From Metaphire vulgaris (taxonomy: Eukaryota; Annelida; Clitellata; Crassiclitellata; Megascolecidae): a stretch of 64,000 bases of DNA. Position 1 is the first letter of the stretch, and every line of letters starts with the position of its first letter. The notes under the pieces were generated by a model that saw nothing but the letters and a program-made list of their open reading frames with translations, did no database searches and was not told the DNA's origin. The DNA lies in the NCBI GenBank assembly GCA_018105865.1, contig CM030843.1:765001-829000 (forward strand). The letters are read 5' to 3'. Positions 1 through 64,000 of the stretch are shown here, piece by piece. The position numbers and the translations under genes were made by a program.

Positions 1-25
1 CTAAGCCAACCGCGATATATATACA

Positions 26-82
<57 letters not shown>
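26..82. repeat. (TA)n microsatellite
   Basis: Uninterrupted TA dinucleotide run. The flanking bases from 83 to 254 show no coding signal on either strand. Confidence 0.95.
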
Positions 83-85
<3 letters not shown>

Positions 86-254
86 TCTTAGAATCTTATA
101 CATGTTAGAATTTTCACTCCTCCATTTGGTTAGACTCAATGTATAAATAATTTGTCAACGAAAGACGATGTTCCCAATTAGATCGTCATCAGGTATATTG
201 CATGGAGATTTGTTTTTATCTCCTGGGTCGGTAATCCAATGGGCTATATACCGG

Positions 255-840
255 CAGTGGCGGCTCCAAAGGGGGCTGGGAGCTGTTTAGGGTTTTGGGT
301 TTTGTTGAAGTTTTGAGGGTTTTAAAGTGGACCCCATCGAGCGTGATGTTCTTTTTAGGGCATGAGCTGATTTAGGATAAATGGGTTTAGGGCCCCAGGG
401 TTTTGTTTTTGGTTTTTAGTTTTTAGCTGCCAGGGTTTTTCCTTTTAGAGTTTTCAACGGTTTATAGCACTTGCGAAACCCTGGATCCGGGTGTTTAGGT
501 TTTGATGTTTTTATGGTTTTAGGATCGGGACCGAGGATAAAAAATTGGAGAGAACAACCCAAGAAATGGTACAGCCACTGAAGACTGCTCATCGGTAACA
601 TTTTAGGGACATTAGGGTGTTTGGGGTTTTTAGCGGTTTTAGGGGGGGGCGGTGGTTTTATGGTTTTATGGCAGACCCAGGGGCGTAAAGTTTTTTTTGA
701 GCCGATTTTTTTTTGCTCAGCGGGTAGTTTTTATGGACAATTTGGCCCCAGGGGGCGTCGGGCACCAGAGGGGCGTAAGGGTTTTTAGGTTTGACCTGAT
801 GACCTTTTTCTCGACCTTTTAAAACTTTAAAAACAACTCA
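255..840. other. G/T-skewed low-complexity block
   Basis: The top strand is dominated by G and T runs of the type GGGTTTT, GGTTTTAGGG and GGTTTTTAGC, repeated irregularly for almost 600 bases, with C-poor and A-poor stretches. The left edge reads CAGTGGCGGCTCC, the terminal sequence of the hAT-like MITE family found at 6388, 18188 and 60776, so this may be a diverged or expanded relative. No right-hand terminal repeat was found. There is no credible ORF. Confidence 0.45.
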
Positions 841-1332
841 AGGCCCAATGCTGGCGTTCGGCCAGGTGTCGTCTAACGTCACGTCACTGCATGTGCGGTT
901 GGAACCGACAGCATTCTTATACGGCGCTCGTTTAAAAGACGTCATAATTCATAAAAGGGCCATCGGGTAAGATTGCGACCGTTACCTCGTCAAAAACGTC
1001 ACGCCAGTTTCTTCGTGTCTTAACATGATTTTAAAATTCAATATTATTATTGAGCAAAACAAAAATATCTATTTAGTCGCCTAAAAACGCAAAAACTCTT
1101 CGTTTCAGATCTTCATTTTACAATCTGTGGCAACTGCTTCGCCATCTAGCGATTTAAATAACGACGAAATCTCCCTCTTGCGACGATGAATAATCGTTGT
1201 TTAAAATTAAACCAGAATTTCGAAGATTAAAAACAAAAAGTCGAAATCTAGAAGGAAAAAATTCGTCCGAGAGCGCGCTGACCTTGGGCCAGCGTGTGTG
1301 TGTGTGTGTGTGCCTGTGTGTTGTGTGTTCCT
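841..1332. other. Intergenic, 3' flank of RIB43A
   Basis: AT-moderate DNA with a (GT)n run near 1290-1312, next to the RIB43A stop codon on the opposite strand. No coding exon is seen. I did not find a clear minus-strand AATAAA here. Confidence 0.5.
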
Positions 1333-3748
1333 CTAGCGAGTGGTCGTGTTAAACTGGAGGAAGTAGGCGGCGGTGGGATCGTTGGTGTAAACGTCTTTGT
1401 TCAGGTAGTCCTGGTGTTGCTGTTGTTCCATCGCCAGTCGTTTGTTCTCGTCTTCGAGCTGTTTGGCGATGGCCGCTCGGCGCCTTTCCTCCTCTCGCTC
1501 GAGGAGCAGGGCCGCCCTGGCCTGGGCCACCCGCATGCGGTCCCACTCCTCGTTGCGACGCCTCTCCTCCTCACGCAGTCTCTGTGCAATTATTGCAGTC
1601 AGTTAACGCATCGTTCGCTCGCCAGAGGGCGGACAGTCAAAAAAACAACAACAAGTATTAGCCTACCGGAAGGAAGCAGTCTGTCCCGGAGACAGAGGCA
1701 GACAGATAAATAGACAAACACTGAGACAGAGACGCAGGCAAGCACATAGACAAACAGACACACATAAAGGCAGACGCAGGTAAAGACACACACATACAGA
1801 CTGGACAAAGAACTGGGCACAAGAAGACTAAACCAACACTTCCGAAACATCGCATTCACATTAAGAGATAATTATAATTAAAAGATGCATAATTAATTAG
1901 GCCTAATGGATAATTAAAAGATAATTATATATATATATATATATATATACATAAGAGATGAATGAGTTACCAGATTTTCCCGGCGCTGTATTTCCTGTCG
2001 TCGGCGGATGTCCGCCAGTTGTTCCGGAGTCATTCCCTTCCATCGATCCGGAATGACCCGGTGGAATCCAAAGGCACTCTGGGCGGCCGCCGGATTTTCC
2101 GTCAGGAAGTCCCCGTACAGGAGGTTGGCCATTTCCGTCTTATTATCGTCCTCCTCCTGCTGCTTCCTCACACCGCTCTTCATCTGAAGCTCTCGTCTCT
2201 ATAAATGCAGCCAACAACGTATGTATGTACAGTAGAAATTCAATATAACGTACACTCTGTTACAGCCGCATACTCGTTTATAACGTACCGCAATGTACTG
2301 TCCCGTGTGATGCGCTATATCGTATTGGATGGTATTCGATCCAATCTTTTCTATCCTTACACTTCTATAGCGCCACTTCATGATGCACAGGAGCATCAGC
2401 CGATGGCATACTAAATCAAAATCATTAAAGATCCAGGTCAAATCCAGGGTATCCGGCCGGACAAACGGGTGACAGTCTATGATGGTGGATAAGCCAAAAG
2501 ATGGGCTTTAATCTTGTTCTAAACATCTCTAATGAATTTGCAATGCGCACATGAGGCAGAGGCGATGAGTTCCAGAGTTTGGGGCGCAGTCACTGAGAAA
2601 GCACGGGTACCTAGAACTGTTCAAGGATGGTATTGGATGTAACGTACCTCGGATATAACGTACTAAATTTTACAGACCCGCGCTAAGTACGTCATAACGA
2701 AGCTGCACTGTAATTGTCCTCTTACCTTGAAATGTGATCAGTTGTGGAGGGGGATGACTAGCTAGGCTATTGGAGTACTTGGAAGTCTTATAGTAGTTAA
2801 GTACCGCAGTCAGAACGTACCAGGGCCTGGTTGTAATCTTTCGTGGCGACGTTGATAGCGCGCCTGCATTCCTCTTCCGCTCTTTGCAGGTTGCAGGCCC
2901 TTTCGTCCATTTCCCGCATCTTCAGTTCGAACAGGTGGTCGGCTTTTCTCTGGTTGTCTTCCGCCTGCTGTCTCTCCTTCATCTGCTGCTCCGCCCAGAC
3001 GCGCCTCTGTTCCTGTTGGAACTTCGTTCTCGCCTAAGATCCAGAAATTCAAACGATCTTCAGAGCAGCTTCAAAGTTTCAAATTAAAACGTAAAACGTA
3101 AATAAAAGATTTTCCAACGGCAGTATTATTCACAGTTAAACGGATATGTGACCCGCTGGGAGAAAAGGTACACCAAAGTAGGGACAAAACAAATAACCTA
3201 TTTTTCGGTAAAAGTGTAGTAAAATTTTGGCCCTTTGTGTGAAATTCAGTCGAATGCCATTGATCTATGGTGGACCTTGTTGTTGAGGTCTTCTCCGTCG
3301 AATTTCTGGAGTCCGGATATGGAGCAACGGGGATCGTCGTCGCTGACTCTGGCCGGGCGGTCCTTCCGGAAGCGATCCGGATCGTAGAGGTCCCACTCCC
3401 TTCTCCCGGACGGCTGCTGGTGGAGCATCCGGAATTCGTTCTGCGCCCGATTCAGTTCCCGGATGTCGTGCTCCTGGCGCTGCTGGAGCAGCTCCGCTAT
3501 GTGGGCGTAGCGAACGGTATCGGCCTCTGGCGAATGAAACAGACATAGACGACATCGACGCATGCGACGAACGCCCTCTGGTGGCCAAAGTAACTGCATT
3601 CGAAGTACTGTACATATTCTTCTAGGTGTACGTAAGTATAATCATGTAAAATTAATATAGCGCTTTGGAGCCCTAACCCTAACCATACGTGCCATGCAAG
3701 TTGATTGCGTCGGTGATCATGGACCTCCATTTCCGTCTGTCTTCGAAG

Positions 3749-3832
<84 letters not shown>

Positions 3833-4285
3833 ACTGACAAAATTTGTTGCTCCATATTACCAAACGTCGTTAGCAAGGTCACATTACTGAGTCCAGCCAT
3901 AAGGAATAAATAAAATAACGGTAAAGTAAGTAAGTAGAATCTCGTGAATTTATGAAGCGCATTGGAGTCTTTAATCCATCCCAACATTTTCGAGCAGTTA
4001 ACCTCCAAGCGGGCCATGTCCCCTGTCAAATCTAACGGCGGATAAAAATAGTATAAAGAACGGCGGATTGCGCGGATCTTACTTACCGAACGCCTGCTCC
4101 CTCTTCCTCTCCATGTCCTCCATGTGCTTCCGGTCTTTGACCTGCTGCTGCAGTGCCTGAAGGTCGACGCCGATGATCCGGGTCTTGGAGTTGAAGATCC
4201 TGCTCTTCCTCTTCTCCTCCTCGCTCCGCCGCCTTTCGATGGCGGCCGCCTCCTTCAGGTCGACTGGGATGTCTATCTTGTACAT
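1333..4285 (-). CDS. RIBC2: RIB43A-like coiled-coil protein (RIBC1/RIBC2), ciliary doublet microtubule inner protein
   Basis: Five exons on the minus strand join in phase into 379 residues: 4285-4087, 3526-3276, 3033-2821, 2198-1971 and 1581-1333. All introns are GT-AG. The product starts MYKIDIPVDLKEAAAIE and contains RIIGVDLQAL, RKDRPARVSDDDPRCS, LQKFDGEDLN, EECRRAINVATKDYN, LTENPAAAQSAFG and DRWKGMTPEQLADIR, which are landmark segments of the RIB43A family. Length equals the family norm (about 377-380). Known family role: a coiled-coil filament protein lining the A-tubule partition of axonemal doublet microtubules in cilia and flagella. The protein is almost entirely charged coiled coil. 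I cannot tell RIBC1 from RIBC2, so the symbol is tentative. Intron 3 (2199-2820) carries a dispersed repeat at 2362-2620. Confidence 0.95.
1690..1830. repeat. Imperfect CAGA/CACA repeat in RIB43A intron 4
   Basis: Degenerate GACAGA, CAGACA and CACACA units within the last RIB43A intron. An (AT)n run follows at 1927-1950, next to the exon 4 splice donor. Confidence 0.7.
2362..2620 (+). repeat. Dispersed repeat family C, copy 1 (SINE-like)
   Basis: Begins CTTCTATAGCGCCACTTCA and runs through GATCCAGGTCAAAT, GGATAAGCC, TTTGCAATGCGCACAT and GAGTTCCAGAGTTTGGGG. The same order of segments recurs at 35501-35760, and the first part recurs at 34768-34880. It lies inside RIB43A intron 3. This is consistent with a retroposed SINE-like unit, but I see no clear A and B boxes. 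Confidence 0.7.
3749..3831. repeat. (TAA)n(TTA)n palindromic microsatellite
   Basis: A (TAA)n run switches directly into (TTA)n at about 3786, so the two halves are reverse complements with no spacer. Such a tract can extrude as a cruciform. It sits in RIB43A intron 1. Downstream, TTAAACTGACAAAATTTG resembles the tail of the SINE-like family described at 27845. Confidence 0.9.
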
Positions 4286-4407
4286 CTTCGATGGTTGACC
4301 TTACGACCTTTAACCTTCGATTCAATAGAAACGGGCAAAAGTCTTCGGGCAAATCAGCTCAATATCTCATTCAGTCGTTCGTTGATTTCGAATTGAAAAC
4401 GACGCTG

Positions 4408-4463
4408 AATGACGTCATCGAGATTCCGTGACGTCATAATGCCATAGCGGTCGCCATGGTGAT
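4408..4463. promoter_or_regulatory. Putative RIB43A upstream control region: two CRE octamers and an X-box-like site
   Basis: Two perfect TGACGTCA octamers begin at 4410 and 4431, about 125-146 bases upstream of the RIB43A start codon (4285, minus strand). GTCGCCATGGTGAT at 4450-4463 matches 10 of 14 positions of the classic RFX X-box GTTGCCATGGCAAC. RFX factors are known regulators of ciliary genes, which fits RIB43A. The match to RFX is imperfect and the transcription start is unknown. Confidence 0.4.
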
Positions 4464-4766
4464 CGGCCAAAGGCTTTCTTTCTTTAAAATTCGCTAATGA
4501 AACGAAGCTGGTGTTTTTTAGCGCATTTTTTCCTACTGCGTTTGAGATATGCAACCAGAGTTACGTACATCGATGTGACTTACCTGGGTCACAGGTGTCT
4601 TCGTGGTTGGGCACGTGACGATTTTGAAGCTTACAGTCAAATCGCTGCCGTAATTCAAACTATATGTGTAGATAAATAGAAATGCGCCGTCATAATCATC
4701 ATCATCATCGATTGTACCATCGATTGATACCCTTGAGTATTAGAAATGGTGCTATAGAAGTGCATA

Positions 4767-4826
<60 letters not shown>
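4767..4826. repeat. (TTA)n microsatellite
   Basis: Pure TTA run following GTGCTATAGAAGTGCATAA, a sequence akin to the SINE-like tails in this window. Confidence 0.95.
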
Positions 4827-4828
<2 letters not shown>

Positions 4829-4957
4829 TCACAAGCTTTCGAAGTTGCGATTGCCATTTACTGAGATCATTTTTACTGAGAACATTTTATACAACTATTT
4901 CACTCTTGTTCTTGTTCATTTTTCAACCTATTTTTTATACAGAATGCACAAAATCGA

Positions 4958-4962
<5 letters not shown>

Positions 4963-5016
<54 letters not shown>

Positions 5017-5105
5017 GTTGTCCCACGCCCATCGTCTTTTGTGTCGTCTGTATTTGGTCACGTGATACTCCAGATATCCATATCCACATGTACGAATTTG
5101 TAAAC

Positions 5106-5152
<47 letters not shown>
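4963..5152. repeat. (TC)n ... (GA)n inverted microsatellite pair
   Basis: A 52-base (TC)n run (4963-5014) and a 43-base (GA)n run (about 5109-5151) are reverse complements separated by about 94 bases of ordinary sequence. Together they form a long potential hairpin arm pair. Confidence 0.95.
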
Positions 5153-5154
<2 letters not shown>

Positions 5155-5413
5155 AGAAACGGATAAGAAGAAGTAGAATATTTGATAGTCACATGACTCA
5201 TGGTTTTGGTTACCTCCAACGATACTTCAAAAGGTAAAATCTCTTCTCTTCCTAGCATTTATTTTTCACCTGCAAATCTTTCCTACAGTTCTAATACTGC
5301 CTCCCATTTTTTGACCCCCCCTCCTCCTCCTCCTCCTCCTTCTCCTCCTCTTCTCGCTTCTTCTGTCTTACACCTTCTCCTCCCTCCTCTTCCTTCTCCT
5401 TCTTGTATTGCTG

Positions 5414-5712
5414 TAGAAATCGCAGTTATGCCTTTGCCAATAAACGGGAGGCTGTTCCGTCCATCGACCAGCCTCCCTCCCACGCACGAACGGCAGTTCC
5501 GCCAATCGACCGGTCTCCCTCCCTCATCTCCTTCGACCGAAAGGTTTAAAAGGAGCGATCGGCGACGGAAGCGGAAAGAGGAAGACCGGAACTCGAATTG
5601 GCGCCGACGTCATCCTTTGGAGCAGTCGCTTCCGGTCTCTGACCAATCTCCGAAGACTCTCTACCGGAAGTCGTCCTCTTCTTCAATCGAAAGGAAAACT
5701 CAACTCAAGTAA
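5414..5712 (+). CDS. Possible terminal exon of an unidentified plus-strand gene
   Basis: A long pyrimidine tract (about 5318-5410) ends in TGCTGTAG, a strong-looking splice acceptor. It is followed by an open frame to the TAA at 5710. The predicted peptide is basic and serine-rich and contains a short internal repeat, RLFRPSTSLPP then RQFRQSTGLPP, followed by RSDRRRKRKEEDR. I recognise no domain. No upstream exons or poly(A) signal were found, so this may be chance open sequence downstream of a CT-rich tract. Confidence 0.25.
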
Positions 5713-5939
5713 GACGAAATAGACGAACATCCGTTTCTCTTCAACATCCGGTAACAATAATTATTACTGTTAAATTGATCGCTCCTATGTTTCATCACTG
5801 TAGTCGTCTTCATCATCATATTTTAGTCGTCATCATCATTTTTTCGATACTCGCTTTTGTCTATTTGTCTAGGCTATGAATCTTTTTGAAAGTAGGCTGC
5901 AACATATCCAAAATGCGAATGAACTTTTAAGCATTGAAT
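5713..5939. other. Non-coding spacer
   Basis: AT-rich unique sequence with scattered CATCAT units. I see no coding or RNA gene signal. Confidence 0.5.
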
Positions 5940-6019
5940 TTAACCCCTTAACCGTGTATTTAACTGTAACTCAATGTAAAATGGACGGATATATCCGGGA
6001 TCCCCAGTTAAGGGGTTAA
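5940..6019 (+). mobile_element. 80-bp TTAA-bounded palindromic MITE, copy 1
   Basis: Starts TTAACCCCTTAACCG and ends CAGTTAAGGGGTTAA, giving inverted termini bounded by TTAA on both sides. The centre contains AACTCAATGTAAAATGGACG and the palindrome GGATATATCC. Three further 80-bp copies lie at 20646, 22002 and 25275. TTAA target use is typical of piggyBac-superfamily elements. Assignment to that superfamily is inference. Confidence 0.8.
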
Positions 6020-6387
6020 CAGAAAGCAAATAATTCTATGGAACGCTCTTTAGTAAGCGAGTTAGGCAGCATAGTTTCAACAGTCTCATAGTCTCTCTTT
6101 TCTAAACTCGGTTCTGAAAACCAGAAGACTTTTCCAGAAAGAAACCCTTTTACTCTCTTTATTCTTATTGCATCGTTACCGCCTTTGATGATTCTAGAAC
6201 TGAAATTCATGACGGTAATTGGAACCTATAAACTAGGATTAGGCCTAAGTCTACGCCATTCTTTGCACTATTTTAATCATTTTTCAAGAGTTCATCACTG
6301 CTATACTCACGCGTGTAGTTTTTCAATAGGATTTAGCATTGCACATTTTACATTGAGTCTTTTAAAAAGACTTCTACTAAATCTTAT

Positions 6388-6574
6388 CAGTGGCGGCTCT
6401 AGGATTTGGCAAGTGGGGGGCCGTTGGGGTGGCAACTTCTAATCATGGGGGGCCAACCATTTGTTGTTTAATGTATGTAGCATTAAGTATAGAGTCCCAA
6501 CTGGGGGGTTACTGGGAGGCAGGCACTCAATAGGGTGGCACAGGCCCCCTGGCCTCCCGGTGGAGCCGCCAATG
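6388..6574 (-). mobile_element. hAT-like MITE, copy 1
   Basis: 187 bp, starting CAGTGGCGGCTC and ending GAGCCGCCAATG (one mismatch from a perfect inverted repeat). It is flanked by AATCTTAT and AATCTTAC, an 8-bp target duplication with one difference. The interior carries AATGTATGTAGCATTAAGTA, shared with the copies at 18188 and 60776. An 8-bp duplication is the hallmark of hAT transposons. There is no transposase, so it is non-autonomous. Confidence 0.85.
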
Positions 6575-7380
6575 AATCTTACCCCAGAACTTCAAACATG
6601 TCGATTTATATAAAGAAAAGAAAAAAACTTTTACGTTGGAACGAGAGCCCATGACAGACCCAGGCACTCTCGCGATGACCGTTATCAAACGGAACAGGGT
6701 TAAAAGTAAGTAAGTAAAAACCATAAACTGAAAACTGTCTTCAGATTTCGCTCCAAGGCCTGGGGCTTCTCGGCCGTGCGGGGACGGTAGTACAAATCTC
6801 GTAATTCGAATGTCTGGTGGCAAAATTGGGGCAGCGACCCCCGTTTCGTTCGTAGAAAATTTGAAGAAGTGGTTTGAAGACTTGCGCAGGCGAACATTTC
6901 ATCAGATTGGAGCTATTTTACACCAGTACTTTCGTCGCTTCATGACTCCGGGATACATGTATTTTCCTCCCGAATCTTTTCCCTCGGGGACTATAAAACC
7001 GGCGCCGTATAAAGTACCGACAAGAAAACCAAATAACGTATACTGTAGATTCAATTTCATCGTCTGAGCTTCGATCGCTGGGGATCAACACTCGACAATT
7101 ACACGAACCGCGGAGGGGGTTTGGGGGTTTGGGCTGAGAAGGGTCATTAACAAATCGACCGGAAAATTGGGGAGAAGGGGGGTTAAATGGCAGCGAACAA
7201 GGGGCGATTCTCTCTTGAAGAGTAACAAGGCGAGTGGCTTCTTCAATAGAAGTCCACACCAGGAATTGAAACTCGCCTTCTCCTTTACAAATTAAAAAAG
7301 TTGTACAGCCTCAAAATATATCAATTTTTATTAGCACATCCTGTATGTATATCCTGTATAATGTATAATATACAGGATGT

Positions 7381-7384
<4 letters not shown>
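6575..7384. other. Intergenic, no gene recognised
   Basis: Mixed-composition DNA. Short open stretches exist on both strands, but none has a domain, a splice context or a homologous partner I recognise. TACAGGATGTTCC at about 7370 precedes the AT repeat. Confidence 0.4.

Positions 7385-7456
<72 letters not shown>
7385..7456. repeat. (AT)n microsatellite
   Basis: Uninterrupted AT run of about 72 bases, bounded by ACAGGATGTTCCA on the left and ACAGGGTGATATA on the right. Confidence 0.95.
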
Positions 7457-7460
<4 letters not shown>

Positions 7461-7476
7461 GGTGATATATTAAAAA

Positions 7477-7820
7477 GTTTTAAAAATCCAATTTAAGCAA
7501 TATATAATGCCACAGGCAAAATTCTGAATGCCAAGCACTTTTGATATACAAAAGATAGTGGCCTAATTTTTCAAAAAAACTTGATTACTAGGTGCTCTTC
7601 ACTTCCCTGTCAAAAGTTCTAGCCATTCACACGTCTGCCAATACCATTCTCTGTAGTTTAAAAATGTCCAATTTACGCAATAGAGAATACCTCAGGCAAA
7701 ATTCTGAATGCCAAGCACTTTTGATATACAAGAGATAGTGCCCTAATTTTTGAAAAAACGTGATTACTAGGTCCTCTTCACTTGCCTGTCAAAAGTTCTA
7801 GCCACTCACACGTCTGCAAA
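7477..7820. repeat. Two-copy tandem repeat, period about 180 bp
   Basis: AGGCAAAATTCTGAATGCCA occurs at 7514 and again at 7694, and the surrounding sequence through AAAAGTTCTAGCCA and CACACGTCTGC is also duplicated with few differences. No ORF. It looks like a tandem duplication of a non-coding repeat unit. Confidence 0.85.
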
Positions 7821-9127
7821 CGCAAGTTAGGTATGTAGTATTAAGTATAGGGTCTCTATATTATGTGCAGATTGACAAATGTCAAATTTTGGACGGGCAT
7901 TTTACACTAAGTGCACGTGGTTATAGTCGTGGAGAACTTTTCGTGTCAACTGTCGTCTGCTAGTGTCAGGTGTCGAATGAACCGCAGACGATGCGTGACT
8001 TACGCAAAAGAAAACGAAACATCGATTTTGCTGCGAATAATTTCCTCCATTTAAATGGGAAAAATATTCGAGACGCCCAATGAACGAAAGTATTTAACGG
8101 AGCACTTAACGGAAAAACGTCTCCGCAACCATAGATACATCGACAGAGACCTCGGCATAGATATCAGCTTGACGTCCGCGTCCATAGAGTCATGCATGCG
8201 AGTGCCTCCATGGATAAGTGATTCGTTTTTCTTAAATGCGAGGGAATCGATTGCATACAGAGAGCTGCGTCGTTAGAATCGGTCGCGTGGCTAAGGTTGA
8301 CCTTTATACTCGGTTAATCGAATCGATAATTATTAGAGTAGACGAAATTTATTCAGCGCGATCTTTGTCAAACGATTTAGAAAACGGCAACGTCTCTGAA
8401 AATCTAACAGATAGTCTATAGGAACCGAGAGAGACTGAAACATTATGAAATCCGTTTAGATGTATTCAGAAGCGCACAGTGGACTGGCCGTTGTAACAAC
8501 AGGATGGTCGGTGGCGTAGCCAGGATTTCAGAATAGGGGGACACCTCCACATTTCTCAGCCTAGATGTCTTGAGCAAAAAAGTTCGTTGTCTCAAACGCT
8601 TTAAGGCCTGCTGTTTGGTGCGTTTTCTTCGATCTAATATTTACCCCTCCCCATCTACTTACCGGCTTGGATCTCACAATCCGAGTAGAGGGCCTGGCCC
8701 CCGGGTCCCTCCAGTGACTATACGCCAATGAGGGAGGTTTCAGCATTCCTCTTTCAGAATGAATCGGTAACACAGGCCCTGGACCTCAGCGCTGTAGATT
8801 TACAATATTTTATATGATGTTTAAGTGGCTGTCTTCAAACCGAGATCAACTGACAGCATTGGAAAGAAACTAATCGATCTCTTGCCTCTTCCCTCTCTTT
8901 CTCTTTCCCCTCTCTTTCCCATCTCCTTCTATCTATCTATCTGTTTCTGCCTATGTCTGTCTGTCGGAAGAAATGGGAAGATAAATGGATAGAAAAAAAA
9001 CGAATTTTAAAATGCACTCCGATAACACCAATGCTTCTATTGTGCGCAGTCGGTTCAAAACAAGACCGGGGGCAGACGACACAACAACTTCCTTATGGGC
9101 CTTCAATGCCTTTATATCTACCTGTCC
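7821..9127. other. Intergenic, no gene recognised
   Basis: Unique-looking DNA with short open stretches on the plus strand (8055-8420) that lack splice context or recognisable domains. A hAT-terminus-like GGTGGCGTAGCCAGGATTTC lies near 8510. A CT-rich tract occupies about 8880-8960. Confidence 0.4.
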
Positions 9128-9131
9128 TTCC

Positions 9132-9163
<32 letters not shown>

Positions 9164-9170
9164 GCCTGTC
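9128..9170. repeat. (CTGT)n microsatellite
   Basis: Tandem CTGT units. Apparent ORFs here are repeat artefacts on both strands. Confidence 0.95.
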
Positions 9171-11182
<2,012 letters not shown>

Positions 11183-11995
11183 CTGACAATTTATATAGCC
11201 CAATGTAATGTACAGAAAAACAATTTGAAACCAAATAGCCATTAACTGTTCTTGGCAGATGCAGCGTACAAAGATAAAATGCCTTTGCGCAATAATAATT
11301 CTGTGGACGCGCTGAGCTAATGACGGTGTCCTGTGGCGGCCATCATTTGACGTCACTAAATCACTGGTGCAGTACCTGCATGGCTTCACGTATACGGCGC
11401 CGTGGCAGAAACGGACCAGCATTTGCAGCATCAATAAAAAGTTAGCGACGACCATGGAGCTCAGTCAGTCGGAGCCGCCGGGCGCTGTATAGGGGAGATT
11501 GCGCATCGGACGGTAGCGTGGGAGGGACACACCGCAGCACGGCGCCCAGATTGGTCGTTTTCTCCCACTCCGTGAGGTCCCCTAATAGACGCCGTATGAT
11601 TATTTCACGTCTCGTTTACGATCTGCACCCGCAGTTTGCCTGTCGATCGCATCGCTAAGTGGCAGAATCGTTTGTGCCATTACAACGGTAAGCGTTACAT
11701 GTAAAGCGTTACATGTAAACGTTATAGCCTGTCTGTTGATGACATTCTCTAGGTGTGTGCTGCGGGTGGGGGCGTGGGGACTCTGGGGATGGGAGCAAAG
11801 CATTAAATTTCTACAAATTTCCTGCCAAATGCCTTCCCCCGCGAGTTCTGCCCGCGGCTGCGCCAATGCGTTTAGGCCTACGGTAATTTATTTGACTGCT
11901 GCATCGGGCTATTGGTCTTTTTGAAATCTTTGTTGTTTGAAACTTAACAATAGGCGGTTAGGTAAGTAAGTGACTGATGAGTTGCTCTACTTCCA
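11183..11995. other. Upstream region of the neuropeptide gene
   Basis: Begins with a SINE-like remnant (11183-11215). The rest is unique, with a CpG-richer part at 11300-11580. The tract CTCTACTTCCAG ending at 11996 looks like a splice acceptor, so the signal-peptide exon may be preceded by a non-coding 5' exon somewhere in this stretch. No promoter motif can be fixed. Confidence 0.4.
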
Positions 11996-12005
11996 GACGC
12001 CGTCC

Positions 12006-13671
12006 ATGAGGCTGTGGTGGCTGCTGATCGTTATCTTGGATATTTGTTGTCGTCGATGCATTCGGGCAGATGTCAGCGCTGAAGAATTCGGTAAAAAAAT
12101 TCGTCTTACTTATTTTAGAATTCCGATATTCGGTTTAGGCAAGGGCGTAGCTACACATAGCCGCTCAAACGCAGCTGTAGGTCCCCTCCCCTACTGGGCT
12201 TGGTGGACATAGTCTTGAATCTGAAATTGATCTTTAAAATTATACAGTCTGACGTCTTTACTGTGCCACAAATGGTAAATTCTATTCAACAATTCAAATG
12301 CATAGGGGTAAACTTGGACGAAACAAAATGGGGGAGGGGGTGCATTACCCTTTCCCTAGCCTAGCTTTCACAGACTGATGCCTATTAGAAGATTACGTCT
12401 ATGAATTCAACTCTGCCAGAATTTGAAGGTTTTCCTGTAGAACAGATCCATTTGTCATTGTGCAACCGGTTACATTTCATACTCCGATGTGCCTTATGCC
12501 GACAATATAAATTTATCCTGACAGGTTCTGTGGACGGAGTTGATGGAGTTCTACTTCGGAACACGAAGAAGGATTCCGCCGGAGGAGGAGGAGGAGGAGG
12601 AGGAGGAGGAGGCAGGGTTCAACCGAGGCTCCTGGTCGCCGCCGTACCTCGTCGGAGACACGAAGACCTGTCCTACCTTCGCATCCCTCTGCGACTGTTC
12701 TCGCGATACGACGGAAAGCGGGATCGTATCTACATCGGTCGGAGACGGCAGAGCCGGACACAGGGGCCGACGGACGACTCCGGTCGAAGGAGGAGGAGGA
12801 GGAGAAATAGTCCCTTCGAAGGACGGGGGCAGACGGAGCAGAGATTCCAGGTACGAGATCCGAAGGACTGAACACGGGAGTAGTCGGTCGCCGGGAGAGA
12901 GGGTCGCTGCCGGAAGTTCCCGTTTCAGGATCATCGTTGATGGACATTCGGGCGAGGACGAGGTCGCTCCTGCTGCCGGAAATTTCCGTTGCAGGGGAAT
13001 GCGAGGGTCATCACAGCGACCCCACGTTTGCAGGAAAAGGAGTGCCGAGGCCGAACAACGCAGCGGCGGCCTATTCGTTACCGTGGAACCAAGACAGTGA
13101 CTACCCGGGCGATGAAACCATGCGATCCCGTTTAGAAGACGGATATCCGAAGACAATTGACGATAAAGACTTAGAAAGAACACGGTCTGACAAAAGAACA
13201 TTTCCCCCGATCGGTTTACCTGGCGTCAATGCAGACATCAGTGTAAAACAATTATTTTCCGATACAGGCAAAAGGAACATCGAGTCTGCTACGAAAAAAC
13301 GTGCACGTTCATTTATCGGTAAAAGAAATGATTTGGATTATGAGGACAAACGTTCACGTTCCTACATTGGAAGAAGAAATGATTTAGATTCTGGCTTTGA
13401 GGACAAACGCAGTCGTCCGTACATTGGACAAAGAAATGATTTGGACTATAAAGACAAACGCAGTCGTTCGTTCATTGGAAAAAGGAATGATATGGATTTT
13501 GAAGACAAACGTGGTCGATCATTCATCGGAAAAAGGAATGATTTGAATTCTGATCTTGAAGTCAAACGAGGTCGTTCGTTCAGTGGAAAGGGAGAGGAAT
13601 TAGAACTAAAGTACAGTGGTCCTCCCTTTGACGACGACGATGACGACAAAACGCTTAAATCTGCCAAATGA
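12006..13671 (+). CDS. Multi-copy amidated neuropeptide precursor (RSFI-amide type), family not recognised
   Basis: Exon 1 (12006-12090) encodes a signal peptide, MRLWWLLIVILDICC..., and ends at a GTAAAA donor. The main exon, open in one frame from about 12811 to the TGA at 13669, carries repeated cleavage cassettes: ARSFIG-KR, SRSYIG-RR, SRPYIG-QR, SRSFIG-KR, GRSFIG-KR and a degenerate GRSFSG-KG, separated by acidic spacers such as NDLDYED-KR. Glycine before a dibasic site is the standard signal for C-terminal amidation, so mature products would be pentapeptides such as SRSFI-amide. A longer candidate peptide starts TFPPIGLPG and ends QLFSDTG-KR. The splice path between 12090 and about 12930 is unresolved. 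The acceptor at 12524 opens a frame containing KR-DRIYIG-RR, but that frame must change before the main block, either by an intron from 12851 to about 13005 or by one missing base. I know no named family with this motif. Confidence 0.85.
12575..12611. repeat. (GGA)n tract in putative coding exon
   Basis: GGA triplet run that would encode polyglycine in the frame following the 12524 acceptor. A second short (AGG)n tract at about 12788-12805 lies where the reading frame appears to break. Confidence 0.85.
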
Positions 13672-13736
13672 CAAACAACAACAACAACAACAACAACAAC
13701 ACGAAAAGCAAGAGAGAAGATCGTCTGAAAAGTCAA

Positions 13737-13742
13737 AATAAA
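13737..13742 (+). terminator. Poly(A) signal AATAAA of the neuropeptide gene
   Basis: A canonical AATAAA lies 66 bases after the neuropeptide stop codon. A CAACAA repeat in the 3' UTR (about 13674-13700) precedes it. Confidence 0.7.
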
Positions 13743-14752
13743 CAGAAATGATCATCTACCTGGAGAATTTGTCTCTAATTCTTTTTCGGGGAATCAGTCC
13801 CCCACAGAGCCATATAGCGCTTTCCTTGACGTCGAAAATTCATCCCCGACCGTAACTACTCTCGATAGGAACCGAAGACTTTAAACCAAACGGGAACAAT
13901 ATCCGAGACTTGATTGGTCCAGGTTCAGCACCTTCTTCTTCATTCGACATCGCATCTGTCAGAAAATTCCAAGCCATTAGGCGGTCTAACCGCCAAATGG
14001 TCGTGATAGACTATCTTACAGCATTAATACATCGTTAGTCTTCAGTTACTGCAGCATGTCGTTTTCTTTGTATTCAGTGGATCATGTCAGAATTGTCAGC
14101 AAATGAGTTTAACATCCAATTCATGTGAGCGCTGCTCTACAATTGTAATGAATAATATAAGGTCTATGCTTCAGAGTTCGTAAGTTTTGCTGTTATGGGT
14201 CAAAGGCAATGATTAAATTTATTCCATGAAAATCGATTCCCTGAATGAAAAACCTGATTGCAAAGGAAAAGAATGCAGAAACCTTAACGACACAAGATAC
14301 GCATTTTTCCATGAATTCTTCAATATTTACTCATTATTCTATCTGATATCAAATTAACACGCACAACTGTTCCCAGCTATATTGACGCTACTTGACTGTG
14401 GAACAATGGTGCAACTATCTAATAGGGGAAACCGGGACAATTCTATCACTGAATTCCAGGGCATAACGCTGAACACTCAAATCCGGAATATCTTATACTT
14501 TGACCTTCAAATTTTAAGTCTCATGGCTTAGAGACAACACGATCCTTGAAATTTGGTTGTCGTGAAACGCAGACCCAGTCACAACTGACAGAATACGGAG
14601 ACAAAAATGGCCACAACCCCCTTTAAATTTAACACTGTCTTGGTCGAGGGCCCATCCAGAAACATCCAATCCAAGGTACCGTATAAAGCGCCTTGTACCG
14701 CCACTGTCGATAGAAAGAAAGGCAACTGTCGTGACCGACGATACGCTTAGAC
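13743..14752. other. Intergenic, no gene recognised
   Basis: AT-rich unique sequence. I see no exon, RNA gene or transposon terminus. Confidence 0.45.
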
Positions 14753-15005
<253 letters not shown>

Positions 15006-15892
15006 AGTTTATAAAGTAAATAGATAAAATTAAAGATTGATTTATAAACTAAATCGATAAAATTAAGATGAACAGCGCTCAATGACTAGTTTACGAAACG
15101 ATCTTAATCCGGATTTGAATTAATAGAAATGCTCTTAAGGCTAAACAAAGGGGATGAACCTTTGTGATAGCCACTGACATAGAGTTGTTGGCAGCTTTTA
15201 CGAAGTCATCAAAAACTGGTTTCTGATTGGTCAAAACCGGCAATCTCAACAGACACGCAAGTCAAACAAATCGCTCAAGATATATGCACACATGCTATCG
15301 TATCAACGGAACACTTTGTCGCAACAATCGCAAGCATGATTTCTCAGCTATAGCGCCTGATTTCGGCGCTATAGCTGAGAAAACACGGTATCCACTGTTT
15401 CGGAATCAGGAAAACCAGTTGCCGACTTGACGCTGAGTGGATTTAGCGGCAGAGAGGAGCGGATGAAATTCTACATAATTTAAGAACAGATGATTGCATT
15501 CTCTGCGTGTTGTGCGGGTCTCGTAAGCAGCGCAGATACAATCGTTTGTTGCAAAAAGCGCTATATAATCGAATCCGAATGTGTCCGCATAAATAAGACG
15601 AAAGACGCAGCGATGTATTCGGCGCCGAACTTGCGTGAGAGAGATTTGCCGATGTGAAGAACTTGATAACTGAAAATGTCAATTATATTCGACGATTTCA
15701 AATCGCCTTCCCACAATCTTTGCAATTCTAATCGCAAGAGATTTATGTGGCGCTTTATCACGGCTGCAAATATTTTGTAGAAAATCTACTTCTAAACACG
15801 GCTTTTCATTTCACCAAGAGATCTTAATGTGATGCTGTCCTTCATCAAAATATATATTCGATTATATTATATTATAGTATCTTGTGTTGATG
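15006..15892. other. Intergenic, no gene recognised
   Basis: Contains a perfect inverted repeat at about 15340-15380, TTTCTCAGCTATAGCGCC then GGCGCTATAGCTGAGAAA, separated by a few bases. No exon is supported. Confidence 0.45.

Positions 15893-15970
<78 letters not shown>
15893..15970. repeat. (AT)n microsatellite
   Basis: Uninterrupted AT run of about 78 bases. Confidence 0.95.
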
Positions 15971-15973
<3 letters not shown>

Positions 15974-16819
15974 ATGGTCTTCATTACCGCTTAAAACAAA
16001 CGCCACAAAATAACCTAATATTAATTCGCACTCATTTTGACATTCACTTCACTTTGTTCACTATTTTTCTGCACTCACTAGCTGTGCAATAGTTGGCACT
16101 GGGAATCTTGCATCGATATTACGATTTGGCACAATACACATCGAACATATTGGATACTAGAATGAATTTTCGATGACTCTAGTGATGCAGGCCCTTTAGT
16201 ATAAGATTCATTCTGCAGGAAACAGGCCTGTGTAAAAAAATTATAGCCTACTATAAAGTTAAACTAATAAAATATAAAATATACTAAAAAATAAAAGCAT
16301 ACAGCTGAAATGTTTCAACGTTGCCAATATTTAGCCCATAGATGATTCATTCGATAAGTGACGTCCAAAACCGATAGACTGGGACAGAAGATGCTTACTT
16401 GTCAATAATAAGTCAAATGGTTTCAAAATGTCATTCAATTCGGTAGGTGCGCTTCATTCGCTAGATGGCTATGAGTGAAAACGAATAGGAAATTCCTGCA
16501 GGCGCAGCGATTAGTGACAGGTCTTTCATATTGGTCTTACACTCTTTATACTATTTATATCATCGAGATATCTGGTTCACTGTAAAACAGATTTTATAGA
16601 CAGCAAAAGCACAATTTATAATTAATTAATTCGCTGTGTGACAGAAGTCACTGGAAGAATTTCTGAAGAGAAACCTTCTCCCGAAGACTCTGTGACAACC
16701 GAGACCTGGATCGGTTCCTACAACATCTCAAGGCGCACCTGTTTAACATTTCGTTCCCTGTACAGCGCCTTTTACTTTAGTCACCTAGCCATGCTACTGC
16801 GCTTAAGAAATTGTCAAGT
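15971..16819. other. Intergenic, ending in a SINE-like remnant
   Basis: AT-rich DNA with no exon. The last 60 bases (GCTACTGCGCTTAAGAAATTGTCAAG...) match the 3' part of the SINE-like unit at 27845-27915. Confidence 0.5.
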
Positions 16820-16835
16820 TTAATAATAATAATAA

Positions 16836-16881
<46 letters not shown>
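16820..16881. repeat. (TAA)n tail of a SINE-like element
   Basis: TAA repeat directly after CTTAAGAAATTGTCAAGTT, the same junction seen at 27890. Confidence 0.8.
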
Positions 16882-16883
<2 letters not shown>

Positions 16884-17600
16884 CGGAGATGAGTTTTTGT
16901 GCACTATCGCAACGCATAAAATGAACTATCCGACTGCCCCCCACCTCTTGGCTATCTATGGCTGTTTCAAATTAAGATCAAGAGTCTAAGAAATATTCAG
17001 GTACTCCGGTACTACTTTTAAGAGCGCTGCATAAATTCGTGAGATTCTGCTTTGGTAATCACTTGCTGGCTTATTCAAATAATATCTGTCAAAAATGCGG
17101 TTTAATCTTCTTTGGTTTAATTTTTCTTGTCATGAGGCCACGGGGCCTGCTATCGTCACGTCGTCACTCTGCCTCTGAGCAATCGAAGCATGTCGCCGTC
17201 GCACGACAATAACGAAAACTGAAATCGACAGAGTGGAAAAATCGCTTCTTTCCGAAGCATTTCCACGGCATTGAGTGGAGTTTATGCAAGCAATCTGTGC
17301 CGATTGGAAATGCATTGCTTTCATTTCATACAAAATTCCACTTACCATTTCATAAGTAAAGATATAATAATAGGACCCTTTTGGTAAATATATGCGCGAC
17401 GCAGGGCCCTACCGATGTCATGTCACTGCGCGTGTGCATGTGTGTGTGTGTGTGCGTGGATGTGCCAGCAGTTCAGTCTAAATTTAAGTCCTAAATCCAG
17501 CAGCTCAGCTGTGAAGAAAGCGAGTCTAAATGAATACTTTTTAGAGTTTCGTAATAATAGTGAGTATGTCAGTGGTGCAACGTAAAAGAAACTGCGTTCA
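16882..17600. other. Intergenic / 3' flank of putative minus-strand exon
   Basis: No coding signal. A (GT)n run lies near 17428-17455. I found no minus-strand AATAAA between 17380 and 17600. Confidence 0.4.
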
Positions 17601-18146
17601 TCAGTCGAAGTCTATTAGATTTCCTAGTTCCGGTTCTTTGGCGCGCATCGCGGTGACGTCACCATGTCTAGTTCTGTCACCGCCGCCGCCGCCGCCGCCG
17701 CTGCTGACGTCAGAGGTCAAAGTCTCGTCGACGATCGTGATGACGTCACGCTTCGTCGAAACGACGACGCGAACGTCGTACGGTGACGTCATCGCATCGG
17801 AGCGCGACGGAAGTTGTTGAAAGCTCGCGTCGGCAGTTTCGCTTTCGGTTTCGTTAAAGCGGTTTTCACGAACACCTGGTTTCGATTTCGGTTTAAAGAG
17901 AAACGAATTGAAAGAGGAGGAAGAGGATGAGAAGGAGAGGGAGGAGTGTTGATTGCGGTCCTTGACATCGTCGTCGTCGTCGTCCTCCTCCTCTTCTTCT
18001 TCTTCTTCTGTTCGTAACTTAGGTCGGTGTGGTTGGCGGGCGTTGTTGGCTTCAAATCGATTGTTGGCGGTGAGCGATATTTGGGATGGTTGAACGTTCG
18101 AATCGTCTAAATTCATCTTCTGCGTGTGACCTTGATTTCTGCAGAC
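17601..18146 (-). CDS. Possible terminal exon, acidic/serine-rich protein ending in a clathrin-box-like motif
   Basis: On the minus strand the acceptor TTGTCTGCAG opens a frame of about 180 residues, through KMNLDDSNVQPSQ, an acidic run (about eight Glu then six Asp), serine-rich stretches and a polyglycine run, to a stop after GNLIDFD. The last five residues fit the clathrin-box consensus L-hydrophobic-x-hydrophobic-acidic. I do not recognise a family. Low complexity and four CRE octamers on the same DNA leave open that this is regulatory DNA with an incidental ORF. Confidence 0.35.
   Translation of the reverse strand, partial: VCRNQGHTQKMNLDDSNVQPSQISLTANNRFEANNARQPHRPKLRTEEEEEEEEDDDDDDVKDRNQHSSLSFSSSSSSFNSFLFKPKSKPGVRENRFNETESETADASFQQLPSRSDAMTSPYDVRVVVSTKRDVITIVDETLTSDVSSGGGGGGGDRTRHGDVTAMRAKEPELGNLIDFD
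17654..17791. promoter_or_regulatory. Cluster of four perfect CRE octamers
   Basis: TGACGTCA occurs exactly at 17654, 17705, 17741 and 17784, spaced 51, 36 and 43 bases, in a CpG-rich stretch that includes a (CCG)n run. TGACGTCA is the full-length binding site of CREB/ATF-family factors. The cluster overlaps the putative minus-strand exon in different codon registers, so it is not explained by a repeated peptide. Confidence 0.5.
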
Positions 18147-18187
18147 AAGAAACGTTCGGAAAATAGCTCAACAATCATAATTACAAT

Positions 18188-18350
18188 CAGTGGCGGCTCC
18201 ACCGGAGGGGGCAGGGGGCCCGTGCCCCATATTGAGTGCCTGACCCCCCAGTGGCTCCCCAGTTGGGACCCTATACTTAATGCTACATACATTAAACAAC
18301 AAAGGGTTGGACCCCCAATGATTAGAAGTTGCCACCTTAACGGCCCCCAC
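18188..18350 (+). mobile_element. hAT-like MITE, copy 2 (right end degraded)
   Basis: Starts CAGTGGCGGCTCCACCGG and shares CCCGTGCCCC, AGTTGGGACCCTATACTTAA and TGCTACATACATTAAACAAC with the full copy at 60776. The right terminal repeat is missing. A G-rich sequence (18360-18535) follows that resembles the G-rich portion of dispersed family A (GGGGTGTCGGTCTCAAATTG). Confidence 0.75.
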
Positions 18351-18535
18351 AGGGTTATTTCTAGGATTATGAATTGGGGGGGGAGGGCGGGGTGTCGGTA
18401 AATTCTGGGGTACTGTGCCAAAAACGTCTGACAAGCAAAAAGGTGTAGGCTAATCTCATAGCTGAAATTGGGGGCGGGGTTGGGGTGTCGGTCTCAAATT
18501 GGGAGAGGGGGTTTAGGGGTGTACAAATATCCCTG

Positions 18536-19292
18536 ATCGGGGTCTTTACGATTCCTCCACAAACGCAGTCGGTGGAGGTGGGGTGTGATGAGTTGGTGGC
18601 ACGGTATACAGTCCACGATCCTCAAACAGCCTGGCCTTGTTCTTAATCAACCTCAGTAAGCTCTGTATCATCGGATGCATAGACGCATAGAGAGTGTACT
18701 GTATACAATAGAGATATCGTGAACTGTCCTCCTCGCGTGTATATACAGCATCTATGTGCCGCTGGCGACCCAGTTGGGCCATTGCGTTCTCAATGCAGGT
18801 CAATTCGAATCGATTTTCCCCGGAATTCGTTAGCTTTCATCGACCCCCGCACCCACCCACCCACCAGATGCCCCTATCCCCACCCCACTCGGCTAATTCG
18901 CGGATCTACGGTCGTGAGATGTATTTTCTTGGTTTTTACACAGGCGCTACAAAAATTTACACAGCGCCATATATCGGCTGTCAAACTTACACACGAAATT
19001 AGCTGTATATAGAACAAAAGCTTTTATGACAGTGCGGTTCTAACAGGCCTGAGGAGAGGGGGGAGGGTGCAGCCGGTACAGTGTACCGGGGCCCATGGAG
19101 TTTTCAGGGGCCCAGATCCGGTGACGGTGTTTTTTTGCTTGTCAGGGTGTTTTTTGAGAATTGACAACGTTTTTTGCTTGTCAGGTTTTGCGGAGACTTG
19201 ATACATTTTTCTTAAGGGCCCGCAAATTTTTTTGTTCCGGAAAATCAACATTTGGCGGCGCAGTTCTCTTTCATCGCTACACTCGTCAGGTG

Positions 19293-19330
<38 letters not shown>

Positions 19331-19588
19331 AAAATATGCCAACATTATATCAAATTATAACCAAGAATTTTCAGTCGACTGTATACTATATAACTGTAGC
19401 TGAAATTATAACTAAAAATATCGCTATTCTAATAAAAAGTGAACACTTTGTTTATTTGTGAATATTAGAAATGCTATCAGATCGATCTAAAGCGTGTCGA
19501 CAACTGTAGGCTCAGGCTTATTTTATTAATTGTTACTGAAACTGCTATTGTTATTGCTACTGAAACTGTAATTATTACTTAAACTGTC

Positions 19589-19637
<49 letters not shown>

Positions 19638-19775
19638 CCAACAGTATTTGAAAAGTCACTGCTGCTGTTGTTGCTGCTGCTGCTGCTATGAAGTGGCGGT
19701 TTCTATGTTTCTACGCGGAAAATTGAATTAATAGATTTTCCGATAAATAGAATCTACACTCCACGCCGTGCATGT
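18536..19775. other. Intergenic with AT and CTG repeats
   Basis: Contains (TA)n runs at 19293-19326 and 19592-19633 and a CTG-rich run at 19662-19688. No exon is recognised. Confidence 0.45.
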
Positions 19776-20184
19776 TCCTCCTCCCCACCCCAAAACCCCA
19801 GCCCACCCCATCCCCATCTCCCATGTATATAGCATTTTCTGATCAACCGGTCTGTTGTCGAGCAGCGAGATATCTTCCCCCGGTAGATCGTCCTCCGCCG
19901 CCGCCGCCGCCGCCGCCTCCGATGCGGACAGCGAATCGATCGCCTTTGCCGCATCCCTAAGAAGAATCGGCTGCTGCTGCTGCTGCCGCTGCTGGCCTCC
20001 TCCTCCTCCTCTTCCTTCTCCGCTTCGCGTTGCTCGACCTCCTCCGCCTTCGCTGAAGACGGACGCTGGAAACGACCTTCGTCTCCACCCTCCGCCCTTC
20101 ATTCCGCCCGATTCCATATCCGGATGCGATCCCTCAAAGTCCAGTGCTCCCGTCGACGACGACGATGACGACCGACTGCTTCTA
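19776..20184 (-). CDS. Possible internal exon of an unidentified low-complexity protein
   Basis: On the minus strand a T/G-rich acceptor (TGTGTTGTGTTGTAG) opens a frame with SSRSSSSSSTGALDFEGSHP, a polyglycine stretch, a glutamine-rich stretch (QQRQQQQQ), ILLRDAAKAIDSLSASE, a polyalanine run and GEDISLLDNRPVDQKM. The donor is not clear. It may belong to the same transcript as 17601-18146, since a GTGGGC donor near 19790 would match that exon's phase, but this is speculative. No domain is recognised. Confidence 0.35.
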
Positions 20185-20645
20185 CAACACAACACACTCA
20201 TCTGTCTAATGTCTGAACGCCATTAGTGCAGACGTTGACACTGGTCTCTTTCTAAAAACCCAACCCATCAAAATTCAGACCCAAGCCAACCCACGAAAGC
20301 AATAGGTCGCCCGACCAAAGCCGACGCAATCCACCTTAATACATTACAGTTTCTTAGAACATGACTTATTTTCTTGCCCAACCCAATATAAACATAGAAT
20401 TTCTGACCCGACCCATGGGTGGACCCAACCCATGCATGTCCATGTCTGCATTAATATAGAATATGGTTATAATATTGCATTATATACATCTAAATAAGAA
20501 ATAGTTTATTAATTTAGGCCGAATAGAGTGAGCCCTTGCTTTTAAATCAGCGCCTATCTTCGTGCGTTGCTATTGACGGGGACAACATAACCAGTAGACA
20601 GTCGCCGAGCAGTATCGGAGAGGCAGACGATGAGGGCGGAAGAGC
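20185..20645. other. Intergenic, no gene recognised
   Basis: AT-rich sequence with several loose CCAACCCA units. Nothing else is supported. Confidence 0.4.
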
Positions 20646-20725
20646 TTAACCCCTTAACTGTGGGTCCCGGATATATCCGTCCATTTTACATTGAGTTACA
20701 GTTAAATACACGGTTAAGGGGTTAA
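20646..20725 (-). mobile_element. 80-bp TTAA-bounded palindromic MITE, copy 2
   Basis: Inverted relative to copy 1. It has the same length, the same TTAA boundaries and the same core GGATATATCC and CATTTTACATTGAGTTACAG. Confidence 0.8.
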
Positions 20726-21036
20726 GGACCTATACTTTGGCAGAAAATAATTATATCGCTGTTTGTTTAACCGCTCACCGACGACAGAGCCGGGATCCTG
20801 CGGGGAGGACATCGCAGAAGTAAACAGAAAAAACCGAAACTGCATGCAATATGCAGATTAGCATTTTCGACCTTCACCTCTGACCAGGGCTATCCCTGAA
20901 GACGGACGCTGGAAAAAATGGGGAAATATTTTGCTTTCAACACCATTATATAAACTATTAATAAGCTAAATGATGCCCTTATCTGAACTGAACCGACACT
21001 GATATTGATTCAAAATAACACCAATCGTGACTCAGC

Positions 21037-21305
21037 AGTGGCGTCATTTGGGGGCAGGGACGACAAGGAAATGAAAAAAATAATTTATAATGTAATAATG
21101 CGCCAACAATTGCAAACAACTGCCAAAAATATTTAAAAAATTGCAAATTTGCCAACATTGGCCCTAAAATTTGCCAAAATTGACCAAAATTTGCAAAAAT
21201 TTTGCAACAAATTTGCAAAAATGCATAAGATTTGCAAAAATTAAAACTTGCAAAAAATTTGCGAAAAAATTATCTCTTTCAAGAAAAGCGTGAAATGACG
21301 CTACT
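21037..21305. mobile_element. MITE-like element with AT-rich interior
   Basis: Bounded by CAGTGGCGTCATTT and AAATGACGCTACTG, a 14-bp inverted repeat with one mismatch. The interior is AT-rich and built of repeated AATTTGCAAAA-like units. No target duplication was identified, so the class is uncertain. Confidence 0.6.
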
Positions 21306-22001
21306 GGACGTAATCAATCAGTGTGCAGCGCCCTTGTCAGGCCTTAACCAACGGCGCTATAGAATTTGTCTTGAAATAAATAAATAAATAAATAAATAAA
21401 ATCAATGGTACATGATAGCTATGCCTAATACAAAGGATAAAAAGCTGAAAATAATAACAAGGAGCAAATTAGCAAGGGGAATTTGTAATTTGGGGGAATT
21501 TGTATTTTTGGGGGACCTTCGGCTTCAAGGGGGATAGAAGCCCCTGCCTCTGACCTTCACTTGCGCCTGCAATTGGGCAAATGAGTCAAAGGTTTGCATA
21601 TTTAGGTGGTTGTAGGGTTAGAAGCGGTTTAGTAGGCCTATATGCATAGCGTAATCAGATATCTCCACTGCGCCAAATGAAAGGCTATAAAGCATCTAAA
21701 GCAAAATGCAAAGTCACGTTTCGTTGGCAAATCAATTAGACGCAAACCAATTAGAAGCCAAATGCAGTTTCTATAGTCTCAGTGTTTTCAGGTCTCAACG
21801 TAATAAACCTTTAGATTAGTCCACGACTGTGACGAACTTTCACGTTTAAAGTAATACGAACTCCTAAAAGGCCTATCAAAATACGTGTCACCCGTCTAAA
21901 GGTAAAGGTAGTCCCGCACTCGAACGAGGGTAAGGACCGTCGGGTCCGGCGCTGACCTCCGTACAACTATAGGAAAGCAGCGATGCAGGTGACTTACGCC
22001 A
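21306..22001. other. Intergenic, no gene recognised
   Basis: Contains an (AATA)n run at about 21376-21400. No exon or transposon terminus is seen. Confidence 0.45.
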
Positions 22002-22081
22002 TTAACCCCTTAACTGTGTATTTAACTATAACTCAATGTAAAATGGACAGATATATCCGGGATCCCCAGTTAAGGGGTTAA
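22002..22081 (+). mobile_element. 80-bp TTAA-bounded palindromic MITE, copy 3
   Basis: Same orientation as copy 1, differing at only a few positions. Bounded by TTAA on both sides. Confidence 0.8.
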
Positions 22082-22367
22082 TCTAGAGTAGTTTGCCATT
22101 GCTTTCTCTAGACCCGCGTTTTGACTTCGTAGCTTAAAAACGCTGCTGCCAATTTATCCACCAATCTAGACAAGAGTTTCCGAACTTTCCGGCTAAACGA
22201 AGCGCGATGCATTCTTCCATAATGTTAAAGTTCTTTTGCAGAATTTCGTAAGCGATGTTTCCACCTTGCAATTTTCAAATCCAGACGCCGGTCTGGATCT
22301 GATTTTTCCATTTAAACCAACGGCAAATCATGACATCGGGTATAAAGTTTAAAACGTCGTTTGACCC

Positions 22368-22368
<1 letters not shown>

Positions 22369-22412
<44 letters not shown>

Positions 22413-22447
22413 GTGTCCGTCTGTCTGTGTGTCTGTCTGTCTGTCGA
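22369..22447. repeat. (CTGT)n microsatellite
   Basis: Tandem CTGT units with a few GTGT and CCGT interruptions. Confidence 0.95.
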
Positions 22448-23194
22448 TCTGTGTTCGGGCAACAGGGTCTGGTTTTCCAATTAAATGATCTTTGTTTTGA
22501 AGAGACTCAAATCCATTTTCCATTTGTCAACGTTTTGAAGGCGCAATCTCTCTGCGTCGAGTGAAAGCAGAGCAGCGTCTGGTTGTTCCATTTGCTCGTC
22601 TGCAAAGGCGCTCAAGCGAACAAGTGGAAGTGAGGGGGGTGTGGGGGGCGTGGGGAGTTGTATTCGACAGTGCATAAGAGAATTTCATCCTCAGAGACTA
22701 GGAGGGGACCTCGTCGGAACAGGGTTTAATCTAGACCGTTTCCGGAGGGAAATTGCCTTGCCCTTTCCCCCGGACATTTTAAATTCCCCCGGAAATTTTG
22801 GCATACTATATCAACTTGCAGCGCTCCCCAAGCACGGCTAGCTGACTTCCACCCGGCTTTGTCCAGGAGTCTAGATTAACCACTGAGTATAGAAAGCGTG
22901 AAAAGCAATCTACAACCGTCAAGTATTACACCATAGTGACGTCATTAGCATCTCTCTATCCTCGATTATTCAGTCACGTGCCACGCGATTTCGCGGCAAA
23001 TTCTTCGTACTATTCCTCACTGTAATTATATCCAGACGACCTTTTCCTTTCTCTGCCAAAGAGTAGCGGGTCCAGATGCGGCGCATAGAGTTCACTTAAT
23101 CGTTTACTCAAAAGCAGAAATCGAATGCTCTAGCTAGCAGTCATAACTCTCTATTGCTTGAAACATTGCATTAACTACAGTGTATATACTAAGC
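22448..23194. other. Intergenic, no gene recognised
   Basis: A minus-strand open stretch at 22481-22675 has some codon-like character (AFADEQMEQPDAALLSLDAE) but no clear acceptor, donor or domain. I do not call it. Confidence 0.35.
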
Positions 23195-23375
23195 AGTGAC
23201 GTCGCCACAAATTTTTGGTTGGGGGCAAAGGGGCTAGCGTGTCAGATTCCGTACCCACCCTTCACCCCTCCACAGAGAACTTTCTCACCGGATTTGTGCA
23301 AATCTGGTAGGTGGTTAGGGGCAGGTTGAAGGGAGTTGCCCTTTGCCCACCCACCCACCCCGTGGCGACGCTAAT
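23195..23375 (+). repeat. Repeat unit D, copy 1
   Basis: Begins CAGTGACGTCGCCA, contains GTGTCAGATTCCGTACCCAC and ACTTTCTCACCGGATTTG, and ends GGCGACGCTAATG. A second copy is at 23896-24077. The ends are weakly inverted, so it may be a MITE. Confidence 0.7.
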
Positions 23376-23390
23376 GTTAGAACGCCTCCA

Positions 23391-23893
23391 CCATGACAAC
23401 CCCCGTCATTCCATAATGCGAATAATGCATAGGATTTGTGCAAATACAACCACATATTTAAAAGTTATTTCGTCCTGTTAGAGATCGACGTCAAGGACCA
23501 TATTGAGCGACTATCTTTAGCATCCTTTAATACATCGATATCAATCGCTATTGCATTCATTGGCCATCACTTTCTCCATTTAAAGCGGTTCATCCATGAC
23601 AACCCCCGTCATTCCATAATGCTAATAATGCATAGGATTTGTGCAAATACAACCGCATTTTTGAAACTTACTTCGTCTTGTTATAGTTTTATTTCAAGTA
23701 TCATATTGAGAGATTATTTTTAGCATCCTCTAATACATCGATATCAATCGCTATTGCAATCATAGGCCATCACCTTCTCCATTTAAAACGGTTCATCCAT
23801 GACAACTCTCGTTATTCCATATCTTTAGCATCCTTTAATACATCGTTATCAATCGCTATTGCAAACTTAGGCCATCGTCTTCTGTATTTAGAA
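23391..23893 (+). repeat. 203-bp tandem repeat, about 2.5 copies
   Basis: CCATGACAAC recurs at 23391, 23594 and 23797, a constant 203-base period. The shared unit includes CATAGGATTTGTGCAAATAC and AATACATCGATATCAATCGC. The third copy lacks its middle part. The array lies exactly between the two copies of repeat unit D. Confidence 0.9.
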
Positions 23894-23895
23894 CG

Positions 23896-24077
23896 CAGTG
23901 ACGTCGCCAGGAATTTTTGGTTGGGGAAAAGGGGCTAGGGTGTCAGATTCCGTACCCACCCTTCACCCCTCCACAGAAAACTTTCTCACCGGATTTGCGC
24001 GAATCTGGTAGGTGGTCTGGGGCAGGTTTGGGGGGGGGGAGTTGCCCCCATTTGCTTCCCCGGGGCGACGCTAATGA
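23896..24077 (+). repeat. Repeat unit D, copy 2
   Basis: Near-identical to 23195-23375, including GTGTCAGATTCCGTACCCAC. The two copies bracket the 203-bp tandem array. Confidence 0.7.
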
Positions 24078-24405
24078 TACTAAACAAAATCCATATTGTA
24101 GTCTCTTCATTACAAACGCTATACTGTACTTACATAGATGTTCATAGGTCCGGTGGACGAGCGATGCAGTCTACAGTTCCGTCAATGCCGTTAAATGCCT
24201 TCCTATCAGATCCAGATCGCAGCTATTTCTAAAAGACGAGTCCACTGCGGTCTAACTACGCATTGAATATGAACCCACCCTAGTCCTCTGCTCCTGGTCT
24301 CCTTCCTGCGCCACTCGTCTGTTCACAGCGGATGGATTTGAGTTACGGCGACCACTAACTAGATGCGACTTTGCATCGCAGTCGACTGCCAGAGGCGCTG
24401 CACTC

Positions 24406-24417
24406 GGCGGCGGCGGA

Positions 24418-24449
<32 letters not shown>

Positions 24450-24450
24450 G
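24406..24450. repeat. (GGC)n repeat
   Basis: GGC triplet run in CpG-rich surroundings. No adjoining exon was identified. Confidence 0.95.
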
Positions 24451-25274
24451 TCCGGTGCTTGGTATGCGTATAGCGGGCGACAGCGCGTAAGCTCCGGGCT
24501 GCTGCGTGAAATCAGTATTTAGGGCGCTGAGATTTACATCGATAGGTCACGGGCGATGAGAATTTTTCTTCTAGTCGGTTTCCTGCCCCCAATAAATTGT
24601 GCAGCGGAGAATATACTCAATAAAAATTATCTGGTGGGGAAGCATTAAATTCTGTTCGGATTTCATGACGGTCAGCAAATTAAGTTCCAGGCGTTTACTT
24701 TCCCCTATCTCCTTTATATCCTTCCTTCTGGCTCAATTCCAGCGATTCCCATAAATCTATATGGGCATATAAGTTCCAATAACTGCCACCGCTGGTAGCA
24801 GCCCGAATGGGGGGTTGGCGGGGAATCAGGCCTCCGTGCTCCCTCGTGGATACGCCGACGGTAACTGCATAAATAGCAAAGCAAAGATGATATATCATAT
24901 TCGGCCATAATGTTCGCTCTAGTGTAAGCGTCACGTGACAGAAAATGTCCGCCATAAATATTATTACTAGAGTAGTCTTGAGTTAATTACTGAACGAAAA
25001 ACCTGGCGTTGATTAATGTCGCTGGACGAAGCCCCTGAAGCCGAAAGTAGCAGTAATGGCGGGACTGGGGTGTGATGTGCCCCCACTGGCTCGTTACCAC
25101 ACCCCATAAAACATTCAGTTTGTCTGCAGATGTTTCTCGGAATACTCCAACTCCGTCGCTACAAGAGTTATTTATAATTATTTTACGATCGCCCATTAAG
25201 ACACGGGCAAACAGCGCAATCGTATCAATTATTTATACCATAAGTTGATAAGCTGTCCAAACCACGGCGTTCGC
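24451..25274. other. Intergenic, no gene recognised
   Basis: No supported exon. Short open stretches at 24695-24955 and 24987-25196 lack splice context. Confidence 0.4.
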
Positions 25275-25354
25275 TTAACCCCTTAACTGGAAATCCCGGA
25301 TATATCCGTCCATTTTACATTGAGTTACAGTTAAATACACGGTTAATGGGTTAA
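25275..25354 (-). mobile_element. 80-bp TTAA-bounded palindromic MITE, copy 4
   Basis: Same orientation as copy 2. The right end GGTTAATGGGTTAA has one change from the consensus. Bounded by TTAA and exactly 80 bases long. Confidence 0.8.
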
Positions 25355-25675
25355 CCGCTGACTTTATGCACATCAGAGGTTACAAGAGTGTGGTCGTGCT
25401 GGGAACCATCTGGTAGTATTTGTTCCGTGAAATATTATGACATAGCCTACATCTGTGAAACAATGAACTCTGTACCCAGTGTTTTATCCAGGCTCCAGGC
25501 CTTTGAGGGGGAATTGACTTGGCTGGAGGGGACGGGGTACAGTTCAATGCCAACAAAATTAGTGTTACGAATTTGGGGGGATTTTGAGGTTTGGGGTGGG
25601 GAATCTTCCCTCCTAACAGACCTGCATAAATCACCGTCTGTACCGTAGTTTCATCGGGGCTTTGGAGGAAATCTT

Positions 25676-25677
<2 letters not shown>

Positions 25678-25739
<62 letters not shown>
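25678..25739. repeat. (GA)n microsatellite
   Basis: Uninterrupted GA run of about 60 bases. Confidence 0.95.
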
Positions 25740-25742
<3 letters not shown>

Positions 25743-26190
25743 GTTTGGTTGGTAAAGCTCAAAATTAAGTAAGCATGTAGGCCTAAACGCGTTCAAACTT
25801 CATCTCTTCCGCGTTTTATATCAATTTTGTGATGCATGTATGAATCAAGAGAATGCAGCAGTCTTCTCTAAACCGTGTAGCATCAACCAGTCATTATTCG
25901 CGAATCGTAGTTTCGGTTTATTACTGGTCGAAATCAGAGGCACACACCTCCATTAAGGTCAGCAACTGGAATTCTGTGTGCAGAATAAACCTCTCTCAGT
26001 TTGACGTGCGAAAGTAAATGCATGGTGCTGCCACCTGGTGAATGATGGTGGCGTCATCTCGCCGTGCAGCCATCGAAAAAAATAGATAGCCAGTCGGTGT
26101 GATTATATTGAATGCGACGGAATGTCTCCAAAGGGGCCGCTGATACATTCAACGGCACTCAATCGGTAGCCATTGATTGAGAGTACGTAA

Positions 26191-26251
<61 letters not shown>
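26191..26251. repeat. (GGC)n repeat, about 20 units
   Basis: About 20 uninterrupted GGC triplets followed by a G-rich stretch (GTAGGGTGGGGGGGG). A second G-rich stretch follows at 26448-26500. No exon is attached. Confidence 0.95.
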
Positions 26252-26252
<1 letters not shown>

Positions 26253-26738
26253 AGGGTGGGGGGGGTGGCGGGGCAGATGAGATTCGTTTTTGGAAAGTTC
26301 GTTGTTCAGAGGAGGGTAGGATTCGTCTCGAAGGGCGCTAAATTACCGCTGCCCGTGCAGAACATTCAGCGCGACGAAGATGCAACCAGATCGCCAGCCA
26401 CCAGATCCGACGCATTGCAAAAACTCACAACCCCAGATCGTGCAGAGTGGGGTGGCGGTGGGGGGTGGGGCCATCGGGGCTTCGGTGGTCGGAAGCCGCG
26501 TTCGCATTAAATTGATTCATCGATTATTCTCCAGAGGTCGCTTCCCGCCAGATTAGATCGTGGGCTGTAAAACTCGTCCAGAGGCATAATCTGCCAAGAC
26601 CGGTTTGTGCTTTATATTTCGAATGGCTGTTAGTGTTTTCGAACCATCGTTGAGACTGCTCCAATGAAATTCACTGACAGTAACTGTTAGAGTCCGAATC
26701 GAGCGCCGCTTACAACTATAGCCTGTTTACCCCCGAAT

Positions 26739-27044
26739 AATTACGTCAACAACTTTTGACCCCCCCCCAAATCAATAACAGGTCCCAATAACAAGGTTAT
26801 TATTTTTGCAGTGATGACCATTTTTTCCTTTTTTGCTCATCGCGTGTCAAAATGTGGTGGTGATGACCTTTTTTGCCATGCTTTCTTCCATTGTAATAAG
26901 TAGTATTCCATGAAATTTCCTATTTTTTGATTATTTGTAAAAAGTGAAATTGTTGACGTCAACTTCTCATGACCCCTCCCCCTGCCACCTGTCAACAACT
27001 GTCAAACTTTTTCGAACCCCTCCCCCTAAACTGTTGACGTAATT
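26739..27044. mobile_element. Possible MITE with 13-bp inverted ends
   Basis: AATTACGTCAACA at 26739-26751 and TGTTGACGTAATT at 27032-27044 are exact reverse complements about 306 bases apart. The interior holds further GTCAAC/GTTGAC pairs and C-rich CCCCTCCCCC runs. No target duplication was established. Confidence 0.5.
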
Positions 27045-27391
27045 AATGGACAGCCCCCAACCTAGCCTCACTGCCCTTCGGATGTTGACTATTGCCTGGC
27101 TGATCATATACCTTTCCCACAGCTATTTTAAGAAAGGCTGAGCGACTAAGAATAAGCAGCTACTATTATACTTTACTGGAGCGTTATATAAATCCACGAG
27201 ATTTTACTTACTTTCTCCTCTGTTCAAAGTTCCAACCAATCAAAAGAACTCAATTCGTGTTAGCTCTCTAGTGATTGGTTGAAATTTCAAACCGTTCTAG
27301 GCATCAGTTCAAATTTCAAACGATCCTCATGCTGCGGTCCTTTGCTGCGGTCCTTTCTTCGTCTCGACGCCACGCAGTGAGGTTCATCGAG

Positions 27392-27461
27392 CAACTTCGT
27401 TCGGTCGAATATTTTAGAATTTAAAGACAATTCTAAAATATTTATACCGTTGACGAAGTTG
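27392..27461. ncRNA. Imperfect 70-nt hairpin, possible pre-miRNA or element terminus
   Basis: Left arm 27392-27422 (starting CAACTTCGTTCGG, ending TATTTTAGAATT) pairs with right arm 27429-27461 (starting AATTCTAAAATATT, ending GACGAAGTTG) around a loop of about six bases. About 14 central pairs are perfect, followed by small bulges and an 8-10 bp distal stem. The size and shape fit a pre-miRNA, but I do not recognise a seed, and inverted-repeat transposon remnants look similar. Confidence 0.3.
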
Positions 27462-27570
27462 GTGTTATGTTGGTTCAGAAACTGTCGTTTAGTATCGTAT
27501 CGTTAAGGTTTTAAGTAGTTATTAGGGTTATTAGTAGTTATTCCGTCGACTGGTGCTGATGTACTACTAC
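27462..27570. other. Spacer with short GTTATTAG repeats
   Basis: TAGTTATTAGGGTTATTAGTAGTTATT is a short degenerate direct repeat. Nothing else is seen. Confidence 0.4.
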
Positions 27571-27844
27571 GATGGCGCTAAAGAAGTTTACTACAACTAC
27601 TACATTCCTGTTCGAAAGATCCTCAACGGTCGAACGCCGCTCTCTACTAAGCTCGAGGTCAGAAATCACCGATCTGATCGTCCCTCCGACGCTTAAGACG
27701 GCGGGGTTTGAGGGGCAGGTCTTTCCGACTTGGGGGCTTGGGGCCCTGCCTCGTGCAACTCGTTCCCAAACAACGTTGACGGTCGAGACATTGCCGTATC
27801 GGATCCGAAAACAACTGAAGACGTACTTTTTAATACTTCATTCT

Positions 27845-27915
27845 TGTAAAGCGCTTTTGACTGTGGCATATGTTAGCTATGCTTATGGCTCTTAAGAAAT
27901 TGTCATGTATAATAA
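27845..27915 (+). repeat. SINE-like element, 3' portion
   Basis: GCGCTTTTGACTGTGGCATA, then TTATGGCTCTTAAGAAATTG and TCATGTATAATAATAATG. The same tail occurs at 16790-16820. Reverse-strand versions (TGACAATTTATATAGC next to ATT runs) occur at 11183, 54600 and 61680. I infer that this family seeds many of the ATT/TAA microsatellites in the window. Confidence 0.55.
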
Positions 27916-30900
27916 TAATGTTAGATGTTGTTAGATGTCGGACACTCACTGATTTACAGTTTAACGATCAGTTATGCCAGCGCTTTTTTCCCAGATCTGT
28001 GTTTTTTGTGAAATCTGGGCTTCTTAAAAATTTCCTTTTTACAGTTCATTCAGTTTGATGATGCATAAGTTGCTATTGTAACTCTTGATATACAGTAGAC
28101 CTAAAGTATTTTGTTTTTGCAGTATTGACATTGAAGGCTACTGTATAATTGCAACCTTGTGAATCTGTATTGTATAATTGAATCTGTCTGTACTGTATAA
28201 TTGGCAATTGCAACCTTGTAAATCATTGCGGGGAGGGTTAAATGTTGTTGTAGATGTCACTCAGGAAAGCAAAGACCTCCAAGTAAGAGAAAGACCCTCG
28301 AGCATCATCAAAGTCAACTCCAGTCCCAACCCCTGCTGCTTTGCCCCAATATTTTATTTTGCATTTTTATTGATAATTTATCTGCTGTTGTATGTATTGC
28401 ATTATCATGGTTGACTAAGTTTTGTGTTTCTTGTTTTCAGGATCTATTTTTGCCACACAGAGGTCCATCATGTCTTGTATTCGTTGATTCCAGCATCTGG
28501 TTTCTTTGGTTTCGGCTGGCCCTTTGTTTCACTTTGGTTGAGGCTGTTTGTTGTGTGTGTTTCGTTCGGTGCTGTGGCCGGTGCAGTCAAGTTTTTTGTG
28601 TGAGCGCCGGTTACGAGGCATTGCTTTTTCCGATGGCCGTCTTTCGTTTACTGCGGTTGCGATGCCGTCCGTCATTTTCTATAGGCCTATTTAATGTGCT
28701 TGGTTTATTTCTGTTATTGGCAATTAGTTAATTCTGTACTTTTTTCAGGATGCACGGTGCCATTTTATTTCTTTGTAAAATGCATTTATGATTGATCTTG
28801 TATAGGTCTATGGCTTTTTTTATGATTTTCTGTACAGGTACAGGTACTTCAGCTTCAGGACACAAAAGCAGGATCACAGAGAGCTTCAAGTTGCCCTATC
28901 TGTATGTCTGTGTGTATCTATATTTGTGTGTGTTTGTGTATATCTGTATTTGTATTTGTGTGTGTATTTTTTCCAGGACGGGAATTCCTCCTTGTTTTGG
29001 GGTAGACTGAAAACAAATTTGTAATCTCTCAACAGTTATAACAATAATTTATTTTAGCTTGGCGGCATTAAATTTTAAAAGGTAAAAGAATTTTCTCATT
29101 TGTTTTTCTCCGTGCGCTTGAAATAGAATATATCTAATATAAATGTAATATAATCTGATTAACTGTTGAAAGACAATTTGTTTTCTTCTTTGGACCTTCC
29201 CTATTTCTCTAAAATTGTTAGTTTTTGGGGTTTGTTCCAAACATTTTGAAAGTCAAATCTAATCTCAACATTTTAATTCTAAAATTTCTGGGGGGTCTCC
29301 CTCTCAAGCTCACAGCTTCATCGCAGCGAGAGGGTGAACAGCTAATCATATGGGATTATCTTGAGGCTGTCCTTCATGTTTTGGAAAGTCTCAATGAATT
29401 GATTATCTGGCCAATGTGAGCAGCAATTGATTCTATTTGACTGGTTGTCTGAATTTTGTATATTGATTGTCATTTTAGGGGAATAATCAGCTGTCATCTG
29501 GTTCGTCATCTTGTCAACTCAACTGTCGTTTGGCAACGCGTTGCTTATCCAGATCTACCTTGAGCGACTGGCAGTTTCGTCTCCTGCTGAATCTTCTGTG
29601 TATTCTCTCGTTGAAGATGCTTCTCAGCAGTGATATTTTACATCCAAAAAAATTACTTTTACTCTTTAGTTTTGGCTTTCTTATTTGACTTTACTTTCAA
29701 TTACAGTTTTCAATTTCAGTTATAATTTTACTTTGTAAATAATTGTTATTATACTGTACCCGGTACTTTTAATTTTCCAAAATAAAATTACTTTTAATTA
29801 CAGTTATATATATATATATATATCTCAGACCTTCCAGGCTTCCACTCCATTTATTTCCTTTAACAGCAGTAAGTCATGGCTAATATGCTGAATGCACAGC
29901 ATTATTATACAGTGTGACTATAACAAATACGAATGGCTGCCACTTACCATTGCATGCACAGAAACATTTAGCGCAATACCTAAGCTGTCAATATCAGTAT
30001 GTGTGCAACGACTGCAAGTCTGCAATCAAATGTAAATGATTCAATATGCAATGCTGCTTTTGAGTTTCATGTTTGTAGGTGCCCTGGTCATACTTTAAAA
30101 AATTGCCAAATATCACTCCCTTTTTCTACCAGCAAGCTGTGTAGCTAAACTCGTACTTTTCTATTTAGACACTTGAGAGTCGAGATGAATGAAATGTTTG
30201 TAAGAATAAACCGGGAGACAGCAGGAGTACAAACAGTACAGTCTGCCTAAACAGTCCGGCATGAACATAAATTTGAAATAAAATGGGAGAAGAAATTAAT
30301 TTTACTGCAACTAATAATTACTACTTTTTAATTTAATTTTTGGTGGCCTTATTTTATTTATACTTTATATTTCAGCCGTAAACTATGTTTTACTTTGTAT
30401 ATCAGTTTTACTGAACTAACTGCAAACAATTTTAAATTTCTATTTCAGTTCAGCAATATATCACTGCTTCTCAAGACAGGACTTCAACAGCAGCAGAGAA
30501 TTTCTGTCACTGCCCGAGTGGATCTTCAAGACCAATTTCTTCAGCGTGTGTGGAATTTCAACTCAAGAGTGTGCCATGGCAGCGATCTGCTAGTCGTTTA
30601 CCTCTCAATTTCGTCATCAACTGCCCTTTTGCTCTGGTTGCAGTGCTACATAACTTGTATGCAGTGATGGGCAAGTAACTAAAAAGTCTTAGTCTATATC
30701 ATAGGCATAAACTTTTGTTGCGCCTCTATGCTTGAGACCCCATTGTTTTGAAAGGCTGCCATATAGGGAAGGGGAAGGCATAGGGTTGGGGCCCCCCACT
30801 TTTTCATCCAAGTTTGTGCCAATGATTTATGTCATTTCCTAATTTCACAATTGCAACGAACAAGAGAAGAATGTGGCCACAAAATTTCACAAATTCTCTC

Positions 30901-32762
30901 ACTGTGACACTGTCGAGCATTTATCCTCTAAAATCTTCTAAAGACACGAACGGAAGCTAGGAATTCGAATTTTGCTGAAAGTTCTTTAGAGAGACTTACA
31001 AAGCACTAGTGCTTTCAAACAAACAATTTTATGCAAAGTTTCTCGGACGCAAGGTGAATTATAATACGCAGGTAATTTAATCTGGTCACCACACCCGGTT
31101 CTGTTATATTCATTAAGCCTATTTTTTTACAACACCATGTAGTTCGCGTAGAGTCTACAGCAGCCAAGGACAACCAATCGGCTAAAACTTCGTCAACCAA
31201 AGTGTTGCGTACCTCAAACTTCTAGCCTAAAGTAAGCTTAATTAAATGCAGGCGTTTTACCTGAGACAGCCTATACCTGATTCCCTGTGCATTTCTCCTG
31301 CCTGAAACAACAGTTCTGAACACAATGTAGGGCCTAGGCTTAATGATCCATGCTCTAAAACATAAAATAGCTTGGTAACTTCACAGAAACACCCAAGATT
31401 TCTCTAAACAACGCCGTTCACAGCTTTCGCAGATTGCATGCTTGCCACCTCACGAGAATAAGAAAATTTTGTTGCCACATTTTTATCAACTACAGTCGAG
31501 CCCTGCTTAAGATATCTGGTTCATTATAGGCCTGTAGCAGGTTTTATAATTAATTCGCTCTGTGAGATAAGTCTATTGAAGGCCTGTTGAATAGAAGGTA
31601 TATAGGTCCTAGATATGTAAAAATCTAATTGATTTCAAGAAATTCTCCGACAAAATCCACATTTTCCTCTTGTTCCATCTTCATTGCTTTAAACTTTGCA
31701 AGAATAATCAATAATATCATTATCAATTTTTATCTACAGGGTTCGAAATAGAGCACTACCAGCCATTTCATACTACACACTAACACCATTGACTGTACGA
31801 GAACGAGGCACATCAACTAAATGAAAGACCTGGTGAATAGCTAACGGAATGCCTAGTAGGGTGATCGAGGGAAGAGCCGCGTATTAAACAACAGCTGACA
31901 GATGGCATAACCACGCCCCGGCGGCTGAGGAAACTACAGCAAAATGTATTGTATTAAATATGATGTAAATGCATGGTTACTATAACCTGGCAAACCTGAA
32001 CAGTATCTAGGATGAATAGTTGGCGATGGCAACCACACAAGAGGCACAGTATGACTTTATGAAGACATTGGTAGAGTAAGTATAAATCTCCACTCTGTTT
32101 CTAAACTTTCTTTGTATAATGCAATCAGAGCAACGTGGCATTTGCAGCCCGGGTTCCAACTGGAACCACCACTGCTCTAGTTACATCACTGTAGTCAGCC
32201 CACTTCTTATAACCAGACTCAGTGACAGTTGAAAAATTTCTCAAAATGAACCTGATGGAAGATATTTTGGGTGCAGCAAATTTTTCAGTCACACAGTATT
32301 GTTGCAGCAAAGCTCTATTTTACTTTGGTATAACATAACACCTACAGCAAATTCTAATATAATTTCTACTGTGCAATTAACTTTTTGAACAGATTCGAAG
32401 TTAACCATAATTATGAATAACATGCTAGAGTATATTTGTGTGTAGAAAGGGAATAATCCTGGTCACTGACTACTTACCTCCCCCCCCCCACAGTCCACTC
32501 CATACATAGCAAGGGGAAGTTTCACACTGTCATTAACTTATTTAGCATAATGAAGTAATTAAAATTTCTTTCCTCACCCACCCCCATAGCCTGCCTTTCA
32601 AATGTACCACTAAGCACATGGAGTGCCTACAGCACTTCAAATAGGTCAGTAACCAACTCACAGCACATTGTACAAAAGAGCTTCAAACAGATCCAACTGA
32701 TTTATGTGTCCAACAACAAAGCCAATGACATTCAATTCTACTATTCAATTCAATTGACTGTT
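27916..32762. other. Large AT-rich intergenic region, no gene recognised
   Basis: About 4.8 kb with no exon I can support. It includes a GT-rich stretch at 28900-28970, a (TA)n run at 29803-29824, a pseudo-promoter-like GGTTCGAAA at 31739, and scattered direct repeats. Open stretches at 28411-28731 and 30395-30667 are cysteine- or leucine-rich in ways that do not resemble known domains. Confidence 0.4.
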
Positions 32763-34695
32763 CTATTCTTTAGTTAGAGTAGTTCTACTTTCTGAAATCT
32801 CAGCTTCTGGATTCCTAAGAATGCCATCTTCATCTTCATTGCCAGACTTTTGGAAAACTGTGCTGCCATCTGCTTGTTCTATAAAACGATTTCCTTCGGA
32901 GTCGATTGCAAAGTTGTAAATGGAACGCTGATTCAATGCAACTTCTATCATATTTTCCAAATTTTCCGGTGACACAAACCTCTTCGACTCATCCTAAAAC
33001 AGAAATCAACAAAAAAATGTTAAAAATAGAATTGGACAGACCCACAAATCAGTTTGTTGTAGCAAAATATTGAAACAACATTTCACGATGCTCCATCTAA
33101 CAACTAAAGATTTCTAAAACCCATTACTAACAAAGACATTACACAGGATACACAGAAGACACACTATAATCCAATTTCAAAACTTTTACTGCTATTTTTC
33201 AGACCATATTAATAAATTTTAACTCATTGGTGCTCAGGTTCAACTGCCCTAAAAAAGATGAAGCACTACTGACGACATGTGCCGGACCACTGGCTCTTAG
33301 ATCAAGTTTAAAAATGCACTTGTTTGGGTTGGCCTATCCCCCCCCATACATTGATCCACTGCTGATCTGACTGACCTTCCTAGCTTGGCCTGGTTTTAAT
33401 TTAGATTGGATATGGTGCACCATTGGCTGATACCCCAGGTGTTATGATAGTGGTGCCATAGAAAAATTGACCGATTTGTTGGTTACCTTTGTTTTTAAGA
33501 CTTGCAATCGCAGCTTCTCATGGAGCTCTTCCTGCCTCTCTTCGATCTCGATCAACTGCTTCAGCTCCAGATCCTGCTTTTCTTTTTCAAAAATAACTTC
33601 TCTCGCTTGTCTGGAAATTTACAGGAGCAAATCAATTACATTCACAATTTAGAATTAAAAACGCAATTGATATGCATTTCATTTCAACAACCATTTATAA
33701 GTACACTAATGAGATCTGTTCACTAACTTCAATGTAAACAAATGCTAAATCATTACCAGAACAATAGCAAAATTGCTAATTCAATGTACATTAAACAAAT
33801 TTTTAGACATTACATCCAAGAATAAGTACCAAGGCATCATATTCAAGAACTAATTTTAAGTACCAATGCCAAGCTAAAGTATTAAGTAGTACAAGAAGCA
33901 GATGATAATAAAGATCAGATTGAACATTATGCTGGCAGTGACAGAGGTCACACTGATGACCTCACCTGAATTTAGCTGATTCTCTGTTCCAACGTTCGTT
34001 CTCACTCAGACATTGGGCAAGATGTTTCTCCTCTTGTTCCATGTGAGATTTATCCGTCAGAGCAGAAGTCTGTGCTAGAAGTTCATTTTTAAAATATTCC
34101 TAAGACAAATGCAACACGAAACAATAACAATGAAATATTGTCACTTCCATCCTACAACAGAATTGTTAACAGACAACCGCAATCAATACAAAAGAACTGT
34201 GCACATACAACTGTATTAGAACAATATCGAACACAAAAGGTGATTACTATATCTAGAAAAATGCCTGTATTAAACCTTAAATAGTGATAATTAAATAATC
34301 ATACGTTAGCGCCATAAAAATCCAAGAAACAACCTGCTGTATTTTAGGCACTGATTTAACAATGATGGATTACGATTTGAAATCCAGCGCGACCGTCGAC
34401 TGATGCCAAGTGCATTACCAAAATGGTGCTATAGAAGTCGATTGAATTGATTTCAAATTCACGACCGATCGAACCTAATGGAGCGAACAGCCGTTCTGTA
34501 GTGAGCGTATCTGACTTTGAGCTCCTCGTATTCTTCGGGGTCGATTGGCGTCCGTTCCCTGACGACGAACAGCTTGCTGGCGGCGATTGGAGCCCAGCGG
34601 CGCTTCCTCCATCGCCGACCGCCGATCGCCATCTCCGCCTTCGTTAAAACGTTCAAAGACAACAGCGATGAACGCATCAACCTCAGCGCCGCCAT
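32763..34695 (-). CDS. MRPS26: Mitochondrial small ribosomal subunit protein mS26
   Basis: Four exons on the minus strand: 34695-34475, 34099-33966, 33610-33487 and 32993-32763, about 236 residues (the human protein is about 205). The start ATG at 34695 gives MAALRLMRSSLLSLNVLTKA, an arginine/leucine-rich, acid-free leader typical of a mitochondrial presequence. Family landmarks are EEYEELKVRYAHYRTAVRSI in exon 1, coiled-coil charged segments in exons 2 and 3, and FVSPENLENMIEVALNQR then IYNFAID in exon 4, matching the conserved C-terminal segment of MRPS26. Exons 2-4 join in phase. Exon 1 ends in phase 2 but exon 2 must begin in phase 0, so one base or a tiny exon is missing there. It is transcribed divergently from REV3L. 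Confidence 0.9.
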
Positions 34696-34767
34696 TGCTT
34701 CTTTTTTCTTCACTCAGCGACTGTGTTACTGCTGCAGCGCTGCTCTATCCACTCAACAATTGACTTA

Positions 34768-34880
34768 AACTTCTATAGCGCCATTTTTAATGCTTAGAAG
34801 CATCAGCCAATGCTGATCAAAGTTAAATCCAGGATATTAGTCCAGACAACCAGATGACAGTTCATTGTAGATAAAAGATG
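34768..34880 (+). repeat. Dispersed repeat family C, partial copy
   Basis: CTTCTATAGCGCCATTTTTA and GAAGCATCAGCCAATG match the beginning of the copy at 2362. Truncated after ATGACAGT. Confidence 0.6.
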
Positions 34881-35500
34881 ACAAATATGGCTGCAAACTA
34901 CCACCGACTGTTGTAGCATTCACAATTTTTATATGCCAAAAATTAACTATATCTACCTGTTGCCACGTGAAGGTCACAAATTCTATAACCATGTGACAAT
35001 TATCTGAATTTATTACTGCATTATGCAAATAGTCGTAGAGAGATCTGTAAAATATAGGAGCAACATAATTAAAAGAAAGGAATAGGATCAAGCGGTAACC
35101 ATTGACAGCGTTAATGCCGAGCGTGAACTTTACGAGTAGTTCAGTATTTAAAGAGCCGAAATGATTACTTGACATATTTTTGTTTTTCGTAATTAAAGCA
35201 CTTCCGATCGGTTCTTGCATTTTAACGCCGACTGTTTGGATTGCACAATAAGTGGAACGACGATATGCCTTCAAATTCTCTGCGCAAGGTTATCTGTTTC
35301 TGATTTGGTTGCACTTTGCTGTTTATTTATATATCGCTTTTAAAAGTAGTCTTTATTGCGCTCTCCGATTGGCATAAATAATATTAGAGATACGATGGTC
35401 AACCTTCAGGGTTCAGATAATCGTGTGATAACTTGCTTGATCGTCACGCATCACTGTCTAAATTGTTTGTCCAGGAATATGTATCTAATCTAATCTTAAA
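34881..35500. other. Divergent spacer between MRPS26 and REV3L
   Basis: AT-rich, no exon supported. A REV3L 5' exon carrying its ATG may lie between here and 36500 but could not be identified. Confidence 0.4.
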
Positions 35501-35760
35501 CTTCTAATAGCATCACTTCATAATGCACAGGAGCATTAACCGATGGCGCACTATAATCAAAATCAGTAAAGATCCAGGTCAAATTTAAGGTATCCGGCCA
35601 GACAAACGGCTGACAGTCTATGGTGGATAAGCCAGGTCAAAAAGATGGGTGTTTAATCTAGTTCTAAAAATCTGTAACGAATTTGCAATGCGCACATACT
35701 GAGGCAATGAGTTCCAGAGTTTGGGGGTGGCCACTGAAAAGGCACGAGAACCATGAACTG
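35501..35760 (+). repeat. Dispersed repeat family C, copy 2
   Basis: Collinear with 2362-2620: CACTTCATAATGCACAGGAG, AGATCCAGGTCAAAT, GGTATCCGGCC, TTTGCAATGCGCACAT and GAGTTCCAGAGTTTGGGG are shared. Confidence 0.75.
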
Positions 35761-35896
35761 TCGGAGTATGGGAGAGGGATAGAACTATTGCAGACAAGGA
35801 TCTGGTCGAGTAACAGAATATTTTAACTGTGTTGACTACTAGTTACACATTTAAATCTTGATCTGTAATATGAACATATGCATCTTACCAACAACT

Positions 35897-36311
35897 TTTA
35901 ATTCGTTTCATCACTCTTCTCAATTTTTGCATATCTATAGCCTACTGTAGCACTAGTCCTTGCATTGTCCAATTTCAAACAGGGTATCAATTTTATAATA
36001 TTTTTGTGGTCTATAAAACCTGACAGAGAATAGATTTCTGAAAGACTTTGTATAGTGTCGTTTCAAATGGCTCATTATTTTTCGTGGCATTTAGAAAGCT
36101 CTAGAAAAAAATTGAGACTGAATATATTGACAATTCTAGTACAGTTTGGCACAGCAAAGACGGGGACACAAGAATATGTGGTTTTAATTCGTTTCATCAC
36201 TCTTCTGATTTTTTGCATATCCATAGCCTACTGTAGCACTAGTCTTTGCGTTGTCCAATTTGAAACAGGCCATGTTGGCCCACCCAATATTTGGCTTGTG
36301 GCACCCTCCAT
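35897..36311 (+). repeat. Dispersed repeat family A, copy 1
   Basis: Contains AATTCGTTTCATCACTCTTC, CTATAGCCTACTGTAGCACT, GGCACAGCAAAG and GCCATGTTGGCCCACCCAAT. The reverse-strand copy is at 58430-58897 and a partial copy lies inside the MITE at 50836-51262. Within each copy the ATCACTCTTCT...TAGCCTACTG module occurs twice. Confidence 0.8.
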
Positions 36312-36506
36312 GCAATAGTCATTGATAACTGAGCTTAGAAGATTCCCGTACAGGTTGCAGCGGTTCAGATAAAAATCTACTTGCTGATGTGACACTTTTA
36401 ATAGATATTGTGTGGTAAACAAAGACGGATCACTGTTTAATGTTATTGGTATCTTTAAAAGCACTCGTCTATGTAGAATTTTTTATTTTAAAATATTCAG
36501 GGTCCG

Positions 36507-38327
36507 GTGTTTTCAGTGCGCATTGTTTGTACTGATCACTACATGACGGAACCAGTACCCGGCTTGGACATGGTTTACTCTGAATTTAGACGAACGCCAA
36601 TCTACCGAGTGCCAGTGTTACGCATATTTGGGCCTACGCTGAACGGTATTCGGATTAATGCTTCTTTGAATATGTGTTTTGCAATTAGTTTCGAAGGTAG
36701 AGTTATTATTATTAGGCACTTTTTATTGTAAATTAACTACTTATATTATGAGTTTTTTTGAATGCTTTGATTTTCAGCCTAGTTAAGAACTCTTGAATAA
36801 TTATTAGTTAGTCTGTATAATTAAAAATTGATTCTCATAATTAATCTGTGTACATATCTTGATTATGATAATCATATTTAAGTTTTACTTTGTCTGCCTC
36901 TAATAGAAAGCCTGATATTGTGTAATAATTTCTCTTGATCATTTCTATAAATAGGTCAGAAGACATGCGTGAATATTCACGGAGTGTTTCCGTATCTCTA
37001 TGCAGTATATGATGGTACCCTGCCTCCCGGTTCGTATCTTCAGCAGTTTGCTTCAAGTCTGGACAAGGCTATTAATATTTCTCATGGAAAAGCTTCGTCG
37101 ACCATGCAGCATGTCTACAAAGTGTCTCTTGTGTCTGGCCTGTACATATCTAATGAAGTTTTCCTTTTACAGATTTTTAAAGTTGCTAATTTGAATGTTT
37201 TAAGAGCAAACCCAACTGAATTGCATTGCAAATATTACTGACCAGTAACCCATACTTTGTCATAGCAGCATGTACCTTAAATGCTGCACTAGCAGGTTCT
37301 AAGTGTTAAGATTTTCTGAATAAGTTTGCTGAAAAGATTGCCTGCTGTATTGAGCACTCAACATTACATTTCTTTTGCATTTTCAGACCATTCTATGGTT
37401 ATCACTCAGAGGAGCAGCCATTCCTCAAGATCTATCTGTTCAATCCTCTGATGATCAAAAAGTATGATATCAGCATGTAGCTAATTTGCTTTGTGTGATT
37501 AATTTACAAATGTGTGTTCTTGCGTAAATGATTATGTTGCTCCATATAAGTGTTGATCGCATCCACTCCGTGCATAAATAAAGATTGTGATTTGCATTAT
37601 GCTGATGTGTGTATGTTTTGTATTAACTCCATGCATAAATAAAGATTGTAATTTGCATATGCTAATGTGTGTTTATTTTGTATTAACCCCATGTATAAGT
37701 AAAGATTGTAATTTGCATATGCTAATGTGTGTTTATTTTGTATTAACCCCATGTATAAGTAAAGATTGTAATTTGCATATGCTAATGTGTGTTTATTTTG
37801 TATTAACCCCATGTATAAGTAAAGATTGTAATTTGCATATGCTAATGTGTGTTTATTTTGTATTAACCACATGTATAAATAAAGATTGTGATTTGCATAT
37901 GCTAATGTTTGTATATTTTGTATTAAAATTTGCAGAGTTGCTGATTTGTTGCTTGCTGGTGCAGTGATGAACCGCATAATTCAACCTCATGAATCGCACA
38001 TACCATACACCTTACAGGTATTGTGCACTTTGCTGATTGCGCACTGGTTTTGTCAGCTGCACGTTTTTTAAAGGGTTATGACGACAAGAGCTGTTGAAAA
38101 AAGTGCTCAACTAAGACCTGTGGCAACATGTAATACCATGATGTGGTCAGCAAACATCTGTGATTTGGGGACTCAAAAGCTGATGACAAAATACAGTAAG
38201 TCAGAGACTTCCAATATTGATATACAGATCATTGGAAGCCATCACAAGTGGACACTATAGAAAGAAGTTCTTGAGATAAAGGGGAGATAGAGGAGATTGA
38301 GGAGGGATGGAGAGGGGAAATGGTGGG

Positions 38328-38365
<38 letters not shown>

Positions 38366-38977
38366 AATATTCATGGCCAAATTATATCAACCTAGTGTTA
38401 TATACCAAAATATTGTTACTGTTTCTCTTATTTCATTGATATCTTGAGCATTAAAATATTTAAGATATTGGTTTTTAGATGTTCATGGATTTTAATCTGT
38501 TTGGGATGAACTTTTTGAATGCTGCCGCTGTTAAAATTCGCCAGCCATTGCCTTGCAATGCACGTGAGTCCAGAATGTTGTTTATTTGACAATGATATCA
38601 TTTAAAAAGAAATGTGATTGCCTAAAATCTTGTTAAAAGATTAAGCAAGGAGTATAGACAAGGGCGATTCCAAGGGAAAAATTTTGCATTTTGGTAGCGA
38701 TTTGTTCTGATTTTAGTCATTCATTTAAAATTGCAATTGAATTTTTCAAGAGACTGCACATGAAGAAAAGAGCAGCGGCCACACTCCATCTGTTCATTTG
38801 GAAGACTCGTTAAAATCTTCTGGTATCTGTTCAACTCATCAGTGGACTATCTCCAACATCCACCAGTGCGTCTTCAGTCATTATGTTTCATGTCATTATA
38901 TAGTGGTTTGTTTACACAGAAATTGAATATCATAATATAATAGTGGTTTAATTAATAATAAGAAATTAATAATAAGA

Positions 38978-39022
<45 letters not shown>

Positions 39023-42000
39023 TACTAATACTAACTAATAATAATAAATAATAATAATGACTAGAAATATGTTAAGGTTTATATATAGGCTGGATGTTTA
39101 GTTTTACAAGGCAATGGTTTTTCCTTAGCCTTTCTTTCCCATGGGTGTGGTGGGAACAGCTGAAAGTTTCTGCTGAAACATAGAGTTGAATGTCCAACTT
39201 CTTAGTTAACTAATTGGCAAATTCCCTGACTGCTGATCCAACCATAGAGCCAGTTATAGTTATTAGCTCTGAGTTGTTGTTGTCATTGTTTTACTCTTAT
39301 TCAGAGACTTTGTTCTGCCATTGGACGTTAAGAAGCTGAGCACGTGTGATTTGGAGGTCGATGTGGTCGCTGCAGACATTCTCAACCGACTAGAAGTGGA
39401 CCAAGGTAGTATTTAAAAATTCATATCTATGTTGATCTGTTTGATTTTGCTTGATGAAATGTGACTTATGCATATTCATGATCTGCTTCTATCACTGGTT
39501 TAAGTAGATGATCTCATCATAGCAAACCCTGGCTTGTTTTATAAGGTACTAAGCTGAGTTATAAGTTAACAAATGAAAGTGATGATGAAAGTGATGATGG
39601 TTATCAGAATCAGTTTATTAGCATCAAAGTCAGAAACCAAAGATCATTAATATTACAATTCAACATTGGAAAAACAGCTGTAAAGACAAATGTAGAAATA
39701 TTTCATATTTCAATATTAGATATATTAGATATTTGATATATTAAAATTGATGTTAAAGGATTAGGATACTAAAAGGGAGAAGCAGGAGAAGAGAAGCAAT
39801 CTCTGTCCAAAGCCTGAATTCCCCATGAATTCCCTATGATAATGACTATGATGATGATGATGATGATGATGATTTTGTCTTTCTGGGAATATGTAACTAT
39901 ATATTGATACCTTATAGAGAGGAATGGGGAAAATCCAGGCTTGGCTGCTCTGTGGGAAGATGAGAAGCAGAGACGTGTAAACCGCCAACTTTCTGTCGAA
40001 CTTGAACCTCCGTCTTCGCCAGGTACTCTGCCATAGTAATTTTCGTATTATTTCTGCAGAAATTTTTGTTAGCAGTCTTTGGACACGTTGTTTTCTTTTC
40101 TGAATGTTTAATTTTATCGGACTTTCTCTTCCCGACATTGCCTTACTGTCGGCACGTTGCGATACAACTCTGATCCTTTGATGACGTGCAATGCATTGCA
40201 GCTTGAAAAGGTATTTGTATTGACAATAAATACTGAGATGCCTGTGTGTGTTGCTGCTGTGACAATGTGGTTGTATTATTTTAATAGATCGAAGAGCAAC
40301 GGCGTGGACAACGAATGAGTTTCAGATGCAACAGAGACTACAAGACATCTTGCATTCTTTGGAAGCTGATATGTAATTACTCAACTGTTGGTGAATAAGT
40401 ACACATGCACTTAATGCTCTTCATGGATTGGACTTTTAGAACAGACATACATAGCTTTGTGTATTGCTTATTGATGGCTCCATTTGCTTTATTTTGTTTC
40501 AGGTCTCACAGAGATGGGCTTTCTGGAAATCAGTCATCAGAGAATACTCTAATTCAAGGCAAATATTGTAAACCTGTATCCCATAATTTGTGATGTTATA
40601 TCTCATTGTTAGCTTGATGATAGTTCAATAGTATCGTAATTGGTAAACTGATATATTACATGGACCTGTAAATGCAGGTTTAAACTTGACGCCTAGATTT
40701 ATGTACGCCTGTGGGCTTAGAATTGTTTGCTGGTCGGTTTTCTTGGCTTCAATATATTCATTCTATTGCCATCGTGTATTTTACGTTTGAGTGAGACTGG
40801 TTCTGTTTTCTGATTTGAAAATGTGTTTGCTTGTTTTAATTATTTGCCTGCATATTATAATATGGTTATTTGGTTGGTGTGCAGACGCAAGTGCGACCGC
40901 ATCGCAACAGTTGCCGGCAGTTAGCGAGTTAGAACCAGTCCTGAATGAAGCTTCCATAAGTCAGGTCTTGTCTTCGTCGCAGAACTTTGCTAAGAAGTCG
41001 ACTACATCAACAAATGCATCTCAGATGTTAAGTATGTTTTGTTATTGACAACTTTATGATTTATGTACCTTCTGAATTTATTATTGACACAGATAGAGTA
41101 CGTGCACGCGTAATTCTCAACTGTGGAGGATTCTTGTATGCGGCATCTGCTTAATTTTGGATGGAAGCATTTATTAAAATTTGGTTTATTGAAGCAATAA
41201 AATTTTTACAAATACAGTTGTAACTCAATCTGTTGAGAGCAGTTTATTATTTTCAAGGCTCGAGTTTAGATCTGTCGTTGGTGAATATTTTGGCTGCTCT
41301 TGCCGATTCACAGCCGCCCAAGTCCCCGTTGTCAGGCAGTATCAGTATACATCAGGTACTGAGTCAGGTTACTTCTCTGGAAGACAAAGATAGTCTTCTC
41401 TCACAGGTATGTTGGGAATATTTAATATTAATGCAAAACAGATAGTGACTTGTACTATTGTCATTTGAAAATGTTGCATATTCCTATGCATGTGTCTTTG
41501 TTTAGCAGATTCTTCAAGATTTCATTAAAATACTTAGTACTCTATTGATGGCCATGAGATTTAATTTCAGTATTTTAAGCAGCAATATCAGTTTTGTAAA
41601 AAATTACTGGTAAATCAATCCTTCTGTCACCTACAGAGTCCTTCCGTAACGAAATCTTTTGTCATTCATGTGTATTATAGCATTAAGCTTTCTATCGATG
41701 CTCACAATAAAGTAAATAGCAAAATCTACCATTATTATATATTAGTGTGTGGTTGTTTTTTGAATGTATTTCTCTACTGTGTGCTATTTCCATTGCTTAT
41801 CATGAGTTTGAATTGTTTTTCTTTCAGATGGAATTCTCATTCTGTCATCAAGTTTATAATGAATTATATAATTATGTTTTCGTTTGTGTAGGTGACATCG
41901 ACTGATGAAAATGCTGCAGAAATAGAAGCAAATGAGACTTTAGAGAGCATTGAAATGAGTCAGGTACTAGAAGATGACGTGGACGGTGAATATGAACGAT

Positions 42001-45000
42001 GGAAACAGTCATTCAAGTGAGTGAATTCCCTTTCAAGGTTATGAAACCTTTATTAATGAAATTAATGTTACTATTTACGTTAATAAACCTCTTTGAAGTA
42101 CTGTACAGTTGGACTCACTCACTGACTTATGCAACATGCATACATGTTGGTGAGAACAAGTGTCATTTAATTTCACGTCGCCTCTCAAATGTTATCATGG
42201 TTTAAGTGAATGTGATCGAGATATGTCTATATATTATAGTGGGTTTGACTGATGAGGATCGACTGATGAGGATCTCATGATTTGATGATAATTTACCTTC
42301 ACCATTTCTTCAGGCACTACTGTCATGAGTTAATTGAAGGCATTGAAATATGATTTGTAGAAGTGATGATTTGATTGCAATGGCTGAGTGTGAAGGGTCA
42401 TCACTGGCCCTTGTTGGTCAAAGGAACCGTTCTCAAAACATAGCAGAAGGTCATGCAGGACTTGTTGAGGAGGGTGATGAAGAGGACAGCAATGGAGACA
42501 GTTTGCCTCAACTGGATGGACCGGCTGGACTTAGAAAACGTAGCGATCTTTAAATCTTTCAAATCTGTCTATCATTTCGCTTAATATGGACATGAGAATT
42601 ATGCAGCATTTCATTTGTTATGGGGGGAGGGGCGGTATTAGTGGGGTGAACCTGACCCTAGTGGAGATAAATTGGTTCTGACTTGTCTGACCCTTCACTG
42701 GAAGTCGAGAATTTTGAGGTGGGAATAATCTGACCTCGGTGTTTTTTTTTGAAAAATGAATCACTTCTAATTGTGAATATTATATATTTTGTTTCTGTAT
42801 ATCATTTATATCTATTTATTTATTTTGGTTATATAATTTAAAATTAACAGCCATCTGTCCAAAGCTATTTGATATTTGACTGTTTATGTTCAGTTTTGTT
42901 TGAGCACTGAGCTGTCTCTGGCATATTTTTTTTTTATCTAGGGCAGGGGTGGGTATTGAAATGGGGGCCGTGGCCAGATCTGGCCCACCAAGGGGTGTAA
43001 AATGGCCCACGAGAGTACTGAAAAGATTAATACCTTTTTATAACACTTTTCTAAAAAAATTTGATGTCTTGTTTTTAACTTTTTGTTTTACTAAGAACTA
43101 TATCCGCCTGGCCCTCGGACACCAGTGGTACAAAAATTTGGCCCTACATGAAATTTAATTGAATGTCCTGTATTTGCGTCTCAGGTCCCATTTGACAATA
43201 TGTAAAGTGCTCTTGATCTTGGCATGCTGTGACTATAGTGCTATATAAGTTGGCATATTATCTAACTAACTAATATATTTGGAATCTTTGTGTTAGTGAG
43301 ATCATCAAAGTTGACTGCCAGTGAGTCACCAGTTAATCTTCCAGACAATAACATTGTTATCGATACTTTCCAAGATGCAAATATTTGCACCAAAGAAACT
43401 CCTCTTGTGATGTCATCATCATCGGATGAATCAATTGATGACTCATCTTCAGTAAAAAGGGTACATTCTTCATCTTCAGAAAGAGGCAATAACTACAAAG
43501 CTGAAAATGCTTCTTGCAGAAATGCTGATGATCAAAACCAATCCAGAGATTGGAACATTTCAGAGCCAATGGAATGTAGGCAAAGTTTTGCACTTGACAA
43601 AGAGTTTGAAATTTCTTTGGATGCATTTAGGAGATCAGAACCCACTAAGAAAAGAAAACGAGAAAGTGGAGTCGATCGCATGTCATCAGGTAATGTTAGA
43701 AAATCATGTAGAAAAGCTTTAACGAGTGACAGCAGCGAGAATGAGTGCACGGCAGGTCAGCATCTTCTTGATTCTGGTTCCCTGATCGTGACAATGGCTC
43801 AGAGCGACAATGAGCTGGATACAGGTGCGAGACACGGCTGCGTTTTTAAGTCAAAAAGACTCCGATGCGGCAACACAGCTAATACGTGGAATACAAGAAA
43901 GAGATTCAAGCTGACAGGAGATCAGAAACGCTTGCTCAGATTTAAGGATGTTATAAAAGAAGCGCGTATTGTTGTAGAGAAGCTGCATTTAGGCGGTTCT
44001 AGTTTTCATTTGAATGAGATGAAGACAGCCACTGCTAAACGGATATATGGTTCACATTCCGTCGATAAGCTGGCTGCATCTGGTAATATTTCTGGCTCAA
44101 GTGAAAGCGATGAGGCTGTCGTGCCAAAAAGAGATTCATCGATCGATAAGGAGACGAACTCTACAAGCGACATCTCTACCAGTTGTCGATACACTGATTA
44201 TGTAGATGATGAATGTTCAGTTGATTATGCAGATGTGCTGACAAAGTTTGCGCTGTTGTCTTCTCCCGAGACCAGTGATCTTGAAAGTGAGGGTCCAATG
44301 CCAACTTCACCAACACAGGAACGCGGTTGTTGCTCAAATCGGTTGGATGAAGCTGTGGTCAGTAGAAAGGATTTAAAGTTCACAGTTACTGAGAAGCATC
44401 GTGATCATTTTACTTTTAATAAGGTCATTGGCTTGATGAACATTGAAAGTGAGGATGGTTCTAATGTTACTGTTTTTGAAGATGTTTCTCTATTAAGGCA
44501 TTCGTCGAGTGTTATGGACACTGAAAGCATTTCAAGCGAAGCAGCATTTGGTCTGGGCACTCGTTCTGTCGATCTGTTCAGTGAGTCTTCTAGAAGTGTT
44601 AGAAGTGTTTGTAGCACTGAAACCACGTCAGACGTTGGTGAGATCTGTTCCAAAACTGATGCGGACACCGTCGCCGCCGAAATGCCTACTATCGATTCTG
44701 AATTGACATCATCTCGTAATCGATCAAAGCTGGCTGATTGCATCAGTTCTGCTGCTTCTGGTGAGGGCAGATGTAATCATCTGAATGCAGAGTTCGACCA
44801 GATTGGTTTTAATGCAAAGCATTTGGTCGTGGTTCGACCTATGGTTGATCCACCGTCAAGAAGCCAAGTGTGGAGTGATGTGCTTTCAGATGGTTTCCCA
44901 CTGAAGAAACCTGGTGATGCGTTTTACAGCAACCCAGCCGACGTACCACCACGCCTACGGTAAGTGTCATTCACTGCACCAAGCTTCCGGGCAGTGCTAT

Positions 45001-48000
45001 AGAAATTTTGTCTTACTTAGTTATAAAAAACCTGAAAACTTACCATTCTTACATTTTCAGCATTTTACATCTCGAGACTTGTTATTTTTAGCAGAACTAT
45101 CCATTATTATTGATCAATTTCTGAGCTGCCTTTGGTTTCTTTTGTTTATGTTGATTCTATTTAAATATTGAATTTCTAAAATTGGCAAATTATATTAGAA
45201 TTATTTGTTTGTTTGGTTTTGTCTTCTGGGTTTATTAAATATTTTGCTGTTTCTTTTCAGAGTTTAATTTAAATTGTTTGATTTGTGCTGGTTTTTAATT
45301 GTTAATTCTGTTCTTTATTGTTGAAGAATTGGTGAAGCTGAGTTTCTGTCTAAAGTTAAATCTCCACTTGTAAGTATGCACTGTATGACGTCAAAAAAGA
45401 GATTTTTGCAGTTGTCGTTCATATTGCTGTTGTGCAGCTGTTATAGCACTATTAAACTTTTGTGCTGGTTCACTTTTTCAATCTAATTTGCCCTTTGAAT
45501 GTATTGTTTTTTAAGAAATGTTGGTTAGGGTCGAAGTTAAGTTTTTGATGTTACGTCAGTGGTTACCAAAATGTTGGCCGCAGCTCTCTGGGGAGCCCTG
45601 AATTGTTACAAGTCAATCAGAATTTCCTTTTTTTGCTTATTAAGACTTTTGGTACCAATTATTACCGGAAAAGTGTTTTGGCGCAAAGTTCATTTACTCG
45701 AATTTGACACGGGGAGCCTTGGGAAATCTGGACTTGGCAAGAGAGCTGTGTATTGAAAAGTTTGGTAGTCACTGTGCTAAGTTGTTGTCAGAGCTGTTTT
45801 GGGAGGGCTGATCCCAAAAGGATAAAATCAAATGATGGTCTGCAGGCATTCACTTTATCCATAAGATGATTTTGTAACTCTTTTGCTTATCAGTTTAACA
45901 TGCAGGAATGAAGTAGTGCACATTTAGCATGATTTTCTTGCCTCATTTCTTAAAGGATGAACTGGTATAAACTAAGATGACCTATGCTGGATGAAGTCTT
46001 TCTACTTGTTCCGGCTCTGATTTTCAAAGCAATTTCTGGCTTGTTTCTCCATTATTATCTATTTATCCATTTACTGGTGTAATGTATTGCAACATAGTGT
46101 TTATATAGCACTTCTACTGATGGCCAGAACGTTGAAAATCTTTTTTTGTTGTTAAGGTTTCCGATTTGCCCGAGCACGAAGTCAGCTGCGGATTAAAGTA
46201 TTGGCAGACGGAAGCAATGGCCCGAGACTTAGCAGTGTTCGGCCACTCGCAGATGACCAAGGACGACATACTGAAGCAATTCGGTGCACAGCCGTCGCTC
46301 TGCAGTGTCCTCATCAAGGACAAAGAGGTCGTAGTGACGCCCTGCAGGTCACCACCGCGACCTTCTGTCGTTCGGGAGTTTTTGAAAATGAGAGAGAAGA
46401 ACAGAAAGGGCGAAAATGCAGGAAAAGAGCAAACAATTACCGGTATATCAAGGGATGCGGAGGAAAAAGAGAAGGAGGAGGTGGAAGCTGTCACCATGGT
46501 GTCGACCAAACTGTCGGCGCAAAGTTCGTCTGGTGCTTGCACTGAGGATCTGAATGAAAATAAATGTTATAAAGAAGAAACAACTGTTGCTCCATTATCA
46601 CTTTTAAGTAATCAAGACAAAATTCCTAGACAAGAAGAAAGGCAAGATGAGACTAATCAGTCTGCCAGCAGCGACCTGTCACTGACGGCGGAAAATTCGA
46701 CCGCACAGAGCACCTGTTTGATGGGAATCCCGAAGGCCTCCTTCGTCGAACTGGAAATACCGGGCGTCGTGTGCAGAGACCGTGGGAAAGGTGGCGCAGA
46801 TTGCGATGAAACCAAGACGAATGACTCGGACGTCGTTGAATTTCCTGGAAGTCAGTTGAGACCATTCGGGGATCTTCCGGATTCTGGCGACCAACTGCCG
46901 GACGTTGCGGCCAGCACTCCGGTTCATGCGTCGGGTTTTGAGAGCGAACGGCTGAAATCGTTGGAACAGGATCTGCTCCGGTGCACGCCGATCCAGAACG
47001 CAGAAGAAAACTCGAGAGCGGATACTGTTCCAGACTCTACGACCTTATCTGATGCTGCAAACAATTTGAAAGCAGACGACGGCGAGGAACTCCGTTATCT
47101 ACGAGACAGAGACAGCGCCAGATAAAACCAAAGTTTGAGAGACAAACCTCGTCTTTCCGGAGAGATCTTCCTCTGTGTCGGATGGTACTCGTTTCGCTAC
47201 TTTGTTCCTTGATAATATTATCATTTATTTATTGTCATGTCAGAAATGGAAGCAAAATATTGCCTGCTTGTCAGATGAGATGAGACAGCAAATAGTGAAA
47301 TGATGTAAACTTTACAGATAGAGAAATCTGCTCAAAATCTCTAGATGATTAGCAACAGAATGTTCTTATTTAACCTTGAACATACTTGTTAAAAACAACA
47401 TGAGAAGGCTTGTGCTTCATTTGAATGCAGTATTCATTGTGCAGGAAGTTGATTGAAATCATTTTGTTTTGTTTTGTATAATTTGAATTTTTAAAACTTT
47501 CAAATGATGTATGGAAACGATGGACTTATGTTATAGATTTAGGATCTGTGATTTTTAGACTTTCTTGGCTGTTGATAGGGTCATGAACTGGCATTGTCTA
47601 CAACGAGAGAGCATTCTCAGATCGAAGGACCTACGCTTAGAAACACCTTTGGCTTCAAAGTTGATTCACAGAATGTACACGACGCGAAAGCTCTTTACGA
47701 CGTAAGATGTCAAATGGTTTTGTAACGTAACTTAATTCTAATTTTTACCTATAAATAAATAGTTAGTAACATAGCTTTTTTATATTATGTGTGTATATGT
47801 ATACATATATGTATATATCTGTACATTATTGAAATGTTAATTACAAGCACCTGTTAATATTTATGCAGTTGCCATTAATGTATGTTTTCTTACTAAGTTC
47901 TTATTATTATATTTGTGTATTGACAAGTATTTAACATTTTGTGACAGACCTGAATTTGTGTTATCTTTACGATACAGTTTCTTTGAAATTGTTATCTGTT

Positions 48001-48981
48001 TAGTACCAGTATTTGACCGTGCTTAGCGCCGAAGTACACGTGGCGACCAGAGGGGACCTTCTCCCCGATCCAGAATGTGATGAAATTCGTGCTATCTTCT
48101 ACTGCATACACTATGACTGTCCTCCACATGAGGCAATTGGACCGGCTTCCATCCTTATGTTATTTTGGTCGACAGACAGGACGTCCAGTGCGACGACCAG
48201 AGCAGACGACAGCCGCTGTTGCAGAAGTCGGGCCTGTCGGATGTTGATGTCACTTATGTTGCCACTGAAGACTTGTTGATGACGACTTTTGTGGAAGTAG
48301 TAAAGAGGTACAATTTGCACCATTTTATAAACTTTTAAAAGTTTTTCTTGACATATCCTACCTCATTTATTTGTATACAATTTTCATGCTCACATAACTT
48401 TAATTAAATAGGATAATAAGACTAAATTATGCTTAAAAATAAATTATCAATTTAGGGGTGTTAGTCTCAAATTGGGGGGTGTTGGAGGATGTTAGGGGTG
48501 CATCTCAGGCTCGGATTGGGGAAAATTTGGGGAGTGTCGGTCTCAAATTGGGGGGTGTTAGGGGGTGTAAAATATCCTCGATAAGTGAATGGTAAATAAG
48601 AGGGCAACAGTTGAAAGAGTATTCTATAATTTGTTCTTAGATGGTTATGAATTCAGTTATTATTAGTCTTTAGGTGTTTATGACCTTTTGACCTCCTTGA
48701 TTTGATTCATTGCTGCTGATGATGATGATGATTCTAGGCATGATGCAGATGTTTTGGTCGGGTTTGAGATTCAGAGGTCATCGTGGGGATATCTTCTGCA
48801 GAGAGCTGCACATCTGAACCGAGACCTCTGCTCACAATTGTCTCGCATTCCAGGTAATTCCAGTTATTGCTAATTTTAATTCCTCAATGAATCTATTGAA
48901 TTGTGAGCAAATCTGATCAGCCATTATTATAAACAAATCTTTGGTAAAACATTATTTGGTTCTGAAACTTAATCGCTCCTG

Positions 48982-49035
<54 letters not shown>

Positions 49036-49350
49036 GCAACGATGTTGCAGAATGTAATGTTAATAAACTGCCAATAGGACCATTGCAGTGTGAATTTGTT
49101 TGGTATTCTGGTATGTGTCTGTGTGTGTGTGTGTTTAGGTGGGAGTTTGGAGAACCACTTTGAAGCAGATAAAGACGAATATGGAGCGCATCACATGTCG
49201 GAGATTCACATTTCGGGTAGAATTGTTCTCAACCTTTGGAGATTAGCCAGGCACGAAGTGAGTCCAGAATTACTCATCCTAAAAACTGCTTAATTAATTA
49301 ATTATATGCGCATTTGCTGCTTTGCGATTATTTACACTCTAGAAATGCTC

Positions 49351-49391
<41 letters not shown>

Positions 49392-51717
49392 GGAAATTAT
49401 TGATTAGAAGGGTTTAATTAGTTGATTGATCAAGGTCGTTCTTCTGATGTACAGGTGACCTTGAACGTGTATTCATTTGAAAATGTTGCTTACCACGTAC
49501 TTCATCAGAGATTTCCAAAGTACTCCAACCGCAGTCTGACCGAATGGTTTGATCACAGAAGTCACCTCTATAGGTAAACTTTTGCTGTTGAAATGTTCTG
49601 AATCAGCACAACTAAGAGCCGATAGAGTCTTGAAAATATCGGGTAATGGATAGACTGAGATAGGATGTTCACAATTTAATCTTCAAGAGAGTCATTGCCT
49701 ATTAAATTGAACTCCTGTTTGAAATTGATGTCATGTGATTAACATACTTAAGAATTTTACATATTTCAGGCCCTGTTGTCTACTGCAGGTCTTCACTGAT
49801 TTTCACTGATGCACCACAATTACTATAGCTTGTGCAGTTAAAGTTCAAATTAGGTCTAAGTTTTTGGTATGGGCATTCTTTTGATTGGAGTATTTTGCTC
49901 TTTGTTCTCAGGTGGAAAACGGTTGAGTATTTTATGGTACGTTCAAAGGCTAACCTGCAGATTATAGAGAAGCTGGATCTTATCGGCCAGACGAGTGAAT
50001 TTGCCAGGATATATGGCATTGAATTCTACGATGTCTTGAACAGAGGTTCACAGGTGCGTGTTTTCCACTTATAATAAATATAAAAGCCAGCAAACTCTGC
50101 TTTCAACACAAATGTACCCAGAAAGATATGCTACTAAATAGACTACCAGTAATCTCTATGGTTAATTCATTTGAAAACAATGGTTGAGGAAATGAAAACC
50201 ATTAGCATTGACATTGTGTTTGTTAAACAGTTGAAAATTCAGCACCAAATAAAGTGCAAATATATTTAAGAGTTTGAGTAGAGAAAGGTGTCATATTTTT
50301 TAGAAGAAATCTTTGTCAAAATTTCACCCTCCTCTGAAAAAATCTTTGCTACACAATTATATGTATGTACACTGAACTATTTATATAGCACCATAAGCAG
50401 AGCATAACCAAACACAATGGCTCTTACATTTAGCATTTAAAAATAACTGGTAAAAGGACAGTTGACTGTCTTAGAGTTGACATTTTGCAGGTGGATTTGT
50501 ATTTCTGTTATTCTATGCCTTTGTCTATTATTACCATAGAGGTATATAACTATTATTGTCGTTATTGTGTTGCAGTATCGCGTTGAGTCTATGATGTTGC
50601 GCATGGCAAAGCCGTTGAATTTCATCGCCGTCAGTCCAAGCGTTCAGCAGAGGGCGCGAATGCGTGCGCCTGAGTGCATCCCGTTGAATTTGGAACCGGA
50701 ATCCGAGTTCTATACTCATCCGGTGATCGTTCTTGACTTTCAGTCTCTCTATCCGTCGATTATGATAGCCTACAACTACTGCTTCTCCACATGTCTCGGA
50801 CGAATTGACAACTTCCCAAAACTGCAGTCAGTATACAGTACTGCTAAAAAAATTGTGAACACACATGGATTTCGAAGCAAAAGCGTATTTTTTCTACTGT
50901 ATTTTTTCATTTATGATACTATTGAACGATTGATGTACAGAAGGCTATAGATATACAAAAATAGTTGACCATTTTTTGTGGCATTTCGAACGCTCTAGAA
51001 TACCATTGAGACCAAATATACTGATTATTCTAGTACAGTTTGACACAGCAAAGATGGGGACACAAGAAAATGTGCATGAAATTTGTTTCAACACTTCTGA
51101 ATTTTTGCATATCTATAGCTTTCTGTACATCAATCGTAGAATAGTATCATTAATGAAAAAATATAGCATTGGTGTTCTTGGTTGTGATTGCAATATTTTA
51201 ACAAGCCTTAAACTTCGTTTTGCTTCGAAATTCATGTGTTCACAATTTTTTGAGCAGCACTGTACTTTATAGACAACTGCCAAACTCGCTAATGTACATA
51301 TCTGATAAACGTGTAATTTGTTGAAGGATGGAGAGAGAGAGAGAGAGAGAGAGAGATTTTGTAATATGATATATTCAGGTGTTGAGTTTTAGTGAGTCAC
51401 TTATTTGTGCTGTGATTCATCTACGTGGTCAGGAGAAAGTGATTTAATGCTGTGAGGAAGTTTTAAAATTGACAGGTGATGTTGTTATGTGCTTGAAGCC
51501 CTTGGCAATGCATTTCATGCAGTTTGTTCTTGTTTATGTTCTTGACTCTGTCATCAGTACTAGAAGCCATTGCTTTGGAGCAATTTTATTGATGTCTTTA
51601 TTGTCACATTTTCAAATATGGTGTTTTGGTGTAGCTGTATATTGTGTAAATCTTTTTAGAGACCGTTTGTTTACATTTTTCGTCAAGTTGTCAGACATTT
51701 GTTAATTTATTAATTAC

Positions 51718-51761
<44 letters not shown>

Positions 51762-51924
51762 TAATCGAAGGAAAAATGGAGGGAAAGAGAGTGAGAGGTA
51801 GACCGAGAAAGATGATGTTGGAGTGGATGATGAATAAAGGATATCAGGAACTCAAAGAAGAAGCAAGCAATCGATCGGAGTGGGAAAACTGGAAACCTGG
51901 ACCTGTCGAAAGACAGAAACACTG

Positions 51925-51972
<48 letters not shown>

Positions 51973-54900
51973 GCTTTTCTTGTGGTCTGTTTTCAGTGAG
52001 GGTCCTATAGAATTTGGCTGTACATTACTCAGTATTCCACCAAAGCTGCTTCAGGTATCAGTATCCTAATTTCAAGATTTTTCAGTTGTTTGTTTAAAAT
52101 GTTAAATTAATGTGTAGAGTACCGGTAAATATTTTTTAGTTTTTTTTGGTCATGTTACTAGTAACGGTCATGGTTCTGTCCTCTAAGTCAGTAAGTATGA
52201 AGCTGTAATGTCTTCAATTCTACGAATGAGAAAATTGAAAATATCAAAATATCAAGCTGAGTTTTTTTATTCTTTAATGTGTGTATCACGTAAACTGTTT
52301 CCTAGAGTTTAGCAAACGACGTTTCGATTTGTCCAAATGGCATTGTGTTTGTCAAGCAACATGTTCGGAAAGGAGTGATGTCAAGGTATGGATGAGTCAT
52401 CCGACAAGACCAATTTTCATAAGTATTCTATTCAAGTCAATCTGGGAAATTTTTAGATTTTGTTGAATGGTTGTGATATCATGCTATTTTCATAAACGTG
52501 GAAATATTTGATATAAACGAAACAGATTTGCCCAGTTTTATGTGGGTCAGAGCAGATTTTCTAACTTGCTTTTTACTTGTTATGAATGATTTCAGAATGG
52601 TTGAGGACATTCTTAATACTCGCCTTATGGTCAAACGGTCGATGAAGGAATACAAAAAGGACAAGGTTTGTTGACAATTGTCAGGCCTGAATGATTAATC
52701 AAAACAGTGGTCTTCCATTCATAATTTATTTCGTAAACTTTATTTTATGTTGAGTTACATTGGTTAGTCATTGTTACATTTTAATCGGTTCTGGTTCCTG
52801 CAGATAATTACTGTCATTGTATCATTGAAAGCCCTGACATGGCAGTACTTACAAATACAATGGTGATTTTATCAGGTGGAAATTAAGCTATCATGTACCT
52901 TTTGCAAAAAATTGAATGTTAGACTCATTCATTTAAATACTGGATAGGAATAAAAATGAAAATTAATTAGTTTTTAAGAGAAGATGTGATAATTCTCAAT
53001 AAGTAAGTAAATGAAATCCCATGAATTTATATAGGGTTTTCAAAGTAGTACCATTATAGCACAGTGTTCAGTCACATGTTGGTTGGGGCTCATCCATATA
53101 GTATGTACGCAAAAAGGCATATTTTCAACCCCCGCACCCCGTTGCACACACCGAACATGCACAAATCTCCTAAATCCAACTCCCCCTCATCAGTATATGC
53201 CTACTATATGCACGGACCCTTGTGCGGTAATATCATTAATATGCATATGTATATGTTTAACAAACTATTTGCTTAATTTGCATTATTTACATTTATGCTT
53301 TCTATGTTAAGAATTTTCTATGCTTTGACAGAGCCTGCAGAGACTTCTACACGCACGCCAGCTGGGCCTGAAGTTGATCGCCAATGTTACATTCGGTTAT
53401 GCTGCAGCAAATTTTTCAGGCCGGATGCCATGTGTTGAGGTAGGAGGTACTAACAAGGGTTAACGTTGGTTGAGAGATGTTCGCTTGTTATTAGGTTAAG
53501 ATGTTTTTGCTTACTGAATGGTGAAAACTAAATATGAGTTTGATTGAAGGTTTAGTATTTCCTAAGATGTGCGAAATTTCCTTACAATAAATACATTTAT
53601 TGTTATTAATAATTATCGGATGGCAGGAATTTTTTAGAAAAAGTTTTTGAAGTGGATGTCAAACAGTAACTGCGATAAGCAAGAACAGTTCAAAGCCGTC
53701 CATAAGCCAGAAGCTTTTTGTGGTCAAATTATCTTTAGGTTGGTGATAGTATTCTCAGAAAGTCTCGTGAGACGTTGGAACGGGCAATTCATTTGGTTGA
53801 AGCTACGCCAAAATGGTCGGCAAAAGTCGTCTACGGTGATACAGACAGGTGTGTTGACTTTATTTATCTGTTTTATTTTGGTGCCATTTTCTGAAATTTG
53901 GTAATAAATCTCAGACCGATGGTTTGCAGTAGCGGCTTCTGTGTTCTTTGTCACAGTATGTTCATTCTACTTCACGGAAGGACGAAAGAAGAAGCGTTTG
54001 TCATTGGCCAGGAAATTGCAGATGCGGTGACCGCCGACAATCCAAAACCCGTGGAGCTTAGGTTTGAGAAGGTGAAAAGATAGCATTTGATAGATATGAT
54101 ACTGATAATGATACTGTCAGACCTGCCTATTGTCACTTCTTTTAATGTCTCACTTCTTGTTTCTTCACAACTCTTGACCGTGTCAACAGCAGTACCATTC
54201 ATTCATTCATTCATTCAGTTCATTATTAATATCATCTGTGCTTAATATCGCCACCATGGTAGCATTTACCTGTTTTACTGAGTTCAGAAATTAATTTGAG
54301 GCTGTCAGTTGGGTTTAGTTTGAAACTCAAAACACATTTCTGCTAAACAAATGGGCAGAATTGTGACAGAATTCCTGCTGTGCTGTGCAATGCAGGTTTA
54401 CATGCCGTGCGTTCTGCAGACAAAGAAGAGATACGTTGGCTTTATGTACGAATCGGTCGACCAGGCCGAGCCAACATTCGATGCCAAGGGCATTGAGACA
54501 GTCCGTCGAGATAACTGTGCAGCCGTCAGCAAGGTCAACTCACAAGACTAATTTCTGTAGACGAGTATAGAGAAACATCTATTTATTTTTTATTTATTTT
54601 TATGACAATTTATATAGCACTATAGCCAAAAAAAGTACCACAAAGACATTGAACATGACCATTCAAGAGTTGTGTTTTGTGAAGAGAATAAATATATTGT
54701 TGAGGTGTTCTAATCTTGCCATGACTTGGAGTTTGACTGTTCCCATTTGTCTGTCTATATTTTATATTTTGATGTTTCTAAGATCCGGATTGTTATCGAA
54801 TCCCTTGACTTTGTATTTCTGTAACAAGATTTCCCGTTGCAAATTGACTACAGTGAAAGTTCTAAGGTGTTATGATCAACTGCATTTCTTTAATTTTGAT

Positions 54901-56790
54901 TTCAATTCATTTTTCTTAAGCGCCTATTTACTTCCTCTGTTTTATTTATTCTTCTCGAACATAGATTCTCGAAAAATCGATAAAGCTTCTATTTTCCACA
55001 CATGACGTATCTCTTGTGAAGAAATACGTTCAACGACAGTTTGTGAAGATTATGGAGGGCCACACCAGCCTTCAGGATTTCATCTTTGCCAAGGAGTTTC
55101 GCGGTTTGACTGGGTACCAGCCTGGGGCCTGTGTACCTGCGTTGGAAATAGCTAAGTAGGTAACCAGTGGCTCAATGTAATAAACTGAAAGCATTTATCA
55201 CTGTATTCTTTTTAAAACTTCAAACACTCTTTGAGTTGTTGCTGTTTGATTTCTGTATTTGATGCTTATAGTAATGTAAGTAACACAGTTTTGTTTTAGA
55301 ACAGAAATATCAGATGAGTTTGTTTTTCTTTTCTTTGCATCTCTATTAGACTATGCATGGTCCCTTTCAATAGTATTGAAATATCTATTTAATTAAAGCA
55401 TTTCTTATTGTTTTGAAGCCAGCCAACTTACAGCGGTCTACTACTAGATGTTAGCAAATAGACCTGGTGACCATAGAAATTTTGTCATTGTATTCATTCA
55501 TACCAGCAGAGAATCAAAGCATTTCTGCCATGAAATACATTTTTCATTTCAATGAAAATTGCTAAATTGAAATCTTAAGTATGGAATTCTTTCTTTATTC
55601 TTTGCAGACGTGCTGTCGGTAAAGATAGAAGAGCAGAACCTTTGGTCGGCGAAAGAGTTCCATACGTAATTGTCTTTGGGATTCCCGGTCAGCCTCTGAT
55701 CCAACTGGTTCGCCAGCCGCACGACGTACTCGCCGACCCCTCGATGCGGATAAACACGGTGTATTACATTACAAAGCAGATTGTGCCGCCTCTGTCTCGT
55801 GTGTTTTCGCTGCTTGGGGTTAACGTCCTGACGTGGTACCAGGATCTGCCGCGCGTGCTGAAGTCGGTCCCGGTTTTTGACAACGTACAGGAGACGAAGA
55901 AGGGAACCATATCGCGCTACTTCATGTCGCTCAACTGCCCCGTCTGCGAGGAAATCACGAACAGCGGGATCTGTGCCGAGTGCAAGAATGATCGCCAGAG
56001 AACGGCACTTATTCTTGGAACGCGCATTCATTTGGCAGAGAGCAGTTACTCACGGATATCTCAGGTTTGTTATTGTGGTAATTATGAGGTGGTTATTGTA
56101 ATTTCAAGATGGTTATTGTGGTAATTCAAGATGGTTATTGTGGTAATTTTGAGATGGTTATTGTGGTAATTTTGAGAATCTGGCCCTCTGTTTGATGAAC
56201 AAGAATTTTTTGCATTGTGTCTCATTACTGTATTTGACATGATATGGAGCTGATTTGATTTTTTGTTAGTTTTAATACAGTATATGCAGATATGCTGACA
56301 TAATAAGCTTAATTGCTGATGTACAGTATATTCAATTAATTTCAGTAGTATTTGTATTTATAACCTCTAAATTTATATAAAGTAGAGCTTGACTGTAAAT
56401 AATACCATAAGCAGTAAATATGCTAATAGTTAATCTATGCTGTGTATAGATTTTTGCTAGCATCTTTTCCGTGTTTTGTATTTAGTTGTCCTTTGTTTCA
56501 TTATTCTGTGGTTCATCAAAAAGGTTTTGGGATTTTAATTGCTTGTGTGAAGTTCATTCAATATTCTTGCACATCTTTGGTGAATGATGTGGTGCATATT
56601 ATATATATATTACTAATATATTATTAATAATATTATATAGGTGTGTGCTTCGTGTACGGGATGCATCGATCCCCAGATGCCTTGCGTTTCACTCGACTGT
56701 CCAGTATTTTTTCGTCTCGTCCGCGCTTCTCGAGATCTCTCAGCTGTACCTCAACTGCAGACGCTCCAACATCAGCTCCTTCGTTTCTGA
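36507..56790 (+). CDS. REV3L: DNA polymerase zeta catalytic subunit REV3L
   Basis: Family-B translesion polymerase, catalytic subunit of Pol zeta with REV7 and POLD2/POLD3, acting in the nucleus to extend from mismatched or damaged primer ends. I trace 34 exons: 36507-36645, 36955-37141, 37387-37461, 37936-38017, 38479-38563, 38751-38865, 39305-39405, 39918-40022, 40288-40372, 40503-40567, 40885-41031, 41258-41406, 41892-42016, 42361-42539, 43297-44959, 45327-45369, 46157-47184, 47579-47701, 48004-48307, 48738-48853, 49139-49257, 49455-49573, 49912-50053, 50576-50826, 51997-52054, 52306-52385, 52596-52665, 53332-53439, 53739-53848, 53957-54071, 54396-54533, 54965-55155, 55608-56064, 56641-56790. 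About 2,340 residues against about 3,130 in human; the middle region is shorter. Phases agree at every junction except for one missing base each in exons 17 and 19. Codon 36507 is GTG where the family has its Met, so the true start may lie upstream. Exon 10 could instead end at 40558 with a GC donor. Confidence 0.95.
37561..37920 (+). repeat. 60-bp tandem array, six units, in REV3L intron 3
   Basis: Six 60-base units; the three from 37681 to 37860 are identical. Each unit contains TATTAAC, which resembles a branch-point consensus, and ATTTGCATATGCTAATG, which includes an ATTTGCAT octamer (ATTTGCATTATGCTGATG in the first unit). The array ends 15 bases before the exon 4 splice acceptor at 37935. 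Long ORFs on both strands are artefacts of a period divisible by three. Confidence 0.95.
38325..38364. repeat. (GA)n microsatellite in REV3L intron 4
   Basis: GA run after a G-rich purine tract. Confidence 0.9.
38978..39060. repeat. (AAT)n microsatellite in REV3L intron 6
   Basis: AAT units with ACT and AAC interruptions. Confidence 0.9.
43297..44959 (+). other. REV3L: REV3L large central exon with REV7-binding motif
   Basis: A 1,663-base exon encoding a serine- and acid-rich, probably disordered region. It contains VDYADVLTKFALLS, resembling a conserved segment of vertebrate REV3L. Near its end, VVVRPMVDPPSR (44826-44862) fits the REV7-binding consensus with PxxxPPSR, and the exon finishes with FYSNPADVPPR, also conserved. 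A second, weaker REV7-type motif, VVVTPCRSPPRPS, lies in exon 17 at about 46328-46371. Confidence 0.8.
48985..49035. repeat. (ATG)n microsatellite in REV3L intron 20
   Basis: ATG/GAT triplet run. Confidence 0.95.
49351..49391. repeat. (AAT)n microsatellite in REV3L intron 21
   Basis: AAT run after GAAATGCTCTTAATAAT, again resembling the SINE-like tail. Confidence 0.9.
50836..51262. mobile_element. Tc1/mariner-like MITE in REV3L intron 24
   Basis: Terminal inverted repeats of about 48 bases, starting CAGTACTGCTAAAAAAATTG on the left and reading CAGTGCTGCTCAAAAAATTG on the opposite strand at the right, with TA on both outer sides (50834-50835 and 51263-51264). TA flanks are typical of Tc1/mariner insertion. 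It lies nine bases after the exon 24 end. The interior (50975-51130) matches dispersed family A. No transposase. Confidence 0.8.
51720..51764. repeat. (ATT)n microsatellite, left of LINE fragment
   Basis: ATT run immediately before a reverse-transcriptase 3' fragment. Confidence 0.9.
51765..51972 (+). mobile_element. 5'-truncated non-LTR retrotransposon, ORF2 3' end plus (ATT)n tail
   Basis: Encodes KMEGKRVRGRPRKMMLEWMM, then SNRSEWENWKPGPVERQKH and a stop at about 51924. The basic GKR-RGRPR segment followed by a W-E-N-W type ending is characteristic of the C-terminus of LINE-encoded endonuclease-reverse transcriptases. It is followed directly by (ATT)n (51926-51972), the retroposon tail. 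Only the last 50 or so codons remain. Inserted in the sense orientation in REV3L intron 24. Confidence 0.75.
55608..56790 (+). other. REV3L: REV3L C-terminal exons with CysA and CysB motifs
   Basis: Exon 33 encodes GERVPYVIVFG, YYITKQIVPPLSRVFSLLG and the CysA cluster CPVC...CAEC (55935-55986), a zinc site. Exon 34 encodes CASCTGC...CVSLDC, the CysB cluster, which in family-B polymerases holds a 4Fe-4S cluster and contacts accessory subunits. It ends ...HQLLRF then TGA at 56788. Confidence 0.9.
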
Positions 56791-58429
56791 ACATCAAACA
56801 ATTATAACAATAAGTGTAGTTTAATTGCTCATCAGACTTTCGTGAGTAGGGGGGTTGTGATCCCACCCAGTTTTATTTTCCTAGAACCACTACTGTGTGA
56901 TGGTTGCCATTCAACGTGTGCCTTGTGATGATCATTTGATCATTCGATCAACGATCGCTTGCCTTTGAGCATTTTGCTGTGGTTTTCTAATGAGCTACTG
57001 GCTTTTTAAAGTTACAGGGTGTTGTATCGTTGAATATTTTAATGAGGAACTGGCTTGAGACAGTTTTTGATGTGATTTGACGACTGCACAAAGGTCGAGA
57101 TTGTTTATGATTTGTAGGCCTTCAGTGAGATCTGACTTTCCATAGACCTGTGGCTTCACTGAACCATCTAACTATCAATCATTGTATTAAAAAACATTCA
57201 ACGTTTTTGTAAAATTGTGCAATAGCACTGTGCTCTTCATGCTATTTATAATATTATTATTGTTATGCTATTATTAAATCTGATGACAGTTGTTTTGGTC
57301 ATTGTTTCACTGTTATTGGCAAATCATGAAGTGTTTTGTGCTGTGATATATGATGTTAAATGATTGAATGTATCAATGCATGTTTAATAGAATCGAACTG
57401 ATTGAAAATGTAAATTATATTTGTTTAAATGTGACTATAAGTGTATGTGGTCTTGTGATATTTCTTCAGATAACTTAATTTGATATCTGGAATGCTGAAG
57501 TACCAGTACTCTATGCATTTACTGGAAGTTTGTATGAACTGCAGCCTAAGTTTTGTTTATTTTTTCAAATTAGTACAAGGGATGGATGAACATAGTTTCA
57601 AAAAGAGATTATGCATTTAGCATTATGTTTAGTTTTATTTTTGCAAGACATTTGCAAAGTCATAGATGTCATTTAGAGATATTAAATTGCAAAGGTCCAA
57701 TCTTGTAATTTCTTCACTGTGTTATTATAATTGCAAAATCTGTCCATATGTTGAGTCTTTTGAATGTGTGTGTGTGTGTGTGTGTGTGTGTCTTTATCCT
57801 TATTTGAGGAAGGAAATGTGAGCAATATGAATTAGATTATGTCGAATATAGAAATCAGCTAAAGGGAGAGAAACAACAATAGTGCACTTCTATAGCGCCA
57901 TTTATGATAGCCAAAGGTATCTACCGATGATATGCAAAATCCATCTCCAGGTGATCAGGTGACTTCCAAATGTAATTCATCGCAAGACTACAAGATATTC
58001 ACATTGTCAGCATTGCATGGCCTCAAACAGAGTTTAGTCTCATCCACCTTGCCTCAGGTAATGCTGCAGGTATTTTCATCACGGTGGTCGGTCGTTGAAT
58101 GCCGGTATTTGGCATAATTTGATACGGATGAGTGGTTGTTCCATTGCAGCTCTCCGCCTCCTCAGCATCCTTCCATTCCATTATGATTGTCATTGCTACC
58201 TGTCATTGATGTACTACTGTATTATAGCTGGTGATAACAATAACTGAACATAAATTCATATTTATTTTTACTATGATTCAACATCTGTTGTTGGTCCTAT
58301 TTTCAGGTGAGTCTGTCCAGTTGGATTTGATTTCTTTTCAGTAGTTTGTCACTAATTAAATCATTCTGTTCTCTATTCCTAGTTAAGTTATTTATTATCA
58401 CGTGCTCAGGTATATTTTTACACCCCATA
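56791..58429. other. REV3L 3' flank and intergenic
   Basis: No further exon. ATTAAA variants occur near 57185, but a canonical poly(A) signal close to the stop was not seen. A (GT)n run lies at 57767-57790, and TTCTATAGCGCCATTTATGA at 57890 is another family C-like start. Confidence 0.4.
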
Positions 58430-58897
58430 ACACCCTCCCAACACCCCACATTTGAGACCGACACCCCCCAAATCCCCCCAATCATGGAGGGCGCCACAAG
58501 CCAAATATTGGGTGGGCCAACATGGCCTGTTTGAAATTGGACAAAGCAAGGAGTAGTACTACAGTAGGCTATAGATATGCAACAATTCAGAAGAGTGATG
58601 CAACGAATTAAAACCACATATTCCTGTGTCCCCATCTTTGCTGTGTCAAACCGTACTAGAATTGTCAATATATTCTGTCTCAATTTTTTTCTAGAGCTTT
58701 AGAAATGCCACGAAAAATAATGAGCCATTTGAAACGACACTATACAAAGTCTTTCAGAAATATATTCTCTGTCAGGTTTTATAGACCACAAAAATATTAT
58801 GAAATTGATACCCTGTTTGAAATTGGACAATGCTAGTGCTACAGTAGGCTATAGATATGCAAAAATTCAGAAGAGTGATGAAACGAATTAAAAGGCC
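58430..58897 (-). repeat. Dispersed repeat family A, copy 2
   Basis: Reverse-strand counterpart of 35897-36311: AAGCCAAATATTGGGTGGGC, AACATGGCCTGTTTGAAATT and TAGGCTATAGATATGCAA appear in mirrored order. It continues into a C-rich CACCCCATAACACCC segment that matches the G-rich pieces at 18360-18535 and 48445-48590. Confidence 0.8.
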
Positions 58898-59065
58898 CCA
58901 ATCTCAGCTAGACCTTTGTTTTTGCTTGTCAGACTTTTTTGGCGGGGACCCCCAGAATTTACCGACCCCCTTCCCAAATTGATAATCCTATAGAAATAAC
59001 TGCACGCGCTGTAAATACTGATCCTGATTTTCAGTTGCTTTTTGGGCTAAGATTTCTTGTTTTAG

Positions 59066-61521
59066 AGTTCTTGCTAATTCCCGGGACCGTCAAACAGTGT
59101 CCTCTGGAATCTCAGTATTCCTACAACGGGAACGGCAGCTGTCTCCTCTGTCCGCCGTCGTGCACTGGTTGCCTTGAAACGGTCGACGATGTTAACTATC
59201 CGTGCATCGGTTGTCAGAATGGATACGGTTACGTTGCCAACGGAGATGCGTTGTCTTTTGGCGGAGCGTGTCAAGATTGCGTGTCGTCGTCGTCGCTGAT
59301 TTCGTACGGCAGCACTCGGCTGCAGCTGTGGTCTGCTGCCTCCGGGAATTCTGCTTCTCTCGAAGGCCAGTTGAGGGTTAACTATCGCGGGACCTGGTGG
59401 TCGGTGTGCGACGACGGTTGGACGGCCACCAACACGGACGTCGTCTGCGGAGAACTGGGTCTCGGTCGAGGCATCGCGTTCTTCTCGCGCTACGGCCTGC
59501 TGAAGCCGAACCTGCCCTTGATTCCGATCGGGTTTGATGACGTCAGTTGCGGCGCAGGCGACCGATCTTTCTTCCTCTGCAACCGCTCGGACTTCGGCCG
59601 CCACGACTGCGAAGACTTCGAAAGTGTCGGGATCCTGTGCTCTGGACCCAGCGTCGGTCGACGCTGCCTGGTCAGCTGTCCTCTCGGTCAGTTTGCTCTC
59701 AACGGAAGCGTCTGCGTGGACTGTCCCCTGTTCGGCTGCCTTGCCTGCAGTGGATCGGCCGGTCGGCGGTGTTCCCGGTGCGAGCAGGGTCTGTGGGTGA
59801 GTGAAAACGACACCTGCGTCGATACCTGTTCGTCCGGTCACCGTGGCAACACGAGCAGCGGTGCGTGCGAGCCGTGTGACGTCAGGTGCAGGGAATGCGA
59901 GGACGGTGGTCCGTCGAGCGACGGCGCCTGCGTCGTCTGTGCAGACGGTCTGCTGTTGCACGAGAAGCAGTGCATCGGTCGTTGTCCTTCGGGAACCTTC
60001 TTTTCTTCCCTCGCGAGCACCTCGAGCGCCTCATCGCAGAACATCTGCGTGGACCGCTGCCCGCGCGGCTTTTACGAATCCTCAGCTGGCAACTGTAGCA
60101 GCTGCCTTCCCGAGTGTATTAGCTGTTCCGTTTTCAGCGACAATTGTACGAGCTGTGCGACCGGGATGGTTCTGGCGACATCAGCCTCCTCCCCCTCCCC
60201 CTCTTCCCCCTCTTCTTCTTTTTCTTCTTTTGCCAACAACAGGTCGTCGTCTTCGTCGTCATCATCATCATCATCATCGTGCAGGCACAGGTGTCAGGAC
60301 GGTTACTCTCCAGATGCGAGAAACATCTGTCGGCGTTGCTCGAATGCTGACTGCGCGAATTGCTACTTGGGTGGCGATTTCTGCTCGGAGTGCAAGCGTC
60401 CCTACGTTCTTCAGGCCGGTCTCTGCGTAACCAGTTGCGGCGCGGGATATTTTCTCGTCTCGGGGGCCTGTCGTCCCTCTTGCCCCAAGGGATTCTACGG
60501 TGATTTCGCGACGACGACGGCGGCGGCGGTCTGTCGGCCGTGCCCGTCGTTTTGTTCCGACTGTTATTCCGCCCAGCGCTGCTCCATTTGCCAGAGCGGG
60601 TTCTTCCTTAGGGACGGACAGTGTGTGGGAGACTGCGGCCAGGACATGATTGCCATCAGCAGCCGCACTGTTGCGTCGAACGTGAGGGTGACTGGTGCCG
60701 TCAATCCTTTGGATGGACGCGTTGAGCTGTACAGCAATGGTAAGCACCATATTTGCAGCAGAACTTCGTTATAGCCAGTGGCGGCTCCACCGGGGGGTCA
60801 GGGGGGCCCGTGCCCCCTATTGAGAGCCTGCCCCCCCAGTGGCCCCCCCCAGTTGGGACCTTATACTTAATGCTACATACATTAAACAACAAATGGTTGG
60901 CCCCCCATGATTAGAAGTTGCCCCCAACGGCCCCCCACTTGCCAAATCCTAGAGCCGCCACTGGTTATAGCCCATGGGCATTCAAAGAAATTTTTCCAGG
61001 GGTGGGTGCAAAACAAGATCTTGTGGCAAAAGAAATGAAAAAATTTTCCAGGGGGTGCAAAACAAGGTTTTGTGACGAAAGAAACAAGCAATTTCACTTT
61101 TTTCATGACTCCACAATTTTTCCAGGGGGTGCAATTGCACCCCCTCCAGACGCCCATGTTATAGCCTACTTAATGTTCTCCCATTTAAATGAGCACAAAC
61201 TGGTTTACAAGGTCATGAAATTGCAGCAGAGAAAATATGGAAAGTTTCAAAGGTTTCGATTTCATTCAACAAATAGTAAGGTGTGGGTCCGGTTGAACCC
61301 ATGAGGGGTGGGTCACGGAAGACTAAACATGTCATTGATGCTATATGCTTTTTAGCAGAAAGATCTCTGTCTCTATATTTATGCATATAATATTCAGGTT
61401 TATGGGGTCAATTGTGTGCGCTGGACTCGTGGACCATGAATGAAGCACAGGTTGTGTGTCATCAGCTGGACCTTGGTAATGCCCTAATGGTAGGCATGAA
61501 ACTTTTGTTCTTACACAGTCA

Positions 61522-61607
<86 letters not shown>

Positions 61608-61628
61608 TACTACTACTACTACTACTAC

Positions 61629-61680
<52 letters not shown>

Positions 61681-63668
61681 TGTGGCAATTTATATAGCAC
61701 AGTAACATAGCCGGGGCTAAATTTAAGAGCACTTTACATAGGAGTCACCTATAAGATTTGTTAAATAAGTGTGTTTGATATTCTTCTAAATCAATTCCAA
61801 CGCTTTATTTGCGAACAGTAAGATTGCTTTATTTAAAATTAAAGTATTTATGATTTGTTGCAACTTTTGAATATTTGCTGAGGTGATAGGATATTGTATG
61901 AATTGAATAGATTCATGGACATGAACTTGGATTAAAAATTGGGCAGGGTGCCGGCCCCCTAGCCTCTCAATGAGTTAGGAGGCTTGAGCCTAACGTGCCA
62001 CTTGATAGATCATAACTATTGTATGGACTTTTTCAAAATTCGAACAGTTGTGATTTGTTAGAGTAATCATGGTGCGATTCTGTTTATGTTTTGAAACTTA
62101 GGCGACCAATGATTTGTCATTTTCATCAAATCCTTTAACACTTCCTCTGGCATTCAACTGCTCTGGAATGGAATCGGATCTCTGGGATTGTTCGCATTAT
62201 GAACTCTCGGCTACAGAAAACTGCAGTCAGCATGTTCGCCACCTTCTCACATCTGTCTGATATAATATATCTATAATATATACTATATTATATATACTAT
62301 ATCTATATATATACTATATTGTAGTTAAAACAAGAATAAACTGCAATTGCAAAAATTCTTGACAGCACTGTTAAATTGACCACAGAAGTCTCAATTTGAC
62401 GCATTCAATTATTTGGCATTCTGTGATAAATTTTGCAAACCTTTTACATTCTTCTCAATCACAGAATCCTTGATCAAGATCCGATATTCTTTTTGGAATC
62501 AATAGTAAATTTAGCTTTAAAAATTGCTTGATTATGACAAATACAACCATACAGATACGTCAGCTCAGTGCAGGACTTGGTGCAAATGTTGGATTGACAA
62601 AGAAATTGGTTGGGAATGTTTTCCAGTTTCCTCAAATGCTAATGATCTAATATTTTATGTCATCTAATGTATGGTATTTTGCTTGGTACGGGTGAAACCT
62701 TGAGTTGAGAAGAGCAGATGGACCTGTCATTGTTGCCTGTTGTCTTTGCTGTTTTCTAAGGTTGCTGGTGTGAGGTGCAGTGGTCCATATGTGTCCGATG
62801 TCAGTTGGTGTGCAAAGATAATTCCTTTGTCCGAATGTCAAGGTGGTATAAGTTCGCTGTGTCCAGTGAACGTGTCATGCAGCAATGTTACTGGGAGTTC
62901 TTTGCTTGCCTACTGTGTCTCTTGTGAAGATGGACAGTCTGGAGAGGACAGCATTTGTCAAAGTAAGTAATGCAAGCAATTGATTTTACCTCAATATCAA
63001 TAGAATCGAGGTATTATATGTCGATTCTATTGATAATTAGTTCTTGGTGTTGTGAAGAGTTTTATCACTTGATTATTTTGTCATTCCTAATTAAATTCTA
63101 TCAGTGTTTTAAAATTGGGTGTGGATTGTCAAATCGTTAGTGAGTTTGGTGTGGAGTTAAAATATAAAGAAGTCTGTTTCTAGAGGGAAATTTCTTATTT
63201 TAAATATCAATGACAATTGTATTTAAAGGGTAAAATATTTTCATTGTCTTTTTCGATTCTTTTAGATGATTATGCAAATGCTTCGTATGACTTCCCTTCA
63301 CTTTCTCACGTGATGCAAACAGTTATCCACGATTGGCCAGAAGGCATAGAGCTCGTCTTGTCTTGCTTTGTTTCCAATCAACCTTTCTTGACAATCTTGT
63401 GGTCCAAAGACGGTGTCATACTTTCCACCAATAGCAGCTGGAGGTAGGAATCATTGAACATGTTAAAGTTTCTACATGAAAGTGCCTGAGAATTGTGAAT
63501 TAACCTCATGAGCTTATTAATTTTATCATGGTGTTACTATTAGGTTGGATGGCAGTGGTACGTTGACAATTTTTCGACCAGTTGGAATTCAGTATTCCGG
63601 AACGTACGTGTGTCAGGCTAAGAATTCCAAGGCTGTCTTCAGAAGGACTTTTCTCATCACTGTTCAGG
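59066..63668 (+). CDS. Secreted or receptor protein with furin-like cysteine repeats, two SRCR domains and an Ig domain (partial)
   Basis: Six exons join in phase: 59066 (or 59098)-60739, 61398-61489, 62102-62233, 62761-62962, 63266-63443 and 63544-63668. The large exon begins with CxxC-type furin-like repeats (CLLCPPSCTGC), then SRCR domain 1 (GTWWSVCDDGWTATNTDVVC, GFDDVSCG, FLCNRSDFGRHDC), then a long run of furin-like units (CDVRCREC, CLPECISC, CPSFCSDC) with a serine-rich linker at 60176-60290. SRCR domain 2 is split over exons: GRVELYSNG, LWGQLCALDSW, AQVVCHQLDLG, NCSGMESDLWDCSHY, GVRCSGP. An Ig domain follows (ELVLSCFVSNQPF, ILWSKDG, YSGTYVCQAKNS). No signal peptide exon or terminal exon is visible. 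The GTGAAG donor at 63669 suggests continuation beyond the window. Likely extracellular; the ligand is unknown. Confidence 0.85.
60776..60963 (+). mobile_element. hAT-like MITE, copy 3 (complete)
   Basis: 188 bp with ends CAGTGGCGGCTC and GAGCCGCCACTG, perfect inverted repeats, flanked by an exact 8-bp duplication GTTATAGC (60768-60775 and 60964-60971). It sits 36 bases after a splice donor of the SRCR/furin gene. The perfect duplication suggests a relatively recent insertion. Confidence 0.92.
61528..61680. repeat. (ATT)n(ACT)n(ATT)n compound microsatellite
   Basis: ATT run with an internal ACT block at about 61606-61630, followed by TGTGGCAATTTATATAGCAC, the reverse-strand SINE-like signature. 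Lies in an intron of the SRCR/furin gene. Confidence 0.95.
62262..62325. repeat. Degenerate TA-rich repeat
   Basis: TATATAC/TATATC units with partial palindromes in an intron of the SRCR/furin gene. Confidence 0.85.
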
Positions 63669-64000
63669 GTGAAGAGAGTTATTAACTTTTAATTCATGCC
63701 TCGATGAATGCTGTGTTGTCAAGAGACAAAAATTGTTATTGTCATGCCACTTAGTGATATTGATACCGAATTGATAATTATCATGAAGACAATGGTGGTA
63801 ATGATATTGTTATGGAACTGATTACAACTGATTGGGGTTACAAGTACTGCATTTTGAGTAAAGTGACTTCTGGCCAAACTGAGCTGCATAGTGATTTATG
63901 TAGCACGTTGACGTATGAACAATTGAACATGTAATCGATATTTAGCCTGTGAAACTCTAATGTTAGTCTTGTTGTGATATTGCTATGGTTCATTAGTAAT
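63669..64000. other. Probable intron of the SRCR/furin gene
   Basis: No further exon before the window end. If the GTGAAG donor is not used, the frame would stop within seven codons. Confidence 0.5.

Follow-up and report, generated by a model that had tools for sequence, protein, structure and literature searches.

The window, that is, the whole 64-kb stretch of DNA analyzed here (GC content 40.6%, zero N), contains on its plus strand a putative neuropeptide precursor gene with a short signal-peptide exon and a long repeat-bearing exon (Table 1). Within one open frame, from 13303 to 13593, six cassettes of the form x-R-[SP]-[FY]-[IS]-G alternate with acidic spacers of the NDLDYED type. A sequence-only reading of this DNA had named the same six cassettes and NDLD-type spacers, and all of them were found. 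The Gly-dibasic signal is complete in four of the six cassettes, as well as in a cassette DRIYIG-RR elsewhere in the window. The two remaining ones, SRPYIG-QR and GRSFSG-KG, lack this signal and, judging from the motif, should not yield simple amidated peptides. Translated in all six frames, the window has six matches to the pattern [KR][KR]xRx[FY]IG[KRQ][KR], five of them in the array (GRSFSG-KG being left out) and one at KRDRIYIGRR, and the pattern was absent from all 60 windows simulated with an order-1 Markov model.

Table 1. Features of the predicted window gene and two further precursor genes of the same genome (window positions unless a contig is given).
Feature	Position	Strand	Remarks
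Signal-peptide exon, coding part	12006-12090	+	MRLWWLLIVILDICCRRCIRADVSAEEF plus 1 nt, phase 1
Second coding exon, first part	12525-12829	+	frame %3=2, joined to exon 1 in phase 1
Seventh cassette, KR-DRIYIG-RR	12716-12745	+	frame %3=2; predicted DRIYI-amide
Array ORF	12811-13668	+	stop TGA 13669-13671; 286 codons open, frame %3=1
Frame-change interval, %3=2 to %3=1	12825-12871	+	GGGGG run 12825-12829; frame-2 stop 12869-12871
Rest of exon	12830-13671	+	frame %3=1, TGA 13669-13671
KR-TFPPIG-LPG	13192-13224	+	degenerate cassette, frame %3=1, before the array
ARSFIG-KR	13303-13326	+	sequence and ORF reading
SRSYIG-RR	13354-13377	+	sequence and ORF reading
SRPYIG-QR	13411-13434	+	no dibasic site after Gly; probably not amidated
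SRSFIG-KR	13462-13485	+	sequence and ORF reading
GRSFIG-KR	13513-13536	+	sequence and ORF reading
GRSFSG-KG	13570-13593	+	last copy, degenerate
AATAAA	13737-13742	+	likely polyadenylation signal
C16 sister precursor gene	G000:C16:3847013-3850264		701 aa as modelled, 23 cassettes
FV-amide precursor, C10	G000:C10:3126167-3129397, about 1083-1863 within		Gly-dibasic cassettes

A 51-bp tandem repeat was called by TRF from 13306 to 13553, which would suit a minisatellite with a unit of about 51 bp and a fortuitous open frame. However, the motif is missing from the simulations, another large contig carries a homologue that likewise has two exons and encodes a signal peptide (see below), and the copies differ from each other by more silent than replacement changes per site: a codon comparison of the six array units, which are not independent copies, gave a pS of 0.548, a pN of 0.161, and a dN/dS of 0.18. 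A chance or repeat artefact is therefore very improbable, and we regard this explanation as in the main already refuted. At an E value of 0.001, Pfam assigned no family to the two window ORFs of the gene; Rfam at the gathering threshold and a tRNA scan gave no matches, and in a viral-sequence scan four stretches fitted a pattern, none of them with a relative.

Several other features are found in the window. The minus strand carries exons of the gene for a ciliary microtubule protein of the RIB43A type (1917-2198 and 3249-3641; Pfam PF05914), with the PDB chain 8snb as the best match (119.5 vs. 61.7 bits for the next chain, and 87.6 vs. 72.5 bits). We take this chain to be sea urchin-derived; a RIB43A chain from a spiralian is not known to us from the PDB. 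An echinoderm origin of the DNA, considered because of this best match, was dropped without having been disproved; the neuropeptide set described below speaks for lophotrochozoans. On the plus strand, the region 43266-50947 contains an exon, at 50540, that matches the catalytic subunit of DNA polymerase zeta (REV3L), and two large ORFs, starting at 43266 and 46136, for which Pfam gave no match, are probably middle exons of the same gene. A further plus-strand ORF of 620 aa (58912-60771) encodes an SRCR domain and furin-like cysteine-rich repeats. In addition, there are very long trinucleotide microsatellites at 14757-14985 and 10795-11186, and two dispersed repeats, one with GGSRIWQVGGRWG shared by the ORFs 6092-6439 (plus) and 60885-61169 (minus), the other with GHVGPPNIWLVAPSM shared by the ORFs 36034-36315 (plus) and 58306-58698 (minus).

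The window is C12:765001-829000 of an assembly of 728,303,522 bases in 246 contigs. Of 61 contigs with sampled lengths, the 23 from C1-C41 measure at least 11.0 Mb and the 38 from C42 onward at most 0.80 Mb, which suggests about 41 chromosomes; contigs of low G+C content proved to consist of runs of N. A search of this assembly with the 183-residue C-terminal part of the window gene yielded 11 matches, namely, the query itself, six pieces on contig C16, and four weak matches (E 0.06-5.9). The six C16 pieces, located between 3848513 and 3849760, are 53-73% identical to the query (E 3.9e-25 to 1.9e-5), and all of them lie within one open frame of 693 codons. The spliced model of this sister gene, with splice sites chosen by eye, encodes a protein of 701 aa that starts with an MRLW... 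signal peptide and is interrupted by one phase-1 intron with the donor GTAAGA, so that in the model the signal peptide and the peptides share one reading frame. The 23 cassettes comprise 21 copies of ARSFIG-KR, one of SRSFIG-KR, and one of TRPYIG-KR, all ending in G-KR; GRRSYIGRR and KRDRVSVGRR are found upstream of the counted cassettes, and a GRSFI-amide is absent from the encoded peptides. Codon comparison of the 23 units, again not independent copies, resulted in a dN/dS of 0.07. For this precursor, the rows returned by Pfam were weak (E up to 1). The C16 gene is probably the main RSFI-amide gene of the animal. The existence of this 23-cassette paralogue, with a signal peptide and one intron, strongly indicates that the window gene, too, is of the neuropeptide precursor kind. 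To this extent, the earlier proposal that the gene yields several RSFI- or RSYI-amides holds, in that a multi-copy precursor of amidated peptides is supported; given a frame change and weakened cassettes (see below), the window copy itself may or may not yield the peptides.

The comparison with the sister gene also clarified the upstream part of the window gene. The signal-peptide exon had been noted before as part of the region 13300-13671; it is indeed present, but more than a kilobase upstream. Its similarity to the C16 signal exon (local score 43) was reached by none of 1000 shuffles. It has a hydropathy core, followed by charged residues; a splice-acceptor-like AG ends at 11996, just upstream of the ATG, and the donor, GTAAAA from 12091, is weak. 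In a tblastn search with the first 265 residues of the paralogue (composition correction and masking off), its residues 77-126 matched 12668-12829 with an E value of 1e-10 and 48% identity. None of 1000 shuffles scored as high as this match in frame %3=2, whereas the other two frames were shuffle-like (764 and 181 of 1000). This part contains the seventh cassette, which aligns with KRDRVSVGRR of the paralogue; the KR-DRIYIG-RR motif did not occur in any of 20000 local Markov simulations of 12525-12850 in the three forward frames. The acceptor at 12525 would lead from exon 1 into the frame of this cassette. The C16 paralogue supports all three of these parts of the gene model, i.e., the signal exon, the intron in phase 1, and the additional cassette. 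The similarity between C16 and the window ORF upstream of the array was marginal (the score was reached by 49 of 1000 shuffles). A codon-usage profile trained on the other ORFs of the window was positive for all three frames in the G+C-rich region 12530-12800, highest for %3=0, and favored %3=1 from about 12890 onward. It gave no preference to frame %3=2 in 12530-12800, which counts against the reading of this part in frame 2.

The homology to C16 thus implies that the signal exon and 12525-12829 are in one frame and the array in another. Signal exon and array, which had been thought to belong together, are accordingly in different frames in the assembly if the splice acceptor used by the paralogue is used. 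The homology in frame 2 stops at 12829, where C16 has a single open exon, and the change near this position may represent a sequencing indel, a real lesion, or an unconserved splice. In the frame-change interval, no in-phase pair of donor and acceptor reached a usable score with the simple, self-written generic matrices that were applied, which are crude. An in-frame intron was rejected: the only donor with a good score (4.0), at 12850, is in phase 0, all four phase-0 acceptors available to it score -8.7 or worse, and of the donors in phase 1, the one at 12782 has a score of -5.7 and the one at 12809 a score of -8.0. Programmed frameshifting was considered and found no support. Alternatively, exon 1 could be spliced directly to an acceptor in the frame of the array, skipping the frame-2 part. 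Four acceptors, with exon starts at 12929, 12995, 13034, and 13268, are in phase 1 and would each join exon 1 to the array frame in an open precursor, and the last one scores 3.7, higher than the other three and than 12525 (2.0). However, the open exon of C16 needs no such splice, and these AGs sit within coding-like sequence, where AGs of the same phase are common, so that we consider direct splicing unlikely.

The other two explanations concern the state of the gene. In the case of an intact, functional window gene, the change of frame would be an assembly indel, for example in the run of five G residues, and the signal peptide, DRIYI, and the array would be in one frame. The homology to C16 ends exactly at the G run, where the C16 exon is uninterrupted; the dN/dS of the array units is low; and the FV-amide precursor on contig C10 likewise changes frame in a G+C-rich stretch, which hints at indels in such regions. 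On the other hand, no frame change interrupts the window's other long ORFs, three in number (565, 329, and 620 aa), and the degenerate cassettes and the weak donor still speak against an intact gene. We lean slightly towards an intact gene, while giving it a little less than an even chance. If, instead, the frame change exists in the animal itself and the signal peptide is no longer followed by the array in the translated product, the window copy would be a decaying paralogue. Several observations are in line with decay, i.e., the frame change itself, the QR and KG cassettes, the TFPPIG-LPG remnant, the charged residues after the signal core, the higher dN/dS than in C16 (0.18 vs. 0.07), and splice sites that are weaker than those of C16. 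With the same crude matrix, the window and C16 scores are -0.4 vs. 5.7 for the exon-1 donor, 2.0 vs. 4.3 for the exon-2 acceptor, and 1.8 vs. 8.3 for the acceptor before the ATG. Nevertheless, four of the cassettes are flawless, the array still has an ORF of 286 open codons, and constraint persists in its codon pattern, which makes decay somewhat doubtful. As the QR and KG cassettes should not give amidated peptides, the copy may be diverged or decaying, although we slightly prefer an intact gene.

It is quite probable that a neuropeptide precursor gene of the multi-copy type is present at this locus as a paralogous copy, and that its peptides belong, by their motif, with the F[V/L/I]amides of lophotrochozoans. 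The signal-peptide exon would be spliced in phase 1 to the long exon with its xR[SP][FY]I-Gly-dibasic cassettes and acidic spacers, and the signal peptide would direct the precursor into the regulated secretory pathway. There, prohormone convertases would cleave at KR and RR, a carboxypeptidase would take off the basic residues, and PAM would convert the exposed Gly to a C-terminal amide. The predicted products are ARSFI-, SRSYI-, SRSFI-, and GRSFI-amide, together with DRIYI-amide from the other frame, and they would act via G-protein-coupled receptors. The window copy, with its change of frame and its weakened cassettes, would be a less strong candidate for the main source of the peptides than the C16 gene. 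Concrete peptide sequences and masses are now available, with computed [M+H]+ values of 592.357 for ARSFI-NH2, 608.351 for SRSFI-NH2, 578.341 for GRSFI-NH2, 624.346 for SRSYI-NH2, and 678.393 for DRIYI-NH2. However, in the assembled window copy taken by itself, the signal peptide and the array do not share a frame.

Further precursor genes of the genome bear on the class of peptides and on the host. The best further match to the window query (E 0.06) is the FV-amide precursor on contig C10, in which cassettes with SRLFVG, SRMFVG, NHLFVG, GSPRFVG, and PAPGFVG, followed by dibasic sites, lie downstream of a phase-1 acceptor. The gene is read in two frames, with the change near 1360-1480 of G000:C10:3126167-3129397. 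A genome search with its ORF resulted in seven rows, two for the ORF itself, three for C16 (best E 1.7e-4), one for the window (E 0.19, not significant), and one for C6 (E 4.1); Pfam gave no rows for this ORF. Two further matches to the motif pattern in the genome did not have the appearance of related genes. Another precursor (G000:C38:7493319-7496549, 637-2208) contains a long array of AVSMLRM-Gly-Arg cassettes and presumably resembles myomodulin; Pfam returned weak rows with E values of up to 1 for it, and MbeB_N, which passed the cut-off, was taken as a repeat artefact. Similarity over whole precursors was rejected as evidence of family membership. Against C16, the MLRM-amide precursor scored higher than the FV-amide precursor (387 vs. 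178), and therefore such scores reflect the shared architecture of KR sites and acidic stretches and the copy number, and are no proof of the family. On the minus strand of G000:C2:22859740-22862982, an ORF encoding NRFLG-KR, NNFLG-KR, and NTFLG-KR, preceded by a stretch that contains cysteine, is possibly an FL-amide precursor. The GSPRFV-, PAPGFV-, and MLRM-amide precursors point to a lophotrochozoan host, and because APGW-Gly-basic codons had no match in the genome, a conchiferan mollusc is less likely.

The window gene is probably a new member of a peptide class that is already known, an assignment that is tentative and is made on the peptide motif. The RSFI-amides of the window and of C16 fit the pattern xRxF[V/L/I], as do the SRLFV and SRMFV peptides of C10, and taking this pattern as family-defining is our own, tentative reading. 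A C-terminal F-[V/L/I] is found in ARSFI, SRSFI, and GRSFI as well as in 22 of the 23 C16 cassettes, but not in SRSYI, SRPYI, and DRIYI, which end in Y-I, or in GRSFS. The gene had at first been attributed to an apparently undescribed family. What remains of this view is that the RSFI and RSYI strings were not found in the open neuropeptide literature searched: for RSFIamide, RSFIG, RSYIG, and related strings, no neuropeptide paper was among the matches listed from 5.39 million open papers, papers on starfish, ophiuroids, and crinoids lack the strings tried in their main text, and in a fourth echinoderm paper FVamide and Iamide were the only strings sought. The exact RSFI motif may stand in a supplementary table, and we keep claims of novelty modest. 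A truly new family, similar to the F[V/L/I]amides in its RSF-I-amide end by convergence, would also be compatible with the caution, voiced in a passage of PMC6188537, that short peptides converge easily, with the lack of the Pro of PxFVamides, with the Y-I end of two peptides, and with precursor-wide scores that do not link C16 specifically to the FV-amide precursor. However, xRxF[V/L/I]-amides, including one with an -FI-amide end, have already been described in a passage of PMC5996578, and SRLFV-amide, encoded in the same genome along with NHLFV- and GSPRFV-amide, differs from SRSFI-amide at two positions. A new family is thus distinctly unlikely, and the attribution to the known class is retained.

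Among known systems, SALMFamides, FMRFamides, TRH-like peptides, and luqins share amidation with the peptides described here, and some of them are multi-copy, but their C-terminal motifs are different (LxF or FxF, RF, short pQ peptides, and RW, respectively). That no match to these families had been recognized in the sequence-only reading was borne out for SALMFamides, the LxF/FxF-amide end of which (as given in a passage of PMC3594158) does not occur in the window cassettes, all ending in Ile except for one in Ser, and for FMRFamides, as no window cassette has an RF-amide C-terminus. The array part of the ORF contains no cysteine and is not of the peptide type defined in a passage of PMC4772807. 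Mytilus inhibitory peptides, PxFVamides, and PRQFVamide resemble the RSFI peptides in their repetitive precursors and F-V amide end, and the C10 gene encodes a GSPRFV-amide. However, the RSFI peptides lack the Pro-x-Phe core, SRPYI has a Pro but ends in Y-I, and PxFVG is present in no window or C16 cassette. PxFVamides are described for molluscs and two xenacoelomorph species (passages of PMC6188537), and MIP-related PRFV-amides were detected in a nudibranch by mass spectrometry (passages of PMC8735849).

The F[V/L/I]amide group as a whole is described as ubiquitous in lophotrochozoans and possibly mixed in origin (PMC8557429, in the passages on this group), and it includes AHRFVamide and AKYFLamide of Platynereis and the peptides of three FVamide precursors of Lottia (passages of PMC3503879). 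Common features are short F-V/L/I amides with a basic residue three or four positions from the end (passages of PMC8557429 and PMC3503879). The annelid FL-amide has a known G-protein-coupled receptor, and the grouping may mix unrelated peptides (PMC8557429, same passages). It is conceivable, though rather doubtful, that the two precursor genes, which are unlinked and one of which has 23 near-identical cassettes, form a lineage-expanded RSFI/RSYI-amide system with a receptor of its own, separate from the FV- and FL-amide receptors. If so, this system would bear on whether F[V/L/I]amides have a second type of receptor, a question left open in that part of PMC8557429. Two paralogous RSFI precursors and an FV-amide precursor in one genome are a natural set for deorphanizing F[V/L/I]amide receptors, which are little understood.

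A close likeness is to the LRNFVamide precursor of the scallop Patinopecten, for which nine peptides are listed in a passage of PMC5996578. Three of these deviate (SRELV, RYYFL, and FARHFL), and two thirds, namely, LRHFI, GRYFV, ARYFL, YRYFL, RRFFL, and MRYFL (6 of 9), are xRxF[V/L/I]-amide pentapeptides. In the peptides described here, in contrast, the third residue is Ser (or Pro) and two peptides end in Y-I, and the C16 copies are far more uniform, with 21 of 23 being identical. At the level of the peptides, on which the comparison was made, both systems have amidated xRxF[V/L/I]-NH2 pentapeptides, and LRHFIamide ends in -FI-amide, as does RSFI-amide (PMC5996578, same passage).
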